Source of the DNA: Acidobacteriota bacterium
GTDB taxonomy: Bacteria; Acidobacteriota; UBA6911; RPQK01; JAJDTT01
DNA: 64,000 nucleotides
Assembly: GCA_028874215.1 (NCBI GenBank)
Contig: JAPPLF010000097.1
Location: forward strand, 1-64,000
Reading direction: 5' to 3'
Positions 1 through 64,000 of the stretch are shown piece after piece (positions within the stretch are counted from its first letter, which is position 1; the number at the start of each line of letters is the position of its first letter). The position numbers and the translations under genes are program-made. The notes under the pieces are model-generated. The model was not told the DNA's origin and did not search any database. It saw nothing but the letters and a program-made list of their open reading frames with translations.

Positions 1-48
1 AAAGAAATAACTTAGATGAGATCTCTCATCCAACACGGTAAACTTGGG

Positions 49-225
49 CTAGGCCAACACGGAGCGTTTGACACGTATGGTGACCTGCTCCGTAAGGTCA
101 GGCTGAACGAGCTCCGCCTGCCGCCAGAGGGTCTCGTCCAACTCGGGGATATCGCCGAAGTCGATGTTCTCGTCCTTCGTGGCTGCGATCTCTGTGGGGC
201 TAAGGGGCCTATCGTGTTCGCTCAT
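49..225 (-). pseudogene. truncated BrnA-like antitoxin remnant
   Basis: A 58-codon frame beginning at an ATG preceded by GAGG resembles the N-terminal half of BrnA antitoxins: an acidic PELDETLWRQA segment followed by EQVTIRVKRSVLA, which looks like the first strand of the ribbon-helix-helix. A TAG stop then falls where the family normally continues with its DNA-binding helices, and the codons after it do not restore them. No BrnT-like toxin lies upstream on this strand; the CocE gene begins there instead. I read it as an orphan, decayed antitoxin. The family assignment rests on a short match and is moderate. Confidence 0.45.
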
Positions 226-319
226 CGTAAGCCTCATAACACGACTGGTTTTCAGGTAGCGTGCCAAGGGGCTAGAATGGGGGCAATTCGCTTGCCTCTT
301 CAGTACTCAGGAGTGTCCC

Positions 320-2116
320 ATGCCGAACAAGTCTCGATTGCCAACCCTTCCCTTCCCGCTGATCATCCATTTGCTCGTCGGCGCCGTCCTGCCGGCAAGC
401 GCTGCACCCCAGGGCGCGGAGGAACCCAGGTCCCAACCCGAGTATCGCATCAGGACCCAAATCAACCTGAAGGTTCCCATGCGCGACGGGGTGAATCTGG
501 CGGCCGATGTCTTTCGCCCGGACGCACCCGGAAAATTTCCCACCTTGCTCTTGCGCAGCTACCACGGAACGCAGGGGTACATGACGATGGCCCTCTACTT
601 CGCCCGCAGGGGCTATGCGGTGGTCATGGTGGATGTTCGAGGCCGATACGATTCGGACGGGGAGTTCGAATTCTACGTGTACGAACCGGAGGACGGCTAC
701 GACACCCAGCAATGGGTGGCGAAACAGACCTGGTGCAATGGAAAGATCGGCCTCTTCGGCCATTCCTACAACGGCTTCACCCAGTTGATGCCGGCGCCGT
801 TGCAGAGTCCCCATGTCCTGTGCATGATCCCCAGCTCCTGCCAGCAGACCAATTTCGGCCATATCTACAACGATGGCGTGCTCCAGCTCAACGTCGTGAT
901 CACGGCCGGCCTGTTCGGTTCCGGACGTGTGCTGCAGCCCACCATCGCCGGTGTCTACTCGGGTGATCCCTTCATCGACTACGACGAGATCTATCGGCGC
1001 CTGCCGTTGATCACCGCCCTCGACGACATCGTGGAATTGCCCAACGTCAAGAAATGGATCGAGCATTCCACCTATGACGACTACTGGAAGGCGCACGGAA
1101 TACGGGACAAGTACCATCTCATCCAAGCCCCCGCCTTTTTCATCAACGGCTGGTACGGCAATCTCCTCCTCGAAGGTTGGAAGAATCTGAACGGGTTTCG
1201 TCTCCAGGGAGGATCTGCCGCCGCCCGCGAGGGCACCAAGATCATCGTCGGGCCCTGGACCCACGCGGTGAATCGGGTGGACCCGGACTGGCCCGTCGAC
1301 TTCGGCGACACGGCAACCTACGACGGTCTCGATTTCCACGTGCGCTGGTACGACCACTGGCTCAAGGGGATGGACAACGGCATCGGCGAGGAGCCGCCCA
1401 TCAAGATCTTCGTGATGGGAGCCAACCAGTGGCGCTTCGAGAACGAGTGGCCCCTGGAGCGAACCCGATTCACGCCGTTCTATCTGCACAGTGGAGGAAG
1501 GGCCAATTCGCTCCGCGGCGACGGATCTCTGACGGCTGATGAACCCCTTCCGAATGCTCCGACGGACGGCTTCGTCTACGATCCGGAGAACCCCGTCCCC
1601 ACCGTGGGTGGGCGGATTTCCACGAATCCCGAACTCCAGGGACCTCGGGACCGGCAGGCGTTGCAGGAGCGTCAGGATATTCTCGTCTACACCTCGGAGC
1701 CCCTGCAGAAGGACCTGGAAGTCACCGGACCCGTGGAACTCAAGTTGTATGCCGCATCGAGTGCCGTGGACACCGATTTCACAGCGGCCCTGAGCGACGT
1801 CTACCCGGACGGCCGGGCGATTCTCATCTGTGAGGGAATCCGGAGGGCCAGCTTTCGGGAGTCACTGGAGCACCCGACTCCCATCGAACCGGGGAAGATC
1901 TATGAATACTCGATCAGCCTTTGGGAGACGAGCAACGTCTTCAAGGCGGGTCACCGGATGCGGCTCGAGATCTCGAGCAGTGACTTTCCCCGCTACGCCC
2001 GGAACCTGAACACGGGGAACCGGTCGGGGATGAGCGCCGAGATGTTGAAGGCCCGCCAGACCATCCATCACAGCGCGCGGTACCCGTCCCGCCTGGTGCT
2101 GCCGGTCATTCCGTAG
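320..2116 (+). CDS. secreted CocE/NonD-type alpha/beta-hydrolase (X-Pro dipeptidyl-peptidase S15-like)
   Basis: The 598-residue protein has an N-terminal signal peptide (hydrophobic 10-28, ASAA cleavage region), so it is probably exported. The alpha/beta-hydrolase core shows the VDVRGRYDSDG strand-loop near 105-114 and the nucleophile elbow GHSYNG with Ser149. The probable catalytic histidine is in GPWTH (His315). The C-terminal part (about 430-595) matches the jelly-roll X-Pro peptidase C domain. Family members hydrolyse ester or amide bonds, for example cocaine esterase and glutaryl-7-ACA acylase. Oddly, the usual acid residue in the GWYD motif is replaced: this copy reads GWYGN at 278-281. 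A paralogue at 31415-33463 keeps the Asp. The gene converges on the symporter, with 11 bp of 3' overlap. Confidence 0.88.
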   Translation: MPNKSRLPTLPFPLIIHLLVGAVLPASAAPQGAEEPRSQPEYRIRTQINLKVPMRDGVNLAADVFRPDAPGKFPTLLLRSYHGTQGYMTMALYFARRGYAVVMVDVRGRYDSDGEFEFYVYEPEDGYDTQQWVAKQTWCNGKIGLFGHSYNGFTQLMPAPLQSPHVLCMIPSSCQQTNFGHIYNDGVLQLNVVITAGLFGSGRVLQPTIAGVYSGDPFIDYDEIYRRLPLITALDDIVELPNVKKWIEHSTYDDYWKAHGIRDKYHLIQAPAFFINGWYGNLLLEGWKNLNGFRLQGGSAAAREGTKIIVGPWTHAVNRVDPDWPVDFGDTATYDGLDFHVRWYDHWLKGMDNGIGEEPPIKIFVMGANQWRFENEWPLERTRFTPFYLHSGGRANSLRGDGSLTADEPLPNAPTDGFVYDPENPVPTVGGRISTNPELQGPRDRQALQERQDILVYTSEPLQKDLEVTGPVELKLYAASSAVDTDFTAALSDVYPDGRAILICEGIRRASFRESLEHPTPIEPGKIYEYSISLWETSNVFKAGHRMRLEISSSDFPRYARNLNTGNRSGMSAEMLKARQTIHHSARYPSRLVLPVIP

Positions 2117-3566
2117 GGCCCGGCTTCTGCCCTGAGGCGGGGAAACGCGGCCGCTTCCTGCCTTCCCAACGGCTGCCCACCACCAGCACGACCAGCGAAA
2201 CGAGCACTCCGACCAGGACCGGATCCATGAATCCCCAGACAAAGAAGCTGGTCCCTGCCTTGAGCTCCCGGGGGGACAAGAGTTGACACAGGATGACAGC
2301 CCCGGCGCTGGAGGTCAGGGACGCCAGCACTGTCCGGCCCCTTCTGCGCATGGAGGGAAACAGCAGGATCGCAATCAGGACGGGTGCGAGCGAGCCGCCG
2401 ACAATGCGGCCCCCGATCAGGAAAAGCTCCATGAGGAAGGGGATGTAGTAATAGGTGACGCAGGCCAGGACCGCGGTCAGGAGAATGCTGGCGCGTGAGA
2501 TCCAGAGCATCCTGCGGGATCCGGCATTCGGATCGATGAACCGCTGATAGATGTCGACCGTGACGTTGGATCCCATGGTGCCGATGGTCGAACTCAGGGT
2601 GGACATGTTGGCGCTCATGAGGGCCACGAAGATGATGCTTCCCAGAACCGGTCCGGCCACCTCATTGGTCAGGTTGATGAAGACTTGGTCGGCCTCCACC
2701 TCCTTCCCGAAGAAGGCGATTCCGGTCAGTCCCAACAGGGCGGGAGTGATGTACCAGAAAACACAGAAGATCCCCCCGTAGATGAAACCACGGCGCGCCG
2801 CTTCCCGGCTGCGTGCGGCGAACGCCCTCTGGGCCAAAGTCTGGTAGCCGCTGGACAGAAAGAACGCCACTGAAAACCAGCCCATGATCTCGAGAGCTTC
2901 GAAGTCTCCGGTCGGCGAAAAAAGGGTCGGATCGTCCACTTTCTGGAAGATCCCGCCAAAGCCCCCCGCGCCCTGAATCGAGAAAACCAGCAGCAGCACC
3001 GTCCCCAGCACGATGATGAAGAACTGAATCGTGTCGGTGACCAGGACGGCCCACATTCCACCCAGCGTGACATAGAGCACGGTCACGAAGTAGGTCAGAA
3101 CCAGAGCCTCGAAAATGCTGATTCCGAGTGCGGCCGAGGCCACGATTGCAGTCGCCCCGATGGTCCCCGCGGTGGCCGCGAAATCGCGCAGCATCGCCAC
3201 CACCAAGGCCGCCAGGCGATGAGTCGGACCGAAGAAGCGTTCCAGGATCTGGGGAGTCGTGATGACCTGGAGTTTCCACATCCTCGGAACGAGGTAGATC
3301 CCGGCCCACAGGGTTCCGATTCCCACGGCGCCCATGTGCCAGTAACCGCTCAAACCGAAGCTCTTCCCAAAGCCGGTCACGGTGATCAGAGTTACCCCGT
3401 TGATCCACGTGGCGGCCACCGAACACGCGATCAGGAAGGGTCCGACCCCCCGGCCGGCGACGGTCATGTCTTCATACGTCGCGACGCGCTTCCGGGCGCT
3501 CCAGACCCCGATTCCGATGAGCACGACGAGGTAGGCGGCGACCAAGGGCCAGAGAATGGCGTTCAT
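2106..3566 (-). CDS. sodium:solute symporter (SSS family)
   Basis: This 486-residue polytopic membrane protein has about 13 hydrophobic segments. It carries SSS hallmarks: the VAGRGVG loop after helix 1, AATWINGVT in helix 2, and the SxLSSTIGTMGS helix (about 320-335) that in this family forms part of the second sodium site. It is predicted to couple sodium entry to uptake of a small organic solute; the substrate cannot be read from sequence. Its ATG overlaps the TGA of a 54-residue one-helix gene (ATGA junction), and no Shine-Dalgarno sequence is visible before it, which suggests translational coupling. The C terminus overlaps the convergent CocE gene by 11 bp. Confidence 0.9.
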   Translation of the reverse strand: MNAILWPLVAAYLVVLIGIGVWSARKRVATYEDMTVAGRGVGPFLIACSVAATWINGVTLITVTGFGKSFGLSGYWHMGAVGIGTLWAGIYLVPRMWKLQVITTPQILERFFGPTHRLAALVVAMLRDFAATAGTIGATAIVASAALGISIFEALVLTYFVTVLYVTLGGMWAVLVTDTIQFFIIVLGTVLLLVFSIQGAGGFGGIFQKVDDPTLFSPTGDFEALEIMGWFSVAFFLSSGYQTLAQRAFAARSREAARRGFIYGGIFCVFWYITPALLGLTGIAFFGKEVEADQVFINLTNEVAGPVLGSIIFVALMSANMSTLSSTIGTMGSNVTVDIYQRFIDPNAGSRRMLWISRASILLTAVLACVTYYYIPFLMELFLIGGRIVGGSLAPVLIAILLFPSMRRRGRTVLASLTSSAGAVILCQLLSPRELKAGTSFFVWGFMDPVLVGVLVSLVVLVVGSRWEGRKRPRFPASGQKPGPTE

Positions 3567-3727
3567 GGGGAAGAATACCGAAACAGCCCCACCCAGAAGA
3601 GGAAGAAAAGACCGACCGAGAGGAAGATAACGACGAAACCGATCAGGGCGCTTTGCCAGGAGGGTTCGTTCCGGTCGAGATGATCCAGATCTTCGAAGGA
3701 GTGTTCGTCGTTCACGGAACCGTCCAT
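3563..3727 (-). CDS. 54-residue single-TM protein coupled to SSS symporter
   Basis: A short frame runs from an ATG to a TGA that overlaps the symporter start (ATGA). The product has an acidic, polar N-terminal half (MDGSVNDEHSFEDLDHLDRN) and one strongly hydrophobic helix at about 27-47 (ALIGFVVIFLSVGLFFLFWV), then a short RYSSP tail. It is too small to work alone as a transporter. By position it is probably a small accessory subunit, comparable in arrangement to other short proteins encoded just upstream of SSS transporters. A protein of the same size and layout precedes the second symporter at 13612-13779. I do not recognise a named family. Confidence 0.65.
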   Translation of the reverse strand: MDGSVNDEHSFEDLDHLDRNEPSWQSALIGFVVIFLSVGLFFLFWVGLFRYSSP

Positions 3728-3960
3728 GAAATGAGCACCATTATGGGTGTCAAAGCCGCTTTTGGATCGTCTCGCACTTCGCGTCCCGCACCGGGATCGC
3801 CGGGTTTGAATAGCGCAGTTGCCGTCTCGACCGGCTCACCGGAAAGCTCGACCCCGATTCCGGGACCATGGACATCTCAACGCAACCGAATAAGACTCTG
3901 GTGAGCGTTTCCTCCATGATATCGTGTTCCCACATCACCAGATAGCGCTCGCGAGGCGAG

Positions 3961-5688
3961 GTGCCGGAACAAGTCGATCCCATCCTTTTTGAGGTGATCC
4001 GCAACGCGCTGGTCGAGGCGACCGAAGAGATGTCGGTCTCCCTGCAGCGGACCGCGTATTCGACCAACATCAAGACTCGGCTGGATTATTCCTGTGCCTT
4101 TGTGGACCGCAGAGGACGAATGGTGGCCCAGGCCTTCTGCCAGCCCGCTCACCTGGTAACCATCGGCAGGCTGGTGCCGCGGGCCGTGGCCGAGTACGGG
4201 CCGGAAAACCTCCACCCCGGCGACATGCTCGTGGTGAACGATCCCCATCGGCAGGCGAGTCACCTCAACGACATTTTTCTGGTCGCCCCTTTTTTCCACG
4301 CCGGAGAACTGCTGGGTTACGTCACGAACACCTGCCACCACGTCGACGTCGGAGGAGGCGCGCCGGCCAGCATCGGAGCTTTCCGGGAGATCTACCAGGA
4401 GGGCTTCATTCTGCCCGTGGTCAAGCTGGTCTCCCGGGAAAAAGTGGACGCCGATATCTGGAAGATGGTGCTGGCCAATGTCAGGGCGGCACGGGAGGTG
4501 TCCGGAGACTTGCGGGCGCAGATCGCGGCCAACAAGATGGGCATGCGCCGCTTGGCGGCTCTCGTGGAACGCTATGGAATCGAGAAGCTCAAATCCTATA
4601 TGGAAAGGCTGCTCGAATACACGGAGCAGCGGACCCGCAGCGAAATGGAGAAACTGCCCCGGGGAAGCTACGAGGCCGAAGGATGGCTGGACGACGACGG
4701 AATCACCGACCGGCCGGTGCACTTGAAGGCGCGGGCGACCCTGGACGGGGAAACCATCACCTTTGACTTCACCGGCTCGGACCGGCAGCGCTGGGCGCCC
4801 ATGAACAGCAACTTGACTCAGACCTTTACCGCCTGTGTCTACGTGTTGAAGTGCCTGGTGGATCCGGACATACCGGTCAACGACGGCTTTTACCAGCCGA
4901 TCCGCGTGATTGCGCCGAGTGGTTCGGTCGTGAACGCTCGGCATCCGGCCGCCATCGTCGGCGGCTGGGAGGTCTCCGTCCGCCTTTGCGAGATCCTTTT
5001 CCAAGCGCTCTCCCAAGTTCTGCCCAACGCGGTTCCGGCAGGTACCAAGGGGATGATGTGCCAGGTCGGTTTCGGGGGTCGAGATCCGAAAAGCGGCGAA
5101 TACTACACCTATTACGAGAGTCTGGCGGGAGGGTACGGCGGCCGCGTCGGCTCGGACGGACCGGACGCGGTGCAGACCCATATGCAGAACACCCAGAACG
5201 CACCCATCGAGGAGACGGAGCTCAACTACCCGGTTCGCATCACACGGTACAGCCTGATCCCTGATTCGGAGGGTCCGGGCCGGTTCCGGGGTGGTCTGGG
5301 CCTGTGTCGCGAATATCTCTTTCCCGGCCACAAAGCGGTCTTCACCTCGCTCTCCGACCGGGCCAGGTTCGCGCCGCACGGACTGTTCGGGGGAGAGGCA
5401 GGGAAACTGGCCCGCTATCTGGTGATTACCGATGGGGAGGAACGGAAGTTCTCGTCAAAGGCCACGGTGCACCTCGCTGAGGGAGAAACCGCCCGAATCG
5501 AGACCTGTGGCGGCGGGGGCTACGGTCCTCCCCTCGCCCGTGACGTGGAACTTGTCCAGCGGGATGTCAGGGAGGGCAAGATCAGCCGGCAGCGAGCCAG
5601 GAAGCGGTACGGCGTTGCGATCGCTCCTGACGGCTCGATTGAACCGGCTGTAACCGACCGGTTGCGTTCGCGTCGCGGGTCCCTTTGA
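3961..5688 (+). CDS. hydantoinase B/oxoprolinase family protein (HyuB-like)
   Basis: The 575-residue protein begins at a GTG preceded by GAGGCGAG. It has the N-methylhydantoinase B/5-oxoprolinase beta-type sequence: DPILFEVIRNALVEATEEM at the N terminus, NDPHRQASHLND near 95-107, HHVDVGGG, and the C-terminal GGGGYGPP. Partnered with HyuA, such proteins perform ATP-dependent opening of cyclic amides such as hydantoins or 5-oxoproline. No HyuA gene lies next to it or anywhere in this window, so it either works with a distant subunit or alone. The 233 bp before it show no gene on this strand. Confidence 0.88.
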   Translation: MPEQVDPILFEVIRNALVEATEEMSVSLQRTAYSTNIKTRLDYSCAFVDRRGRMVAQAFCQPAHLVTIGRLVPRAVAEYGPENLHPGDMLVVNDPHRQASHLNDIFLVAPFFHAGELLGYVTNTCHHVDVGGGAPASIGAFREIYQEGFILPVVKLVSREKVDADIWKMVLANVRAAREVSGDLRAQIAANKMGMRRLAALVERYGIEKLKSYMERLLEYTEQRTRSEMEKLPRGSYEAEGWLDDDGITDRPVHLKARATLDGETITFDFTGSDRQRWAPMNSNLTQTFTACVYVLKCLVDPDIPVNDGFYQPIRVIAPSGSVVNARHPAAIVGGWEVSVRLCEILFQALSQVLPNAVPAGTKGMMCQVGFGGRDPKSGEYYTYYESLAGGYGGRVGSDGPDAVQTHMQNTQNAPIEETELNYPVRITRYSLIPDSEGPGRFRGGLGLCREYLFPGHKAVFTSLSDRARFAPHGLFGGEAGKLARYLVITDGEERKFSSKATVHLAEGETARIETCGGGGYGPPLARDVELVQRDVREGKISRQRARKRYGVAIAPDGSIEPAVTDRLRSRRGSL

Positions 5689-5755
5689 AGAAGCCGAATA
5701 ACATTCGAATCGACCGGATTTTTCGGGAGAGTTCCTGATAAGCCTGCCGTCGCAT

Positions 5756-7453
5756 TCACCAGCTTCCCATCGATTCACCCTCGACGATCGTCAGAATCCG
5801 GCCGGCCTTGATTTTTTCCAGGGTATCCCGGCCACCGCCGGGCCAGACGATCTCGATCCGATCCACCTCCTCGCTCGTCCCCAGCCCGAAATGCAAACGA
5901 AGGTCGTTGTGGGACAAGTAGTTTCCGCCGCTCCGGATTCGCCGATTCAGGACCCTATCGCCGGTCACGGCCTTTACCTTCGCGCCAACTGCTGACCGGT
6001 TCCCGGGGCGGCCCACCAGACGAAGCTGGAGCCAGTGTCCACTGTTGCCTCCATTGTTTCGCAAGAGGGTGAGAGTGTCGTCTATGGCCAGGACCGCCAA
6101 ATCGAGGTCCCCGTCATTGTCATAGTCACAAGCCGCGGCCCCCCGGCTCGATTTGGGAGGCAGGCGCGCGAGCCCGGCCGCCCCGGAAACATCCTCGAAC
6201 CGGAAGCCCCCGGCACCTCGAAACAAGAGATCCTGCTGCTTGTAGTTGAGACTCTCGATTTCCGAGGCCTGCGGATAGAGGTGCCCGTTGGCCATGAAGA
6301 GATCCAAGGCACCGTCGTTGTCAAAGTCTCCAAAAATGGTGGCCCAGCCCAGGTAGGGGATTGTGATTTTTCCCAGTTTGGCTTGAAACGATATCTCTTC
6401 GAAATTGAAGTTCCCGAAACTTCGAAACAAGGGATAGTAGTCTTCGGAGAACGTCGTCACGAATAAATCGGTGCGTCCGTCATTTCCGATGTCTCCCAGA
6501 GCCACGCCCATGTTGGCCTGAGCCCGGCCTTCCCGGTTGTAGGCGACTCCCGCCAGCAGAGCGAGTTCCTGGAAGGTCCCATCCTTCCGGTTCTGATAGA
6601 GATAATTCTGTCCGGCGTCGTTGGTAACGAAAAGCTCGGGAAAACCGTCATTGTCCAGGTCCTCGAACACGGCGGAAAACCCGTAACCCAATTGCTTGTC
6701 GGCGACGCCGGCCGCTGCCGTCACCTCACGAAAAGTCCCGTCTCCCAGGTTCCGATAGAGCACATCGGGAGCTCCCTTCAGGCCCAAGGGGCCGCACATG
6801 ACCGGCAGTCCGCGGTATTTGCAGGACGCTCCCCCGGTCGGGGGATTTTTGAGATCGAAATCGATATACCGGCTGACATAAAGATCGACCCAACCGTCGC
6901 GATCATAGTCGCCAAAGGTCGCTCCGGTGCTCCACCAGTGACCCCCGCCGACGTTGGCGCCGCCGGTCACGTTAGTGAATGTTCCATTGCCATTATTTCG
7001 ATAAAGGATATCTTCTCCGTAATTGGTGACGAACAAGTCGATAAAACCGTCGTTGTCGTAGTCGGCGGCCACCACTCCGTTCCCCAGGCCCGAGCCCGGA
7101 ATACCGGCTTTTCGAGTCACCTCGGTAAAGGTGCCGTCCGCGTTGTTTCGGAACAGGAAATTGGGAGCCCGGGAAGCATCCGTCTCACCCTCGAAGAGAT
7201 TCTCCAGCGAGATCCCATTGACGATATAAAGGTCCATCCACCCGTCGTTGTCGTAGTCGATCCAGGCACAGCCGCTCCCGTTTCCCTCCACAATGAACTT
7301 TTTATCAATAGTCCCACAAGTGGTGGCTATATTCAGTCCGGCTGCCTCGCTCACGTCTTCGAAAATCGTTTGGTAGTTTTGTGAAGTCGCTCGAACCCAA
7401 GATCCTGAGAGGAGCAGAAACCCAGAGAGCAATATGCGGAATAAAAAGGGCAT
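5756..7453 (-). CDS. CRTAC1 family protein: FG-GAP/VCBS repeats plus ASPIC/UnbV domain
   Basis: This 565-residue exported protein has a signal peptide (FLFRILLSGFLLLSG). It then has a beta-propeller-like run of FG-GAP repeats with calcium-type motifs such as DYDNDGWMD, DYDNDGFID, DYDRDGWVD and DLDNDGFPE, spaced roughly every 50-60 residues. The C-terminal ASPIC/UnbV domain (about 475-560) includes NRSAVGAKV and SGGNYLSHND. Bacterial family members are secreted or envelope-associated, and their biochemical role is not established. The gene is divergent from the haem lipoprotein at 7546, leaving about 90 bp that should hold both promoters. Three paralogues lie in the window. Confidence 0.9.
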   Translation of the reverse strand: MPFLFRILLSGFLLLSGSWVRATSQNYQTIFEDVSEAAGLNIATTCGTIDKKFIVEGNGSGCAWIDYDNDGWMDLYIVNGISLENLFEGETDASRAPNFLFRNNADGTFTEVTRKAGIPGSGLGNGVVAADYDNDGFIDLFVTNYGEDILYRNNGNGTFTNVTGGANVGGGHWWSTGATFGDYDRDGWVDLYVSRYIDFDLKNPPTGGASCKYRGLPVMCGPLGLKGAPDVLYRNLGDGTFREVTAAAGVADKQLGYGFSAVFEDLDNDGFPELFVTNDAGQNYLYQNRKDGTFQELALLAGVAYNREGRAQANMGVALGDIGNDGRTDLFVTTFSEDYYPLFRSFGNFNFEEISFQAKLGKITIPYLGWATIFGDFDNDGALDLFMANGHLYPQASEIESLNYKQQDLLFRGAGGFRFEDVSGAAGLARLPPKSSRGAAACDYDNDGDLDLAVLAIDDTLTLLRNNGGNSGHWLQLRLVGRPGNRSAVGAKVKAVTGDRVLNRRIRSGGNYLSHNDLRLHFGLGTSEEVDRIEIVWPGGGRDTLEKIKAGRILTIVEGESMGSW

Positions 7454-7545
7454 GTTTATATGTATTGGTTCGAATTGCCCTGTTTTACACTCGGCGCCGG
7501 TGCCACTTGACCGGTGGTCGGCTTCATAGTATCAATCTCGTAACC

Positions 7546-10500
7546 TTGTTGCGTCGCGGGTCCTCTCATTTATTTGTTTTTCTGCTTTGCCTTTTCTGGG
7601 TCGTGAACTGTGGGCAGCCGGGCCCGCCCTACACTCCCGCGGAGGCCTTGGCAACCTTCATTGTCGAAAACGGCTTTCGAATCGAAGTCTTCGCCTCCGA
7701 ACCGATGGTTCTCGACCCTGTTGCGATGGAAATCGATGAGCATGGCCGCGTGTTTGTCGTCGAGATGCCCGGCTATCCATTGAACACCGGGGCGACCGGG
7801 CGCGTGAAACTGCTGGAAGACACCAACCGGGACGGTTTTCCCGATCGAAGCACGGTATTCGTCGACGGACTCGTGCTTCCCACCGGGGTTCTGAAATGGA
7901 AGGACGGTATTCTGGTTACGGATGCGCCCAATGTCTGGTACTTCGAAGACACGGACGGCGACAACCGTGCCGATCTCCGAACGGCCGTGCTGACCGGCTT
8001 CGCCCTCTCCAACCCTCAGCACACGGTCAGCACTCCAGTCTATGGACTGGACAACTGGATCTATCTCGCCAATGAACCGGCGATCAGAACGATTGTCTTC
8101 CAAGACAAATTCGGCGATCCGGGTTCCAAGAAAAGGTTCCCCGACCGCAGCGACGGGCCCCAACTGGACAGTGTCACCGGCAATCTCCGCTTTCGCCCGG
8201 ACACTTTCGAGCTGGAGGCCCTTTCCGGCACCTCTCAATTCGGACTGAGCTTCGATCGATGGGGACGCCAATTCCTCGTCACCAACGGCCGGCATATACG
8301 CCAGGAGGTCGTTGCCGCTGCCTACCTGGGGCGAAACCCGTCCTTGCGCGCCGCTTCTCCGGTAGCGGACATTCCAGATCACACCACACGCGTCTATCCC
8401 ATCACCCATAACCCCGAGCACCGAATTCTCACGGGTCCGGGCAACTTTACGTCGGCTTGTGGACTTTCGATCTATTTGGGAGGACTCTTCCCCCCTCCAT
8501 ACGATGAAGTCTCTTTTGTCGCCGAACCGGCCCACAACCTGGTTCACTGCGACGTTCTGAAAGACAACGGGGTCACGCTGCAGGCCAGCCGAAGTGGCGA
8601 AGAGACGGAGTTCCTGGCCTCCACGGACAGTTGGTTCCGACCGGTCAATCTGTATACCGGACCGGACGGAGCTCTCTACGTCGTCGACTATTACCGCCGG
8701 ATCGTTGAGCACCCGGAGTGGATGTCCGACGAGTTCCACAGCCAGGACAGCGGACCCCAGGTTCTTTACGAAGGGAGCCGACAAGGCCGAATCTACCGAA
8801 TCACTCCCGACTCCGAAGAGCCGGTTCCCTTGGTGCCGGACTTTCCTCTCGGAAGGGCCTCGGATCCGGTCCTGGTCGAATATTTGAACCATCCAAACGT
8901 CTGGTGGAGGATGCACGCCCAGCGGCTGCTCGTTGGCCGTCAGAGCGTAGGTGCCATCGATCGTCTGATCGAGATCGCCACCGGCGGTAGCCGGCCCGAT
9001 GCGCGAGTGCATGCTTTGTGGACTCTGGAAGGCCTGGGGAAACTGGACGCCTCTCTCATCCAAAGTGCCCTGGGAGATCCGGTGCCAGGGGTCCGAGAGA
9101 ACGCGGTCCGCCTGGCTGAGCCGCGATTGGAGGCGTCGCCCGGGCTGGCGGATCGATTGCTGGCAATGACCGGGGATGCTCACCCCAGAGTGCGCTTCCA
9201 ACTTCTGTGTACGCTGGGGTGGCTGGACTCGCCCGGCGCCCGCAACGCCCGCCGCCAATTGCTGATGCGGGACATTGACGACGAATGGATGCAAATTGCG
9301 GCTCTCAGCGCCGCCGGCGTCCGGCCGCTCGATCTGTTCGACACTGGCGTGGCCGAATTCGGCGACGAAGCTTCAAAGGAGAGAATCGCTTTCATTCGCC
9401 GGATCGCCGCCATGGTCGCTGCCGATCCCGACCCTTCGGGGGTCACGAAACTCTTGCGCAAGGTAGCGAATGCCAGGAGACCAGGATCCGATTGGTGGCG
9501 TGCGGCCGCTCTGGAGGGCTTGGCCGAGGGAATCGGGCAAGGCTCGAAGGGCGCCGCGGAGGGGCTTTCGACAAACCAGCTCCTCGACTTGTACCAGGCA
9601 TCGACCCTGCCGGTGCAAAAGGCAACGCTCCAATTGCTGGAACTCATTGAGAAACCCCTCAGTCCAGCACCGGAATCCCTCATCACGGACCTCTTGGACA
9701 GGATCGAAGATCAAGCGGCAGACCCTGCTCTAAGGGCCGACTCGGTGCGCCTTCTGGCCCTCTTCGGTGTGAACTCCAGGTTCGCCCTGTTCAGCTCACT
9801 CCTCGATCCGCAGGAGCCGCCGGAGGTGCAGACCGCTGCGGTGCGCGCTTTGGGGCAGATCGAAGGGATCGAGTCTGGCCGATTGTTCATCTCCAAATGG
9901 AGGGAACTGACTCCTCCGGTCCGCCTCGCGGCCACCGTAGCGCTGCTATCCAGGCCGGAGTTCGTAGAGCTGTTGGTGACCGGGATCGAAAATGAAGAGG
10001 TCCCATTCTGGACGATCAATCAAGGCCACAAGATTCGCCTGGTCATGCAGGAGGAGGCTGCAATACGGCTCCGCGTCCACGAACTCTTGCGCAAGTTGGA
10101 GGGGGAACGACTCCGAGTTCTGGAACGCTACCGGGCGGCCCTGAGTCTTTCCGGGGATGCATTCCAGGGAGCTCAGGTCTTCAAGGACAGCTGTGACAAA
10201 TGCCATCAGATCGACGGTGTCGGTGGCCGCTTCGGCCCCGATCTCGGGACGGTGCGGCATCGGTCGCGGGAGGAGTTGCTCACCAACATCATGTTGCCCA
10301 GCCAATCGATCTCAGACAATTACGAACTGTACGTGATCGAGTTGAACAATCGGGTTCTCCAGGAGGGAGTCGTCGGCTCGCAGACGCCTGTGTCCGTGAC
10401 CTTGCTGCGCGAAGACGGCACCGAGACCGTGATTGCCAGAGAAAATATTCGACGGATGTACTCGTCGGCCGTGTCGGGAATGCCGGAAGGCCTCGAGGAG

Positions 10501-10572
10501 GAGATCAGCGTCCGGGAAATGGCTCATCTGTTGAGTTTTCTGACCACCTCGTCCGTTCCACCGATTCAATAG
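7546..10572 (+). CDS. PVC-type haem-binding lipoprotein with beta-propeller, HEAT repeats and CxxCH
   Basis: I place the start at a TTG (7546, or the next codon 7549) because it gives a short basic n-region, a hydrophobic stretch and a lipobox-like VVNC; the upstream in-frame ATG at 7381 would run through the start of the divergent gene. The roughly 1,008-residue product resembles the membrane-bound dehydrogenase/haem-binding proteins common in Planctomycetes and Acidobacteriota. It has an N-terminal propeller (about 40-410), HEAT-like helical repeats (about 420-820), and a C-terminal c-type haem domain with CDKCH at 883-887, followed by GGRFGPDLG. It is predicted to be an outer-membrane or periplasmic oxidoreductase; the substrate is unknown. 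The propeller tends to bind sugars or alcohols in related enzymes, which is only a family hint. Confidence 0.82.
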   Translation: MLRRGSSHLFVFLLCLFWVVNCGQPGPPYTPAEALATFIVENGFRIEVFASEPMVLDPVAMEIDEHGRVFVVEMPGYPLNTGATGRVKLLEDTNRDGFPDRSTVFVDGLVLPTGVLKWKDGILVTDAPNVWYFEDTDGDNRADLRTAVLTGFALSNPQHTVSTPVYGLDNWIYLANEPAIRTIVFQDKFGDPGSKKRFPDRSDGPQLDSVTGNLRFRPDTFELEALSGTSQFGLSFDRWGRQFLVTNGRHIRQEVVAAAYLGRNPSLRAASPVADIPDHTTRVYPITHNPEHRILTGPGNFTSACGLSIYLGGLFPPPYDEVSFVAEPAHNLVHCDVLKDNGVTLQASRSGEETEFLASTDSWFRPVNLYTGPDGALYVVDYYRRIVEHPEWMSDEFHSQDSGPQVLYEGSRQGRIYRITPDSEEPVPLVPDFPLGRASDPVLVEYLNHPNVWWRMHAQRLLVGRQSVGAIDRLIEIATGGSRPDARVHALWTLEGLGKLDASLIQSALGDPVPGVRENAVRLAEPRLEASPGLADRLLAMTGDAHPRVRFQLLCTLGWLDSPGARNARRQLLMRDIDDEWMQIAALSAAGVRPLDLFDTGVAEFGDEASKERIAFIRRIAAMVAADPDPSGVTKLLRKVANARRPGSDWWRAAALEGLAEGIGQGSKGAAEGLSTNQLLDLYQASTLPVQKATLQLLELIEKPLSPAPESLITDLLDRIEDQAADPALRADSVRLLALFGVNSRFALFSSLLDPQEPPEVQTAAVRALGQIEGIESGRLFISKWRELTPPVRLAATVALLSRPEFVELLVTGIENEEVPFWTINQGHKIRLVMQEEAAIRLRVHELLRKLEGERLRVLERYRAALSLSGDAFQGAQVFKDSCDKCHQIDGVGGRFGPDLGTVRHRSREELLTNIMLPSQSISDNYELYVIELNNRVLQEGVVGSQTPVSVTLLREDGTETVIARENIRRMYSSAVSGMPEGLEEEISVREMAHLLSFLTTSSVPPIQ

Positions 10573-10661
10573 TCCCCAACTGGAAGCACGGTTCAGGATC
10601 TGCTTCCATGTGGCCGGGGAAGGCCCTCCGCAAATCGGGAAGGACACTTGAGGATCGTTCA

Positions 10662-12284
10662 ATGCCAAGTGAAAGACCGTCCGGACGCATCAGAAGACCC
10701 TCGGTGGATGAAATACGGACTCTTGCCGCCAGGGAATACATCGACCTGTCCCAACAGGAGGCTGCCGACCTCGGGTCCCTTCTGAATGGAATGCTTGTGG
10801 ACGTGGAGCGCCTCCAAGATCTGCGTGTCTCCGGATTGAAGGTCAAATACGAGGATCGGGACCCAGGCTACCGGCCGTCACCGGAGGAGGATCCCTGCAA
10901 CGCCTTCATTCGAAAATGCCGCGTGAAGGGTGCGCCCACCGGGAAGCTGGCCGGTAAGACTGTCGGACTCAAAGACAACATCAGGGTGGCCGCCGTTCCC
11001 ATGACCAACGGCTCGCGCCTCCTTGCCGAGTACGTCCCCGGCGTCGACGCCACGGTGACCGAGCGCCTTCTGGATGCCGGCGCGACCATCGTCGGCAAGT
11101 TGAACATGGATAGTTTCGGCATGGGCGGCACCAACGAAACCAGCGACTTCGGCCCGGTCCGCAACCCCCACAACATCGAGTGTTCCGCCGGCGGGTCATC
11201 GGGCGGCAGCGGGGCGGCGCTGGCGGCCGGCGAGGTCGATCTCGCCTTGGGCGTCGACGAGGGAGGCAGCGCGCGCATCCCGGCATCCTGGTGCGGAGTC
11301 GTCAGCATCAAGCCCACGCATGGCTTGGTTCCGGCCTTCGGCCTTTCCTATCTCGACCACACCCTGGACGAGGTCTGCCCCATGGCCAGATCGGTGCGGG
11401 ACGTGGCGCTGACCCTGGAAGCCATAGCGGGAGAGGATCCCAGAGACCCGCAGTGGGTTCGGGGACCCATACAGGTCGAGAACTACAGCAAGGCTCTCCA
11501 GGAGGACGTCTCCGGTCTCCGGCTGGGAGTCATCAAAGAGTCCATGGATTGGAATCAGTCGGAGTCTGATGTCGGCCGAGCGGTCTGGGAAGCCGCCGGA
11601 AAGCTGCGAGCCCGCGGCGCCTCCGTGGAAGAGGTCTCCATTCCCTGGTGGAAGAACGCCTGGCCGGTTCTGCTGTCCATCATCGGGCATTCGCTGGCGG
11701 CCATGGTCGAGTCGGACCTGGAAGGCTACTGGCGGGGGGGCATGTGCGACCCGGATTGGCAGGAGGCTTTCGGCAGGGCCCGCAGAGCCGGCAGCGACGG
11801 ATTCCCTCCCCTGCTCAAAGTCTGGATGGTCATGGGCAAATATCTCAGGCGCGAGTATTGCAGCGTCTATTTTTCCAGGGCCCAGAACCTGAGGCTCGCC
11901 ATGACGCAAAATCTGGACGAGATGTTCGAAGCGTACGATGTCCTGGTCACTCCCACTACTCCCCTGAAGGCCATCAAGTTGACTCCGTCAAGCCGGGCCG
12001 GGTCCTGGGAAGGGAGAGGTTCGATTGAAATGAACCGCAACACCTGCCCTCTCAACGTCACGGGCTTTCCCGCTATGTCGGTTCCCTGTGGATTTGGTGA
12101 CAATGGCCTGCCGATCGGAATGCAGCTCATCGGCCGGCGTTTTCGCGAGAGCCTGCTCTTTCAGGTGGCATCCCAGGTTGAGCGGGAGGCCTCTCCATCC
12201 TTGCACCAACCAACAGCGCAAGCACCGTCGCCGCCGTCCCCGGGATACAGGGATGCCAGTGCCAGACGTAGGCGATCCCCTTGA
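10662..12284 (+). CDS. amidase signature family enzyme
   Basis: The 540-residue protein starts at an ATG preceded by GAGGAT. It contains the complete amidase-signature triad: Lys104 in GLKDN, cis-Ser179 in the GGSSGGS loop, and nucleophile Ser203 in EGGSARIPA, with the family's 24-residue Ser-Ser spacing. It should hydrolyse carboxylic amides; the specific substrate is not evident, and no signal peptide is seen. The enzyme fold probably ends near the ESLLFQVASQ segment. The last 50 or so codons (PTAQAPSPPSP onward) are low-complexity and run antisense through the 3' end of the convergent symporter gene, so the C terminus may be a readthrough of a lost stop. Confidence 0.88.
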   Translation: MPSERPSGRIRRPSVDEIRTLAAREYIDLSQQEAADLGSLLNGMLVDVERLQDLRVSGLKVKYEDRDPGYRPSPEEDPCNAFIRKCRVKGAPTGKLAGKTVGLKDNIRVAAVPMTNGSRLLAEYVPGVDATVTERLLDAGATIVGKLNMDSFGMGGTNETSDFGPVRNPHNIECSAGGSSGGSGAALAAGEVDLALGVDEGGSARIPASWCGVVSIKPTHGLVPAFGLSYLDHTLDEVCPMARSVRDVALTLEAIAGEDPRDPQWVRGPIQVENYSKALQEDVSGLRLGVIKESMDWNQSESDVGRAVWEAAGKLRARGASVEEVSIPWWKNAWPVLLSIIGHSLAAMVESDLEGYWRGGMCDPDWQEAFGRARRAGSDGFPPLLKVWMVMGKYLRREYCSVYFSRAQNLRLAMTQNLDEMFEAYDVLVTPTTPLKAIKLTPSSRAGSWEGRGSIEMNRNTCPLNVTGFPAMSVPCGFGDNGLPIGMQLIGRRFRESLLFQVASQVEREASPSLHQPTAQAPSPPSPGYRDASARRRRSP

Positions 12285-13584
12285 TCTCGGCGGCGCTCTG
12301 CTGGCCCAACCAGGTGAACAGAATGGTCACACTCGCCCCGGCGACCATGGCGGACAGCACCGTCGCGGGCATTCGCCGCAGCGGCCGGTGGAAGATCAAG
12401 CCGACCAGGACGGGAGCAAGCGCCGAACCCAGAACCCGCTGGCCCACCAGGAAGACTTCGAGGGTCATGGGCAGGGCATAGGCGAACAGGCCCCCCAGGA
12501 TCGCGCTTCCCGCCACCGCGACGCGCGCCGCGGTCACCATTTCGCCCTGGGTTGCGGCCGGCTTGATATGGCGTTGGTACAGGTCGATGGTCAGGTAGGA
12601 GGCCACCGACATCAGGGCGCTGTCCAGCGTGGACATGGCGCCGGCGATGGCCCCGGCGAGCACGAAGCTCACCAGCAGGACGGGCAGTCCCTCTGACATG
12701 AGACGGAAGAAAACGTGGTTGGGCTCCGTTCCAACACCGAAGGAGGCGCGACCCAAGAGGCCCAAAGCGTGGGGAAGGATGTAGAAGAAGGTGCACAGAA
12801 TGCCGCCGTACAAGAAGCCGAGTTGCGCCTCCCGGGTGCTCCTGGCCGACAAACCACGCACAAACAGCGCGTGGTAGACCATGGCGATCACGATTCCCTC
12901 GACGACCCAGCCGGCCATCGTTCCGAATTCCAGCGTCCCGGTGAAAGAGACCATCTCTGCGGGAAGCCGTCCCGTGAACCCGGTCCATCCACCCAGTTTT
13001 GTCACTCCGATGACGAAGATCGAAATGCCAGTTGCCGTCAGCATTACGGCCTGGATGGAGTCGGTCCAGAGCACCGCCCACTGACCACCCAGCAAGACGT
13101 AGACGATGGTGACCCCCAGGACCATCATCAGCGCCGGAACGAAGCCGATACCCAGAAAGAAAGAGATCAGGATCACGCTGGCAAGGATGGTTCCGGCAAT
13201 CGCACCCATATCCCCGATGAACACCAGGATCAATGTCACCAGCTTGTGCCGGGCGCCGAAGAGCCTGTCTACGAGCTGAGGCACGGTCAGGACACCGGTG
13301 CGCCGAACCTTGGGGATGACGTAGAGGCCCAGCCAGGCGGTGGCCCCCATGTAGGAGAAATGGATCCAATAGAATGAGATTCCGAGGTCGTAGGAGCCGC
13401 CCGTGCCGCCGACGAAGGTACCCACACCGACCCAGGTGGCCAGAATGGAGAGGCTGATCATCCACCGGTTCGCCCTCCGGCCCGCGACCAGGAAATCCTC
13501 CACGCCCCGGATCCTTCTGGACAGGACCGCCCCGAGAACCATGAGGCCTGCGATGTAGAGGAGAACGAGAGACCAGAGAAGCAT
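12127..13584 (-). CDS. sodium:solute symporter (SSS family), second copy
   Basis: The 485-residue protein has about 13 transmembrane segments and SSS motifs: DFLVAGRRAN after helix 1, ATWVGVGTF in helix 2, and the STLDSALMSVASY helix with the conserved Ser/Asp pattern of the sodium site near 310-325. It is related in layout to the symporter at 2106-3566. A 55-residue one-helix gene lies 27 bp upstream on the same strand, so the pair is probably co-transcribed. Its 3' end overlaps the convergent amidase frame by 158 bp. The neighbouring amidase suggests uptake of an amide or its product, which is inference. Confidence 0.9.
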   Translation of the reverse strand: MLLWSLVLLYIAGLMVLGAVLSRRIRGVEDFLVAGRRANRWMISLSILATWVGVGTFVGGTGGSYDLGISFYWIHFSYMGATAWLGLYVIPKVRRTGVLTVPQLVDRLFGARHKLVTLILVFIGDMGAIAGTILASVILISFFLGIGFVPALMMVLGVTIVYVLLGGQWAVLWTDSIQAVMLTATGISIFVIGVTKLGGWTGFTGRLPAEMVSFTGTLEFGTMAGWVVEGIVIAMVYHALFVRGLSARSTREAQLGFLYGGILCTFFYILPHALGLLGRASFGVGTEPNHVFFRLMSEGLPVLLVSFVLAGAIAGAMSTLDSALMSVASYLTIDLYQRHIKPAATQGEMVTAARVAVAGSAILGGLFAYALPMTLEVFLVGQRVLGSALAPVLVGLIFHRPLRRMPATVLSAMVAGASVTILFTWLGQQSAAEIKGIAYVWHWHPCIPGTAATVLALLVGARMERPPAQPGMPPERAGSRENAGR

Positions 13585-13611
13585 TTCAGTTGCTACCGGC
13601 GTGATTTCCGG

Positions 13612-13779
13612 TCACCCGCCGAGGGCCTTCGAAACCAGGAAGAGCCACGCCAGACCCAGCAGTTGCAGGACCAGGAGCGTGAGGATGGGGTTCAGGCGCG
13701 GGACCCGAGCCTCGTCCAGGGCTTTCATCAGTTCCTCGGGGCCTGAGCCTCTTTGAAGGTCGTTGTCAGTCGACTTCAC
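13612..13779 (-). CDS. 55-residue single-TM protein upstream of SSS symporter
   Basis: The start is best set at a GTG because a GGAGG lies six bases before it; the longer ATG frame from 13818 lacks such a site. The 55-residue product has a polar N-terminal half (KSTDNDLQRGSGPEELMKAL), then one hydrophobic helix at about 30-50 (LTLLVLQLLGLAWLFLVSKA) and a GG end. Size, topology and position match the 54-residue protein coupled to the first symporter, although I see little direct sequence identity. It is a likely accessory subunit or stability factor of the downstream transporter. I know of no assigned function. Confidence 0.65.
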   Translation of the reverse strand: MKSTDNDLQRGSGPEELMKALDEARVPRLNPILTLLVLQLLGLAWLFLVSKALGG

Positions 13780-13901
13780 AGTATCCTCCCGGCCGCTTCC
13801 GCAGTGGGCTTCGAACATTTCGCCGGATTGTACATTGGATCTTCCGGCGAATGCCGGAGGTTGCGAAGGGTTGAAAACTGGAACGGGGCGAGGTTCGCGA
13901 A

Positions 13902-15548
13902 CTAACCTGAGCTGGCCTGGGGGCTCTTCACGACTTCAAACGATTCTTCCGCGGTCACCTTCTCGTCGCTGATGCGATCCTGAACCAGGACCTGGACGCG
14001 GTACTTTCCGGCCTTCAGGTGTCTCAGAGGCAACCCTTTGATCAGCACGACTCGCCGAGGGGAATAAAACTGGATCGATTGTCCATTCTGGTCCAGAGTT
14101 TCCGTATAGACCTCGCCGTTCTGGGAAGAGATTTTGTAACTGATTTCGAGTGAGGGCGTCTCGTCTGTCTGATCCAGCGCCGCATTGTAGATCTGCAGGT
14201 AAACCCCCAGACGCCCGTCGCTGGAGAATTCTCTCTTCAGGCTGGGATGAATCCAGACGTCTCCCAGAACGAACATCTGGTCGTCCTTGGGGATTTCGCC
14301 GAGCTGCCGGATAAACTGGGACAGAATCAACGAACTGCCGACGAGCTTCTCTTTCGGAAAGGACGGCGAGATGATGGCCCGGCGGACGGCGCCGACCTTC
14401 GTGCCCCGGAGATCCTTGACCACCAGATCGATCTTGTAGCGCATCCTGGGGTCCAGTATGAGGTGCTTTTGATACAGGGAATGCGTTTGAAGGGCCTGCT
14501 GAAAGACTTCCGGCGGGTAGGAAATGATCAGGTCGTTTTCAAACTCCGCGACAACCTGGTTGGTAATACTGGTGACCAGGCCATAGACCGCCACCTCTGC
14601 AACGTATCCGCCCTCTTCCTGCTTGAAGGTCAGGTTCTTGTTCTCCACCTGAATCGTGACCGGAACCAGAACCTTCTGCTGGTTCAGTCTAAAGTAGTCC
14701 TGACGAGTCTCCAGGGGAAGCGTCTCGTAGGAGATACCGACCTTCACCAGTTCCTGAAGATCCTTGTATTTGATCTGCAAGGGCCGTTGCACCCTCGCGT
14801 ACGTCTCGTACCGGACGAAAGGGTTGTCCTTGGCACGCTGGTTCATGAAGGGATAGCGCTGCGAATTGCCGGGAGTGAAGTAGGGACGGTCCTTCTTGGT
14901 GGCCAACCGCATCTGTTCGGCGACCGTCTTTCCGGCTCCGGGGACACGCAGAAAAGCGTCCTTTTCGTCCGGAACCATGGTCAGCCGGTATTCGCCCGTG
15001 AGACTGTTGTCGACGAACTCCAACTCGACGTCGTTTCCGATCCCTTCAATATGGCGATAGCGCCAGATTTCAAAGGGGAAGGTGCTGGTGGTGCCCCCTC
15101 CTTCATAAAAGGGTCGCTGGTAAACGCCGCCCGACGGATAACGTTCAATCTCAGCGGGTGGGCCGTGAATGATATAGATACGGCCCCGGTCTACCTTCCA
15201 CCCCGGTATGCCACTTGAGAAATTGTCGTTTGCATAGGCGATTCGGCGATAATGTTCTTCCTTGAATTCATTCACGGCCGTGATCCGGTCCGGATCGCGC
15301 CGCAGCCAGAACTGTTCAATAAATTGCTCTTTTTCCTCCGGGGTCGTCAGCTTCTCGAAGACCGTCCTCTCTTCTTCCAGGATGATGTGAACGACATCCT
15401 CGTTCAGCCACCGCTCGAAATGGTCCTGCCGCTCTTCCTGCGCTTGCCTTTCCTGCTCCTTCTTGCTCTGAACAGGTGCAAGACCAACTGAAAAACCAAG
15501 AGACAGCAGGGAGTGGGCCACCAACGCTGCCAGGCAGATAACTCTCAT
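13902..15548 (-). CDS. GWxTD domain-containing secreted protein
   Basis: This 548-residue protein has a signal peptide (CLAALVAHSLLSLGF). A charged stretch is followed by the GWxTD domain: FIEQFWLRRDPD, EHYRRIAYAN, and PGWKVDRGRIYIIHGPP near 110-125, where the signature reads GWKVD rather than GWxTD. The middle contains FPFEIWRYRHIEG, typical of the family. The C-terminal half looks like beta-sandwich domains, ending in a KAGKYRVQV segment. The family is widespread in Acidobacteriota and relatives, and its function is unknown. A paralogue occurs at 61579-63285 and keeps GWFTD. The 281 bp between this gene and the next one (15549-15829) hold no gene that I can support. Confidence 0.88.
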   Translation of the reverse strand: MRVICLAALVAHSLLSLGFSVGLAPVQSKKEQERQAQEERQDHFERWLNEDVVHIILEEERTVFEKLTTPEEKEQFIEQFWLRRDPDRITAVNEFKEEHYRRIAYANDNFSSGIPGWKVDRGRIYIIHGPPAEIERYPSGGVYQRPFYEGGGTTSTFPFEIWRYRHIEGIGNDVELEFVDNSLTGEYRLTMVPDEKDAFLRVPGAGKTVAEQMRLATKKDRPYFTPGNSQRYPFMNQRAKDNPFVRYETYARVQRPLQIKYKDLQELVKVGISYETLPLETRQDYFRLNQQKVLVPVTIQVENKNLTFKQEEGGYVAEVAVYGLVTSITNQVVAEFENDLIISYPPEVFQQALQTHSLYQKHLILDPRMRYKIDLVVKDLRGTKVGAVRRAIISPSFPKEKLVGSSLILSQFIRQLGEIPKDDQMFVLGDVWIHPSLKREFSSDGRLGVYLQIYNAALDQTDETPSLEISYKISSQNGEVYTETLDQNGQSIQFYSPRRVVLIKGLPLRHLKAGKYRVQVLVQDRISDEKVTAEESFEVVKSPQASSG

Positions 15549-15829
15549 GGAAGAAACGACTTAGAGTCTAATTGGGCACAATCCTATCCACTGCTCACCG
15601 GGCAGTCAATGGCCAGCACCCATTGTGGGTGCCCTCTTCATTGGAAACCGACCCTGACCCGGTCGACCGCCGGGACATGGCGTGGGTGTCACGGGGTGGC
15701 CCCCGATCGATCCCGGCCACCTGCACCGGGAGGTCTTCTGCTTTCCATCGTGGCGGCATGAGGAGTAGTATTCTACTAGCACGATACGGTATTGGCCTTC
15801 TGAGACACATCCACTAAGGTAGGTCGCCG

Positions 15830-17044
15830 ATGTTCAAGATATCCTCTATTGCCGTTTGCCTGCTCCCTTTCCTGGTGGCGCCCGGCGCAGCTCAGCAACA
15901 GGGACAACCGTCCGAAAAGAAACCGCCTGAGTTCCGCAGGGAGGGACAAACCATCGATCAGGGTCGCCGCCAAAGACCAGTCTATATTCAGGGCAAAGTC
16001 GTTACGGATGATGGAATCGTGCCGACCGAGCAAGTTCTCGTCGACCTGGTTTGCAACGGGTCCGTGTACCGGCAAAGCTACACCTCGGCCAGCGGTACTT
16101 TCAGTTTCGAAATAGGAACTTCAAGGCAGGTTGTTCCGACAGCCTCCATGGACGCCAGTGTATCGACGCCTCCGTCCAATCTCTTCGGCTCCAATGCCAG
16201 AAAGCTCAGCGCCAAGGAACAGAACTTTGGCGGTGGTCATCCGTTGAGCTTCGATTCACTGAACCTGGCGACGTGCGAGTTGCAAGCCCATTTGCCGGGA
16301 TTTCGATCCGAAAAGGTTCCCCTGGGACTCCGCAAGTCGTTGGACAATCCGGACGTGGGGCTGATCGTCTTGTACCGTCTCGGAAGCGGTCACGGCACCG
16401 TCGTCAGCAGGAGCACACTGCAGGCACCCAAAAAGGCCAGACAAGCCTTTGACAAGGCGGTGAAAGAGCTCAGAAAAAAGAAGACCGACTATTCAAGGGC
16501 GGCACGGAGTCTGGAACGAGCCGTAAAACGGTATCCCCAATTTTCCGAGGCCTGGAATCTCCTGGGGGAAGTCCGATTGGCGCTTCGGGACGGGTCCGGA
16601 GCCCGGGAGGCATTCCGGCGCTCGGTGGCCGAGGAGCCAAACTACATCACCCCCTATCTCACCCTCGCCAAGATTCAGGTGAGACGACAGGAGTGGGAAG
16701 ATGTGGCCCAGCTTACGAATCGAGTCATAGAACTCAGCCCCGATCTGACACAGGCTTATTACTTCAACGCCGTGGCGGAAGTTTCCTTGGGACAGTTCGA
16801 ATTGGCGGAAGAGAGAATTCGTCACGTCAGGCAGAGTAGCGAGGCCGCCAACTACCCCGTGGCCCATTACCTCTTGGGAATGATCATGGTCAAGAAAGGG
16901 GATGTCGCCGCAGCGGCCAACGAGTTTCGCCAGTTCCTGCAGGTGAATCGCAATCCGAAAATGGTGGACCCGATCAGAAAGCAGTTGCAGGAATGGGAGG
17001 AACTGGGTCTGATCGCGGTCACTACGAGTGAAGAGCCCAACTGA
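15830..17044 (+). CDS. secreted protein with carboxypeptidase-regulatory-like domain and TPR repeats
   Basis: The 404-residue protein starts at an ATG preceded by AAGGTAGG and has a signal peptide (residues 1-22, ending near GAAQQ). Residues 50-180 (YIQGKVVTDDG, TSASGTFSFEIG) look like a carboxypeptidase regulatory-like/SpaA-type beta-sandwich. A TPR solenoid follows at about 205-390: RAARSLERAVKRYP, AREAFRRSVAEEP, YFNAVAEVSLGQ, AAANEFRQFLQ. It is probably a periplasmic scaffold for protein interaction. It is divergent from the GWxTD gene, and the two may share the control region at 15549-15829. No catalytic motif is evident. Confidence 0.83.
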   Translation: MFKISSIAVCLLPFLVAPGAAQQQGQPSEKKPPEFRREGQTIDQGRRQRPVYIQGKVVTDDGIVPTEQVLVDLVCNGSVYRQSYTSASGTFSFEIGTSRQVVPTASMDASVSTPPSNLFGSNARKLSAKEQNFGGGHPLSFDSLNLATCELQAHLPGFRSEKVPLGLRKSLDNPDVGLIVLYRLGSGHGTVVSRSTLQAPKKARQAFDKAVKELRKKKTDYSRAARSLERAVKRYPQFSEAWNLLGEVRLALRDGSGAREAFRRSVAEEPNYITPYLTLAKIQVRRQEWEDVAQLTNRVIELSPDLTQAYYFNAVAEVSLGQFELAEERIRHVRQSSEAANYPVAHYLLGMIMVKKGDVAAAANEFRQFLQVNRNPKMVDPIRKQLQEWEELGLIAVTTSEEPN

Positions 17045-17049
17045 GTCTG

Positions 17050-17271
17050 GTGGGGCGGTCCCACTATTGTGCAATGCAGTGTGGACGGGGATCCGTCCAG
17101 ACGCAGATGGAGCAGTATCCCGCCCAGGTCGAAGAATTGGTGGCCGCCGGGGACTATACGGGTGCTCACGCCCTGATGGGCAAGATCGGGGAGTTCCGCT
17201 CCCAGGAGCCACAGGTGTTGCGATTGAGGCCAACCTGCGCGGTCCAGGAGAAATCAAATCAGCTTATTTGA
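17050..17271 (+). other. possible remnant of a TPR-like coding segment
   Basis: Just after the TPR gene, a short frame reads QYPAQVEELVAAGDYTGAHA followed by a second helix-like segment, which resembles one helix-turn-helix repeat. Its flanks do not. It overlaps the convergent 125-residue gene at its end. This could be a decayed piece of a repeat protein or chance; no ribosome-binding site supports translation. Confidence 0.2.
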
Positions 17272-17641
17272 GGCTGTAGAGGTTTGTCCTCTCTGCTTCC
17301 GGCAGATTCTTGACGCGATTGTGAAGTTCGGCACAGTATTTTTTGCGGTCGAACTTCTTGGCGGCTTCTTCCAGGCGGAACTCCTGCAACAACCGACGAC
17401 AGAGAGCGTCAAGGTTCTCTTCAAAGGTAACGCCGCTGCTAAAACCGTACTTCAACCCATCGCGCATCACGTAAAACTCGGGCCTTTTGTCGGTGTCCCA
17501 CACATACGGATTCTGATCCGTCGCTCGGGCCGCGAGATTCACCCCCAAGTACCCCGTCAGGTACTTGTAGGTAACTTGCACGTAGCACCCCTTGGAGTCA
17601 TCCAACTGAAACGTCTCGTCTTGGTATTTATATGCTTTCAT
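17264..17641 (-). CDS. hypothetical protein, 125 residues
   Basis: I do not recognise this protein. It is soluble, with no signal peptide or membrane segment. The N-terminal half is rich in aromatic and polar residues (KYQDETFQLDDSKGCYVQVTY) and looks like a beta-strand region. The C-terminal third is helical and charged (EENLDALCRRLLQEFRLEEA, AAKKFDRKKYCAELH). Composition and the coherent codon usage argue that it is real. It lies downstream of hicBA on the same strand. Confidence 0.6.
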   Translation of the reverse strand: MKAYKYQDETFQLDDSKGCYVQVTYKYLTGYLGVNLAARATDQNPYVWDTDKRPEFYVMRDGLKYGFSSGVTFEENLDALCRRLLQEFRLEEAAKKFDRKKYCAELHNRVKNLPEAERTNLYSLK

Positions 17642-17840
17642 GGGTGTTAGCTGCTCTTAAATTGAGGCCTGGAGGCATCGGGGGAAGGTGTCTCCCGTTG
17701 AGACCTGCTGACCGCCACATTTTCGGGTCATGAACTACGATGCCCTGCTTGGTGGCCAGGTGCTCGCTGACCGGGATCGACTCAGCGACAGCTCGAGCTC
17801 TTTCCTCCGGAGCTCCGGCGGCCAGCACAGTTGATCTCAT
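17628..17840 (-). CDS. short hypothetical ORF following hicA
   Basis: This 70-codon frame overlaps the last codons of hicA by an ATGA-type junction, and its 3' end overlaps the next gene's start. The sequence (MRSTVLAAGAPEERARAVAE, then KQGIVVHDPKMW) matches no family I recognise. The coupling-like junction is its only support. It may be a translated leftover of a larger gene. Confidence 0.25.
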   Translation of the reverse strand: MRSTVLAAGAPEERARAVAESIPVSEHLATKQGIVVHDPKMWRSAGLNGRHLPPMPPGLNLRAANTHESI

Positions 17841-18064
17841 GATCGCACCTCGAATTCCGAACGGGGTAGGCCGGACTGGCGAATGATCGACATCAACGTG
17901 CCAGTGCGTAGCTCTCGGTGATTGGGCACTGGAACGGTGATCGTTCCATCGTCATCCGCTTTCTGCATCGCGATGTGGCTGCCGCGCCTCCTCGCCTCCG
18001 TGAACCCATTGGCAGCGAGAATGCGGCACACCTCGCGACCGGACAGGACGCGCAGTCTAGCCAA
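17837..18064 (-). CDS. hicA: HicA-family toxin (mRNA interferase)
   Basis: The 75-residue protein has the double-stranded-RNA-binding-like HicA fold: an LSGREVCRILAANGF helix, then RRRGSHIAM containing the conserved catalytic His30, then strand TITVPVPNHRELRTGTL and a closing helix with IIRQSGL. HicA toxins cleave mRNA and are neutralised by HicB. The gene overlaps hicB by 8 bp in the order hicB-hicA, consistent with an autoregulated operon. Confidence 0.88.
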   Translation of the reverse strand: MARLRVLSGREVCRILAANGFTEARRRGSHIAMQKADDDGTITVPVPNHRELRTGTLMSIIRQSGLPRSEFEVRS

Positions 18065-18278
18065 CCGCGACCTCGATCTGGGTCACATAGACTTCGCCAC
18101 GCAGACGGCGGTTGACTTCGTCGGTGGACGCGGTCTCGAAAAACAGGGTGAGGGCCTCGGCAAGATTGTCGCGCGCCTCGACCACCGTCTCCCCTTGGCT
18201 CGCGACATCTACCTCCGGGCAGATAGCCACATAGCCATCACCCTCGCGTTCCACGATTGCGGTCAAGTGTCTGGTCAT
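18057..18278 (-). CDS. hicB: HicB-family antitoxin
   Basis: The 73-residue protein starts at an ATG preceded by GGGAGACAGTA. It has the short, partial RNase-H-like HicB fold: LTAIVEREGDGYVAICPEVD, then ASQGETVVEARDNLAEALTL. The C-terminal end lacks a full DNA-binding domain, as in short HicB members. It should bind and block HicA, whose gene overlaps its end. An upstream in-frame ATG at 18296 is possible but has no ribosome-binding site. Confidence 0.87.
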   Translation of the reverse strand: MTRHLTAIVEREGDGYVAICPEVDVASQGETVVEARDNLAEALTLFFETASTDEVNRRLRGEVYVTQIEVAVG

Positions 18279-19038
18279 TACTGTCTCCCTTTCCAAGACT
18301 GGCCGGTTCCGTGTCTCAGGTGCGTGGAGATAACTTGTAGCAAATCAGAGGTGCTCAAGTCAGGTGTTGACAAGGGTGCCAGCAGGTGACTCCATCGGGG
18401 CTTCACGTGCAGTCGTTTTCTCTCAGCGTGTCCCAGATTCGCTCGAGCAATGCAGGTAGGGGAACATCGGGAATCCGTCAGCTCCGCTCTGAGTCGTCCC
18501 TCTTCTGGTTGGAGGATTCCCGCCATGATGTCGTATCCGCTGGGCACTCGCTCTCCTATTCTCTTCATCTTAACCCGTCGAGATCGACACGCCAGCGCAG
18601 GTTCGTTCGAAGGTCACGGCCACTCCCCCCGTTTGAAGAAATCCCCGCTCTGCCGCGGGGCGCTGGCGGAGCCTGAACGTCGTTCCGGAGCCTATACCGT
18701 ACCCTTCTTCTGACCAAGCCAGGCCAACGACAACTCGGATCGCCCCTGCCGGTCACGCTCACTGGGAAAGCCAGGGGTCCGATGGCCCAACCTCGCACCC
18801 GTGCCGTTGTCAGTTCCTCCACCACCCGTTTCAACGACTTGGCGTTCCAAATCATCGAATCCGTATCGCAGCCGTCATCACGGGGATGCTTTTGGGACAC
18901 CTGAGCTCTCCCTGTATTTGTGGTGCCGTTGACCCTGCTGTCAACGCCAGATCGGCTACAACCCATGCTGTGATCGGTTGTTTCCGAGTACTCCAACGGT
19001 AAATCGGAGTGCCGGAACGGACTGGATACGGCTTCGTT
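18279..19038. other. gene-poor interval between hicBA and the amidohydrolase
   Basis: Several short frames cross this 760-bp stretch on both strands. None has a ribosome-binding site, domain or consistent composition. The minus-strand frame covering 18565-18996 contains a weakly protein-like SLKRVVEELTTARV segment, but its ends are low-complexity and arginine-rich. I read the stretch as non-coding or decayed sequence. Confidence 0.5.
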
Positions 19039-20127
19039 TCAGGGTCCGTCGATACCGAACAGATTCATCGCGTTGCCGCCCAGGATTTTTTCCATGTCGT
19101 CCGGGGCGATGAAGCCGCAGTGGCAGCGCAGATAATCCAACGACTGGCGGTAGGTGCAAACGCGCTCGACGGCCGGCATATCCGATCCCCACATGATCTT
19201 GCCGGCGCCGATTTCAGCATAGAGTTGCTTGATGATTTCCTGCGCCTGGGGATACGGGTACTCCCAGCGTGCGCCGTTCATGATCGGGAACAGCAGTTCC
19301 AAATGAATATTGGGAAGGCGGCAGAGTTCCAGTGCGAGGCTGCTGAGCCGGTCGTTCTCGAAGTGGTTCATCTCGAAACAGTGAGTGATGACGAAATTGA
19401 TGTCGGGCCATTTTTCGACAAATGCTCTGAACACCTGCAACTCATTGGCAAAATCGGCCGGACTGAGTTCGTTGCGGCACCGCAGGTGCCATAGGACCGG
19501 AATCTCCAGGCTGGCGACTTGTTGCCAAAACGTCCTGAATTCGGGTTGGTCATAGTAGGTCTTGTAATCGACCATGAAGAAAGATTCGGTGCCGTCGAAA
19601 TATAGCGCCCGCATACCGAGGCTTTCCACACATCGGGTCAGTTCCGCGATCTGGCTGTCTTCATAGGCCCGCCATTCGTCGATTTCGGCTGCGCCCACGA
19701 AGCGGCTGGGAAACCGATTCATGGCGTCCGCCACCAGGTCATTGAGGCGGCCGTAGATGTGGGCCCGGGAAATGACGCCGACGTCGACACCGAGCTCATC
19801 CATCTGTGCGATCATCAGGTCGGCCGGCGCCTCGAATGCCTGCAAGGCGGCGGGCATCCACTGCACGTAGTAGTCCTCGCCCTCATGGGTCCAGACCAGA
19901 CGGCCATGCTCACCCGGCCGGAAGTTCACATCCAGCATGTTGCTCAGGCCGGTTCCCAGACCGTCATGCAGCGTTCGCCGGTTCACCCGATGTTGGTCGG
20001 AAAGACGGCGAATCCCCTGCATATGCCAGAGCATGTGCCGTTGTTGGAATCGCATCCGCTCCGCGACCGTTCCATGTTCATCACGGCCCGGATGCGGCCA
20101 GACATGAGCGTGAGTGTCGACAATCAT
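19039..20127 (-). CDS. amidohydrolase family protein (TIM-barrel metal-dependent hydrolase)
   Basis: The start is set at the ATG giving MIVDTHAHVWPH, because the longer frame from 20382 runs back into the ceramidase-like gene. In the 362-residue protein, HAH (6-8) is the first metal-binding motif. Later features are IPVLWHLRCR, ITHCFEMNH, and WGSDMPAVE with the conserved Asp. The fold is the amidohydrolase_2 type, which includes decarboxylases and lactonases acting on carboxylated substrates. It follows the ceramidase-like gene by 20 bp on the same strand and is probably co-transcribed with it. No signal peptide is present, so the enzyme is cytoplasmic. Confidence 0.85.
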   Translation of the reverse strand: MIVDTHAHVWPHPGRDEHGTVAERMRFQQRHMLWHMQGIRRLSDQHRVNRRTLHDGLGTGLSNMLDVNFRPGEHGRLVWTHEGEDYYVQWMPAALQAFEAPADLMIAQMDELGVDVGVISRAHIYGRLNDLVADAMNRFPSRFVGAAEIDEWRAYEDSQIAELTRCVESLGMRALYFDGTESFFMVDYKTYYDQPEFRTFWQQVASLEIPVLWHLRCRNELSPADFANELQVFRAFVEKWPDINFVITHCFEMNHFENDRLSSLALELCRLPNIHLELLFPIMNGARWEYPYPQAQEIIKQLYAEIGAGKIMWGSDMPAVERVCTYRQSLDYLRCHCGFIAPDDMEKILGGNAMNLFGIDGP

Positions 20128-20147
20128 CGTGTTGGCGGAACGAGTCG

Positions 20148-21458
20148 CTACCGGGGCATCCCCTGAAGATAAGTGCTCACTCCCTGGGTGAAATCGTCCT
20201 CGACCTGCTCGGTGAAGGGCGAGACGCGGCCGGGTTCGTAGCCGCCTTCCGCGAAAGCCTGCCGGGTGGGCAGATACCCCAGGAAACCATTCGTGTATCC
20301 GGCAAAGAAGGTGTAGGGAAACGGAGAATGGTTGCGTACGTTGATGGCGATCTCGCAAAACAGCTCGACCGGCGCTGTCCACAGGACGAGATCATCGTTG
20401 ATCTTCAGGAAACGGACCGGGACGCGAACCAGGCTCGCTCCGGTTTCCGTCTCTCGAAGGTAGTGCGCCAGTTCCTCGACCCAGCCAAAGCCGGGCTTGC
20501 GGGGGGTCTCGATGACCGTCTCTCCAGTCCACAAGACGACCTTTGAAGTGCCGGTCTTCAGGGAGCGGTTCGCTTGCAGGATTCGATCCCCCAGCAAGAC
20601 GTTGAACTGGGTAATGTGACCTTTCTTGAAATCCGGATAGGTGCTGTAGAGAGGGGATATATTCCCGGCTGCACCGTTGACGTGCAGCATCGGCGCACCC
20701 ACCTTCTCCTCGACGTATTCGGACACAATCCCTTGTGCATCTCCGCTGATCAGGAGGTTCTCGGCCCCGAGAACGGTCCCGTGCATGGCATAAACGGCAA
20801 TCAGGCCCAGCGGCGACCCGTCCGTCCGGTCCAGCCGAATCAGTCCGATCTGGCGGTCCACCGCTGCCTCCGGGTTCATTCCGTAGGAGGCACGCCCGTC
20901 TACATCGATGGCGCGCCGGTTGATGTTCGCCATCGAATGACCGGTCGTCACTCCCAGGCGCGCCGTTTCCAGTTTTGACCGAGCCTCCCGAATGCCCTCG
21001 ATCAACCGGGCTTTCACCCATTCGGAATACTCAGGGTTGTGCTCATGCAAGAACCTCTCAGGCTGCATGCTCCTGATGAGGCCCGGCGAGCCCACCTCGG
21101 GAGCCGAGTGGGTGTGAGTCAGGGTCCACCACACCTGCTCGGACCGGATTCCCGTCTCCTGCTCCAATTCCCTGCAAAACTGCTCGTAGAAGGCAGGAGA
21201 AATGGCGGCCAGGTCCGAGGAGACGAGAAAGAACTGCGTCTTCCCGTCATCCATTGCAGCGATTCGATGGTAGATGCGGTCGTGGACGCCCTCGGATTTC
21301 CTGGGGCCATAGCCCAAGAGCCAGAGCGATTCTTCCGGGGTGATATCCACCTTCACACAGGAGGCCCGAAAGTCCCCGGCGGCTCCTCCGGGAAGAGTTC
21401 CCGAAGCGGCCATGACCAGGATAAGGACGAAGAATATGGAGCAGTGTAAAGGTTTCAT
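20148..21458 (-). CDS. neutral/alkaline non-lysosomal ceramidase-like secreted protein
   Basis: This 436-residue protein has a signal peptide (SIFFVLILVMAASG). It aligns with the N-terminal catalytic domain of neutral ceramidases: ASCVKVDITPEES, GYGPRKSEGVHDRIYHR, VSSDLAAIS, and the zinc-ligand motif THTHSAPE near 114-121. MHGTVLG and NGAAGNISPLY lie at the positions of the second metal ligand and active-site loop. It lacks the C-terminal beta-sandwich of full-length enzymes, as do many bacterial relatives, so hydrolysis of an N-acyl lipid is only a family-based guess. A paralogue is at 34805-36184. Confidence 0.83.
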   Translation of the reverse strand: MKPLHCSIFFVLILVMAASGTLPGGAAGDFRASCVKVDITPEESLWLLGYGPRKSEGVHDRIYHRIAAMDDGKTQFFLVSSDLAAISPAFYEQFCRELEQETGIRSEQVWWTLTHTHSAPEVGSPGLIRSMQPERFLHEHNPEYSEWVKARLIEGIREARSKLETARLGVTTGHSMANINRRAIDVDGRASYGMNPEAAVDRQIGLIRLDRTDGSPLGLIAVYAMHGTVLGAENLLISGDAQGIVSEYVEEKVGAPMLHVNGAAGNISPLYSTYPDFKKGHITQFNVLLGDRILQANRSLKTGTSKVVLWTGETVIETPRKPGFGWVEELAHYLRETETGASLVRVPVRFLKINDDLVLWTAPVELFCEIAINVRNHSPFPYTFFAGYTNGFLGYLPTRQAFAEGGYEPGRVSPFTEQVEDDFTQGVSTYLQGMPR

Positions 21459-21562
21459 GGTTGGATGATTTCCCGCCGTTTCACTCTCAGGGGTTGGAAG
21501 GCTTTGAATAGATTTATACTACATCTCCTCGCCGCGGTCGGCGAGTTCGAGACGGATGGCTC

Positions 21563-23199
21563 ATGGCGGGAATCGACTGGTTCATAGTAATCGCTCTCAA
21601 TCTCCTGATCTTCGGCTACGCGTCCATCCGGTCGCTCAAGACGCACTCCGACGTGGACTGGTTTCTGGGCGGACGCAGCCTGCCCTTCTGGCTGATCGGC
21701 CTCTCGATGTTCGCAACCTCGGTGGACGGCGGCGAATACGTCGCCGTCAACGGCGCCACCTACCAGAATGGCCTGGTGATGTTCACCGGAGTTGTGTTCG
21801 GGGTCGGCGTCGGCGGCATGATCGCCGCCTATGTCGTCATGCCGGGCATGTACCGGGCGGGGCTGTTCACCAACGCGGAATACCTCGAGCACCGGTTCGG
21901 AATCTCGGCGAGGATCATCAGCGTTCTGGTTCAGATCCAGTACCGGACGGCCACCCTGGCGACCATCGCGGTGGCCTTGCACCTCATGCTGACCGAAGTG
22001 GCTGACCTCCCGTCCGACAGCGCCTGGATTCTGATCGTCGGGTTGACTGCGGCAACGACTTTTTACGCCGCCTGGGGGGACTGAAAACGATTGCCGCCGC
22101 AGACGTTCTGCTCGGCGCACTCATGCTCTTCTCGACTCTGGTGCTCTGGTCCGTCATCTGGCAGGAAGCCGGGGGTTGGGCCGGCACCCGGGCCGCGCTG
22201 GTCGGGCAGCTCGGTGAGCGAGAAGCAGAGGAGTTGCTGCACATCGGAAGCCGGGGTGATGCGAGCAGTCATCCAATTGTGGTGGTGATCGGATGGTGCC
22301 TGATTGCCACCGGCTATTTTGTGGTGAACCACACTCAGACCATGAAGATGTTCGGCGCCCGGTCCCTGTGGGATCTGAAGATGTCCGTCGTAGCGGGCAC
22401 CACGCTGATCATTCTCTCAGGATACTTCAGCAGCTCGCTGGGACTGCTGGGGAGGGCACTGGTTCCCGGCCTGTCCAACCCGGACCTGATCTATCCCCGG
22501 CTGGTCGATCAATACCTGGTCTCCGGACTGAAGGGCATCGTCGTCGCCGGAATGATCGCGTCCGCCGTCAGCACCTTCGAAGGCATCGGAGTGGCCCTGT
22601 CCGCTCTTTTCACCCGTGACATCTACGCTCGCCTCCTGGTGCCCGACAGGAATGATCGTCACTATGTGATCGTCAGCCGGATGGCCACCGTCGTCATCGT
22701 CGCCATCACGTTTCTCTACGTTCCCTTTATCCTTCGCGCTGAGAACATCGTGGAATTCTTCGTCGGCATCACCAGTATCTTCGTGACCCCTCTGATGACC
22801 GTGTACCTGGTCGGCTCAACGACGAGAGTCGACCGGCGCGCCGGCCTTGTGGGCCTGATCGCCGGACCCGCCTTCCGGCTGACGGTAGTCGCGCTGGAAA
22901 CCCACCTTCCGCTGTGGTTGACGGACAATTTCGTAGCGTACCTTTGGACGACCGGCGTGACGGCCGCCTCCATGTTGATCGCATCGATGATCCTGGGCGC
23001 CGTATCTCCGGCGGCTGCTCGGGGAACGGCCCCAAGGACGACTCGGCCCTCCGGTTGGCTGGCGCGCTCCCAAGGAACGGTCAGGAAGATTGCCTTATCA
23101 CCGTTTCCGGGCGGCGTTCCCTGGTGGGCATCCCCTTCCCTCTGGGCCGCCGCAGTACTGAGCACGTCGGGCTACGTCGTATTTGTGGTCCTCTGGTAG
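21563..23199 (+). pseudogene. sodium:solute symporter interrupted by a -1 frameshift in a G run
   Basis: Two frames together make one SSS protein. The first (21563-22084) starts MAGIDWFIVIALNLLIFGYA and contains WFLGGRSLPFW and ATSVDGGEY. It stops after TTFYAAWGD, at a run of six Gs (22074-22079). Adding one G continues the frame as WGGLKTIAAADVLLGALM and on to 23199, through AGMIASAVSTFEGIGVALSA, which corresponds to the sodium-site helix. This is a pseudogene, an assembly or read error, or slippage at the homopolymer. Unlike the other two symporters it has no small one-helix gene before it. The gene is divergent from the ceramidase-like gene. Confidence 0.82.
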
Positions 23200-23215
23200 T
23201 GACCGGCGGTCCACG

Positions 23216-23244
23216 AAAAAAGGGGCGGAAGACCGCCCCTTTTT
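23216..23244. terminator. bidirectional rho-independent terminator
   Basis: A six-A run is followed by a perfect 7-bp GC stem, GGGGCGG/CCGCCCC, with an AAGA loop, then TTTTT. It lies between the convergent symporter (+) and the Oar-like receptor (-) and has an A tract on one side and a T tract on the other, so it can stop transcription in both directions. Confidence 0.85.
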
Positions 23245-23266
23245 CATTCCCAGTGTTCTCCTTGGA

Positions 23267-26200
23267 CTAGAACTCCAAGCGAAGTCCCAACTGGATGTTC
23301 CTTGGTGGACGCGTCGCGGAGATGATTCCGAAATTGCTCGATCCTACGGAGTTGCCGAAACCGAAGAACTGGGCGCGGTTGAAGGCGTTATAGGCCTCGG
23401 CACGGAACTGTATCCTGGCCGTTTCTCCGATGTGAAAACTCTTGGAGATATTGAGATCCCAGTTGCGGATTCCCGGCTCCAGGACCTCGCCACGGCCCGT
23501 GTTGCCGAACGTTCCCACCTCCGGATTCGCAAAGTAGTTCACGTCAAACCAGCGCAGGTTGTTGGCGCGAGGATCGAGGGTCTTCACCTTGCCTGTCCGG
23601 ACCTTGTCCGGCCGGGTTGCCCACCAGAACTGACCCGTGTTGCTCCAATCCCGAGGGAACGGTCGAATGATCCTGGGGCTCCCGGATTGGAATGTGGTGA
23701 TTCCACTGAGTTGCCAGCCGCCTAAGATTCCATTGATCACCGGGTGCATATCGCCCCCGAAGCGTTTGCCGCGACCCACCGGAATTTCCCAGATGTACCC
23801 GACGCTGAGCCGGTGTTTGGCGTGGAACTGGGACAAGCCCTTCTCGGCCTTCTTGTCATACGAATTCTGGGCCCAGAATCCGGTGGCATCGTTGAGGTTG
23901 CCGTAGTCATCAAGCGTCCTGGCAAAGGTGTAGGAGGAGATGAACGAGAGGCCCCGGTCAAACCTCCGCTCCACGCGCAACAGGCCGGCATTGTAGTTGT
24001 TCTGGGCGCTGTGCTCCATGATGAAGGTGAAATTCGACAGGTCCGGATAAGGCAGCCGTGTCGTAAACGGTGTCGTGACTCCCGGGGGATCCAACTGAGC
24101 CTGATTGTAATTGATGCGGCGCTGGCCATGGTATCCGTGTGAACCCACGTAACCCACTTCCACCAGCAGGTTTCTGACGACTTCCCGCTGCACGGTCAAC
24201 TGCCAGTGTTGGATGATGGCGTCGTCGAACTTCCGGGTGACCGAATGCAGCGTGGCGCCGGCCAGTGAGGGATGCCACGTGGGTCCGGTGATCTGGGGGA
24301 AATCCGCACGTGAGATATCGGCAACCGGGAACAATTTGGACATGTCATTGGTGTCCAGATCGGTAAACAAGGTCTTGGGGTTGATAAACCGCAGGACGTT
24401 GGAGGGCGGATTCAGGGCCCCGTTGACCTGGTCGGTGGCGTCCGGTGGAGAGTAGAAGATGCCATACGAGGCGCGAATGACCGTCCTGTTGTCTCCGAAG
24501 GGGGAGTACGCAAGACCGATTCGCGGGCCCCAGTTGTTTCGGTCGGCATTGTAGTAACTCTCGCCCGGCTCGGCGGCGTCCAGGGGAGTGGGTGGGCAAG
24601 GAGTCGTGTGCTGAAAACAGCTTCCGGGAGGAGCCACGAAATCGAAAACCGCGTAATCTCCCCGGATCGCATTCCAGGGTTCGTAGTACTCATAGCGCAG
24701 GCCCATGTTCACGGTCAGCTCGGGGGAGACTCTCCAGTCATCCTGCAGGTAGAACCCCCACAGCTTCTGATTGAAGTAACCGGTGCCGTTGCCGGCCAAT
24801 CCCCAGGTTTCTTGCGCCTGTCCCACCATGAAATCCGCAAATGGACTGCCCGACGCAGTATCTCCCGGGAATTGCGTGAAAATCCCGTTGAAGGTGAAGT
24901 TCCCCCGGATGCCGGCCTGAGCCAGCCAGCGCATGCGAATCTCCCGGATATCGAAGCCGAGTTTGATCGAGTGATTCCCATACCTTGTCATCAGGTTGTC
25001 GGAGATCTGGTAGGTGTTGTTCAGAGCACCGAAAGGTGCGTCCGGGGTTGGCCCGACGCGGGTGTAGTTGCTCCAGCCGAAGCTGGGCAGTCCAAAACCG
25101 AGGGGCGAGCCGCCGATGTTCTTGAATCCGAAAACGTCTGACGAATAGTCCACATCTCCCGATCCGTCCTGTCCTCCGAACCAGTTTCCCCGGTTGTATC
25201 CGACGCGCAGCTCGTTGACGGTGGTGGGCGAAAACGTATGGATCTCCGACATCATCGCATTGTGCATGTTGTTGTCGTTGTTGGTGCCGGAGAGAGGCAC
25301 CACGTTGCCTCTTCTCTTGCGGTCGATCGACTCCATGTAGCGCCCGTAGATCTGATCGCTGTCGGAGATAACGTGATCGATGCGCACGGTCCAGAAGTTG
25401 ATATCCTCCGGGTCCGACTTGGTTCCAAGGAAGTTGCTGTTTCCAGGCAGCGTCGTCCCCTCGTCGTGGGTGGGACTCGGAATCAGGTCCAGACCGACCA
25501 GGGTCTTGGCCTGAGGACTAAGGCGGTTGCTGGGAATCTGGTTTCCCGGGAAGGGTTGCCGGGTGAATCCCGCCGGCGCGTTTGCATCCTCGACCGTCGT
25601 ATAGGGATCGTAAATGGTCTGCCCCAGAGAGGAGAAATCGCCCTGGAGCCACCTGGGGTCGGGAAATCTCCCAAAGGCGGTCGCACTCTGGCGAAAACGG
25701 GTTCCTTCGTAGGCGAAAAAGAAGAAGGTCTGGTCCCGGCCATCGTAGCCCGGTACGCGAATGGGTCCCCCGACGTTGGCGCCGAACTGGTTGTAGTTGA
25801 ATGCGTTCTTGTCCGCCCCGGCGCGGTTGCTGAAAAAGCTGTTGGCGTTGAAGATGTCGTTTCGATTGTAGTTGTAGATCGCGCCACGCAATTCATTGGT
25901 GCCGCTCTTGGTGGTGGTGATGAACTGGACCGATCCCCGGCCCTGTTCAGCCGAAAAATTATGGCTCTTGACTTTGAATTCCTGTAGCGAATCCAAGGAC
26001 GGGGTGGCCGACTGGGTTTGAATCCAAACCGTATTCGAGTCGATTCCGTCTATGGTGTACGAGGTATAAGCCCCCCGCTGGCCGGCAAGCTGGTAGTAAT
26101 TGCCGCGGTTCTGATTCGGTATGTATCCGGTGGCGCTGGGAACGGGAGTGACGGCGGTGGGCAACAAGGTCGCCAAGGCCTGGTAGTTGCGGGTGAGCAG

Positions 26201-26653
26201 CGGCAACTGGCGCATCTGCTCTTCCTTGATCGTCCCCCCGACTTCCGAGGTCTCGGTCTCGACCAACGGCACCGCTGCCCGGACTTCCACCTCCTCCCCG
26301 ATCTCTCCCACCTGCAGCGTCAAATCGACGCGAAGCTTCGTGGCCAGGTCCAGTTCGGCACCCGGTTCGACAGCCGTCTTGAATCCGGCCATCTCAGCCG
26401 TCACTCGATAGACTCCAGGATCCAAGAAAGGAATTTCGTAACCACCGGTATCCCCGGTCACCACCGAACGGGCGATGTTGGTCCCCAGATGGGTGGCCGT
26501 GACGTCGACGCCGGGCACCACGCCACCGGTGTCATCCTTGATCGTCCCTGAGATGGTGCTCTTGACTTGGCCTTGGGCGCCGGCGGTGGCAAGCACCAGC
26601 AGAACAAAAAGCAGAAGAGCAATCTTGGCAGTACAGAGCGAGGTCTGCATCAT
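23267..26653 (-). CDS. Oar-like TonB-dependent receptor with N-terminal carboxypeptidase-regulatory-like domain
   Basis: I start at an ATG six bases after AAGGAGG. The 1,128-residue protein has a signal peptide (ALLLFVLLVLATAGAQG), then a carboxypeptidase-regulatory-like domain (STISGTIKDDTGGVVPG to TLQVGE, about 25-120). A plug domain follows, with QRGAYTSYTIDGI and NSFFSNRAGADK near 210-290, then a long outer-membrane beta-barrel ending in the aromatic C terminus GLRLEF, typical of barrel assembly signals. Oar-type receptors are abundant in Acidobacteriota and probably import or bind large organic ligands. The nearby symporter and hydrolases suit a nutrient role, which is inferred. Confidence 0.88.
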   Translation of the reverse strand: MMQTSLCTAKIALLLFVLLVLATAGAQGQVKSTISGTIKDDTGGVVPGVDVTATHLGTNIARSVVTGDTGGYEIPFLDPGVYRVTAEMAGFKTAVEPGAELDLATKLRVDLTLQVGEIGEEVEVRAAVPLVETETSEVGGTIKEEQMRQLPLLTRNYQALATLLPTAVTPVPSATGYIPNQNRGNYYQLAGQRGAYTSYTIDGIDSNTVWIQTQSATPSLDSLQEFKVKSHNFSAEQGRGSVQFITTTKSGTNELRGAIYNYNRNDIFNANSFFSNRAGADKNAFNYNQFGANVGGPIRVPGYDGRDQTFFFFAYEGTRFRQSATAFGRFPDPRWLQGDFSSLGQTIYDPYTTVEDANAPAGFTRQPFPGNQIPSNRLSPQAKTLVGLDLIPSPTHDEGTTLPGNSNFLGTKSDPEDINFWTVRIDHVISDSDQIYGRYMESIDRKRRGNVVPLSGTNNDNNMHNAMMSEIHTFSPTTVNELRVGYNRGNWFGGQDGSGDVDYSSDVFGFKNIGGSPLGFGLPSFGWSNYTRVGPTPDAPFGALNNTYQISDNLMTRYGNHSIKLGFDIREIRMRWLAQAGIRGNFTFNGIFTQFPGDTASGSPFADFMVGQAQETWGLAGNGTGYFNQKLWGFYLQDDWRVSPELTVNMGLRYEYYEPWNAIRGDYAVFDFVAPPGSCFQHTTPCPPTPLDAAEPGESYYNADRNNWGPRIGLAYSPFGDNRTVIRASYGIFYSPPDATDQVNGALNPPSNVLRFINPKTLFTDLDTNDMSKLFPVADISRADFPQITGPTWHPSLAGATLHSVTRKFDDAIIQHWQLTVQREVVRNLLVEVGYVGSHGYHGQRRINYNQAQLDPPGVTTPFTTRLPYPDLSNFTFIMEHSAQNNYNAGLLRVERRFDRGLSFISSYTFARTLDDYGNLNDATGFWAQNSYDKKAEKGLSQFHAKHRLSVGYIWEIPVGRGKRFGGDMHPVINGILGGWQLSGITTFQSGSPRIIRPFPRDWSNTGQFWWATRPDKVRTGKVKTLDPRANNLRWFDVNYFANPEVGTFGNTGRGEVLEPGIRNWDLNISKSFHIGETARIQFRAEAYNAFNRAQFFGFGNSVGSSNFGIISATRPPRNIQLGLRLEF

Positions 26654-26988
26654 TTCATCCTCCTTGGCGGGCGAGCGGGCGGGCGTGGAAAAAACTTCCA
26701 CTAGTTGCGGCTGAGCCTACACGGTCTGGTCAGCAACGGTCAAGAAAAAAACAGGGCCACCTCAGGTGCTGTGCTACGCTTGCGTATAGTTTGCAATTCC
26801 AAGCCATTGGATCGGCTCGCCCCGCATGAGCTTTAACCCGCATTTCTCACCAGGTCGCTATGCGTATGACGAAAAAGGGCCTGCATTTGAGCATTTACGC
26901 TAATTTGTCCAAGGTTTCTCCGGGCCATACTGCGCTGGGCGCGCGCTCGCTGGTCTTTTCGCCCTCAGCGCGCACATGCTCCCTCAAA

Positions 26989-27004
26989 CGTAGTCACCAC
27001 TACG
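26989..27004. repeat. perfect hairpin inside the inverted-repeat element
   Basis: CGTAGT and ACTACG form a 6-bp perfect stem with a CACC loop. No T tract follows, so it is not a standard terminator. It probably contributes to the folded structure of the small element. Confidence 0.55.
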
Positions 27005-27040
27005 CTCTCAGTCGCGAGCACGCGGGGATGATGAAGAGTC

Positions 27041-27057
27041 GGCGGCTAAAAGCCGCC
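27041..27057. repeat. GC-rich hairpin inside the inverted-repeat element
   Basis: GGCGGCT and AGCCGCC form a perfect 7-bp stem with an AAA loop. It lies 35 bp inside the right terminal repeat and has no T tract after it. Such short GC hairpins are common in REP-like or MITE elements. Confidence 0.6.
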
Positions 27058-27102
27058 GCTCCGGCGAAAATCCTGCGCGATCGTCACGCCCCCTGGTGAA
27101 AA

Positions 27103-28818
27103 ATGCGGGTTAAGAAGACGATCCATGTCCCGATGGTTCTCTGCTTCCTTTGGGTCTCTGCCTGGGCACAAAAAGAGTCCGGTTCAATCCCTCCCGGGGC
27201 CCGTTTCGTGGATATTGCAGCCGAGGCCGGACTGGGTGATTTCGTCTGTTATTCGGGAGGCATTGAGCGGAAAGAAACCATTCTGGAAACCACCGGAGCG
27301 GGCTGTGCCTTGCTGGATTACGACAACGACGGCGACCTCGACATATTCCTGATGACGGCCAGCCGGAGCGAGGGGTTCGCGGAGAGCGCCGAGCCTTCCA
27401 ACCGCTTGTATCGGAATGACGGCAGCGGCCGGTTCAGCGACGTTACCGGCCAGGCCGGACTGGTGCGATCGGGCTGGGGCCAGGGAGTGTGCGCCGGAGA
27501 CTACGACAATGACGGCTGGATCGATCTCTACCTGACTTACTACGGGAACAATGTTCTTTACCGCAACACCGGAGAGGGCTCCTTTACGGATGTCACCCGG
27601 AAGGCGGGGCTGTACACGAAGCACAGATTGTGGGGCGTGGGTTGCTCGTTCCTGGACTATGACCGGGATTCGGACCTCGACCTGTTCGTCACCAACTACA
27701 TCGATTTCGATCCGGTGACCGCTCCCCGTCCCGGAGAGAATTCCAACTGCCTGTGGAAGGGGATTCCCGTCATGTGCGGTCCTCGAGGCCTGAAGGGCCT
27801 GCCCTCCAATCTCTATCGGAACGAAGGCGATGGGACATTTGCCGATGTGAGCGGGCACGCGGGGATCACCGCCGCCGGTGAAAGATACGGACTAGGGGTT
27901 TTGGTGGCGGATTACGACAACGACGGCTGGCCCGACGTCTACGTCGCTTGCGACTCGACACCCAATCTTCTGTTTCGCAACAACCGTGACGGGACCTTCT
28001 CCGAGATGGGCCTGTTGGCGGGAGTGGCCTACAGCGGGGATGGAAAAGAGCAGGCCGGCATGGGCGTCGACGCCGGGGATTACGACAACGACGGTGATCT
28101 GGACATCGTGAAGACGAATTTTTCCGACGACAAGTCGAGCCTCTACAAGAACCATGGCGACGGCACCTTCAGTGACGCGACGTTTGAAGCCGGGTTGGGA
28201 GTGAACCTGGCATATCTTGGCTGGGGCGTGGGATTTTTGGACTACGATCAGGATGGTTACGACGACATCTTCATCGCCAATGGTCACGTCTACCCGGAGA
28301 TCGACGGCCACGGTTTTCGGTCCCGGTACAGGCAGCGGAAAGTCCTTTACCGGAACACGGGCAACAGCACCTTTGTGGACGTGACCGCATCGTCCGGAGC
28401 GGATCTGCTGCAGCCACAGACGAGCCGCGGCATTGCTCTCGGAGACATCGATAACGACGGGACTCTCGAAATCCTGGTAAACAACGAAAACGGAAGACCC
28501 AGCCTCTATAAGAACTACGGGCCACATGGGAATTGGATCGTCATTCTGGCCATCGGCAGCCGCTCGAACCGCAGTGCGATCGGTACGCGCGTTTCGGCAG
28601 CCTCGGACGGCGGGCGAAGACTGATCAAGGAAGTGCGCAGTGGCGGGACGTACGCTTCACAGAGCGACCTGCGACTGCATTTCGGCCTGGGGCCCGCGGG
28701 AAAGACGGATCTGGAAGTCCGATGGCCCGATGGCTCGGTGGAAAAGTTCGCCGGGGTCGCGGCCAATCAGTTCCTCACCATCAGGGAAGGCATCGGAATT
28801 GAGGGAGACAAAGACTGA
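27103..28818 (+). CDS. CRTAC1 family protein: FG-GAP repeats plus ASPIC/UnbV domain
   Basis: The 571-residue protein has a signal peptide (MVLCFLWVSAWAQ preceded by a basic RVKK). Calcium-type FG-GAP motifs recur: DYDNDGDLD, DYDNDGWID, DYDRDSDLD, DYDNDGWPD, DYDNDGDLD, DYDQDGYDD and DIDNDGTLE. The ASPIC/UnbV domain is at about 480-565 (NRSAIGTRV, SGGTYASQSDLRLHFG). The annotated ATG and its GGTGA lie inside the right terminal repeat of the preceding element; the next in-frame ATG is at 27133. The end overlaps the following TPR gene by about 20 bp. The role is unknown; the protein is likely exported. Confidence 0.88.
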   Translation: MRVKKTIHVPMVLCFLWVSAWAQKESGSIPPGARFVDIAAEAGLGDFVCYSGGIERKETILETTGAGCALLDYDNDGDLDIFLMTASRSEGFAESAEPSNRLYRNDGSGRFSDVTGQAGLVRSGWGQGVCAGDYDNDGWIDLYLTYYGNNVLYRNTGEGSFTDVTRKAGLYTKHRLWGVGCSFLDYDRDSDLDLFVTNYIDFDPVTAPRPGENSNCLWKGIPVMCGPRGLKGLPSNLYRNEGDGTFADVSGHAGITAAGERYGLGVLVADYDNDGWPDVYVACDSTPNLLFRNNRDGTFSEMGLLAGVAYSGDGKEQAGMGVDAGDYDNDGDLDIVKTNFSDDKSSLYKNHGDGTFSDATFEAGLGVNLAYLGWGVGFLDYDQDGYDDIFIANGHVYPEIDGHGFRSRYRQRKVLYRNTGNSTFVDVTASSGADLLQPQTSRGIALGDIDNDGTLEILVNNENGRPSLYKNYGPHGNWIVILAIGSRSNRSAIGTRVSAASDGGRRLIKEVRSGGTYASQSDLRLHFGLGPAGKTDLEVRWPDGSVEKFAGVAANQFLTIREGIGIEGDKD

Positions 28819-30376
28819 GTCCCGCACCACCAGCCTGACGAAAAAGGGGACGTTCCGCCAAGCCCGCAGCATCACATGGAATCGTCTCCTGGCACTCGTG
28901 GCCGTGGCTTTTCTCCTGCAGGACGCGGTTGCCGGGCAGAGTCCGCAGCAGGCTTTTCGCCTGCTCCAGGAAGGCAAACTCGCAGATGCTGAAAAAGCAT
29001 TCCGGGCTCTGCTCGACAGGTACCCCAACGAACCCTCCCTACACGGTGGCCTGGGCATGGTCTATTCGAGAATGAAGCGCTATGCCGAAGCCGTGCCCAA
29101 ATTCGAGCGGGTTCTCGAGTTGAAGCCCGGAGATTTGAGAGCCCACGGCAACCTCGCCGTCACCTATCTGCGCCTGGACGATCAGGAGAAGGCGATCGAG
29201 CAGTTCGAGCAGGTGACCAGGCTGGATCCCGGCAGGGCCTCCGCCTTCTACAACCTGGGCCTGCTCTATCTCAGGAAGGCCAACCTGCCCCACGCCCTGG
29301 CGGCTCTCGAGCGCGCTCATCATCTGCAACCGGGCGACCCGGCGATACTCGTCTACCTGGTCGAAATCTACCTCGACCTGGGGCGGACACGCGAGGCTGT
29401 CCCCCTGGCCTCCCGGCTCCGGCGAATCCTGCCTGCCGACACCGTCATCCACAAACGAGTGGGGACGTGGATGATCGAACGGGGCCTGGCTTCCGAAGCC
29501 ATCGCCCAGTTCGAGCTGGTCCGGCGGAGAGAGTCCTCGTTCCCGGTGAACTATCGGCTGGCCTATGCCTGCTACCTGGGGGCCGACTATTCACGTGTCG
29601 TGCAGTTGCTGGATCCCTACGCCCGCGGTGCAACGAAAACACCCCTCAAGTTTTATGGACTCCTGAGCGCCGCCTACCTGAAGCAGGGTCTGGAGGCGGA
29701 GGCCTCCAATACCCTCAAGCGGGGAATGCCTGCGACGGGCCGCGAACCGAAGTTTCTCTACGATATTTCAGTGGAGCTGCTGAAGGAGAACCTGTTTCCG
29801 CTGGCCAGGGACCTTCTCGGTTATGCAATTGTCCGATTCCCGGACGATCCGGATCTGCTTCTGGCCCTGGCCCGAAGTCATCATGCCGCAAATCGTTTCG
29901 AGGAGGCCCGGGACGCCTCGGCGTCGGCGGTGAAGAACAGACCCGATTTCTATGCCGCATACGTTGCCCTGGGAAACAGCCAACTGGAGTTGGGCGCCTA
30001 TGACGAGGCGCTGGAGGCCTATGGGCGGGCGCTGAGTCTCAATTCAAGAGACCCTTTCCTCTATTACGTCTATGCCACGGCTCTGGAGCGCCACAACCGG
30101 CTCGAGCCGGCGCTCCTGATGGCTCAGCGGGGCATCGCAGTCGATGCCAACGATGCGGCCTGCCATTTCATCCTGGGAAAGGTGCTGGAAAGACACGGAA
30201 GACTGGAGGAGGCACGCCGGGAATACGAGCTGAGTTCCAAACTCCAACCGCTCGAGGAGGAAGTCCACTATCGTCTCGGGCTCCTCTACAAGAGGCTCCG
30301 GCAGGACCGGAAAGCAGAAGAAAACCTCAAGAGGTTCGAAGAACTCAAGGCAAAGGCCAAGTACTCACGAAACTGA
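28799..30376 (+). CDS. secreted TPR-repeat protein coupled to CRTAC1 gene
   Basis: I set the start at a TTG at 28799 because it follows GGAAGG by about nine bases, and the upstream part of the open frame merely shadows the CRTAC1 gene. The 525-residue product has a hydrophobic export segment near 28-45 (NRLLALVAVAFLLQDAVAG). About eleven TPR units follow: AFRLLQEGKLADAEKAF, KRYAEAVPKFERVLELKPGD, DDQEKAIEQFEQVTRLDPG and others, to the end at LKRFEELKAKAK. It overlaps the CRTAC1 stop region, so translation may be coupled. TPR proteins bind partner proteins; the CRTAC1 product is the obvious candidate. Confidence 0.78.
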   Translation: MRETKTESRTTSLTKKGTFRQARSITWNRLLALVAVAFLLQDAVAGQSPQQAFRLLQEGKLADAEKAFRALLDRYPNEPSLHGGLGMVYSRMKRYAEAVPKFERVLELKPGDLRAHGNLAVTYLRLDDQEKAIEQFEQVTRLDPGRASAFYNLGLLYLRKANLPHALAALERAHHLQPGDPAILVYLVEIYLDLGRTREAVPLASRLRRILPADTVIHKRVGTWMIERGLASEAIAQFELVRRRESSFPVNYRLAYACYLGADYSRVVQLLDPYARGATKTPLKFYGLLSAAYLKQGLEAEASNTLKRGMPATGREPKFLYDISVELLKENLFPLARDLLGYAIVRFPDDPDLLLALARSHHAANRFEEARDASASAVKNRPDFYAAYVALGNSQLELGAYDEALEAYGRALSLNSRDPFLYYVYATALERHNRLEPALLMAQRGIAVDANDAACHFILGKVLERHGRLEEARREYELSSKLQPLEEEVHYRLGLLYKRLRQDRKAEENLKRFEELKAKAKYSRN

Positions 30377-30427
30377 GGCGTTGAAACAGGAGAAACAATC
30401 CTCGGGCCGAAAAGGGGGAACCATCGA

Positions 30428-31348
30428 ATGCCGTATTTGCGATTACTCTGCTCGGGCGTGATCACAGCGGGACTGGTCGCTTTACAGGTGCTGAGCCTGG
30501 AAACAACCGTCCATGGCCAGGATGAAGAGCTGGCCATTTCCAGGCTCTCGATCCCGCTTGCAAAAGACGCCAAACCCTTTTGTGCTAGTGAGACCGAAGA
30601 TGGGAGGCTTCTGGCCTTTCAAAACGACCATCCGGAGGGTCGGGGAAGGCTCGATATCTGGTTCTCCCGCCTGGAGAACGGGCGTTGGTCCGTACCCTTC
30701 AATGCAGGTCCGCAGGTCAACACCGGGTCCCACGAAGCCGATGCCAAACTGTCGCCCGACGGAACCGTGATGATTTTTCTGCGCAGCGACGATTTCAGCA
30801 AATCCTCCGGTGTCTATGTCTCCCATTTCCGCGACGGCTCCTGGTCCACAGCCGAATTGCTGGGTCCTCCCATCAGTCTTCCGGACACGGTCCAATTCGG
30901 AGCCTTGCTCTCCAAAGACCTGAGAAGACTCTATTTCTCCAGCAATCGGTCCGGAGGGCACGGGGGGTTCGATGTCTACACCAGCGATCGCATCGGCTCT
31001 GGCTGGGACCGGTGGGGAGAGCCCGTCAATCTGGGCCCCGTCGTCAACAGCGCCGGCGACGAGAACGACGTGGCCGTCAATCCCGACGAAACCACGCTCA
31101 TTCTTCCGTTGCGCAGGAATGATTCGCTCAGCGACAGTGTGGATCTCTACATCAGCCGAAGAGTCAACGCTCAATGGACTCCCTGGCAGAACATGGGCCC
31201 GCGCATCAACACTCCCGGAACCGACACCTGCCCCTGGCTTGGCTACGACGGCCGGACGCTGTACCTGAACTCCACCTGGGACGGGCTGGTGGGAGGAAAA
31301 GAGGGAGCGACCTGGATCTGGGCCATTCGCCATTCCGAGGAGTTTTGA
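30428..31348 (+). CDS. PD40/TolB-like beta-propeller secreted protein
   Basis: The 306-residue protein has a signal peptide (LLCSGVITAGLVALQVLSL). WD40-like PD40 repeats follow, with the recurring pattern ADAKLSPDGTVMIFLRSDD, SKDLRRLYFSSNRSGGHGGF, NPDETTLILPLRR and GYDGRTLYLNSTWDG. This is a TolB-like propeller that probably binds a ligand or protein in the periplasm. It is third in a same-strand group (CRTAC1, TPR, PD40) with 51 bp between genes 2 and 3, so it may be co-transcribed. No enzymatic residues are evident. Confidence 0.83.
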   Translation: MPYLRLLCSGVITAGLVALQVLSLETTVHGQDEELAISRLSIPLAKDAKPFCASETEDGRLLAFQNDHPEGRGRLDIWFSRLENGRWSVPFNAGPQVNTGSHEADAKLSPDGTVMIFLRSDDFSKSSGVYVSHFRDGSWSTAELLGPPISLPDTVQFGALLSKDLRRLYFSSNRSGGHGGFDVYTSDRIGSGWDRWGEPVNLGPVVNSAGDENDVAVNPDETTLILPLRRNDSLSDSVDLYISRRVNAQWTPWQNMGPRINTPGTDTCPWLGYDGRTLYLNSTWDGLVGGKEGATWIWAIRHSEEF

Positions 31349-31414
31349 AAAAGGGGACAGAGTCACTGCCACTTTTTCCGTCCTTCCCTTCGAATCCGGC
31401 CTGACGGGGTGCCA

Positions 31415-33463
31415 TCAGTTCAAGAGCCGGGGCACCGTACGAGACCAGCTCTTGTTGAAGTGAAGCTTCCCGTCGACTGTGATCGTCAACTGGACCAAGT
31501 GGCGAAAAGTCGACTCATCGCTCGTGGTCAGCTCATTGGCCTCTACTTTTATGTCTGAACCCAACTGCTTGAGAGTGTAGGCGCAATAGGCCTTCAGGAC
31601 CGCCTCGGCAGGATTGAGGGTGGAAACGGTGAGGCTGGAATGCTGCTGCAGGTCAAAACCGGCCGATGCGGGCAAGTGCACCGGAGTAATGCGAAATATT
31701 GTCTTCTGATTCACCAGGTCGTGGGTGATGGAGTATTCCTCCGGTGTGGACAAGTCTTCCGGGTCGGCATTGGACAACCGCACCAGATCGGGCTGGGGCA
31801 GCTCCGGATTCTGCTCGGGAATCACCGGCAACACGATATGTGACGGAGTGCGGCCGCCTCGATGGATCGTATTGATGGCAGGTTCGGCCGTGGGCCAGGC
31901 ATTCTGGATGTCGGCACTGGCAATGGCCACCCGGATCCGGTGACCGGTCCCGAAAATATAGGACATCGTTTTCAGGTCTATCTTGAGTTCATACACTTCC
32001 CCGGGTGTAAGAGGCTCGGGTTCGACGTGGGAATCGCGGTGGGTGGCATTCAAGCCTCCGTAGCGAACCAGCTTGGAAGTGCCGTCCGGCGCCACGTCGA
32101 TGAGCTTGACCCGAAAGTAGGCCACCTCGGCCGTGGATGAGACGTAGAGGACAGCCGCAGGCGTCCCCGTCACCTCCAGATCCGCTTCCAGTGGAGGCGT
32201 GGTATAGGTCACCGAATACGCCTCGTCCCAGCGCTGGTCGATGGGCATTCCCCAGGGCAGGATGCCTCCCCCCCAGTGAATCCCCGAGGTGATTCCCACG
32301 GCAGGGTTGTAAGGGTACTCGTCCCGCTCCTCAGCGGCCGTCCCGCAGGGTTCCGGGCTCAGCTTCCCGTGGGAGTGAAAGTAGAGGGGCGTGCGCCGCG
32401 TCCGGGCGATGGGCCACTCCCGCTCCGATCGCCAGAAGCCTTTCTCTTCCAGCGGCATGCGCGCGGAAGGCGGACTGTACCGCTTGACGAAGAACGTGAC
32501 CGGCGGCTCGTCCATGACACCGTTATCGATCCCCTTGAGCCAGTGGTCGAACCAGTTCAGGTAGAGCGGGCGGGTATCGATCCTGGGGCCGGGGACGGCG
32601 CATTTTTCTTCGCCATACCAGTGCCCCCAGGGTCCCACCAACGCTCGCTTATTGGGAACCTCCAGCTTGGAGAACGCACGCAACAGCGCCGTGGGATAGC
32701 AGTCGGACCAGCCGGCAATGACGAAAACGGCACACTGGACCGCGCCGTAGTTCGTCGACAGCGACCGGTCCTGCCAGTATTTCCCATCCAGTTGATTCGA
32801 AATGTACCCGATGCCCCAAGGCTGGCTGTTTTCCAGACGCTGTTGCCAGATCCCGCTCCACTTCTCTCCCACGATGTCCGGGTCGGGAGGCGAGAAATTG
32901 TAGGCGTTCATCAGGGCGGAGTAGCTGTCGAACATGTAGGGGCGAAGGACGCCGCCCGGATAGGTCCACTCCGTATAGACGTTGTCATTGGCCGACCGCA
33001 CGATGATGGCTTTCAGATGCGGGGGCGCCTGCACCGCCACCTGCCATTGGACGACTGCACTGTAGGATTTGCCGATCATTCCCACGTTGCCGTTGCACCA
33101 GGATTGGGCGGCGATCCATTCCACCATGTCGTACCCGTCCTGCCGCTCGTCCGCAGAATAGATGTCCTTGCTCCATCCGCTGGAATTGCCTGTGCCGCGC
33201 ACGTCAAATTGGGCAATGACATAGCCGCGCTCGGCCAGGTAGGGAACGGCCGGGGGATACTCCTCCCGATAGTCGGCCAAGGGTTTTCTGATGCGACGGT
33301 AAGGATTGTATTCCATGATCGCCGGGAATCGGCCATCCGCGTCCGGCCGCGTTATTTTCACCCCCAACTCCACTCCATCGCGCATGGGCACTCGGGTGTA
33401 GAGGATTTTCACCTGGTATTGAGAGCGGGACCGGCCCCCGCTCCGTGAATCTGTTCGGGACAT
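31415..33463 (-). CDS. CocE/NonD-type alpha/beta-hydrolase
   Basis: The 682-residue protein starts at an ATG eight bases after TAGGAGG, with no signal peptide, so it is probably cytoplasmic. The complete catalytic set is visible: Ser133 in MIGKSYSAV, Asp254 in GWSDCY, and His281 in GPWGHWYG. The RVPMRDGVELGVKITRP start and FDVRGTGNSSGW loop are typical. A C-terminal beta-sandwich domain (about 425-560) is followed by roughly 120 extra residues (DLVNQKTIFRITPV onward) absent from the shorter paralogue at 320-2116. It should hydrolyse esters or amides; the substrate is unknown. It is divergent from the TPR gene at 33633. Confidence 0.88.
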   Translation of the reverse strand: MSRTDSRSGGRSRSQYQVKILYTRVPMRDGVELGVKITRPDADGRFPAIMEYNPYRRIRKPLADYREEYPPAVPYLAERGYVIAQFDVRGTGNSSGWSKDIYSADERQDGYDMVEWIAAQSWCNGNVGMIGKSYSAVVQWQVAVQAPPHLKAIIVRSANDNVYTEWTYPGGVLRPYMFDSYSALMNAYNFSPPDPDIVGEKWSGIWQQRLENSQPWGIGYISNQLDGKYWQDRSLSTNYGAVQCAVFVIAGWSDCYPTALLRAFSKLEVPNKRALVGPWGHWYGEEKCAVPGPRIDTRPLYLNWFDHWLKGIDNGVMDEPPVTFFVKRYSPPSARMPLEEKGFWRSEREWPIARTRRTPLYFHSHGKLSPEPCGTAAEERDEYPYNPAVGITSGIHWGGGILPWGMPIDQRWDEAYSVTYTTPPLEADLEVTGTPAAVLYVSSTAEVAYFRVKLIDVAPDGTSKLVRYGGLNATHRDSHVEPEPLTPGEVYELKIDLKTMSYIFGTGHRIRVAIASADIQNAWPTAEPAINTIHRGGRTPSHIVLPVIPEQNPELPQPDLVRLSNADPEDLSTPEEYSITHDLVNQKTIFRITPVHLPASAGFDLQQHSSLTVSTLNPAEAVLKAYCAYTLKQLGSDIKVEANELTTSDESTFRHLVQLTITVDGKLHFNKSWSRTVPRLLN

Positions 33464-33632
33464 GGAGGGACCTCCTACACCGTACTTCTCTCCCGACCTG
33501 AACTCGAACGCCGAGCCTGAGCCTCAATGTCGGCAACAGGCCAAGGACAAGGCGGACCGAACCTTCGGATGGCCGGTACGGGCGTAGGCCTGATTGACTG
33601 CCAACTGCGGGGCTTGGTAGGTTTTTCTTGCA

Positions 33633-34775
33633 ATGCTGGTCGGCCTCTTGCTTTCGGGGCTCCTGCTTTCAGGTCTTCAGACCCCGCCCCAGCAGCAAAA
33701 GCTCGGGCAATACTACCAACAGGCTTCCGAGGCGGCAAAACGCCAGGATTGGGTTTCAGCCGAGCAAGCCTATCTGGCCATATTGAGATTGTCTCCCGAT
33801 AGAGCCGATGCCCACTACGGGCTGGGTCTTGCCCGCCACTTCCAGGGGAAATATGAAGCGGCCACCGTAGCCTTCGAAAAAACGTTGCGGCTCGATCCCG
33901 ACCGTGTCGAGGCGAACCTTTTTCTGGGCCTCGACTACTATCTTCTCTACGAATACGAGAAGGCACTCGGTCCTCTCGGGCGGGCCATCGCCGCTCGTCC
34001 CGGGGACCTCAGCCTTCAGCTCTGCCTGGCGGGATCCTATTTGGCGCTGAACCGTTTCGGTGAGGCCATCGATTTGCTCCAGGAGGTGACCCGCAAGGAT
34101 CCCGGCCATGTCCCGGTCCTTCACATGCTGGCACAGGCCTACCTCAACACCAGAAATTTTGCCGAGTTCGAGCAAATTTACGAACGGCTCCGGAAACTCG
34201 ACTCCGGTTCCTCCCGTACCCACCAGGTGCGGGCCGAGGCGTACGTCTTCCAGGGCCGCCCGGAGGAGGCGCTGAACGAGTACCACAAAGCACTCGCCCT
34301 GGATCCGAACGTGGCTGGGCTCAACCAGGCCGTGGGGATTCTATATCTGGAAAAGGGGCTGTACGAAGATGGCCGGCCCTATTTGGAGAAGGCGCTGGAA
34401 TTGGAATCGGACCTGCCGATCGCCCGCCTGAACCTGGCGGTCATCAAAAACATGGAGCAGAAGTTTGACGAGGCGATTCTGCATCTCGACAAGGTGTTGC
34501 GCGCCAACGACCAGCTTTCCCAAGCCTATATGGAACTCTCGAAGGCATATGCGGGCAAGGGCCGTTGGGAGGAGGCAGCAGCAGCCCTGGAAAGGGCGAT
34601 CGCCCTGGACCCCGATGAACCGGCTCCCCGCTATCAACTGGCCCAGATACACAAGAGATTGGGAAACGCCGGAAAAGCCCTGGAAGAACTTCAGCGCTTT
34701 GAGGCGCTTCAACAGAAAATGAGGCGGGAAAAACATCTGGCCATCGAGAGTGGTCTTCAAAAAAAGCCTCAATAA
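33633..34775 (+). CDS. TPR-repeat protein with export signal
   Basis: The 380-residue protein opens with MLVGLLLSGLLLSGL, a short hydrophobic export or anchor segment. It then has nearly continuous TPR units (DWVSAEQAYLAILRLSPDRA, KYEAATVAFEKTLRLDPDRV, FGEAIDLLQEVTRKDPGHV, and so on to GNAGKALEELQRFEALQQK). It is followed 29 bp later by the second ceramidase-like gene, whose ribosome-binding site GGGGGAGAA lies in the gap, so the two are likely one transcript. It has no catalytic motif. Confidence 0.8.
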   Translation: MLVGLLLSGLLLSGLQTPPQQQKLGQYYQQASEAAKRQDWVSAEQAYLAILRLSPDRADAHYGLGLARHFQGKYEAATVAFEKTLRLDPDRVEANLFLGLDYYLLYEYEKALGPLGRAIAARPGDLSLQLCLAGSYLALNRFGEAIDLLQEVTRKDPGHVPVLHMLAQAYLNTRNFAEFEQIYERLRKLDSGSSRTHQVRAEAYVFQGRPEEALNEYHKALALDPNVAGLNQAVGILYLEKGLYEDGRPYLEKALELESDLPIARLNLAVIKNMEQKFDEAILHLDKVLRANDQLSQAYMELSKAYAGKGRWEEAAAALERAIALDPDEPAPRYQLAQIHKRLGNAGKALEELQRFEALQQKMRREKHLAIESGLQKKPQ

Positions 34776-34804
34776 TCGCCAGCTCGCCGTCGGGGGAGAA
34801 TCCA

Positions 34805-36184
34805 ATGACGAATTTGAAAAAGGTTGGCTTTGGCATTTGTCTGTTGGGCCTGACGGTGAGCCCGTGGGTGCAGGGTTCCAACTTGAGGGCCGGGGTGGCC
34901 AAGGTGGATATTACTCCGGCTCCTGGAAAATACATGCTCGGTTCCGGGACGACGCGGGCCACCGGAGCCCATGATCCGTTGTACGCACGCGTCCTGGTGC
35001 TGGAGGTCGATCAAACGCGGCTGGCGTTGATCACGGTCGATCTCTGCCGCGTCTTCCAGGCACCCTTGATGGATCGTCTGCGCCGGCAGGTCAAGGAATC
35101 CAGCGGAATCTCCTTTGTGCTCATGGTCGCGACCCACACTCACTCCGCTCCCATGATTCCCATCAATGAGAATCATCCCTTGACCGGCATGGTGGCTTGG
35201 CAAGAGGACGCCGTCGCGAAAATCGCAATAGCTACTGAAAAAGCTTACGGGCAGGCGGCAGAGGCGTGGTTGGGTACAGGTTATGGAGTCGCTTACATCG
35301 GTCACAACCGGAGAAAACTGAACCCGGACGGCACGGTGACCATGATGTTCAGGAACCCCACCAAGATTCCAACGTCTCCCTTCGATCCCACGGTTGCAGT
35401 CCTGCGCATAGACACCGAAGACCGCAAGCCATTGGCCGTACTGGTGAACTACGCCTGCCATCCCGTGGTGGTGATGGCAAACCTCAAGCAGTACTCGGCC
35501 GATTTCCCTGGAGTCATGTGCAATACCGTGGAAGAGTCTTTCGGCCAACAGACCATGGCCTTCTTCCTGAACGGCGGCGCCGGTGACATCGACACCTACT
35601 ACACGGGCGTGCCTCTCGAAGAAGATCCGGTCGGAAGAATGGAATGGAGTGGTGAGACCTTAGGCAAGGAAGCCGTTCGCGTGGCCAGGAAGATCCGGAC
35701 CGAACCGGCCCCTGAAGCGAGCCTCGATTTCTCCGAAGATTGGCTGACATTCGGTTTTCGTTGGGACGTGGAAAAGTACATGAAAGCCTTTGAGGAGAGC
35801 GTGGAACCCGAACTCCGCCAGTACTATCTGCCTGAGATCAAGCCGGAAAAGCGGGTTCCCGTCACCACCGTTCTCATCAACAAGCGAATCGCATTCATGG
35901 GGATGCCGGGCGAGCCGTTTATCGAGTTCCAAATGAACTGGCGCGAGCGGTCTCCGGTCGCCGACAGTTTCTTCCTGGGGTACGCCAACGGCTTTTTCAG
36001 CTACTTCCCCACCATTCGTGCGGCCACCGAAGGCGGCCATGGAGCCAAGAATATCTGGGCCCGAATCGAAACGGGCGCCGGCGAACGGATCGTGGATCAC
36101 TGCATCATCCGAATCTACGAAATGTTGAGGCGTTTGACCGACGACCCGGCCGTGCCGGCGCCGGCGCAGAACGATGAGGAGTGA
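34805..36184 (+). CDS. neutral/alkaline ceramidase-like secreted protein, second copy
   Basis: The 459-residue protein has a signal peptide (GFGICLLGLTVSPWVQG). It matches the ceramidase N-terminal domain: AKVDITPAPGKYMLG, ATGAHDPLYAR, ITVDLCRV, and the zinc motif THTHSAPM near 111-118. YACHPVVV has a His at the second metal position. The active-site loop reads NGGAGDIDTYY, close to but not the same as the NGAAGNISP of the copy at 20148-21458. PGEPFIEFQMNWRERSP and FLGYANGFFSYFPT near the end are family landmarks. The substrate is uncertain. Confidence 0.84.
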   Translation: MTNLKKVGFGICLLGLTVSPWVQGSNLRAGVAKVDITPAPGKYMLGSGTTRATGAHDPLYARVLVLEVDQTRLALITVDLCRVFQAPLMDRLRRQVKESSGISFVLMVATHTHSAPMIPINENHPLTGMVAWQEDAVAKIAIATEKAYGQAAEAWLGTGYGVAYIGHNRRKLNPDGTVTMMFRNPTKIPTSPFDPTVAVLRIDTEDRKPLAVLVNYACHPVVVMANLKQYSADFPGVMCNTVEESFGQQTMAFFLNGGAGDIDTYYTGVPLEEDPVGRMEWSGETLGKEAVRVARKIRTEPAPEASLDFSEDWLTFGFRWDVEKYMKAFEESVEPELRQYYLPEIKPEKRVPVTTVLINKRIAFMGMPGEPFIEFQMNWRERSPVADSFFLGYANGFFSYFPTIRAATEGGHGAKNIWARIETGAGERIVDHCIIRIYEMLRRLTDDPAVPAPAQNDEE

Positions 36185-36219
36185 CGGCGCCGAGAGCTCT
36201 CCTCCGAGTCCCGAATCCT

Positions 36220-36741
36220 CTACCCTTCGTCGGCCCGGCCCGGAACGGGGACGGCTTCCAACTCCAGCAGGCGCCGCTTCAGTTTCAGGCCGCCGGCGTA
36301 ACCCACCAGGCTTCCATTGGAGCCGATGACCCGATGGCAGGGAACCACGACCGGAATGGGATTGCGGCCCGTTGCCGTGCCGACCGCTCGAGACGACCCG
36401 GGGCGCCCGATCCCGGCCGCCACCTGCGCATAGCTTCGCGTCTCGCCGAAGGGGATCGATCGCAGTTGGTTCCAGACCCCGATCTGGAAGGGCGTTCCCC
36501 TCAGGTCCAGCTCCAGATCGAAATCCCGCCGCTCTCCCGCCAGGAACTGCTCCAACTGCGAGGTGGCACGCCGCAGGGCGGCGTTCCAACCCGGAGACGC
36601 AGGCCCCCCGAAATGCCTGTCGAACCATCCGGACCAATCGGCTTCGCCGGGAAGGTGCAACCGGCAGAGCCCCTGATCGGAGGCGGCCAGGAGAAAGGTT
36701 CCAAACGAGGTGTTCAAAGGCTGGTAGCAAAGAGTTCGCAT
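36220..36741 (-). CDS. ogt: methylated-DNA--protein-cysteine methyltransferase
   Basis: The 173-residue protein repairs O6-alkylguanine by transferring the alkyl group to itself. The acceptor Cys135 lies in VPCHRVIG. Also present are the FQIGVWNQLRSIPFGETRSY DNA-binding helix region and the GRNPIPVVVP strand. The C terminus GYAGGLKLKRRLLELE completes the domain. Length and motifs match Ogt/AdaB, with no Ada regulatory domain. It is a single cytoplasmic gene on the minus strand, beside xerD. Confidence 0.93.
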   Translation of the reverse strand: MRTLCYQPLNTSFGTFLLAASDQGLCRLHLPGEADWSGWFDRHFGGPASPGWNAALRRATSQLEQFLAGERRDFDLELDLRGTPFQIGVWNQLRSIPFGETRSYAQVAAGIGRPGSSRAVGTATGRNPIPVVVPCHRVIGSNGSLVGYAGGLKLKRRLLELEAVPVPGRADEG

Positions 36742-36806
36742 GGATCAGAATCCTTTCGTGCCGGGATGCCGTGGTCCCGCCATGGTACGCGGTACGTGAG
36801 ACTCAT

Positions 36807-37706
36807 TCACGCCCGGGGGTGGAACTTTCCATAGACCTTCTTCAGGCGCTCCCGGCTCACATGGGTGTAGATCTGTGTGGTGGAGATGTCGGCATGGCCC
36901 AGCATCACCTGGACCGCCCTCAAGTCGGCGCCATTTTCCAGCAGGTGAGTGGCAAAGCTGTGGCGCAGCACGTGAGGGCTCAACTTTCCGTCGATTCCCG
37001 CCTTCCTGCCGTATTTCAGGGTCAATTTCCAGAAATTCTGGCGGGTCATGGGCCCGCCCCGCCGGGTCAGGAAGAGGAAGGGACTCGAGACACGCTTGCG
37101 GAGAAAATAGGGCCTCGCCTCTCTCTGGTAGGCGTCCACGAACTCGGCGGCCTCGTCCCCCAGCGGAACCAACCGCTCCTTGCTTCCCTTCCCCATGGTC
37201 CTCAGGAAGCCCGCCTCCAGACTCACCTCGCGAATCCGGATCTGAACCAATTCAGTGACCCGCAGGCCCGTGGCATAGAGCACCTCCAGCATGGTCCGGT
37301 CCCGCAGGCCGAGAGGGGTGGAGAGTTCCGGACCTTCCAGGAGGCGCTCCACCTCCTCCGGTTCCAGGTAGACCGGCAGTCTTCTCCAGAGCTTGGGCGA
37401 CTCCAGGGTCTCGGTGGGGTCCTTCTCCACATAGCCGTCCAGGAGGAGAAAGCGGTAGAAGGAACGAAGACTGACGATCTTGCGCATGATGGAGGAGACC
37501 GAGAGCCGCTGGTGCAGCACGCGCACGAAATCGAACAGGTCGTGTCTCTCGGCCTGGTTCAACTCCACTTCACGGTCTCCCAGGAAAGCCAGGAACTCCA
37601 GAAGGTCCCGCCGATAGGCTTCGACCGTGTTGGGGGAGAGCCCCCGCTCCACCACCAGGTAGTTGACGTAGCTCTCGAAGGCCCGGCGGCGCATCTCTTC
37701 CGTCAT
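36807..37706 (-). CDS. xerD: site-specific tyrosine recombinase XerD
   Basis: The 299-residue protein begins at an ATG that overlaps the murJ stop (ATGA). The N-terminal SAM-like core-binding domain covers 1-90 (ESYVNYLVVERGLSPNTVEA). The catalytic domain has all six residues: Arg149 in ATGLRVTEL, Lys174, His245 and Arg248 in SPHVLRHSFATH, His271 in LGHADISTT, and nucleophile Tyr280. XerD resolves chromosome dimers at dif with XerC. The length and the murJ neighbour argue for a housekeeping role, not that of an integron or phage integrase. Confidence 0.9.
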   Translation of the reverse strand: MTEEMRRRAFESYVNYLVVERGLSPNTVEAYRRDLLEFLAFLGDREVELNQAERHDLFDFVRVLHQRLSVSSIMRKIVSLRSFYRFLLLDGYVEKDPTETLESPKLWRRLPVYLEPEEVERLLEGPELSTPLGLRDRTMLEVLYATGLRVTELVQIRIREVSLEAGFLRTMGKGSKERLVPLGDEAAEFVDAYQREARPYFLRKRVSSPFLFLTRRGGPMTRQNFWKLTLKYGRKAGIDGKLSPHVLRHSFATHLLENGADLRAVQVMLGHADISTTQIYTHVSRERLKKVYGKFHPRA

Positions 37707-39310
37707 TTTCGCAAGCGGGAGAAAAGGTGCCCGACCTCCTCGACGCCCAGGAGCCGGCAACAGGCGAAATAGAAGACAGCTCCGGCCCCGATACACCCGA
37801 AGAGTGCGGCCGCGTTCTCCAGCCAGGTGCTTCGAGCCTCTTCCAACTGGAGATAGATCCCCAGGAACCCGACGACGACCCCCATGAGGATCGACGCCCC
37901 CAGGTTCTTGGCTACGGTGGACGCCACTCGATGCGACGCCGACGAGCCCACCCTGCGGCCGAAGGCTCGGACGAGGAGAGCCAGGTTCACCCAGACCGAG
38001 GCGGCTGTTCCGACTGCCAGACCCAAATACTTGTGGGCGGGGGGAAGCAGCCAGATTAAAAACAGGTTTACCGCCAGATTCGTGGCAACGGCGATCAGGC
38101 TGCTCCGCACCGGCGTTCGGGTGTCCCCCAGGGCATAGAAGGTGGGGGCGTAGACCTTGATGCAACTGTAGGCGACCAGGCCGAAGGAGTAGCAGATCAA
38201 GGCATTTGCGGTGTTCGCGGTGGCGTCGGCGTCGAACTCGCCGGTTTCAAACAGCAGACGGACGATGGGTCCGGCCAGGATCAGGAGCCCGACGCCGGCG
38301 GGCAGCGCGATCAGGGAAACGGTCTTGACCGAATGGGCCACCATTGCCTTCAGCTCTTCCCATTCTTCCCGGGCGGCCGAAACCGACACTTCGCGAAGAT
38401 TCACCACGCCCACCGCGACGCCGCAAAGGCCGATGGGCAGGTACATGATCCGGAATGCATAGTTGAGCCAGGAAACCGGTCCGTCTCCACCCAGCCATGA
38501 GGCCAACTGCGTGTTGATCAGAATGTTGATCTGGAGAGCGCTCACACCCAGCAGCGCCGGCGCCACCAGCCGCCCGATCCGGCGCAACGCCGGGTGGCGG
38601 AAGTCGAGACCCAGACGGAATCGGTATCCCCGCCGGTAGAGGAGAGGGAACTGGACGGCGCACTGGAGCGCCCCGCCCACGAGGGCGCCCAGGGCGACGG
38701 CGTAGACGGCCAGGATCCCCTCGTATTCAAACCAGGGGACGACGAAAATACAGAAAAAAATGAGGACCAGATTGAATATGGCGGGCGCCAGTGCGGGGAC
38801 GAAGAAGCGATTCAGGGCGTTCAGCATCCCGATCAGGACCGAGGCCACCGAAACGAAAATCAGGAAGGGGGACAGAATCCGAACCAAGCTGGAAGTGACC
38901 TCCAGCTTGCCCGGATCGCCGGCAAATCCGGCCGCCAACAGATAGACCCAGTAGTCGGACAGTGCGAAAAACGCCACCGCCAGCAGTCCCAGCAGGAGGA
39001 GCAGAGCGCTGATCAACAGGTTCGCCAGCCGCCACGCCTCCTCTTTGCCCTGCTTGCGAAGGATCTCCGTGAAGGTGGGAACGAAGGCCGAACTCAATGC
39101 CCCTTCGGCGACCAGGTCGCGGAAGAGGTTGGGGATCCGAAACGCCACGATGTAGGCGTCCATGTAAGCCCCGGCTCCGAAGAGCCGGGCAAAGAACCGG
39201 TCCCGGACCAAGCCCAATATCCGGCTGAGGAGGACGGCAGCGCTGATGCTGCGGGCGGCGCGAGTCGATCGAATCCTTCGCTGGGACTCCTGATTGTCGT
39301 CCTGGTCCAT
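37703..39310 (-). CDS. murJ: lipid II flippase MurJ (MviN)
   Basis: The 535-residue membrane protein has about 14 transmembrane segments and the MviN signature: ISAAVLLSRILGLVRDRFFA at the start, DAYIVAFRIPNLFRDLVAEG, GALSSAFVPTFTE, and FYALGDTRTPV near 390-400. It transports lipid II across the inner membrane for peptidoglycan synthesis. It is coupled to xerD by a 4-bp overlap. It is divergent from lpxD. Confidence 0.93.
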   Translation of the reverse strand: MDQDDNQESQRRIRSTRAARSISAAVLLSRILGLVRDRFFARLFGAGAYMDAYIVAFRIPNLFRDLVAEGALSSAFVPTFTEILRKQGKEEAWRLANLLISALLLLLGLLAVAFFALSDYWVYLLAAGFAGDPGKLEVTSSLVRILSPFLIFVSVASVLIGMLNALNRFFVPALAPAIFNLVLIFFCIFVVPWFEYEGILAVYAVALGALVGGALQCAVQFPLLYRRGYRFRLGLDFRHPALRRIGRLVAPALLGVSALQINILINTQLASWLGGDGPVSWLNYAFRIMYLPIGLCGVAVGVVNLREVSVSAAREEWEELKAMVAHSVKTVSLIALPAGVGLLILAGPIVRLLFETGEFDADATANTANALICYSFGLVAYSCIKVYAPTFYALGDTRTPVRSSLIAVATNLAVNLFLIWLLPPAHKYLGLAVGTAASVWVNLALLVRAFGRRVGSSASHRVASTVAKNLGASILMGVVVGFLGIYLQLEEARSTWLENAAALFGCIGAGAVFYFACCRLLGVEEVGHLFSRLRK

Positions 39311-39421
39311 CCCGCGATCACTTGCTTGAGGGATTCGAAATCGGCGCCGTCAAACCCGTAAACCCGTGGTTACGCTATCATTCTCATCTGACCCGCACTC
39401 TCGGGATTGACGGAGTCCGGA

Positions 39422-40453
39422 ATGAAGCTTGGAGACCTCGCCCGGCAACTGGATTGTGAGCTCCGGGGACCGTCCGAAATCGAGATCGACGGCCTGGCGG
39501 GTATCGAGGAAGCGACGGCGAGTCAACTCACCTTCGTGTCCAATCCCAAGTACTACTCCAAGATCCCGTCGACCCGCGCGGGAGCCATCGTGGTGTCGCG
39601 CGACGCGCCCGATACGGGGACTCCGACCCTGCTCAGCGACAATCCCTACCTGGCGTTCGCCCGCGCCATTCCCCTCTTCTACCGGCCGCCTTCCGTCACC
39701 CAAGGAATCCATCCTACGGCCATCATCGCCGAGACCGCCGAACTGGGAGAAAACCACTCCATAGGAGCTCACGTCGTCATCGGCGACGGGGTCCGATTGG
39801 GCCGCAACGCCGTGATCTACCCCAACGTGGTGATCTATCCCCACACCCGCATCGGCGACGATTTCGTAGCCCATTCCAACGCCGTGGTCCGTGAGCACTG
39901 CCGCCTTGGCGACCGGGTCATCCTCCAGAACGGCGCCGTCATCGGAGGCGACGGCTTCGGCTTCGCGCCCCGCGCCGACGGCAGCTATTTCAAGATGGTG
40001 CAGTCGGGGGTGGTGATTCTGGATGACGACGTGGAGGTGGGCGCCAACGCCTGCGTCGACCGGGGCACCGTCGGCGAGACCCGGATCGGGAAAGGGACGA
40101 AGATCGACAATCTGGTCCAGATCGGACACGGTTCGACCCTGGGCTCCCACAACATCCTGGCCTCCCAGACGGGACTCGCCGGCACTACCACCATCGGGAA
40201 CCACGTGACCCTGGCGGGTCAGGTGGGCGTGGCCGGCCATCTGAAGATCGGCGACCGGGTCGTGGCGACGGCGCAGACCGGCATCGGGCGCGACGTTGCT
40301 CCGGGAAGCGTCGTCTCCGGGTCACCTGAGATGGAAACCACCCTCTGGAAACGGAACTACATCCTGATGCACCGGTTCCCCGAGCTGGTGAAGACCGTCA
40401 AGCGGCTTCAGAAGGAACTGGTGGAACTCCGAAAGTCACTGATCGGACGGTAG
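39422..40453 (+). CDS. lpxD: UDP-3-O-acylglucosamine N-acyltransferase LpxD
   Basis: The 343-residue protein has an LpxD N-terminal domain (LGDLARQLDCEL, SQLTFVSNPKYY). A left-handed beta-helix of hexapeptide repeats follows (GIHPTAIIAETAELGENHSI, IGDGVRLGRNAVIYP), then the GGDGFGFAPR loop and QIGHGSTLG with the likely catalytic His, and a C-terminal helical tail (FPELVKTVKRLQKELVELRK). It adds the third acyl chain in lipid A synthesis, so the organism makes lipid A. I choose ATG 39422; an alternative in-frame start lies at 39407. Part of its coding sequence has a decayed duplicate at 41094-41160. Confidence 0.92.
   Translation: MKLGDLARQLDCELRGPSEIEIDGLAGIEEATASQLTFVSNPKYYSKIPSTRAGAIVVSRDAPDTGTPTLLSDNPYLAFARAIPLFYRPPSVTQGIHPTAIIAETAELGENHSIGAHVVIGDGVRLGRNAVIYPNVVIYPHTRIGDDFVAHSNAVVREHCRLGDRVILQNGAVIGGDGFGFAPRADGSYFKMVQSGVVILDDDVEVGANACVDRGTVGETRIGKGTKIDNLVQIGHGSTLGSHNILASQTGLAGTTTIGNHVTLAGQVGVAGHLKIGDRVVATAQTGIGRDVAPGSVVSGSPEMETTLWKRNYILMHRFPELVKTVKRLQKELVELRKSLIGR
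40199..40266. repeat. lpxD segment, parent copy of a direct repeat
   Basis: This 68-bp stretch of lpxD, encoding the region around HVTLAGQVGVAGHLKIGD, recurs as a 67-bp decayed copy at 41094-41160 in the same orientation. I count about 8 substitutions and one single-base gap, and the two copies flank yoeB-yefM. Confidence 0.85.
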
Positions 40454-40492
40454 TCCGGTCCCGATCATGCAGCCGAAGATCGGATGCACGGC

Positions 40493-40756
40493 TCAGTAGT
40501 GGTACCGAGCCTGCAGGAAACGGACCTCGTACTTCACCACCTCGTAGACGACGCGGTGTTCCTGGGTGAGGCGGCGGGACCACAACCCGGCCAACTCACG
40601 CTTGAGTGGTTCGGGCTTGCCGATACCACCAAAGGGAGCCTTCAGGATCCGGCGGACGAGACGCAGCAAACGATTCGCAGTCCTGCGATCGGTACGCGTC
40701 CAATATTCCAGGTCCTTCAGGAAATGGGTCGAAAAGACCGCTCGCCGGTCACTCAT
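40493..40756 (-). CDS. yoeB: YoeB/Txe-family mRNA interferase toxin
   Basis: The 87-residue protein starts at MSDRRAVFSTHFLKDLEYW. It shows the RelE-fold YoeB pattern: KPEPLKRELAGLWSRRLTQEHRVVYEV and the C terminus ARYHY with catalytic His-Tyr. YoeB cuts mRNA at the ribosomal A site. Its start overlaps the yefM stop by 8 bp, the usual antitoxin-toxin order. The longer frame from 40786 simply reads into the antitoxin's end. Confidence 0.9.
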   Translation of the reverse strand: MSDRRAVFSTHFLKDLEYWTRTDRRTANRLLRLVRRILKAPFGGIGKPEPLKRELAGLWSRRLTQEHRVVYEVVKYEVRFLQARYHY

Positions 40757-41030
40757 CGAGACCGAACTTGCTGCGGAGCTCCGCAACCGTCATGACGACA
40801 CCATTCCCGGACCGGACTTCTTCAATTGACTCCCATAATCGTCGAGCGTTTTCGGGGGATCGCAGCAAATGAGCCGTTTCTTCCAGCCCGGACAACTCTT
40901 CCAGGCTGACCAACGCCACATCGGCGCCCCCTCGGCGCCTGACGATGAGCGGTTCTCCGGTTTCGGCGACCCGGTCGCAATGGCTCTTGAGATGGGCACG
41001 GAGATCGGAATAGGTCGTGACTCGAGGCAT
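40749..41030 (-). CDS. yefM: YefM/Phd-family antitoxin
   Basis: The 93-residue protein starts at MPRVTTYSDLRAHLKSHCDR. It has the Phd/YefM DNA-binding fold: ETGEPLIVRRRGGADVALVS, EELSGLEETAHLLRSPENAR and a C-terminal toxin-binding tail that ends in LRSKFGLDE. A promoter-like site ends 6 bp before the ATG, so the transcript may be leaderless and autoregulated. The longer upstream frame crosses the lpxD scar and is not supported. Confidence 0.88.
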   Translation of the reverse strand: MPRVTTYSDLRAHLKSHCDRVAETGEPLIVRRRGGADVALVSLEELSGLEETAHLLRSPENARRLWESIEEVRSGNGVVMTVAELRSKFGLDE

Positions 41031-41036
41031 CTGGAT

Positions 41037-41066
41037 ATTGTACAAGATTTCGTACCAGTAGGTGAA
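41037..41066 (-). promoter_or_regulatory. promoter-like site for yefM-yoeB
   Basis: On the minus strand, TTCACC (41061-41066) is separated by 18 bp from TACAAT (41037-41042), resembling -35 and -10 hexamers. TACAAT ends six bases before the yefM ATG, so the mRNA would begin at or next to the start codon. This is inferred from sequence only. Confidence 0.35.
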
Positions 41067-41093
41067 TAAATCCGAAGGCGAACCCGAATCGAG

Positions 41094-41160
41094 AACCATG
41101 TGACCCTGGCGGGTCGGGGGGCGTGGCCAGCCATCTGAAAATTCGCGACCAGATCGTGGC
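41094..41160. repeat. decayed direct duplicate of an lpxD segment
   Basis: It is 67 bp, with about 59 of 68 aligned positions identical to lpxD 40199-40266, including GTGACCCTGGCGGGTC intact. It carries a one-base deletion and several substitutions, so it cannot encode LpxD. It sits just upstream of the yefM promoter and before vapBC, and marks a past duplication or recombination junction. Confidence 0.85.
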
Positions 41161-41204
41161 AAAATTTGATAGCATTATGCTTTCATTCGCTCTAGGCAAT
41201 CGAC

Positions 41205-41462
41205 ATGGCAACCGTTCACGTGCGCCGATTGGATCAGGATGTCGTGGAACGTCTCAAGCGGCGTGCCGTCGCAAATCATCGGTCCTTGGAAAGTGAAATC
41301 CGGCATATCCTTTCGGCGGCTTCTGAGGATCAGATGGCGGCGAAACGGAAATCCTTCGAAGATCTGGCAGTGCGACTCAGGGAACGCACCCAGGGACGGA
41401 ACCAGACTCCCTCCGAGGTTCTCATTCGGCAGGATCGGGATAGAGGACATCGGGTGGTCTGA
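41205..41462 (+). CDS. vapB: FitA/VapB-type ribbon-helix-helix antitoxin
   Basis: The 85-residue protein opens with MATVHVRRLDQDVVERLKRR, an Arc-like ribbon-helix-helix. Then SLESEIRHILSAASED continues the DNA-binding fold, and a polar tail probably binds the PIN toxin. The end overlaps the vapC start (TGATG). It is typical of an autoregulated VapBC-type module. Confidence 0.85.
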   Translation: MATVHVRRLDQDVVERLKRRAVANHRSLESEIRHILSAASEDQMAAKRKSFEDLAVRLRERTQGRNQTPSEVLIRQDRDRGHRVV

Positions 41463-41893
41463 TGCGTCTGGTCGTCGACGCCAGCGTGGCGGTCAAGTGG
41501 CTGGTCGCGGAAGAGGATACTGAAGCGGCGAACCGGCTGCTTCTAGGCAGCCATGAATTGCATGCTCCACGCCTGCTGGCATCTGAGGTCGCCAATGCGC
41601 TGTGGCGCAAGGTTCGGCTAGGTGAGATACGCCACGGCGATGCCGGGTTGCTTGCGGCGGCCGTGACCGATATGCCACTCCGTTGGTCCGACGACGAACG
41701 TGTTTGCGCGGACTCGATTCGGCTCGCGCTCGAACTTGAGCGGCCCGTCTATGATTGCGTGTATCTCGCGCTCGGACATCGCATCGGCGCCACACTCGTG
41801 ACGGCGGATATCCGCTTCGCGAATGCAATGAAAACGACCGTTCACGGGGGCGATGTGGTGACGCTGACGGACCTCGTCATCGATTCGAACTGA
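41462..41893 (+). CDS. vapC: PIN-domain ribonuclease toxin VapC
   Basis: The 143-residue PIN protein has the acidic metal-binding set Asp6 (VVDASVAVKW), Glu42 (ASEVANALW), Asp98 (VYDCVYLALG) and Asp116 (TADIRF). Such toxins cleave RNA with magnesium and are controlled by the upstream antitoxin, here joined by a 1-bp overlap. It is a second toxin-antitoxin module within 1.4 kb of yefM-yoeB. Confidence 0.9.
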   Translation: MRLVVDASVAVKWLVAEEDTEAANRLLLGSHELHAPRLLASEVANALWRKVRLGEIRHGDAGLLAAAVTDMPLRWSDDERVCADSIRLALELERPVYDCVYLALGHRIGATLVTADIRFANAMKTTVHGGDVVTLTDLVIDSN

Positions 41894-42102
41894 TGCCCAG
41901 CGGCCGCAATACGGGTCCCCCTTCCGAAGACTGCCGTGAATTCCGGCCGCAATTGGTCATGCCCAGGTCATCCGCAGGGAATCGTCGATGGAGCAAGCGA
42001 CTCGCCCTTATCAATAGCGGGTGAACCGGATCTCGCGATTCAGGTTGGGCAAGGCCCACAGGTTGCCGACCTCCGAAAACCCGAGTTAGACTTTGAAAAG
42101 TC

Positions 42103-43344
42103 ATGTCATTCAAGGAATCATTGCAACGAAGAGAGTTTCTGAAACGGGGCAGCGCCTTGGCGGCGGTCCTCTCCACGGCTTCGGCCGCAGCCCAATACAA
42201 CGGCGATCCCGGCGAGCCCAATCCCCACACGCAGCCGGCCCCGAACCGCCGGGACATCATCATCTACCGCGACCCTTTCGCCTACTGCTCCCATGCTTCC
42301 ATCGTGCGCCTGGCCAACGGGGAGTGGGTCACCGCCTTCAACGAGTGCCAGAAAATCAAACCGTATACCCATCCGCCGGGTGATCCCCACTTCCACAACC
42401 TGGTTTCCCGCTCCGACGACGAGGGCCGCACCTGGAGCCCTCCGGAGGCCGCTCCCAACTGGGACTGGTACGGGGTGGAGTGTCCGGGCCTGGCCCAACT
42501 TCAGGACGGGACGGTGGTCCTGAACCAGTGGCAGTTCCTCTGGTATCCCCTGGCGCAGGGGCGGAAACTCGCCTCCCAGGGAGAAAAGATCTGGCTCAGA
42601 ACCAGCCGCAAGCAGGGCTGGCTGCCGGCAGCTTCCGACTCCGATTTTGACCGGAGCCTCTACCCCTGGGCCCGGGCCAACAGCGGCTGCTACGTCCACC
42701 TGAGCTCCGACGGAGGCCGGACCTGGGACCGTACGGTCCGGATTCCCACCGAACCCTACATCGGAGGCTACACGCCCCGGGGCGTGGCTCAACTGCAGGA
42801 CGGAACCGTCCTCATGGTCACCGCGGACCACCCGCTGAATCACACGGCCTACGCGGTGCGGTCCCGGGACGGTGGATTGACCTGGACCCCGCCGGTGGCC
42901 GTCGCGAATGCGGGAGACGGCATGTTGTCCGAACCCACGGCGGCGGTTCTCCCCAGCGGCAAGGTGGTGGCCATGATGCGAAGCCACACGCGCTACCTTC
43001 ACCAGAGCGAGTCTTCCGACGGGGGATCGACCTGGACACCCGTGCGCAAGACCCCCATCTTCGGCTACCCGGGACATCTGCTGCGCCTTGCGGACGGCCG
43101 GCTGCTGGTCACCTACGGCCATCGCCGCTCTCCCTTCGGCATCCGGGCCTGCCAGAGCCGGGACAACGGCCAATCCTGGGACTACGGGCAGGAATACCTG
43201 ATCCGTGGCGATTTCCCGAACCGGAACCTGGGCTATCCGGTGACCATCGAGTACCGGCCCGGGCATCTGTTCACCGTCTACTACGGTGAAGAACCGGACG
43301 GGGTCACCAGCATCCAGGGCTCCTACTGGGAGATTCCCAGCTAA
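42103..43344 (+). CDS. Tat-exported BNR/sialidase-like beta-propeller protein
   Basis: The 413-residue protein begins with a twin-arginine signal (RREFLKRGSALAAV, Arg9-Arg10), so it is exported folded. Asp-box (SxDxGxTW) repeats are clear: SDDEGRTWSPP, SSDGGRTWDR, SRDGGLTWTP, SSDGGSTWTP and SRDNGQSWDYG, defining a six-bladed sialidase-type propeller. The full sialidase arginine triad is not obvious, so the enzyme activity is open. A partial relative lies at the right edge of the window (63367 onward). The gene is followed 12 bp later by a TPR-CRTAC1 fusion. Confidence 0.86.
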   Translation: MSFKESLQRREFLKRGSALAAVLSTASAAAQYNGDPGEPNPHTQPAPNRRDIIIYRDPFAYCSHASIVRLANGEWVTAFNECQKIKPYTHPPGDPHFHNLVSRSDDEGRTWSPPEAAPNWDWYGVECPGLAQLQDGTVVLNQWQFLWYPLAQGRKLASQGEKIWLRTSRKQGWLPAASDSDFDRSLYPWARANSGCYVHLSSDGGRTWDRTVRIPTEPYIGGYTPRGVAQLQDGTVLMVTADHPLNHTAYAVRSRDGGLTWTPPVAVANAGDGMLSEPTAAVLPSGKVVAMMRSHTRYLHQSESSDGGSTWTPVRKTPIFGYPGHLLRLADGRLLVTYGHRRSPFGIRACQSRDNGQSWDYGQEYLIRGDFPNRNLGYPVTIEYRPGHLFTVYYGEEPDGVTSIQGSYWEIPS

Positions 43345-43356
43345 CCCGGGAAGCTC

Positions 43357-45720
43357 ATGCTTGCATCTCGTGGAATACGGCCGCCAACGGCGAGGCGCGC
43401 CACCGCCGGCTTCTCCGGAGCAGCCGTCCGCGCCGCCTTGGTTGCAGCCATCATTCTGGGCCACCCCCAAGACATCCACCCGGTCCAGAACTCGGATCCC
43501 AAGAAGCCCCACCATCACCATTCCAAAACAGCCGGGCAGCACAAAAGGGGCCACGCGGTGGATCAAGACCAATCCCCGGGGCATCGCCGCATGCTCCAAA
43601 CTCTTCGGGAGGTGGCAGACAGGGCGGCTGCGGGCGACCTTTACCTGGGTGATGGGGTCGTGCGCAAATTCCGCCGCCAGTTGGAAGAACTGAACCAGAG
43701 CCCTTCAGTCCCCGGGACTCCCTCCTATTGGATGGACCTGAACCGGTGGAACGTGCTGTTGGAACTGGGAGTCGCCGAGGTCCGGTTCGGTGAAGAGAAG
43801 GCCGGCATCGAGCACCTGAAGGCGGCTTACAATCTCCTTCCCAGTGTCCGCGACCGGCTCCAGCGGTCCAAGGTGGACCAGACCATCTTCGAACTGGGCG
43901 TGGCCTACATGCGGATGGGCGAGACCCAGAACTGTGTCGTTCAACACGGCGCCGAGCGCTGCATCCTCCCGCTTCGGGGAGAAGGGATCCACGCCCTACC
44001 GGAGGGGTCCACCCAGGCGATCCGGTATTTCACGGAAGTGCTGGAGTCTTCTCCTTCGGGAAAGGACTACGGATACTACTTTCCTTCCCTCTGGCTCCTG
44101 AACGTTGCCTACATGACGCTGGACCAATATCCGGATGGCGTGCCGGCCCGCTACCGGATTCCCGAATCGAAGTTTCAGACCCGTATCCCGTTCCAACGTT
44201 TTCGCAACATCTCCCAGAAACTGGGATTGGACAGCTTCAATCTGGCCGGCGGCGCCATCGTGGACGACTTCGACGGGGACGGATACCTGGACATCTTGAC
44301 CTCAACCTGGGATCTCAGCGGCCCCATGGTCTACTTTCGCAACAACGCAGACGGGACCTTTCGGGAGATCTCCAGCGAAGCCGGTCTGGAGGGCATCTGG
44401 GGCGGCCTCAACCTGCTGCAGGCCGACTACGACAACGACGGCCACGTGGACGTCCTCGTCCTGCGGGGGGCATGGTCCGGCAAGGAGGGAGAGCAGCCCA
44501 ACTCACTTCTGAGAAACCGCGGAGACGGGACCTTCCAGGACGTCACCTACGAAGCCGGACTGGCCGAGGTCTCCTATCCGACTCAGGTGGCCGGCTGGGC
44601 CGACTACGACAACGACGGCGATCTGGACCTGTTCGTGGGAAACGAATCCCTGGGGGATTACCGGGCGCCCTGGCAACTGTTCCGGAATCAGGGGGACGGC
44701 ACCTTTCAGGACGTGGCCGCGCAGGCCGGCGTCAAGAACTACTTCTTCACCAAGGGGGTCGCCTGGGGAGACTACGATGGAGACCGCTATCCGGACCTTT
44801 ACGTCTCCAACTACCGGGACCCGAACCGGCTCTTCCGGAACCGGGGAGACGGAACCTTCGAGGACGTCACGGCCAAGCTGAAGGTGGAAGATCCGGAGGA
44901 GAGCTTCCCGGCCTGGTTCTGGGACTACAACAACGACGGCCATCTGGACCTGTTCGTCTCCAGCTATGCGGGGCACATCGGCCACCAGGCCCGTCACCAT
45001 ATCGGGCTCCCCCCGGAATTCGAACAAGCCCGTCTCTACGAGGGCAACGGACAAGGCGGTTTTCGGGACGTGGCCCGCGAGCGGAATCTGGAAGTACCCA
45101 TGCAGCCCATGGGGTCCAACTTCGGAGACCTGAACAACGACGGCTGGCTGGACTTCTACCTGGGTACCGGGGATCCCAGTCTCGCCAGCATCGTCCCCAA
45201 CCTCATGTTCCTGAGCCAGGGTGGGCAACGGTTCGAGGACGTGACCATCGCCGGCGGGTTCGGTCATCTCCAGAAGGGTCATGGCGTCGCTTTCGCCGAT
45301 CTCGACAACGACGGCGACCTGGATGTCTTCGAGCAGATGGGAGGCGCCTTCCCGGTGGACGGCTACAGCGACGCCCTCTACGAGAACCCGGGCACCGGCA
45401 ACCACTGGCTTGCCATCAAACTGGTGGGCCGCGAGTCCAACGCTTCCGCCATCGGCGCCCGGATCCGGGTGCGGATCATGGAAGGGGGCGCGAGTCGATC
45501 AATCTACCGGCACGTCAACAGTGGAGGCAGCTTCGGGTGCAACCCCTTGCGTCAGACCATCGGTCTCGGTCAGGCCACTTCGGCCAGCGAGGTCGAGATC
45601 TTCTGGCCCACGACGGGCAAGACCCAGCGTCTCGGTGAGGTCAGTTCGGATCAGTTGATCCGGGTGGTCGAAGGTGAGGAAGGGTTCCAGCGAGTGCCGC
45701 TGAAGCGGCTCCGATTCTGA
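43357..45720 (+). CDS. fused TPR-like and CRTAC1 (FG-GAP, ASPIC/UnbV) protein
   Basis: The 787-residue protein has a likely N-terminal export segment, RAALVAAIILG (about 28-38). A helical TPR-like region (about 65-260) includes GIEHLKAAYNLLPSVRDRL and IFELGVAYMRMGE. FG-GAP repeats follow from about 300: DDFDGDGYLD, DYDNDGHVD, DYDNDGDLD, DYDGDRYPD, DYNNDGHLD, DLNNDGWLD and DLDNDGDLD. The ASPIC/UnbV domain closes it (about 690-775: NASAIGARI, NSGGSFGCNP). It thus fuses the two families that are separate neighbours at 27103-30376. It is 12 bp after the BNR gene and probably co-transcribed. Confidence 0.86.
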   Translation: MLASRGIRPPTARRATAGFSGAAVRAALVAAIILGHPQDIHPVQNSDPKKPHHHHSKTAGQHKRGHAVDQDQSPGHRRMLQTLREVADRAAAGDLYLGDGVVRKFRRQLEELNQSPSVPGTPSYWMDLNRWNVLLELGVAEVRFGEEKAGIEHLKAAYNLLPSVRDRLQRSKVDQTIFELGVAYMRMGETQNCVVQHGAERCILPLRGEGIHALPEGSTQAIRYFTEVLESSPSGKDYGYYFPSLWLLNVAYMTLDQYPDGVPARYRIPESKFQTRIPFQRFRNISQKLGLDSFNLAGGAIVDDFDGDGYLDILTSTWDLSGPMVYFRNNADGTFREISSEAGLEGIWGGLNLLQADYDNDGHVDVLVLRGAWSGKEGEQPNSLLRNRGDGTFQDVTYEAGLAEVSYPTQVAGWADYDNDGDLDLFVGNESLGDYRAPWQLFRNQGDGTFQDVAAQAGVKNYFFTKGVAWGDYDGDRYPDLYVSNYRDPNRLFRNRGDGTFEDVTAKLKVEDPEESFPAWFWDYNNDGHLDLFVSSYAGHIGHQARHHIGLPPEFEQARLYEGNGQGGFRDVARERNLEVPMQPMGSNFGDLNNDGWLDFYLGTGDPSLASIVPNLMFLSQGGQRFEDVTIAGGFGHLQKGHGVAFADLDNDGDLDVFEQMGGAFPVDGYSDALYENPGTGNHWLAIKLVGRESNASAIGARIRVRIMEGGASRSIYRHVNSGGSFGCNPLRQTIGLGQATSASEVEIFWPTTGKTQRLGEVSSDQLIRVVEGEEGFQRVPLKRLRF

Positions 45721-45774
45721 CCTGCGTGAAGAAAACCTCCTGGATTTCCTCGCTCCCGATACGCGCTCCAGCGT

Positions 45775-47859
45775 TCAGAGTTGAATCACCACCAGCGTGT
45801 AGGTTTCCAGCCGGGGCAGCGTGCACCGGATCCGATTCCCTTCGGCTCGGAACTCCAGGTCGGAGATCTCTCCCCCGTCGGGCGACAGGGTGTAGATCTT
45901 CCGAACCGTCCCGGTCCCCGATCGGAGGTTGATCTGCAGGTCCCGGACCAGCGGGTTCTCTTTCACTCCGTAGTTGACGAGATGCAGGAGCAGGCGGTTC
46001 TCCCGTTCCTGGCGCAGCAACTCGGCGGTGACGGTCAGCGGGGCCTCCACTTCCAAGAGCGGATCGTTGCCCCCCGCCCAACGGACGAACTCCACCATTT
46101 CCTCCCAGTTGACCGGGAGGTGCCAATATTGGCTTTTCATGGGCTCCGTGGCCGGCTTCTCCACGGACGGCTTCACCTCCGGCAGGTAAACCACCCGGCC
46201 TTCCCCTTCGCGGCGCCGGACCGGATCGATGGCGAGAATCGCCTCGGGCCGAGGGGGCCAGGGCACGAATTCCGGCGCCTGGACGGCGAAGAGATCCGCC
46301 AGTCCGAAGTCGAGGCGGCGGCTTCTCCACGGAGTCAGCAGAGAGGTGTGTTCGGTGGCCACCAATCCCCCTCCCCGCTTCACGAAGTCGCGGATCTGGT
46401 CCATCTGTTCGTCGCTGAGGCACTCCTGGTCCGCCAGGACCAGAACCCGGTAGCGGGAGAGATCGGAGAGATGGCGGTCGAAGACGATGTCGAAGGGGAC
46501 CTTGGCCTGGATCAGGGCCTGTTCGAAGAGATAGGTGCTCTGGTAGGGCCGGTCGTTGTTGAAGGCCATGGTGGCGTAGGAGTGGAGCACGGCCACGTCG
46601 GCGGCGCTCTCCGGCTTCCGGTAGTGGTCGAACCGGTCCCGGTAGAAGCGAATATAGCGCCGATGTGCCGGCGGTGGATCGGGATATTCCTGGATGCCTC
46701 CCACCATCCCCAGGCAACCCCGGTTGTAGGCCATGGCTTCGGCCACCATCAGGGGAGTCCGAAAGGTGTAGCTGAAGATCTTGTTTCCCAGGCCGGTGGC
46801 CGTCTTGTAGCTCCGGATCTTGGAGATCAGCACCCCGTCGGGGCTGATCCCGGCGTCGTTGCCCTCCTCCGTCCAGACGATGTCCGTATGCTCCAGGAGA
46901 CGAGGATAGTCCACCCCCTGCTCCCAGACGGTGTTCACGCCCGACATGCCGATATGCGGGTTGTTCTCCACCGCAACCTGCGGATTGAGCCCGCGGATGT
47001 ATTCCTTCATCTCCCGGTAGTACTCGGTCAACTGATGGCAGCGGAAGTCGGCCCACTCCTGGAAGAGGGGATCGGTGATGGTGGAGAGAGGGGCCTCGTG
47101 CGCCGGCGGGGTGACGTAGCGGAGATCGTTGAATCCCAGGCGCCGCTTCAAGGCCTCCGGCGTGTATTTGCGTTCCAGAAACTCCCGGAAGTCCTGGATA
47201 GCCAGGGGATGGAAGAACATGGGCCTGCGGGCCTGCGTGCTGGTGTTGTCGAAGTGGATCAGGTCCGCCTGGAAGTCCTCCACCGCCATGCGGACCACCT
47301 TCCGGATGTACTCCTTGTAGCCGGGATGGGCGAAGTAGACCCGCTTGCGGAACGTCTGGGTCCGTCCATAGTGAACCGGCTGCCCCATGTAGTCGGGCAC
47401 GAACCAGGCTTCGGCCTCCGGCTTCTCCAGGAGGAAAGTCTCGTAGGCGACGGTGCTTCCGACGTAGACGCCCACGCGGATGCCGTGCTTGCGGCACAGT
47501 TCGGCCAACTTGCGGGCGTCGGCCAGATGCTCCGCCTCGGCCTCGAGCCCGAAGCCCTTGTAGAAGTGGAGCACGGCCATGGTGACGCCCAGTTCCTTCA
47601 ACTGGAGGACCCGCTCCTCGGTGTGGGCCTGCTCGTACGCCTCGTCGTGCCACTCCCTCAGACTGCCCACCCGCCGCCGAAAGAGCAGCATGTCGTCCCA
47701 GCCCCCCACGATGATGATGGGCTCCTCGTCCAGCCACTCCGGTCTTTCCGAACCCGCCGTCTCCGGAGGAGCCCCACCCGGTTCGCCTCCCGGACCGCAG
47801 GAACCGGAAAATAAAAGAACCAGTACCGCTATGAAACCCCACATCGCACCATCTTCCAT
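45775..47859 (-). CDS. glycoside-hydrolase-like lipoprotein
   Basis: I start at an ATG seven bases after AGGAAAG. The 694-residue product has a lipoprotein signal (GFIAVLVLLFSGSCG, likely lipobox SGSC). A TIM-barrel-like region (about 60-370) contains GVTMAVLHFYKGFG, IRVGVYVGSTVAYE, LIHFDNTST and DIVWTEEGND, where acidic residues could be catalytic. A Rossmann-like domain (ADVAVLHSYATMAFNND, RGGGLVATEHTSLL) resembles a beta-galactosidase trimerisation fold, and the C terminus (LLLHLVNYG) is beta-rich. It probably acts on a glycan at the cell surface, but I cannot name the family with certainty. It ends 54 bp from the convergent CRTAC1 fusion. Confidence 0.66.
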   Translation of the reverse strand: MEDGAMWGFIAVLVLLFSGSCGPGGEPGGAPPETAGSERPEWLDEEPIIIVGGWDDMLLFRRRVGSLREWHDEAYEQAHTEERVLQLKELGVTMAVLHFYKGFGLEAEAEHLADARKLAELCRKHGIRVGVYVGSTVAYETFLLEKPEAEAWFVPDYMGQPVHYGRTQTFRKRVYFAHPGYKEYIRKVVRMAVEDFQADLIHFDNTSTQARRPMFFHPLAIQDFREFLERKYTPEALKRRLGFNDLRYVTPPAHEAPLSTITDPLFQEWADFRCHQLTEYYREMKEYIRGLNPQVAVENNPHIGMSGVNTVWEQGVDYPRLLEHTDIVWTEEGNDAGISPDGVLISKIRSYKTATGLGNKIFSYTFRTPLMVAEAMAYNRGCLGMVGGIQEYPDPPPAHRRYIRFYRDRFDHYRKPESAADVAVLHSYATMAFNNDRPYQSTYLFEQALIQAKVPFDIVFDRHLSDLSRYRVLVLADQECLSDEQMDQIRDFVKRGGGLVATEHTSLLTPWRSRRLDFGLADLFAVQAPEFVPWPPRPEAILAIDPVRRREGEGRVVYLPEVKPSVEKPATEPMKSQYWHLPVNWEEMVEFVRWAGGNDPLLEVEAPLTVTAELLRQERENRLLLHLVNYGVKENPLVRDLQINLRSGTGTVRKIYTLSPDGGEISDLEFRAEGNRIRCTLPRLETYTLVVIQL

Positions 47860-47939
47860 CAGAGTCTTTCCTGTCCGGGGCAAGGTACGTTTCGATCCGC
47901 GGCGAGGAATGACCGAGTCCTGTCCCCCAATAGGATGGA

Positions 47940-48812
47940 TCAGCTCCAACGGCCGGGGGAAATGCCCGCTGCATGCTTCGCCATGTTGTCCGGGCGGTTC
48001 GGCAGATCGAAATCGATGTTCCGCGTGTTGAGGCTCCTGAAATACTTTCGGACGGCCGGAGGGAGACCCGCCACCCTCTCCGGGTCGCGGTCGGGAACGT
48101 CTTCTATAGGACCCGCCCAAGTGGGCCGGTAGGCGATGGCCAGCATGCGGCGAGTCCGGTCGCTGTAGTTGGGAAAGTTGGCATGAAACACCTTCTGGTT
48201 GATGATCGCTGCCGAGCCGGCTCGGCAGGTCACCATCAACTCATCGTCGTGGGAAAGATAGCGGTTGTAGGGGTTGGCATCGCGGTGGAGCGAAAGGTGG
48301 GAGCGCGGGATCACCTTGAACGGGGAGCACTCCGGAGTGAGATCGTCCAGGTAATAGAGAACGCGAACCAAACAGGGCGAGCTGGCCTGGACTCCGAATA
48401 TCTTGGAGCCGTAGGGCTGGGAATCGGTGTGAATGGCGATTCCCGGGTGACCCGGCCTGGATTCGGTGTAGGTGCAGGAGGTGCAGATCAGCTCGTCGCC
48501 CAAGAGTTCCTCCAAGAACCCTACCGTGGCCGGAAAGGCGATCACCGACGTCGTTCGAGGCGAGTCGGTCCACTGCAGATTGGGACAGCTTCGCTGATGG
48601 TCGCTGTAATCGGTCGGCCGGGTCGTGACTCTGGAGATCTCCCGGCGGATTTCCTCCATCAGTTCCTCGCTCAGCAGATCCGGAATGACGACAAAACCCT
48701 CCAACTCGATGGAACGAATCTGTTGGGCGCGGGTCAGACCGTACCAATGGCTTTCCGGGACCCGGTTCGCACGCTCCAGACTTTCTCGACTGTTGGTGAA
48801 AGATGCGTCCAT
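47940..48812 (-). CDS. phytanoyl-CoA dioxygenase (PhyH) family protein
   Basis: I choose the ATG at 48812. An alternative ATG at 48824 lies directly on the GGAGG, and an in-frame GTG at 48872 would be longer. The 290-residue protein has the Fe(II)/2-oxoglutarate double-stranded beta-helix. The metal triad is His128 and Asp130 (IAIHTDSQ) and His210 (KVFHANFPN), with a basic residue (Arg221 or Arg222) for 2-oxoglutarate. FKVIPRSHL is the typical strand before the distal histidine. It hydroxylates an unknown small substrate. It sits 80 bp upstream of the glycoside-hydrolase-like gene on the same strand. Confidence 0.87.
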   Translation of the reverse strand: MDASFTNSRESLERANRVPESHWYGLTRAQQIRSIELEGFVVIPDLLSEELMEEIRREISRVTTRPTDYSDHQRSCPNLQWTDSPRTTSVIAFPATVGFLEELLGDELICTSCTYTESRPGHPGIAIHTDSQPYGSKIFGVQASSPCLVRVLYYLDDLTPECSPFKVIPRSHLSLHRDANPYNRYLSHDDELMVTCRAGSAAIINQKVFHANFPNYSDRTRRMLAIAYRPTWAGPIEDVPDRDPERVAGLPPAVRKYFRSLNTRNIDFDLPNRPDNMAKHAAGISPGRWS

Positions 48813-48886
48813 TTCTCTATCCATCCTCCCTTCGTTCTTCCCGGAAGCCCGAAACAGTCTCCCGTCCGTCACGTCGAGACTCGAGT

Positions 48887-49774
48887 TTAGAGTGGTGCTT
48901 CTGCGAGACCAATCGATTCGGGGGAGACGACAGTCAGATCTTCTCCAAAAATGACCGTGCCCCGAAAGATCTCACGAACTTCCGAGATGACCTGTTCTCG
49001 CACTCCCGGCCTGTCGATCTGTCCCGTAATATGAGTCAGAACGACCGTTTCGACACCCGCGTCCCGGGCCAGTCTGCCGATCATTCCGGGGCTCCCGCAA
49101 CCCCTCGCCATGGCCTCGTTGAACTCCGTGCCCGTGAGGAAGTGGCACATGTGAATGAGAACGTCAGCACCTTCCGAAAAGGAGACCATGCGATCGGTCG
49201 GACCTGAGTCTCCACTGTAAACCAGAGTGTACTCCTCCGTTTCCAAACGATAGGCCAAGCACCGCAGATACGGCTGAGCATGGGGGACCTCAATGGACCG
49301 AACCGTCCAATGGTCTCCCCGAAACTCGGCCCCATGCTCCGCCTCGGCAATGACGGGCCGCGGCCGTTCTCTTGTCCCCGTGCCGCCACGGGCATGGTAG
49401 AGCGCTACGCTGGCTTCGTTCCTGGTCCGGGCCTGCAAATCGGAATCGAATACCCCGTCCCTATCAAACAAGGCTTCCACGATTCGTTGGATCGGCCGGG
49501 GACCATAGATCTTCAACTCGGGAATCTTCCCTGCCCCCTGATCCCAGCGCTGAAGAACATAGTGGGGAAGATCAGTGCAGTGATCGTAGTGCCAGTGGGT
49601 CACAAAGAGTTGTGTGACCTCGGTCGGCTGTTTCCCCGTCTCGAGAAAACGCCGGTAGGAACCGGGCCCGCAGTCGAACACAAAAACTTCTGACGGCGTT
49701 TCCACCAGGTAGCCGGAACCGGCACGCTTGACCGAGGGTGTCGGCGACCCGGTACCCAGTATAGTGATCCTCAT
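48887..49774 (-). CDS. metallo-beta-lactamase-fold hydrolase (RNase Z-like subgroup)
   Basis: The 295-residue protein starts at MRITILGTGSPTP, nine bases after GGGGGA; an ATG three codons earlier is possible. The metal-binding motif THWHYDHCTDLP (His60, His62, Asp64, His65) and later VYSGDSGPTDR and LTHITG complete a two-zinc site. The GTGSPTPSVKRAGSGYLVE start is typical of RNase Z-like MBL proteins, but the tRNA-exosite arm of true RNase Z is not evident, so it is a generic hydrolase. It is divergent from the M24 gene across a 302-bp gap that contains an AT-rich stretch near 49930-49985. Confidence 0.85.
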   Translation of the reverse strand: MRITILGTGSPTPSVKRAGSGYLVETPSEVFVFDCGPGSYRRFLETGKQPTEVTQLFVTHWHYDHCTDLPHYVLQRWDQGAGKIPELKIYGPRPIQRIVEALFDRDGVFDSDLQARTRNEASVALYHARGGTGTRERPRPVIAEAEHGAEFRGDHWTVRSIEVPHAQPYLRCLAYRLETEEYTLVYSGDSGPTDRMVSFSEGADVLIHMCHFLTGTEFNEAMARGCGSPGMIGRLARDAGVETVVLTHITGQIDRPGVREQVISEVREIFRGTVIFGEDLTVVSPESIGLAEAPL

Positions 49775-50076
49775 GCGGACCATCCCCCGTTGCTACGGAC
49801 CAAGACCGGCCCTGACTATTGGTTGCTTCCCGATTTTTCCCTGGAAGGTCAGCTCCTTCATGTCGCAATGAAAACGCGGGTCTCAAGTAACGGGAAATGC
49901 GGAACCCACAACCACACTGCCGTTTTCTTCCTCCCGATTTTCTTATAAATTATCAAAGAAAATAACTTCTGGCCGAAGTTTTCTGGGGTGAGTCGGTGCG
50001 GGTTCCCTCCAGAATTCTCGAACCGGACAGAAGGCATGCGGGTTCGGTGACAGGAGTTTCCTCGAAGAGATCTGCA

Positions 50077-51237
50077 ATGTTGTTTTCTCCCGAAGAATAT
50101 CAACAACGTCAGAACAGGATTCGAGCAGAATTGCAGACTGCCCGTCTGGACGCCCTTCTGGTCAGCGGGGACGACAACATCACCTACTTTGCCGGCATCC
50201 GTTCCCTCCTGCCCCGTTTGATCCAGACCCGCCCTCTCTTCGTTCTGATCCCCGTCAGCCAAGATCCGGTCGTACTGATCCATAATTCTCGAGTCGTCGA
50301 CACCCGGGTCAATTCGCCCATCTCAGAGGTGAGAACGTATACGACTTCCGACGAAGTTCCTTATGGTTGTGCACCATTTGCCGAATTGGCGGATCTCCTT
50401 CGAGAACGCGGTCTGGAGCGTGGCAGAATCGGTGCAGAGCTGGGGCATGACACCAGAATGGGGATGCCCGTTGGAGACTTCGAGCGGCTGCGCGCGAGAC
50501 TTCCGGAGGCGCAGTTTCGGGATGCCTCGGATCCAATCTGGAAGGTGCGCATGCGAAAGTCACCTGCCGAATTGGAGTTATTGAAGCAGTCCGCTGAGAT
50601 CACGGGAGAGGCACGGCAGCGGACATTCGCCCAGTTAAAGCCCGGCATGACGGATGGGCAGGTCCTGAATCGCTTCTTCCGGGAAATCCTCGAGGTGGGG
50701 GGTGACCGCCCGTCGTTCGGGTTTGTGGCGGCGGGTCCGCTGCAACCGGAAATTCCACTATTTGGAGTGCCCACGGGCCGGCCGCTCGAAATGGGGGACC
50801 TCATCTGTCTGGACGGAGGGTGCTGGGTGCAGGATTATAGTTGCGATTACGATCGCCTGGCCGTTCTAGGCCGTCCGAGTCACCGGCAGCAGGACCTGTA
50901 CCAAAGGCTGCGTGATTTGAACGACAAAATGGTGGAATTATTTCGTCCCGGCGTGAGCACGGCCGAAGTCTATGAGGTTTATGTCGCCGAGTGTCGCCGA
51001 CACAAACTTCCGAATCCAGGAGTCATCGTGGGGCATGGAATGGGCATGCTTTTGGGTGAGCCTCCCAGGGTCGCCCCCTGGGATGAAACGGTCTTGGAAC
51101 CGGGAATCGTCTGTAGCAGCGAGCCCTATTTCCTGCCGGAGGATGGTCCTCTGGTTTGGGAGGACCTTTTGGTCATCACCGAATCCGGTCACGAACTCCT
51201 GACGACGGAGAGTCCGGATCTTTTCGTGGTTGATTAG
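50077..51237 (+). CDS. M24-family Xaa-Pro aminopeptidase-like metallopeptidase
   Basis: I start at ATG 50077 (MLFSPEEYQQR); the open frame before it has no domain. The 386-residue protein has a creatinase N-terminal domain (about 1-150) and a pita-bread catalytic domain with all five metal ligands: Asp246, Asp257 (11 residues apart), His320 in GHGMGM, Glu349 and Glu362. It removes N-terminal residues from X-Pro peptides or cleaves related amides. It leads a same-strand run of five genes and may process a small peptide-like compound. Confidence 0.89.
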   Translation: MLFSPEEYQQRQNRIRAELQTARLDALLVSGDDNITYFAGIRSLLPRLIQTRPLFVLIPVSQDPVVLIHNSRVVDTRVNSPISEVRTYTTSDEVPYGCAPFAELADLLRERGLERGRIGAELGHDTRMGMPVGDFERLRARLPEAQFRDASDPIWKVRMRKSPAELELLKQSAEITGEARQRTFAQLKPGMTDGQVLNRFFREILEVGGDRPSFGFVAAGPLQPEIPLFGVPTGRPLEMGDLICLDGGCWVQDYSCDYDRLAVLGRPSHRQQDLYQRLRDLNDKMVELFRPGVSTAEVYEVYVAECRRHKLPNPGVIVGHGMGMLLGEPPRVAPWDETVLEPGIVCSSEPYFLPEDGPLVWEDLLVITESGHELLTTESPDLFVVD

Positions 51238-51303
51238 CCCCTTGCCGGCGGTGAGGAGATTGAAACCTGTTTCGAAATTCCCAAGGGTGGGATTGAGGAC
51301 AAA

Positions 51304-52149
51304 GTGAACCGAAGAGGGTTTTTGACTGGCTGCCTCGGCGGTCTTGCATCCGGATGGGTCAGCCGTCGAATTGCTGCCGAGCCAAGCCCCCGACCCATAG
51401 TCGTCGATGCCCACGTCCACGCCGGCTACATGGGCATGTGGGGCCAGCGCGAGATCTCTTTCGAAGAGACCCTGACAGCGGCTGATGCAGCGGGGATCGA
51501 CAAATTGTGCGTCTCGTCCACATTGTCGTTGACATTGGACATGAAGGAAGGCAACCAAGCTGTCTACGAGTTAATGCAACGTTACCCGGACAGGGTGATC
51601 GGGTTCGCCGCCCTTCCCAGTCCATACTTTGGGCAGCAGGGACTCGACGAGATCAGACGCGCCGTCGAGTACTACGGAATGAAAGGGATTGGAGAACTTG
51701 TAACCAGACCAACTTACCCAGCGGACCTGCCCGGCTGGACGGCGCTGTTGGAAACGGCGGCGGATCTGCATGTCCCCGTTCTTTTGCATGCTGTCGCCGG
51801 CCCTTGTGCCCGCGTTGCCGAAGCCGTGCCAGAGGCGACCATCCTGCTTGCCCATATGGGCGCCGGCAACGGAATCGCTCCCAACGAGTGGTCGGATGCC
51901 ATCGAAATGGCCAAGCTCCACCCCAACGTCTACCTTGAAACGGCCCAGTCGGACACCTCATATGGCCAGATGGAACTGGCGGTCCAGGAATTGGGTCCGG
52001 AACGGATCGTCTTTGGGACCGATTCGCCATTGCTCGACCCGGCCGTACAGAAAGCGAAAATAACGGGTTCGGACATCACCTCCAAGGCGAAGGATCTCAT
52101 CCTGGGCCCCAACCTGGCCCGGATTTTGGACATCTCTCCGAGCCTTTGA
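51304..52149 (+). CDS. Tat-exported amidohydrolase (TIM-barrel)
   Basis: The 281-residue protein begins at a GTG. Its N terminus NRRGFLTGCLGGLASG is a twin-arginine signal, so it folds in the cytoplasm and is exported. Catalytic features are HVH in VDAHVHAGYMG, LLHAVAGPC, LAHMGAGNG, and FGTDSPLLDP with the conserved Asp. It is an amidohydrolase_2-type hydrolase or decarboxylase. It is the only member of this operon with an export signal, so its substrate is probably periplasmic. The last codons overlap the upstream extension of the next frame. Confidence 0.84.
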   Translation: MNRRGFLTGCLGGLASGWVSRRIAAEPSPRPIVVDAHVHAGYMGMWGQREISFEETLTAADAAGIDKLCVSSTLSLTLDMKEGNQAVYELMQRYPDRVIGFAALPSPYFGQQGLDEIRRAVEYYGMKGIGELVTRPTYPADLPGWTALLETAADLHVPVLLHAVAGPCARVAEAVPEATILLAHMGAGNGIAPNEWSDAIEMAKLHPNVYLETAQSDTSYGQMELAVQELGPERIVFGTDSPLLDPAVQKAKITGSDITSKAKDLILGPNLARILDISPSL

Positions 52150-52160
52150 AAAGAGTCCCC

Positions 52161-52914
52161 ATGCTGTTCGACTTAAACGGCTTCCTCGGTCCGTGGCCCT
52201 TTTGGCAGGTTCGTCATCAGACTCCCAAATCCGTGCTGACCCTCATGGACCGGCACGGGATCGATGTCCTGGCCGTGTGCGCCACGCGTTCGATTCTCTC
52301 GGACTGGAAACTGGGAAACGAAGAAACCATCCAGGCCGCCACGCACAACCCGAACCGTTTTGTGGCCTTTGTGTCGATCAGTCCTATCCTTCCGGCGTCC
52401 GAGTTGGTGCGACAGCTGGAAAGCTACAAACGGGCGGGCGTCAAGGGGATCAGGCTCTACCCTCAGCACCAGTCCTATTCCCTGACCGGACTCGCCGGAT
52501 CTTCAGTGATCCTCCAGAAGGCACAGGAGCTTTCGCTCTCTGTGGTGCTGCCGATCCGGGCGATCATGCAATGGGGATTGCCCGAGCTGGATACGGGAAC
52601 GATTGAAGCCGTCGTCACGCGCCATCCCCGTCTTACGTTCATTCTTTCCGGGGTGAATTACAGTAAGACCCTTTGGGCCTACGACCTCGTGCGGCGCCGG
52701 CACAACGTCTCTCGAAATCTCCGGAATGCAAGGGTTTCGCGCCCTCGAAGACGCCGTTCATCGTATCGGCGCCGAGAAGATCTTGTTCGGCAGCGGCTTG
52801 CCTCTGCTATACCCGGCCTGCAGTCTTGCCAAGTTGGCATCGGCCAGAATCACCAGGGTCGAAAAAGAGGCCATCTCCGGAGGCAATGCCCGCAGGCTCC
52901 TGAGAATGAATTGA
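52161..52914 (+). pseudogene. amidohydrolase-like protein, frameshifted and lacking the HxH motif
   Basis: The first frame (MLFDLNGFLGPWPFWQV to YDLVRRRHN) and a second frame (LEISGMQGFRALEDAVHRIG to GGNARRLLRMN) make one amidohydrolase-like protein of about 250 residues. Near 52706-52713, removing one base from AACGTCTCTCGAAATC joins them as NVLEISGM, a typical strand of the family. So the gene has a one-base insertion, or the assembly has an error. The usual HxH is NGF here, and the second His site reads LSGVNYS, so even the intact protein would lack the standard metal site. It follows the Tat amidohydrolase with overlap. Confidence 0.78.
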
Positions 52915-52956
52915 TGATTCGGGGGAGAGGCTCCGTTCGCAGGAGGGAATTCACTT

Positions 52957-53280
52957 GTGAAAGCGAAGAAGGTCCGGATTACCGTGTTGCGCAAAACCTT
53001 CAATCAAGACTTCGTCGATGCCTACACGGATGGCTTTGAGTGGAAGCCACGTGGTTGTTGCCATGATTTTGCGGTGGGCCAGGAGTTTTTCTCGGATGGG
53101 CACATGCCTGACGGCTTCAGCGACTGGGCGTGGACGGACATTCAGAAATACGTCGTGGTTCTGGCCCGTGGGGGCAACATGGTCGGTGTAAAACCTGGGG
53201 TCTTCGTGACTTGCTGCACGGATGGTTTCAGACCCGTGTTCTTCAAATTAGAGCGGGTTGAGGAGGACGAATCGGCTTGA
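52957..53280 (+). CDS. TIGR04076 family protein
   Basis: The 107-residue protein starts at a GTG preceded by AGGAGGG. It matches TIGR04076 landmarks: KVRITVLRKTF, the RGCCHDFAVGQEFF strand, FSDWAWTDIQKYVVVLARGG and CCTDGFRPVFFKLERV. The paired cysteines (CC twice) suggest a metal or disulfide role. The function of the family is unknown. It is encoded 42 bp after the frameshifted amidohydrolase, on the same strand. Confidence 0.72.
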   Translation: MKAKKVRITVLRKTFNQDFVDAYTDGFEWKPRGCCHDFAVGQEFFSDGHMPDGFSDWAWTDIQKYVVVLARGGNMVGVKPGVFVTCCTDGFRPVFFKLERVEEDESA

Positions 53281-53345
53281 CTGGATAGTTACGGATTACG
53301 GAATGTCTGGCACCGATACCTGATATCTGAGGGAGGGACGAATCG

Positions 53346-54380
53346 ATGAGTAAAGAATCAACGGCGGCGGACCACTCCGAGGTCTCCAGGCCAGCGTGCG
53401 ATTCAGCTGCCCAAAAGGGAGCTTTGTGGCTGAAGGCTCAAATGCGGGAAGACGGCTCGCTACGTCACGCTTCAAGCCTGAGTGACTACTACAAAGTCTG
53501 CTACGGTCTTGCGGTGACAGGTCACAATGCTGCCACGGAACGAATGCTCGACTACTTCGCCGGCAGATTTCTAAAAGAAAATGGCGACCTGGACGGAACC
53601 GGCTGCCCATGGTTCGAAGATTTTCGCATTTACGCCCATGGTTGGATCATTGTGGCGGCCATGGCAAGAGGTCGGTTCGATGTCGCCTATCCAATCCTGA
53701 GATTCCTCTCCACTTTCCACGATAGCCGCAGTGGCGGATTCTTTACGACCGCTGAAGGACGAGAACAAGGAGAGGGCTCTCAAGAGATCATGACGACAGC
53801 CATGGCCGGGATTGCGTGCGTATGGGGAGGCCGATTGGACTTGGCGCGAGCAACCGGGAGCTGGATGAGAAACCTCTACGACGAGCAACCTGACCTGTCG
53901 AGACGACTCTGTTTCGTCTGGCACTCTCGTGACGGACTCGTCGCAGACTTTCCGGAAGATCGAGCGAAAGAGTATTGCGTATCCACGGCGGAGGTGAGTC
54001 AACGTTATTACCAGTACGGTATTGCCGCTGCGTTTCTAACCTCCTTGCATACCGCCACCGGTGAGCAGCAATGGTTGAAACTGGCTCAACAATTCCTGGA
54101 GGCGACCCGATATTGCGCCAAGGACGTTTATCGTCAGCCTCAGAGCGGGAAAATTGGGTGGGGGGCGGCCTGGACGTATCGGTTGACGAGAGATCCCAGG
54201 GATCGTGGTATTGCGGAGGCTGTGCAGGAAGGATTACTGGCCCTGCAAAGCGAGACGGGTTGGTGGAGCGTCCTGAATGCCTACGACTACGAAATGACGA
54301 AGAGTCCTGAACCTTCTGCCGATATCACAGGCGAGTTCGTGGCTCATCTGGGAAATATGGAACTGGCCTTGCAAACGTAG
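53346..54380 (+). CDS. alpha/alpha-toroid protein, probable glycosidase or lyase-like
   Basis: The 344-residue protein lacks a signal peptide. It has repeated helical hairpins with conserved small and aromatic residues (KGALWLKAQMREDGSLRHAS, DYYKVCYGLAVTGHN, QRYYQYGIAAAFLTSLHTAT, GALLALQSETGWW-like segments), typical of six-hairpin toroids such as glycoside hydrolases and terpene cyclase-like folds. I see no diagnostic catalytic pair and cannot name a family. It follows the TIGR04076 gene by 65 bp and ends the same-strand run that starts at 50077. Confidence 0.65.
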   Translation: MSKESTAADHSEVSRPACDSAAQKGALWLKAQMREDGSLRHASSLSDYYKVCYGLAVTGHNAATERMLDYFAGRFLKENGDLDGTGCPWFEDFRIYAHGWIIVAAMARGRFDVAYPILRFLSTFHDSRSGGFFTTAEGREQGEGSQEIMTTAMAGIACVWGGRLDLARATGSWMRNLYDEQPDLSRRLCFVWHSRDGLVADFPEDRAKEYCVSTAEVSQRYYQYGIAAAFLTSLHTATGEQQWLKLAQQFLEATRYCAKDVYRQPQSGKIGWGAAWTYRLTRDPRDRGIAEAVQEGLLALQSETGWWSVLNAYDYEMTKSPEPSADITGEFVAHLGNMELALQT

Positions 54381-54456
54381 TCGCGGGCCACACTGCCGGC
54401 CACCGAAAATCTTCTCATCTCTACACCCGTGATATTCGTCTGAGCCAAATCTCGGC

Positions 54457-56622
54457 TCACCGCAGGGGATTGCCACTGCCTGCCTTGACCTCGCTCGCCG
54501 AGACCGGAGAAGCTTCTTGCGGCGAGCGGGTACGATCTCTTGCAGGAGTCAGCTGTTGGAGGATCTCAAGCCGCCGGAACGACAATTCCAGTCTTCCGGC
54601 ATCCCGATAGGCCAGGGCCAACTGGTAGTGGGCGGATTCGGACAACGGGTCCAGTTCGAGCGCACGGCGGAAGGCTTGGATTGCCTCTTCGAAGCGTTCT
54701 TGAGCCCGATAGACTCGTCCGCGCAATAGATAGATATCCGGGTCGCTCGCCCGAATTTGCTCCGCTTCGTCCAGCTCTGCCAGCACCTGAACGAAGTAAG
54801 GCTTTCCCTTACGGAAGAGGAAGCCGGCCAACGCCGTCGAGACCATCACATCCGGGGGTGGACGCTCATTCCTGGTTTGGAGGACTTGAATGGCCTCATC
54901 CACTTGTCCCATGGATTCGTAGGCCTGAGCCAGAGGCATATAGGCCTCCACCTGAGCAGCGTTCCGCGCGATCAATTGGCGGAGAATAGCCGTAGCCCGT
55001 TCATATTCACCCGCAGCACTATAAGTGCGTCCGAGGTGCAACACGAGATCCGTCGAATCGGGTATTGTCTTGCACCCTCGCTCCAGAACCTCAATGGCCT
55101 CTGTGAACTCCTGTCCCTCCCGAAATAATTCAGCCAGAACCAGATAGTTCCTTCCGATCCCAGGAGCCAGTCTCACCCCCAACTGGAGATGTTCGATTGC
55201 CTTTTGCTTCTGTTTGGTGTTGAGATAGCTGATCCCAGCCACAGTGGCTGCAGCCCCCTTCAGATCTGGCCTCACCGCTTCATTCTTCAGGATCTCAAGG
55301 GCATGGCGAAGGGCGTCCGAGTAAGCTCCGCCCTGGCTTTGCAAAATCGCCATATTCAGTTTGGCTTCCGGAGCGGAATGAATCTCGGTTTCTCCCCTTA
55401 AGAACTGGCCTAAGGCCAGATCCTGCTCCTGCTGCTCATATAGAAACTGCCCTAGTTCCAGGTGGATCGCCTTTCGAGGGAGGTTCAGACGGGAAAGGCG
55501 ACGAAGGTAGTGGCGGGCTTTTCCCTTATCGCCACCCAGGACGCTCAGCTTGACCAAGTCCGAGAGAAACAGCGGGTGGTCCGGGCTCAGGGCCAACAGC
55601 CGGCTCATAAACTGCTGAGCTGTCGAGGACTCGACCCCTTCAACCAGAGCCGACACCACCCGATCATGGACTTCGGGCGAGCCAGCGCCGGCCATCAATA
55701 CCTTCTTTAGCACGGCCAGCCCATCCCGAGTGCGGCCGAGCCCCAGACGAACCGAGCCCAGGAGGAGATGGTTTTCCAAATTTTCAGCTTCCTGCGCGAG
55801 GGCTTTCTGGATTTCCCGCTCCGCAGCCGCATAGTCTTTCCGGCCCAGATTGACACGCGTCAGCAGGCGATGAAAATCAGGATGACCCGAGAGTTGAGGG
55901 CGCAGCGCAATCAGCAGGTCTCCTGTCTCCTGAAATTTGTCCAGTTGTAGCCAAGCTTCCCCCAGCACCAGCGCGTAAGCCGGCTGCGAGGAATCGAGCT
56001 GGTGAGCCCTCCACAATCTGGCCGCGGCCTCTTCGTAAAAACCCGCACCCAGCAAGACCGCTCCCAGACGACCCAGAATCGGCGCATGGTCTTGATATTG
56101 ACGCGAAATCCTCTCGACCTTTTCGAAACCCTGCAGAATCTTCTGTTCATCCAGATCGATCTGCAGTTCCAGCAAGTCCAGTCGAAGATCGCTGGAAACC
56201 AGACCTCTGCCGCGCGAAATGGTTTGCCGGGCCACTCGAAACTCCTGCAGCGAGGCTTCGATCTGTGCCCGTGCCACCAGGATGTCGATCGTCGATGGGG
56301 ACAAGGTCTCGGCCGTCTTCAGGCACGTGTAAGCTTCTGCAAAACGACCCGCAGCGGCGAGAGTGATGCCGAGACGGAACTGGGCATCCGCACTGTCAGG
56401 CCTCAGACGGGTTGCCTCTTGAAACTGATCCGCTGCCTCACGGAGACGGTTCTGATTGAATGCTGACTGCCCCTCCTGCATCACAGAGACAAATCGATCG
56501 TCACTTTGTCCCGAGTGCGATCCTGCTTGAGGGAAACCGCTCGATCCCACAGGGGCGGACAGGCCTCGACCCCCGATCAGAACCCCCAGCAAAATAAACA
56601 GGAGTGCCCTTCTTGCAGCCAT
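54457..56622 (-). CDS. large secreted TPR-repeat protein
   Basis: The start ATG at 56622 gives MAARRALLFILLGVLIGGRG, a clear signal peptide; the open frame continues upstream only as a shadow of the next gene. The 721-residue protein is almost wholly TPR repeats (NQNRLREAADQFQEATRLRP, GRFAEAYTCLKTAETLSPST, AIEHLQLGVRLAPGIG, FEEAIQAFRRALELDPLSE). It starts 26 bp after the molybdoenzyme gene on the same strand and is probably co-transcribed with it. It could serve as a periplasmic scaffold. Confidence 0.82.
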   Translation of the reverse strand: MAARRALLFILLGVLIGGRGLSAPVGSSGFPQAGSHSGQSDDRFVSVMQEGQSAFNQNRLREAADQFQEATRLRPDSADAQFRLGITLAAAGRFAEAYTCLKTAETLSPSTIDILVARAQIEASLQEFRVARQTISRGRGLVSSDLRLDLLELQIDLDEQKILQGFEKVERISRQYQDHAPILGRLGAVLLGAGFYEEAAARLWRAHQLDSSQPAYALVLGEAWLQLDKFQETGDLLIALRPQLSGHPDFHRLLTRVNLGRKDYAAAEREIQKALAQEAENLENHLLLGSVRLGLGRTRDGLAVLKKVLMAGAGSPEVHDRVVSALVEGVESSTAQQFMSRLLALSPDHPLFLSDLVKLSVLGGDKGKARHYLRRLSRLNLPRKAIHLELGQFLYEQQEQDLALGQFLRGETEIHSAPEAKLNMAILQSQGGAYSDALRHALEILKNEAVRPDLKGAAATVAGISYLNTKQKQKAIEHLQLGVRLAPGIGRNYLVLAELFREGQEFTEAIEVLERGCKTIPDSTDLVLHLGRTYSAAGEYERATAILRQLIARNAAQVEAYMPLAQAYESMGQVDEAIQVLQTRNERPPPDVMVSTALAGFLFRKGKPYFVQVLAELDEAEQIRASDPDIYLLRGRVYRAQERFEEAIQAFRRALELDPLSESAHYQLALAYRDAGRLELSFRRLEILQQLTPARDRTRSPQEASPVSASEVKAGSGNPLR

Positions 56623-56648
56623 ATTCAACCGCTCGCAGCTCAATCGAT

Positions 56649-57776
56649 TTAAACCACCGTACATTTCACCGGGAAACAGCTGTTCAGCTCGTAGCCGTCC
56701 CGGCGATTGGGGTCTCGGGTGAGAGGTTGGTGATTTCCCGCTCGGTCCCATGCCCGGCTGAGGAGCACGTGTTGGCCGCTGCCGGCTTCCCATGCACAGC
56801 GCCACCGCACCCACGTGAAGGGGAGAGGCTTCGACTCGAGCTCGGTCGGATTCCAAGTGCGGCCTCCATCGAAGCTGACTTCGACTCCTTCGACCTCGCT
56901 GGCTCCCGACCAGGCAAATCCCCACACCGTATGGCGGCCCGGAGGCCAACGGCTTTCGTGGACTGGAACGGCGATCCTCGACTTGATGAGAAGACTGGAC
57001 ACCCGGGACGTGATCACTCCTCCCTCAGCAGTTCCCACCTCTCTCAGGTAAAGCCGGTCCATTCCACTCGAGTAGAAGGCGTCCGGACGATCCTCCTCTT
57101 TGAGGATCACAATGCGGCTCAACCATTTGACCGAATCGGTAGCATAGTGTCCGGGAACCAGGGCGCGTGCGGGAAATCCGTGTTCTGACGGAAGAAATCG
57201 GCCGTTCATTTTGAATGCCACCAGGGTCTCAGGAGCCATACACTTTCTGAGAGGGACGATCCGGGTAAAAGGATAGCTCGGAAGCGACGGCCCCAGACTT
57301 CCGGAATCAGCTCCTTGGAGCAGGACCCTAGAGGCCCCTTCCCTAACACCCGCTCTACGCAGCAGGTCGGACACCATCACTCCTTCCCACAGAGCGTTGC
57401 TGGCGGCAAGGTTGTCGCCTCCGAGGTCGAACCCAGCACACTCCAGAACCGCCTCCAACCGTGTGATCTCGGCCTCGAGCAAATCACTCATCTGAATCTC
57501 AAATGGACGGGCGACATGGCCTTCGACCCGAAGCCTCCAGCTCTGCAACGACAGATTCGGCTCCGGGAAATGGCTGCGAACAAAAAAGAGATCGTTGGGA
57601 GTCAGCCTCCCTTCGACTGCCCGAAGGGTCGTGGACCCCAATATTGGCTGCCCGCGCAGGGATCGAGTCCACGGGGCCATCACCAAGCCAGACAGGATGG
57701 TGAACCAAGTCCGGCGGGGCAACGCTTCTGAAATCGGTCGCGATTCCAGTTGACTCAAATTCCTACGCTTCGTCAT
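56649..57776 (-). CDS. sulfite-oxidase-like molybdopterin enzyme
   Basis: The 375-residue protein starts at MTKRRNLSQL and has a twin-arginine signal (PRRTWFTILSG, Arg21-Arg22). The molybdenum ligand is Cys113 in VLECAGFDLGG. The family usually reads CAGN at this point, so the Asn is changed to Phe. HGFPARALVPGHYATDSVKW is the strong molybdopterin-binding signature. The C terminus (GVEVSFDGGRTW, QHVLLSRAWDRAGN) is the Mo-co dimerisation domain. It oxidises sulfite or reduces another oxyanion or sulfoxide; the substrate is unproven. Confidence 0.87.
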   Translation of the reverse strand: MTKRRNLSQLESRPISEALPRRTWFTILSGLVMAPWTRSLRGQPILGSTTLRAVEGRLTPNDLFFVRSHFPEPNLSLQSWRLRVEGHVARPFEIQMSDLLEAEITRLEAVLECAGFDLGGDNLAASNALWEGVMVSDLLRRAGVREGASRVLLQGADSGSLGPSLPSYPFTRIVPLRKCMAPETLVAFKMNGRFLPSEHGFPARALVPGHYATDSVKWLSRIVILKEEDRPDAFYSSGMDRLYLREVGTAEGGVITSRVSSLLIKSRIAVPVHESRWPPGRHTVWGFAWSGASEVEGVEVSFDGGRTWNPTELESKPLPFTWVRWRCAWEAGSGQHVLLSRAWDRAGNHQPLTRDPNRRDGYELNSCFPVKCTVV

Positions 57777-57896
57777 CGGCCGCTCTGACGCGCCTCCTGT
57801 CTTCTGAGAACCGTCCTTCCGAATTAGCAGAACATGGAGAAGTAATTCCAACGATAGCAAAAACTTCTCCCGGGGACGTACCGGCTCTGCTGTAAC

Positions 57897-58022
57897 ATGG
57901 AGATGTGGCTTATCATCGCGCCTTCGTCGACGAAGAACCGGGATCATGGACGGGATCCGGAGATGCTCCAGACGAAGAAGGGAAAACAGTGGAATTTCAG
58001 GAGGAAGGCGCTACTCGATGCT
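57897..58022 (+). mobile_element. remnant of an IS5-type transposase gene
   Basis: A fragment reads LIIAPSSTKNRDHGRDPEM, then LQTKKGKQWNF, a well-known conserved stretch in the catalytic core of IS5-family transposases. Sequence on both sides does not continue the transposase, and no terminal repeats were seen. It lies in the 472-bp gap between the molybdoenzyme and the FAD oxidoreductase. The remaining gap sequence shows no gene. Confidence 0.7.
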
Positions 58023-58215
58023 GCGCGGAACTCTCACCACGGACTTTTCGACTGCGGCGCCTTCAGCCTGACTCTGGGTTTTGAGGTCTTGCGGGGAACG
58101 CCCACCAAAGCGTCCCGATTCCAGCCCAAGAATCGGACTTCCCGCATTGGTCCTGGCTCGTGTGGTAAGAGCGCTAAGGGGTTGCGACTTGCATCGTAGT
58201 TTCAGTATCGTGGAG

Positions 58216-58232
58216 AATATATAATTTATATT
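58216..58232 (+). promoter_or_regulatory. AT-rich inverted repeat before the FAD oxidoreductase
   Basis: AATATA and TATATT are inverted around TAATT, within a strongly AT-rich patch in otherwise GC-rich DNA, 17 bp before the start codon. TATAAT occurs inside it. It may be the promoter -10 region or an operator. GGAG, ten bases before the ATG, is the probable ribosome-binding site. Confidence 0.4.
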
Positions 58233-58248
58233 TTGGAGACGAAGCGGC

Positions 58249-59430
58249 ATGGGGACGAGTAGAACAACCGATATCATCATCATTGGTGCTGGCGTGTATG
58301 GTTGCAGTGTCGCATACAATCTGGCCAAGAACGGCGCTAGGAATGTGGTGCTCCTTGAACGTAAGGCGATTTGCTCGGGAGGCACGGGGAAATCTTGCGC
58401 CGCCTCGCGCACCCACTATTCGATCCAGGCAAACCTCATCCATGCCGTCGAAAGCTTGAAGATATTCGAGGATTTCCCCGAGATCGTTGGCGGCGATGCC
58501 GGTTTTCGCCGTACGGGCTACTTGATCCTTGGCCCAGAGGGATACGGCGAACCGATGCAGGCCGTGTTTCGCAGACAAAATGAATATGGTATCGACACCC
58601 AGACAGTCTCGCGTGATGAAGCCGCGCGGATCCACCCTCTGCTCTATCTCGACGATGTTGACGTCATCGGCTACGACACACGTGGCGGTTACTGCGATCC
58701 CTACTTGACCACGACGTCTTACGCTCGGCGCGCTCAAGAGCTAGGGGTGACCATACAGACCAATACTCCGGTGACCGGCATCCGCCTTAATGGGGAAGTA
58801 AAGACCGTCCAGACTCCCCGCGGCGACTTCGAATGCTCGATAGTAATTCTGGCCGCTGGTCCGTGGACCCAGGTGCTCGGGCAAATGATCGGTGTCGAGT
58901 TTCCTTATGTCGTTAGCCGGCACAAAGTCATCACGCTAAAAAGCGATCAACCCTACCAATACGACTGGCCCATTGTGAAAGACCTGACGACGCCTGACAA
59001 AATATATCTTCGATCGGACAGCGGAGGAACGGTGCTCATCGGCACGGGTGACCACGGTGACCCGATTGACGATCCGGATTCCCTAACCGACCATGTCGAT
59101 CAAGCGCACATCGCCCGCATCGACGCCTTGATTTCCAAACGGATGCCTGAGTTTTTCGCCAAGGCAGAATGCACGGCAACCTGGACCGGCCCTTACGATA
59201 TTACCCCCGATTGGAACCCGCTGGTGGGCCCGGTACCGGGCCTGGAGGATATTTACGTTGCCGTTGGGTTCAGCGGCCACGGCTTCAAGCTGGCCCCGAC
59301 GATTGGCGAAGCTTTGGCTCAGAGCGTGCTTGGCCTGGAACCTCGAGTGCCCATCAGCGAGTACTCCATGACACGCTTGAGCCAGGGAGAAGCGCTACAC
59401 GGCGCATACGGGATTGGCTCAATTTCGTAG
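58249..59430 (+). CDS. FAD-dependent oxidoreductase (DAO / sarcosine oxidase beta-like)
   Basis: The 393-residue protein has the N-terminal dinucleotide-binding motif IIGAGVYGCSVAYNL (about 11-25), then ERKAICSGGTGKSCAASRTHYS, typical of the DAO family. Later features are GGYCDPYLTTTSYARRAQELG, VILAAGPWTQ and the C-terminal VGFSGHGFKLAPTIGEALA. It probably oxidises an N-methyl or primary amino acid, releasing an aldehyde or imine. It has no signal peptide. Base composition is lower in GC than its neighbours, and the IS5 remnant just upstream suggests a transferred segment; that is inference. Confidence 0.87.
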   Translation: MGTSRTTDIIIIGAGVYGCSVAYNLAKNGARNVVLLERKAICSGGTGKSCAASRTHYSIQANLIHAVESLKIFEDFPEIVGGDAGFRRTGYLILGPEGYGEPMQAVFRRQNEYGIDTQTVSRDEAARIHPLLYLDDVDVIGYDTRGGYCDPYLTTTSYARRAQELGVTIQTNTPVTGIRLNGEVKTVQTPRGDFECSIVILAAGPWTQVLGQMIGVEFPYVVSRHKVITLKSDQPYQYDWPIVKDLTTPDKIYLRSDSGGTVLIGTGDHGDPIDDPDSLTDHVDQAHIARIDALISKRMPEFFAKAECTATWTGPYDITPDWNPLVGPVPGLEDIYVAVGFSGHGFKLAPTIGEALAQSVLGLEPRVPISEYSMTRLSQGEALHGAYGIGSIS

Positions 59431-59447
59431 TGACGTGGCATCGTCTG

Positions 59448-61136
59448 TTAGCGTAAAGTTCCCGGTTTGGTCGCGGTGCTTCCTTCTTCCAGAAAAATCA
59501 GTTGCCGGGGTTGGACGTTGTAAAGAGAATCGCGGACCCCGCTGGGCCAGGAAACAGTTACTTCGAGAGGGCCCTCATACTCGCCCAGGCCAAAATGCGC
59601 CCGATAGTCACTGGCCGCAAGATAGCTTCCGGAGGACGTGACCTGAGCTGACAAGCGTTTCGGACCGGCTTGGAGCTCCACAAGAGCTCCGAATCCGTTT
59701 CGGTTGGATTGCTTGCCGATCAGTCTCAATTGTAACCAGGGATTTCGGTTGCCCCCCTCATTGCGAAGCAGTTGCGGGCTTCCACCACAATTGCTGACCA
59801 GTACATCGAGGTCTCCATCATTGTCGTAGTCCGCCCATGCCAGACCGCGGCTGACCTGAGGAGCCTTCAACGCCTTACCCCGTATGGAAGTCACGTCCTG
59901 GAAACGAGCGGCCACGTTCTCCAGGAGGACTTTCGGCTGCCGATACGTTGCTCCGGTCCGGACCTTCTCGGCGTTGTCCAGGACGTGGCCGTTGGCGACC
60001 AAGAGATCCAAGTCGGCATCGTTGTCCACGTCCACCATGGCCAAGCCGAACCCTACATATGGCCGGGTGGGAATCTGAACTCCGGTCCGGGAACTCATGT
60101 CCTCGAAGTAACCGTCCCCGCGGTTTCTATATAGCGCCAGATATTCCCGATCGAAATTGGTCACCCCAATGTCGAGGAATCCGTCACCGTTGTAGTCGGC
60201 GGCCACGGTTCCCATGCCCGCCTGCTGTTCGCCATTCTCCCCACGAGCCGTGCCCGACAACAATCCTATCTCGGAGAAGGTTCCGTCGCCCTCGTTCTTG
60301 AAAAGAAAATTGTCAACACTATCGTTGGCTACGTAAACGTCAACCAAGCCGTCCCGATTGTAGTCAACCGGAGCCACGCCCAAACCCTTGCCGCTTGGCA
60401 GGGCGATGCCGGCCTCTTGACTGACGTCGGAAAAGGCCCCCTTGCCGTCATTTCGGTACAAGACATCGGAGACGCCGTTGTAAGGTGATTTGCAGTAGGA
60501 AACGAGGGATGCATAACGGCAGATCTCATAGTTCTCAAACGAATGATCAAGGTAGCTGGCCACATAAATGTCCAAGTCACCGTCATTGTCATAGTCAAGG
60601 AACGCGGCACTGGTACTCCAACGGCCATCGCCTCCGACCCCCGCCGCCTGTGTCACATTTCCAAAGGTTCCGTTCCCATGGTTGCGATAAAGGAGATCCG
60701 GCCCGCCAAAATGGGTTAGAAAAAGATCGTCAAAGCCATCGTTGTCGTAATCTCCTACGGCGACCCCCATTCCATAAAACTGATTCGCCTCAATTCCTGA
60801 AGCAGTTACCCGCTGGAAGGTCCCGTCTCCGTGGTTCCGATACAGGACGTGATCGAAGGAGAGACTCTGGTCAGACCCAGGAGTCCAGCCGCCGTTGACA
60901 AGAATAATGTCCAAGTGGCCATCGGCATCGAAATCCAGAAAGCCGCAGCCCGATCCCATGGTTTCGACGACGTATTTGTTGGGCGATGGTGAATTTCGGT
61001 GGATGAAACTGATCCCGGCGTTTGCGGTCACGTCCAAAAATTTGATGGAGGAATCGGTGGACTGCGACAGACCCAATACTCCGGAGGAACCTAGAGCGAG
61101 AATGAACGCGCCTACAGCCAACACATGCTGCTTCAT
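59448..61136 (-). CDS. CRTAC1 family protein: FG-GAP repeats plus ASPIC/UnbV domain
   Basis: The 562-residue protein has a signal peptide (VLAVGAFILALGSSG). FG-GAP/calcium motifs recur: DFDADGHLD, DYDNDGFDD, DYDNDGDLD, DYNRDGLVD, DYNGDGFLD, DVDNDADLD and DYDNDGDLD. The ASPIC/UnbV domain is at about 470-550 (NRNGFGALV, SSGSYLAASDYRAHFG). It converges on the FAD oxidoreductase with 17 bp between stops. It is the fourth CRTAC1 protein of the window and stands without a TPR partner next to it. Confidence 0.88.
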   Translation of the reverse strand: MKQHVLAVGAFILALGSSGVLGLSQSTDSSIKFLDVTANAGISFIHRNSPSPNKYVVETMGSGCGFLDFDADGHLDIILVNGGWTPGSDQSLSFDHVLYRNHGDGTFQRVTASGIEANQFYGMGVAVGDYDNDGFDDLFLTHFGGPDLLYRNHGNGTFGNVTQAAGVGGDGRWSTSAAFLDYDNDGDLDIYVASYLDHSFENYEICRYASLVSYCKSPYNGVSDVLYRNDGKGAFSDVSQEAGIALPSGKGLGVAPVDYNRDGLVDVYVANDSVDNFLFKNEGDGTFSEIGLLSGTARGENGEQQAGMGTVAADYNGDGFLDIGVTNFDREYLALYRNRGDGYFEDMSSRTGVQIPTRPYVGFGLAMVDVDNDADLDLLVANGHVLDNAEKVRTGATYRQPKVLLENVAARFQDVTSIRGKALKAPQVSRGLAWADYDNDGDLDVLVSNCGGSPQLLRNEGGNRNPWLQLRLIGKQSNRNGFGALVELQAGPKRLSAQVTSSGSYLAASDYRAHFGLGEYEGPLEVTVSWPSGVRDSLYNVQPRQLIFLEEGSTATKPGTLR

Positions 61137-61578
61137 CTATTCCGTATGCCTTACGGAGCGAAATTACGCCCGCACCTAAACAAGCCAACCATGGGGGCCA
61201 TCAATTTGTTGCTCGTCGAACATGGGATTCCCCCCACAGAAAGGAAATCTTCCGACCTACAGAGTCTCTCGTCAGCTGTCCGGCGACAGCAACGGTACCT
61301 TCTGGAGGCAACCTCTTAGATCGATCACGACATCGGATCGACCGTTCACAGGACCCTATTGTTCATAATGCATGGACACCTCTTGGAGCAACTGGTAGTT
61401 ACCACCTGCAGCGGAACCACGCCGAACACAATATTGATCCCAGGCTCCATCGATAGGTTCAAGCCGGATCCCGAGTCCTTTAGAAATTGTGGTCTGCTCC
61501 ATTGATTTGTCGGAAACAGCGATCAATCAGACACAGCGGGGATACTCATAGGCCGGCATTCGCCAAATCCCAGAGGGA
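61137..61578. other. intergenic interval between CRTAC1 and GWxTD genes
   Basis: This 442-bp divergent gap holds only short open frames without ribosome-binding sites; none resembles a known protein. A 64-codon frame at 61125-61319 is unsupported. It probably contains the promoters of the two flanking genes. Confidence 0.5.
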
Positions 61579-63285
61579 ATGATCTCTGTTATCCGGAGGC
61601 GGCGGGGGGCGTTCGATATCTGGCGAGTCCGCTCACTTGCCGTCTCCCCGCGAACGCTTTTCTGGGTTATACTTCTCGCAGTGATTCCTTCCGTTTTTCG
61701 GCCTTCTCTCTGCGTCGTTTTCCTCATGGGGCCCCTCTCAAGCCTGAATACAGCATGGACAGAAGCTGCTGCTGAGGAGAAAGCAGTCCAGCGTCACGAG
61801 GAGTCCGACGACTATTTCGAGAAGTGGCTAGAGGAGGACGTCGTCTACATCATCAGTGAGGACGAGAAGGAGGTATTCGAGAGCCTTTCCACAGCGCAGG
61901 AGAAGGAGAGGTTCATCGAGCAGTTCTGGTTTCGGAGAGATCCAGATCCTCTTACGGCCGCTAACGAGTTCAAAGAAGAACACTATCGCCGGATCGCCTA
62001 TGCCAATGAGAGATTCTCCAGCGGAGATCTTGGATGGTTTACGGATCGGGGCCGAGTTTACATCATCCACGGTCCCCCGGCGCAGATCGAATCCCACCCC
62101 GCGGGAGGAACCTATGAACGGCCCTTTTTCGAAGGAGGTGGTACGACTTCTACATTTCCCTTCGAGATTTGGAGATACCGATACATTGAGGGGATCGGAA
62201 CGGACGTCGTCATAGAGTTTGTCGATCCCACCCTGACCGGGGAATACCGGCTGGCGCTTCGGCCGCAGGAAAAGGATGCCCTACGCTATGTTTCCGGGAC
62301 CGGGCTTACCTTCCAGGAGGAGATGGGGCTGGCTTCCAAAGCCGATCGTCATCTTCGCTCCTACACCGACTTCGGGTCGCAGAGAATCAGGGATCGTCCC
62401 TTCGCTCGATACGAGACCTATGTTCAGATCCAGCGTGCGACACCCATCAAGTACCGTGACCTGAAGGGCCTCGTGGATGTCGACGTGACCTTTGATAACC
62501 TGCCGTTTTCTCACCGAGTGGATTACTTCGGCCTCAACGACGAGTTGGTTTTGGTGCTGCTCAGTGCCGAGCTTGAAACCCGGGAACTCACGTTTGACCA
62601 GGAAACAATGAACCGTCGAGCCCGGGTAGCGATTTACGGAATCGTGACCAGTCTGTCCAATCGGATCGCCGGTGAGTTCGAAACGGAGCTTGTTGCAAGG
62701 TGGGAAGCGCACCGCGACCGCTATGCCTTTCAGAGAATTCTTGTCTTGGAAAGGACGGGCAGATACAAGCTGGGTCTAGTGATCAGGGACCTGAACAGCG
62801 GAAAGACCGGGGTCCGGCGCCTGGGTCTGATTCCACCTCGTCCAGAATCCGACCTGACAGCGAGTTCCGTTTTTCTCTCCAAGTCCGTCAGGCAACTCGA
62901 AGAAGTCCCCGATCAGGAAAAAATGTTTGTTCTGGGCGACTTGCATATCCGACCCAGCCTGGACAACGTCTTTGGTCCCTCGGATCAGCTCTACCACTAC
63001 GTTCAGGTTTACAACTTCGCGTTCGATCAAGCGACGATGCTCCCTTCTCTCAAGCTGGAATATGAAATCCGACGGGAGGACCGACCAGTATTGAAGGTGA
63101 TTGAAGAACAGGGAAAATCCATTCAGTTCGTCTCTTCTCAGCGCGTCGTTCTGCTGCAGCCGTTCTCTCTGAGCAAGCTGCAGGCAGGCCCCTACAAGAT
63201 CGCTTTGACGGTCACGGATTTGATCGGCGAAGGCGAGGTTCAAGTCACGGACCATTTTGAAGTGACCCCCAAGACCCCCGGTTGA
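61579..63285 (+). CDS. GWxTD domain-containing secreted protein, second copy
   Basis: The 568-residue protein has a hydrophobic export region (LFWVILLAVIPSVF, about 36-50) after a basic N terminus. The GWxTD domain is intact: FIEQFWFRRDPDPL, EHYRRIAYANERF, and GDLGWFTDRGRVYIIHGPP. It is followed by FPFEIWRYRYIEG. The C-terminal half is beta-rich (GPYKIALTVTD near the end). It is about as long as the paralogue at 13902-15548 and shares long identical stretches, but keeps the canonical GWFTD. Function is unknown. Confidence 0.88.
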   Translation: MISVIRRRRGAFDIWRVRSLAVSPRTLFWVILLAVIPSVFRPSLCVVFLMGPLSSLNTAWTEAAAEEKAVQRHEESDDYFEKWLEEDVVYIISEDEKEVFESLSTAQEKERFIEQFWFRRDPDPLTAANEFKEEHYRRIAYANERFSSGDLGWFTDRGRVYIIHGPPAQIESHPAGGTYERPFFEGGGTTSTFPFEIWRYRYIEGIGTDVVIEFVDPTLTGEYRLALRPQEKDALRYVSGTGLTFQEEMGLASKADRHLRSYTDFGSQRIRDRPFARYETYVQIQRATPIKYRDLKGLVDVDVTFDNLPFSHRVDYFGLNDELVLVLLSAELETRELTFDQETMNRRARVAIYGIVTSLSNRIAGEFETELVARWEAHRDRYAFQRILVLERTGRYKLGLVIRDLNSGKTGVRRLGLIPPRPESDLTASSVFLSKSVRQLEEVPDQEKMFVLGDLHIRPSLDNVFGPSDQLYHYVQVYNFAFDQATMLPSLKLEYEIRREDRPVLKVIEEQGKSIQFVSSQRVVLLQPFSLSKLQAGPYKIALTVTDLIGEGEVQVTDHFEVTPKTPG

Positions 63286-63366
63286 GCGCGCTCCTCCTCC
63301 TCGCGGCTTGTGTCCGGGTGGCCAAATCAGCTTGGCTGCGTCTCCCAGGAGGTGCCCACTCGGAAA

Positions 63367-64000
63367 TCACGAGTTCCCTTTCTCCAACCATATTTCGTCA
63401 AAGAGACTCACGTAGATCCCAGATGGGTTCACCCGGCCCTCCACCTTTTCGGTGGAGTAGCCGTAGTAGGCACACAGGATCGTGCCGTCCTCCAATTGCG
63501 TGGCCTGCGGATATCCAATGTCGGAATTGCCCGGTTCCCACACGCGCAGTTCCTTCATCGTCTTTAGATCCCAGCTTCTGCCTTCATCTCGACTCAAGAT
63601 CGCCCTGACCGAAAAAGGGGGACGACGATGGCCATAAACCAGCAGCAACGCTCCGCTTTGCAAACGCTTCAGGTAGGCGGGATGACCCCACACGAGCGTC
63701 CTGACAGGACGGCTCCAGGTCAAGCCGTTGTCATGTGATTCCGCCTGGTAGAGATAATCCCACCGGGCATACCGATCATGACGCGATTCCGGCTTCGTGA
63801 CCGCGCGAGGCCGGTCGACGCGCAACAGGGCCAACACCTTCCCGTTGGGGCCGGCCAGGATACCGGGCTCTCCCCACCAGAAAGGGTGGGGGTTGGGAAT
63901 ATGTGAAAAATAGCGCCAGGATCGACCCTCGTCTTCACTGCGCAGGAAAACGGAGGTCCCTCGCATTCCAGCTCCACCGTAGGACTGGCTGTACGCGGAC
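63367..64000 (-). CDS. BNR/sialidase-like protein, 5'-truncated by window edge
   Basis: The frame runs from its stop near 63367 to the window's right edge and continues beyond it; the ATG at 63966 is internal, since in-frame codons SAYSQSYGGAG precede it. The visible part of about 210 residues has Asp-box motifs: SEDEGRSWRYF, SHDNGLTWSRP and SRDEGRSWDL. It also shares LLLVYGHRRPPFSVRA with the Tat-exported protein at 42103-43344 (LLVTYGHRRSPFGIRA). It is a second member of that propeller family. Confidence 0.82.
   Translation of the reverse strand, partial: SAYSQSYGGAGMRGTSVFLRSEDEGRSWRYFSHIPNPHPFWWGEPGILAGPNGKVLALLRVDRPRAVTKPESRHDRYARWDYLYQAESHDNGLTWSRPVRTLVWGHPAYLKRLQSGALLLVYGHRRPPFSVRAILSRDEGRSWDLKTMKELRVWEPGNSDIGYPQATQLEDGTILCAYYGYSTEKVEGRVNPSGIYVSLFDEIWLEKGNS

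Follow-up and report, generated by a model that had tools for sequence, protein, structure and literature searches.

The window analysed here is a stretch of 64,000 nucleotides from an Acidobacteriota genome (G000; 5.7 Mb, 97.5% complete), in which a CRTAC1-like gene begins within the right end of a short inverted-repeat element. The features of this locus are listed in Table 1. CRTAC1-like (FG-GAP/ASPIC) paralogues form a large family expansion in these bacteria, with at least 33 members in the window genome and 16–33 in the relatives.

Table 1. Features around the start of the CRTAC1-like gene (positions in the window).
Feature	Position	Strand	Remarks
Displaced native ATG (26826-26828), now opening a 25-codon leader MSFNPHFSPGRYAYDEKGPAFEHLR	26826..26903	+	leader ends inside the element
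Left target-site duplication TTAA	26833..26836	.	identical TTAA at 27110-27113; 4-bp YTAR duplications at other copies
IS1380-type MITE, 273 bp, 18-bp ends (one mismatch)	26837..27109	.
Left terminal inverted repeat CCCGCATTTCTCACCAGG	26837..26854	+	motif also ends other copies and IS1380 elements
Internal hairpin CGTAGT-CACC-ACTACG	26989..27004	.	common to the family; in copies L002-L004
Extra segment with palindrome GGCGGCTAAAAGCCGCC	27028..27062	.	not in 240-bp copies; separate dispersed repeat nested in the subfamily
Right terminal inverted repeat CCTGGTGAAAAATGCGGG	27092..27109	+	holds GGTGA 27095-27099 and ATG 27103-27105
CRTAC1-like gene, FG-GAP repeats and ASPIC/UnbV domain	27103..28818	+	571 aa; Pfam PF13517, PF07593
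Right target-site duplication TTAA	27110..27113	.

The inverted repeat pairs 26833-26854 with 27092-27113 (22 nt, 95% complementary, one mismatch), and no other such pair was found within 26700-27250; as a DNA strand the region folds 4.9 sd better than its shuffles. The original prediction had described these 22-bp ends as the borders of a repeat-element unit with two internal hairpins and had placed GGTGA and the ATG at 27103 inside the right end, and all of this was confirmed, the second hairpin being GGCGGC-TAAAA-GCCGCC at 27041-27057. The predicted length of 281 bp with TTAA outermost was right about the ends but not about the TTAA, which is the target duplication because other copies carry other 4-bp sequences at this place (CTAG, TTAG, CTAA and CTAT among them), usually equal on both sides; therefore the element proper is 26837-27109, that is, 273 bp with 18-bp ends. 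It is short and holds no ORF of 80 aa or more, and the Rfam search of 26600-27300 gave no match.

The copies expected elsewhere in the genome were found there and throughout the genus. BLAST with the 281 bp gave 11 matches in the window genome, including 4 full-length copies and 2 near-complete short forms; full and partial copies together come to roughly ten. The end motif, with up to 2 mismatches allowed, has 11 occurrences, and its reversed control has none. Three further genomes of the same genus have 22–29 element matches each, and beyond the genus hardly any whole element is found. The usual forms in the genus are of about 240 bp and 130 bp, and the 273-bp form of the window was also found at G000:C87 and G003:C82. 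In 88 paired copies the target conforms to YTAR and shows no other bias. One could take the inverted repeat for a chance or static regulatory structure such as a terminator or hairpin, as the strong stem-loop and a terminator-like match at 26936-26949 would allow. Such a structure would not be dispersed in copies with the same ends, varied interior length and 4-bp duplications, and the clean empty sites in relatives refute it, so we give this reading practically no weight. Dispersal, target-site duplication and empty sites are together those of a MITE. The ends themselves reach much further than the element, since YTAR followed by CCCGCATTTCTCACC (one mismatch) was detected in 48 of the 396 genomes of the phylum and the outward end motif is present in many phyla. 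The end GGTGAGAAATGCGGGYTAR is spread in Gammaproteobacteria, Planctomycetota, Acidobacteriota and others (loci L157-L275), where it mostly bounds elements of 120–280 bp; no name was found for this common type of MITE.

The family was assigned through complete elements having the same ends. The ends CCCG(C/G)ATTTCTCACC, with 4-bp YTAR duplications, flank complete IS1380 transposase genes (called by NF033539 above its cut-off), both within the genus and in other members of the phylum. The same-genus example, at G002:C44, is a 1758-bp IS1380-family element with an intact transposase, TTAG on both sides and the same ends as the MITE; the element at G103:C63 is flanked by CTAG on both sides, and its right end CCTGGTGAGAAATGCGGG agrees with the MITE consensus at 18 of 18 positions. 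Because the same ends bound complete IS1380-family elements, the element at 26837-27109 is, as judged from its ends and duplications, an IS1380-type MITE. Its 4-bp duplication lies within the 4–5 bp of the family; IS1247, also of the IS1380 family, makes 5-bp duplications (PMC3281130), whereas the MITE group here makes 4-bp ones. It differs from the IS1380 elements in having no transposase inside, and its interior is unlike that of the two autonomous elements inspected. The suggestion that an autonomous transposase with these ends would be found thus held for the genus but not for the window's own assembly, in which searches with PF13701 and NF033539 detected no IS1380 transposase; at present the MITE has apparently no helper transposase in this genome. 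Other sources were considered and set aside. The YTAR targets had raised the IS701 family, and here PF13546 gave one sub-threshold match, an IS1380 transposase with other ends; no IS701 transposase (PF13546 or NF033540) bounded by the MITE ends came to light, and PF13546 gave nothing usable in the window genome. An IS1380 element at G002:C27 (L047) was rejected as the source as its ends differ, and the transposase-like appearance of the sequence upstream of L008 was not borne out.

The insertion site was compared with two element-free orthologues of the same genus, G001 locus L128 (95% aa identity) and G002 locus L129 (88%). The G001 gene starts with ATGAGCTTTGAGAAG, read as CCGC-ATG-AGC-TTT-GAG-AAG-ACG (MSFEKT), and the G002 gene with ATGAGGTTCGAGAAG, read as CCGC-ATG-AGG-TTC-GAG-AAG-ACG (MRFEKT). 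The empty sites, ..CCGCATGAGCTTTGAGAAGACG.. in G001 and ..CCGCATGAGGTTCGAGAAGACG.. in G002, have TTTGAG and TTCGAG where the element stands in the window, and G001 is collinear with the window on both flanks and G002 downstream and over the last ~90 nt upstream. In the window the native ATG at 26826 is followed by AGCTTTAA and then by the element, and it was correctly foreseen that homologues without the element would differ in start context, as both use the native ATG which is here cut off from the gene. The insertion point is 7 nt after the A of the native ATG, and in the right end, which reads GGTGA-AAA-ATG, the element ATG is also 7 nt from the target. The gene therefore keeps its protein length, 571 aa in the window, G001 and G002 alike. 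Its element-derived start is ATG-CGG-GTT-AAG-AAG-ACG (MRVKK), and compared with the expected pre-insertion MSFKK, codons 2 and 3 alone differ (SF to RV). The earlier view that the basic start of the signal peptide comes from the element is correct for M-R and for one further base, the first of codon 3 (GTT), but lysines 4-5 come from the target-site duplication and the host.

On this basis we propose that a CRTAC1-like secreted-protein gene was hit by a non-autonomous IS1380-type element, which moved into a TTAA 7 nt past the A of the gene's native start codon; the TTAA would thereby have been duplicated and the native ATG parted from its gene. The outward right end of the element family, GGTGA(G/A)AAATGCGGG, carries an ATG 7 nt from the insertion edge and would have restored an in-frame start at the identical distance (ATG AGC TTT AAG to ATG CGG GTT AAG), from which translation would now proceed at 27103 with the aid of GGTGA. 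Genome comparison establishes the insertion, the duplication, the native start in two relatives and an intact ORF under gene-wide purifying selection, and to the account as a whole, in which a MITE removed the native start and its own end replaced it in frame with the length kept, we give a probability of about 0.86.

The main alternative is that the insertion broke the gene and the new ATG is a coincidence, translation failing or starting at 27133 without the basic N-terminus of the signal peptide. The folding predictions speak in its favour, as the new SD and ATG would be buried in the stem of the terminal repeats in a read-through transcript (mean P(unpaired) 0.09), and neither inside the element nor just upstream was a promoter-like site seen, no sigma-70-like promoter being found within 26650-27200. 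Yet the ORF is intact over 571 codons, with NG86 dN/dS of 0.026/0.249 (window-G001) and 0.062/0.474 (window-G002), that is about 0.1 against both relatives, a measure of purifying selection which covers the whole gene and the whole divergence and not the post-insertion period specifically; the intact frame and this ratio argue that the gene is still in use. GGTGA stands 3 nt before the new ATG and is nearer to the SD than the sequence at the native start (anti-SD duplex -5.8 kcal/mol against -3.9 kcal/mol for the native start region). The codon at 27133 is not a conserved start, because residue 11 is Met in the window and G001 alone and not in G002, and residues 4-10 align across the genus, which most likely places the start of translation upstream of this stretch. 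A broken gene is for these reasons unlikely.

How the replaced start would be reached by ribosomes was considered from the same predictions. In read-through transcripts the two ends would pair into a stem that encloses the new start; ribosomes translating the leader peptide from the old start, whose frame spans the left arm, would open this stem and free the new start. The predicted mean P(unpaired) of SD and ATG rises to 0.73 if ribosomes cover the leader and comes to about 0.7 for transcripts that begin within the element. If transcripts do take up the read-through fold with the leader untranslated, the gene may be poorly expressed.

A second start swap of the same kind was found in the same genus. 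At G001:C204 a MITE copy, cut off on its left by the contig end, starts a solute-binding lipoprotein gene with ATG-CGG-GCT-AAC-CGC, and the orthologues in G000 and G002 have the native start ATG-ATT-CGT-AAC-CGC. The N-terminus is MRANRLLLAK in G001 against MIRNRSLLVAK in G000 and MIRNRRLLLAK in G002, the proteins are of 538 and 539 aa with the N-terminal length kept, and the element ATG is again 7 nt from the site. By comparison with these orthologues it is a second, independent swap (MIRN to MRAN). The target preference does not account for the recurring 7-nt offset; the two swaps may share it by chance, and selection for gene-preserving insertions is the simpler reading of both.

In other bacteria, the pabC, thyX, NUDIX and HyuA-like genes likely start at the element ATG; empty sites were searched for these four in relatives and not found. 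For the copies L204 and L207 the left end was not found or the contig came to its end. These cases bear on the idea of a portable initiation module under selection, in which the ends would have evolved SD and ATG to let genes tolerate insertions at their starts. Two exact-length swaps within one genus agree with it, and in a by-eye survey of 251 distinct ends the start-losing genes are mostly in the ATG frame (the window gene, the solute-binding lipoprotein, thyX, pabC, NUDIX and HyuA-like), with L179 clearly and L208 and L041 doubtfully in other frames. In rough terms these are 6 of 8–9 where 1/3 would be expected (uncorrected p about 0.02-0.04). Against the idea, the ATG frame does not exceed the +1 frame in ORFs of at least 100 codons (31 vs 46 of 217), so that it is individual cases which carry the start-module idea. 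Among related ends many have CCCGGATTTCTCACC and hence no ATG, which makes a binding site for the transposase the simpler account of the motif; the bias is explained if insertions were retained through selection acting on the host gene. We hold an end evolved for this purpose to be improbable. The broader proposal, that the ends act as mobile start modules (SD and ATG fixed 7 nt from the edge) which repeatedly replaced native starts across phyla and that in the window the translated leader frees the new start, is put forward tentatively, the odds being rather against it.

Several parts of this picture have known counterparts. In ISEcp1 of the IS1380 family and in other insertion sequences driving their neighbours, the element end alters the expression signals of the adjoining gene by supplying promoters. 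The present end likewise alters the signals of the next gene, but with an SD and a start codon, and the search for a promoter was negative. Rickettsia palindromic elements (RPE) are small in-frame insertions in protein genes which alter the protein (PMC10969869), and the MITE resembles them as a small repeat inserted in frame in a protein gene with the protein altered; RPE, however, add an internal peptide, whereas here the terminal repeat alone is translated and the start codon is replaced with no lengthening. Start codons do not come up in the same review, whose subject is prokaryotic MITEs. A literature search of partial coverage on MITE or insertion-sequence and start-codon topics gave no paper in which a terminal repeat takes the place of a start codon, and a search of likewise partial coverage did not find the end sequence in papers. 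MITEs of IS families and in-frame repeats in Rickettsia genes are already known.

Insertions in the first codons are expected to destroy a gene, and here the event that broke the gene would also have repaired it, in two instances from a single genus. Mobile elements could take this concrete route to rewrite translation starts and the N-termini of signal peptides, and the insertion may add leader-peptide control. For genome annotators it is a caution that a start codon within a repeat can be real.

Two further copies near gene starts were rejected as swaps. At G003:C82 (L282) the copy lies between the stop of the upstream gene and accC, with the element SD and ATG in frame (MRAN-MFRKIL), and the native ATG is kept downstream of the element. 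At G001:C310 (L281) the copy stands at a TTAA just 5′ of an HTH_37 antitoxin-like gene, the element ATG is in frame, and the native SD and ATG are kept.

The nested segment of the 273-bp form is an imperfect palindrome (GTCGGCGGCTAAAAGCCGCCGCTCC and variants) which takes the place of the 3′ half of the internal stem (CTGAG), at 27028-27062 in the window, G000:C87:20056-20080 and G003:C82:3792-3816. A 25-mer of it has 3–7 matches per genome in four same-genus genomes, and this dispersed palindrome may be an independent REP-like element.
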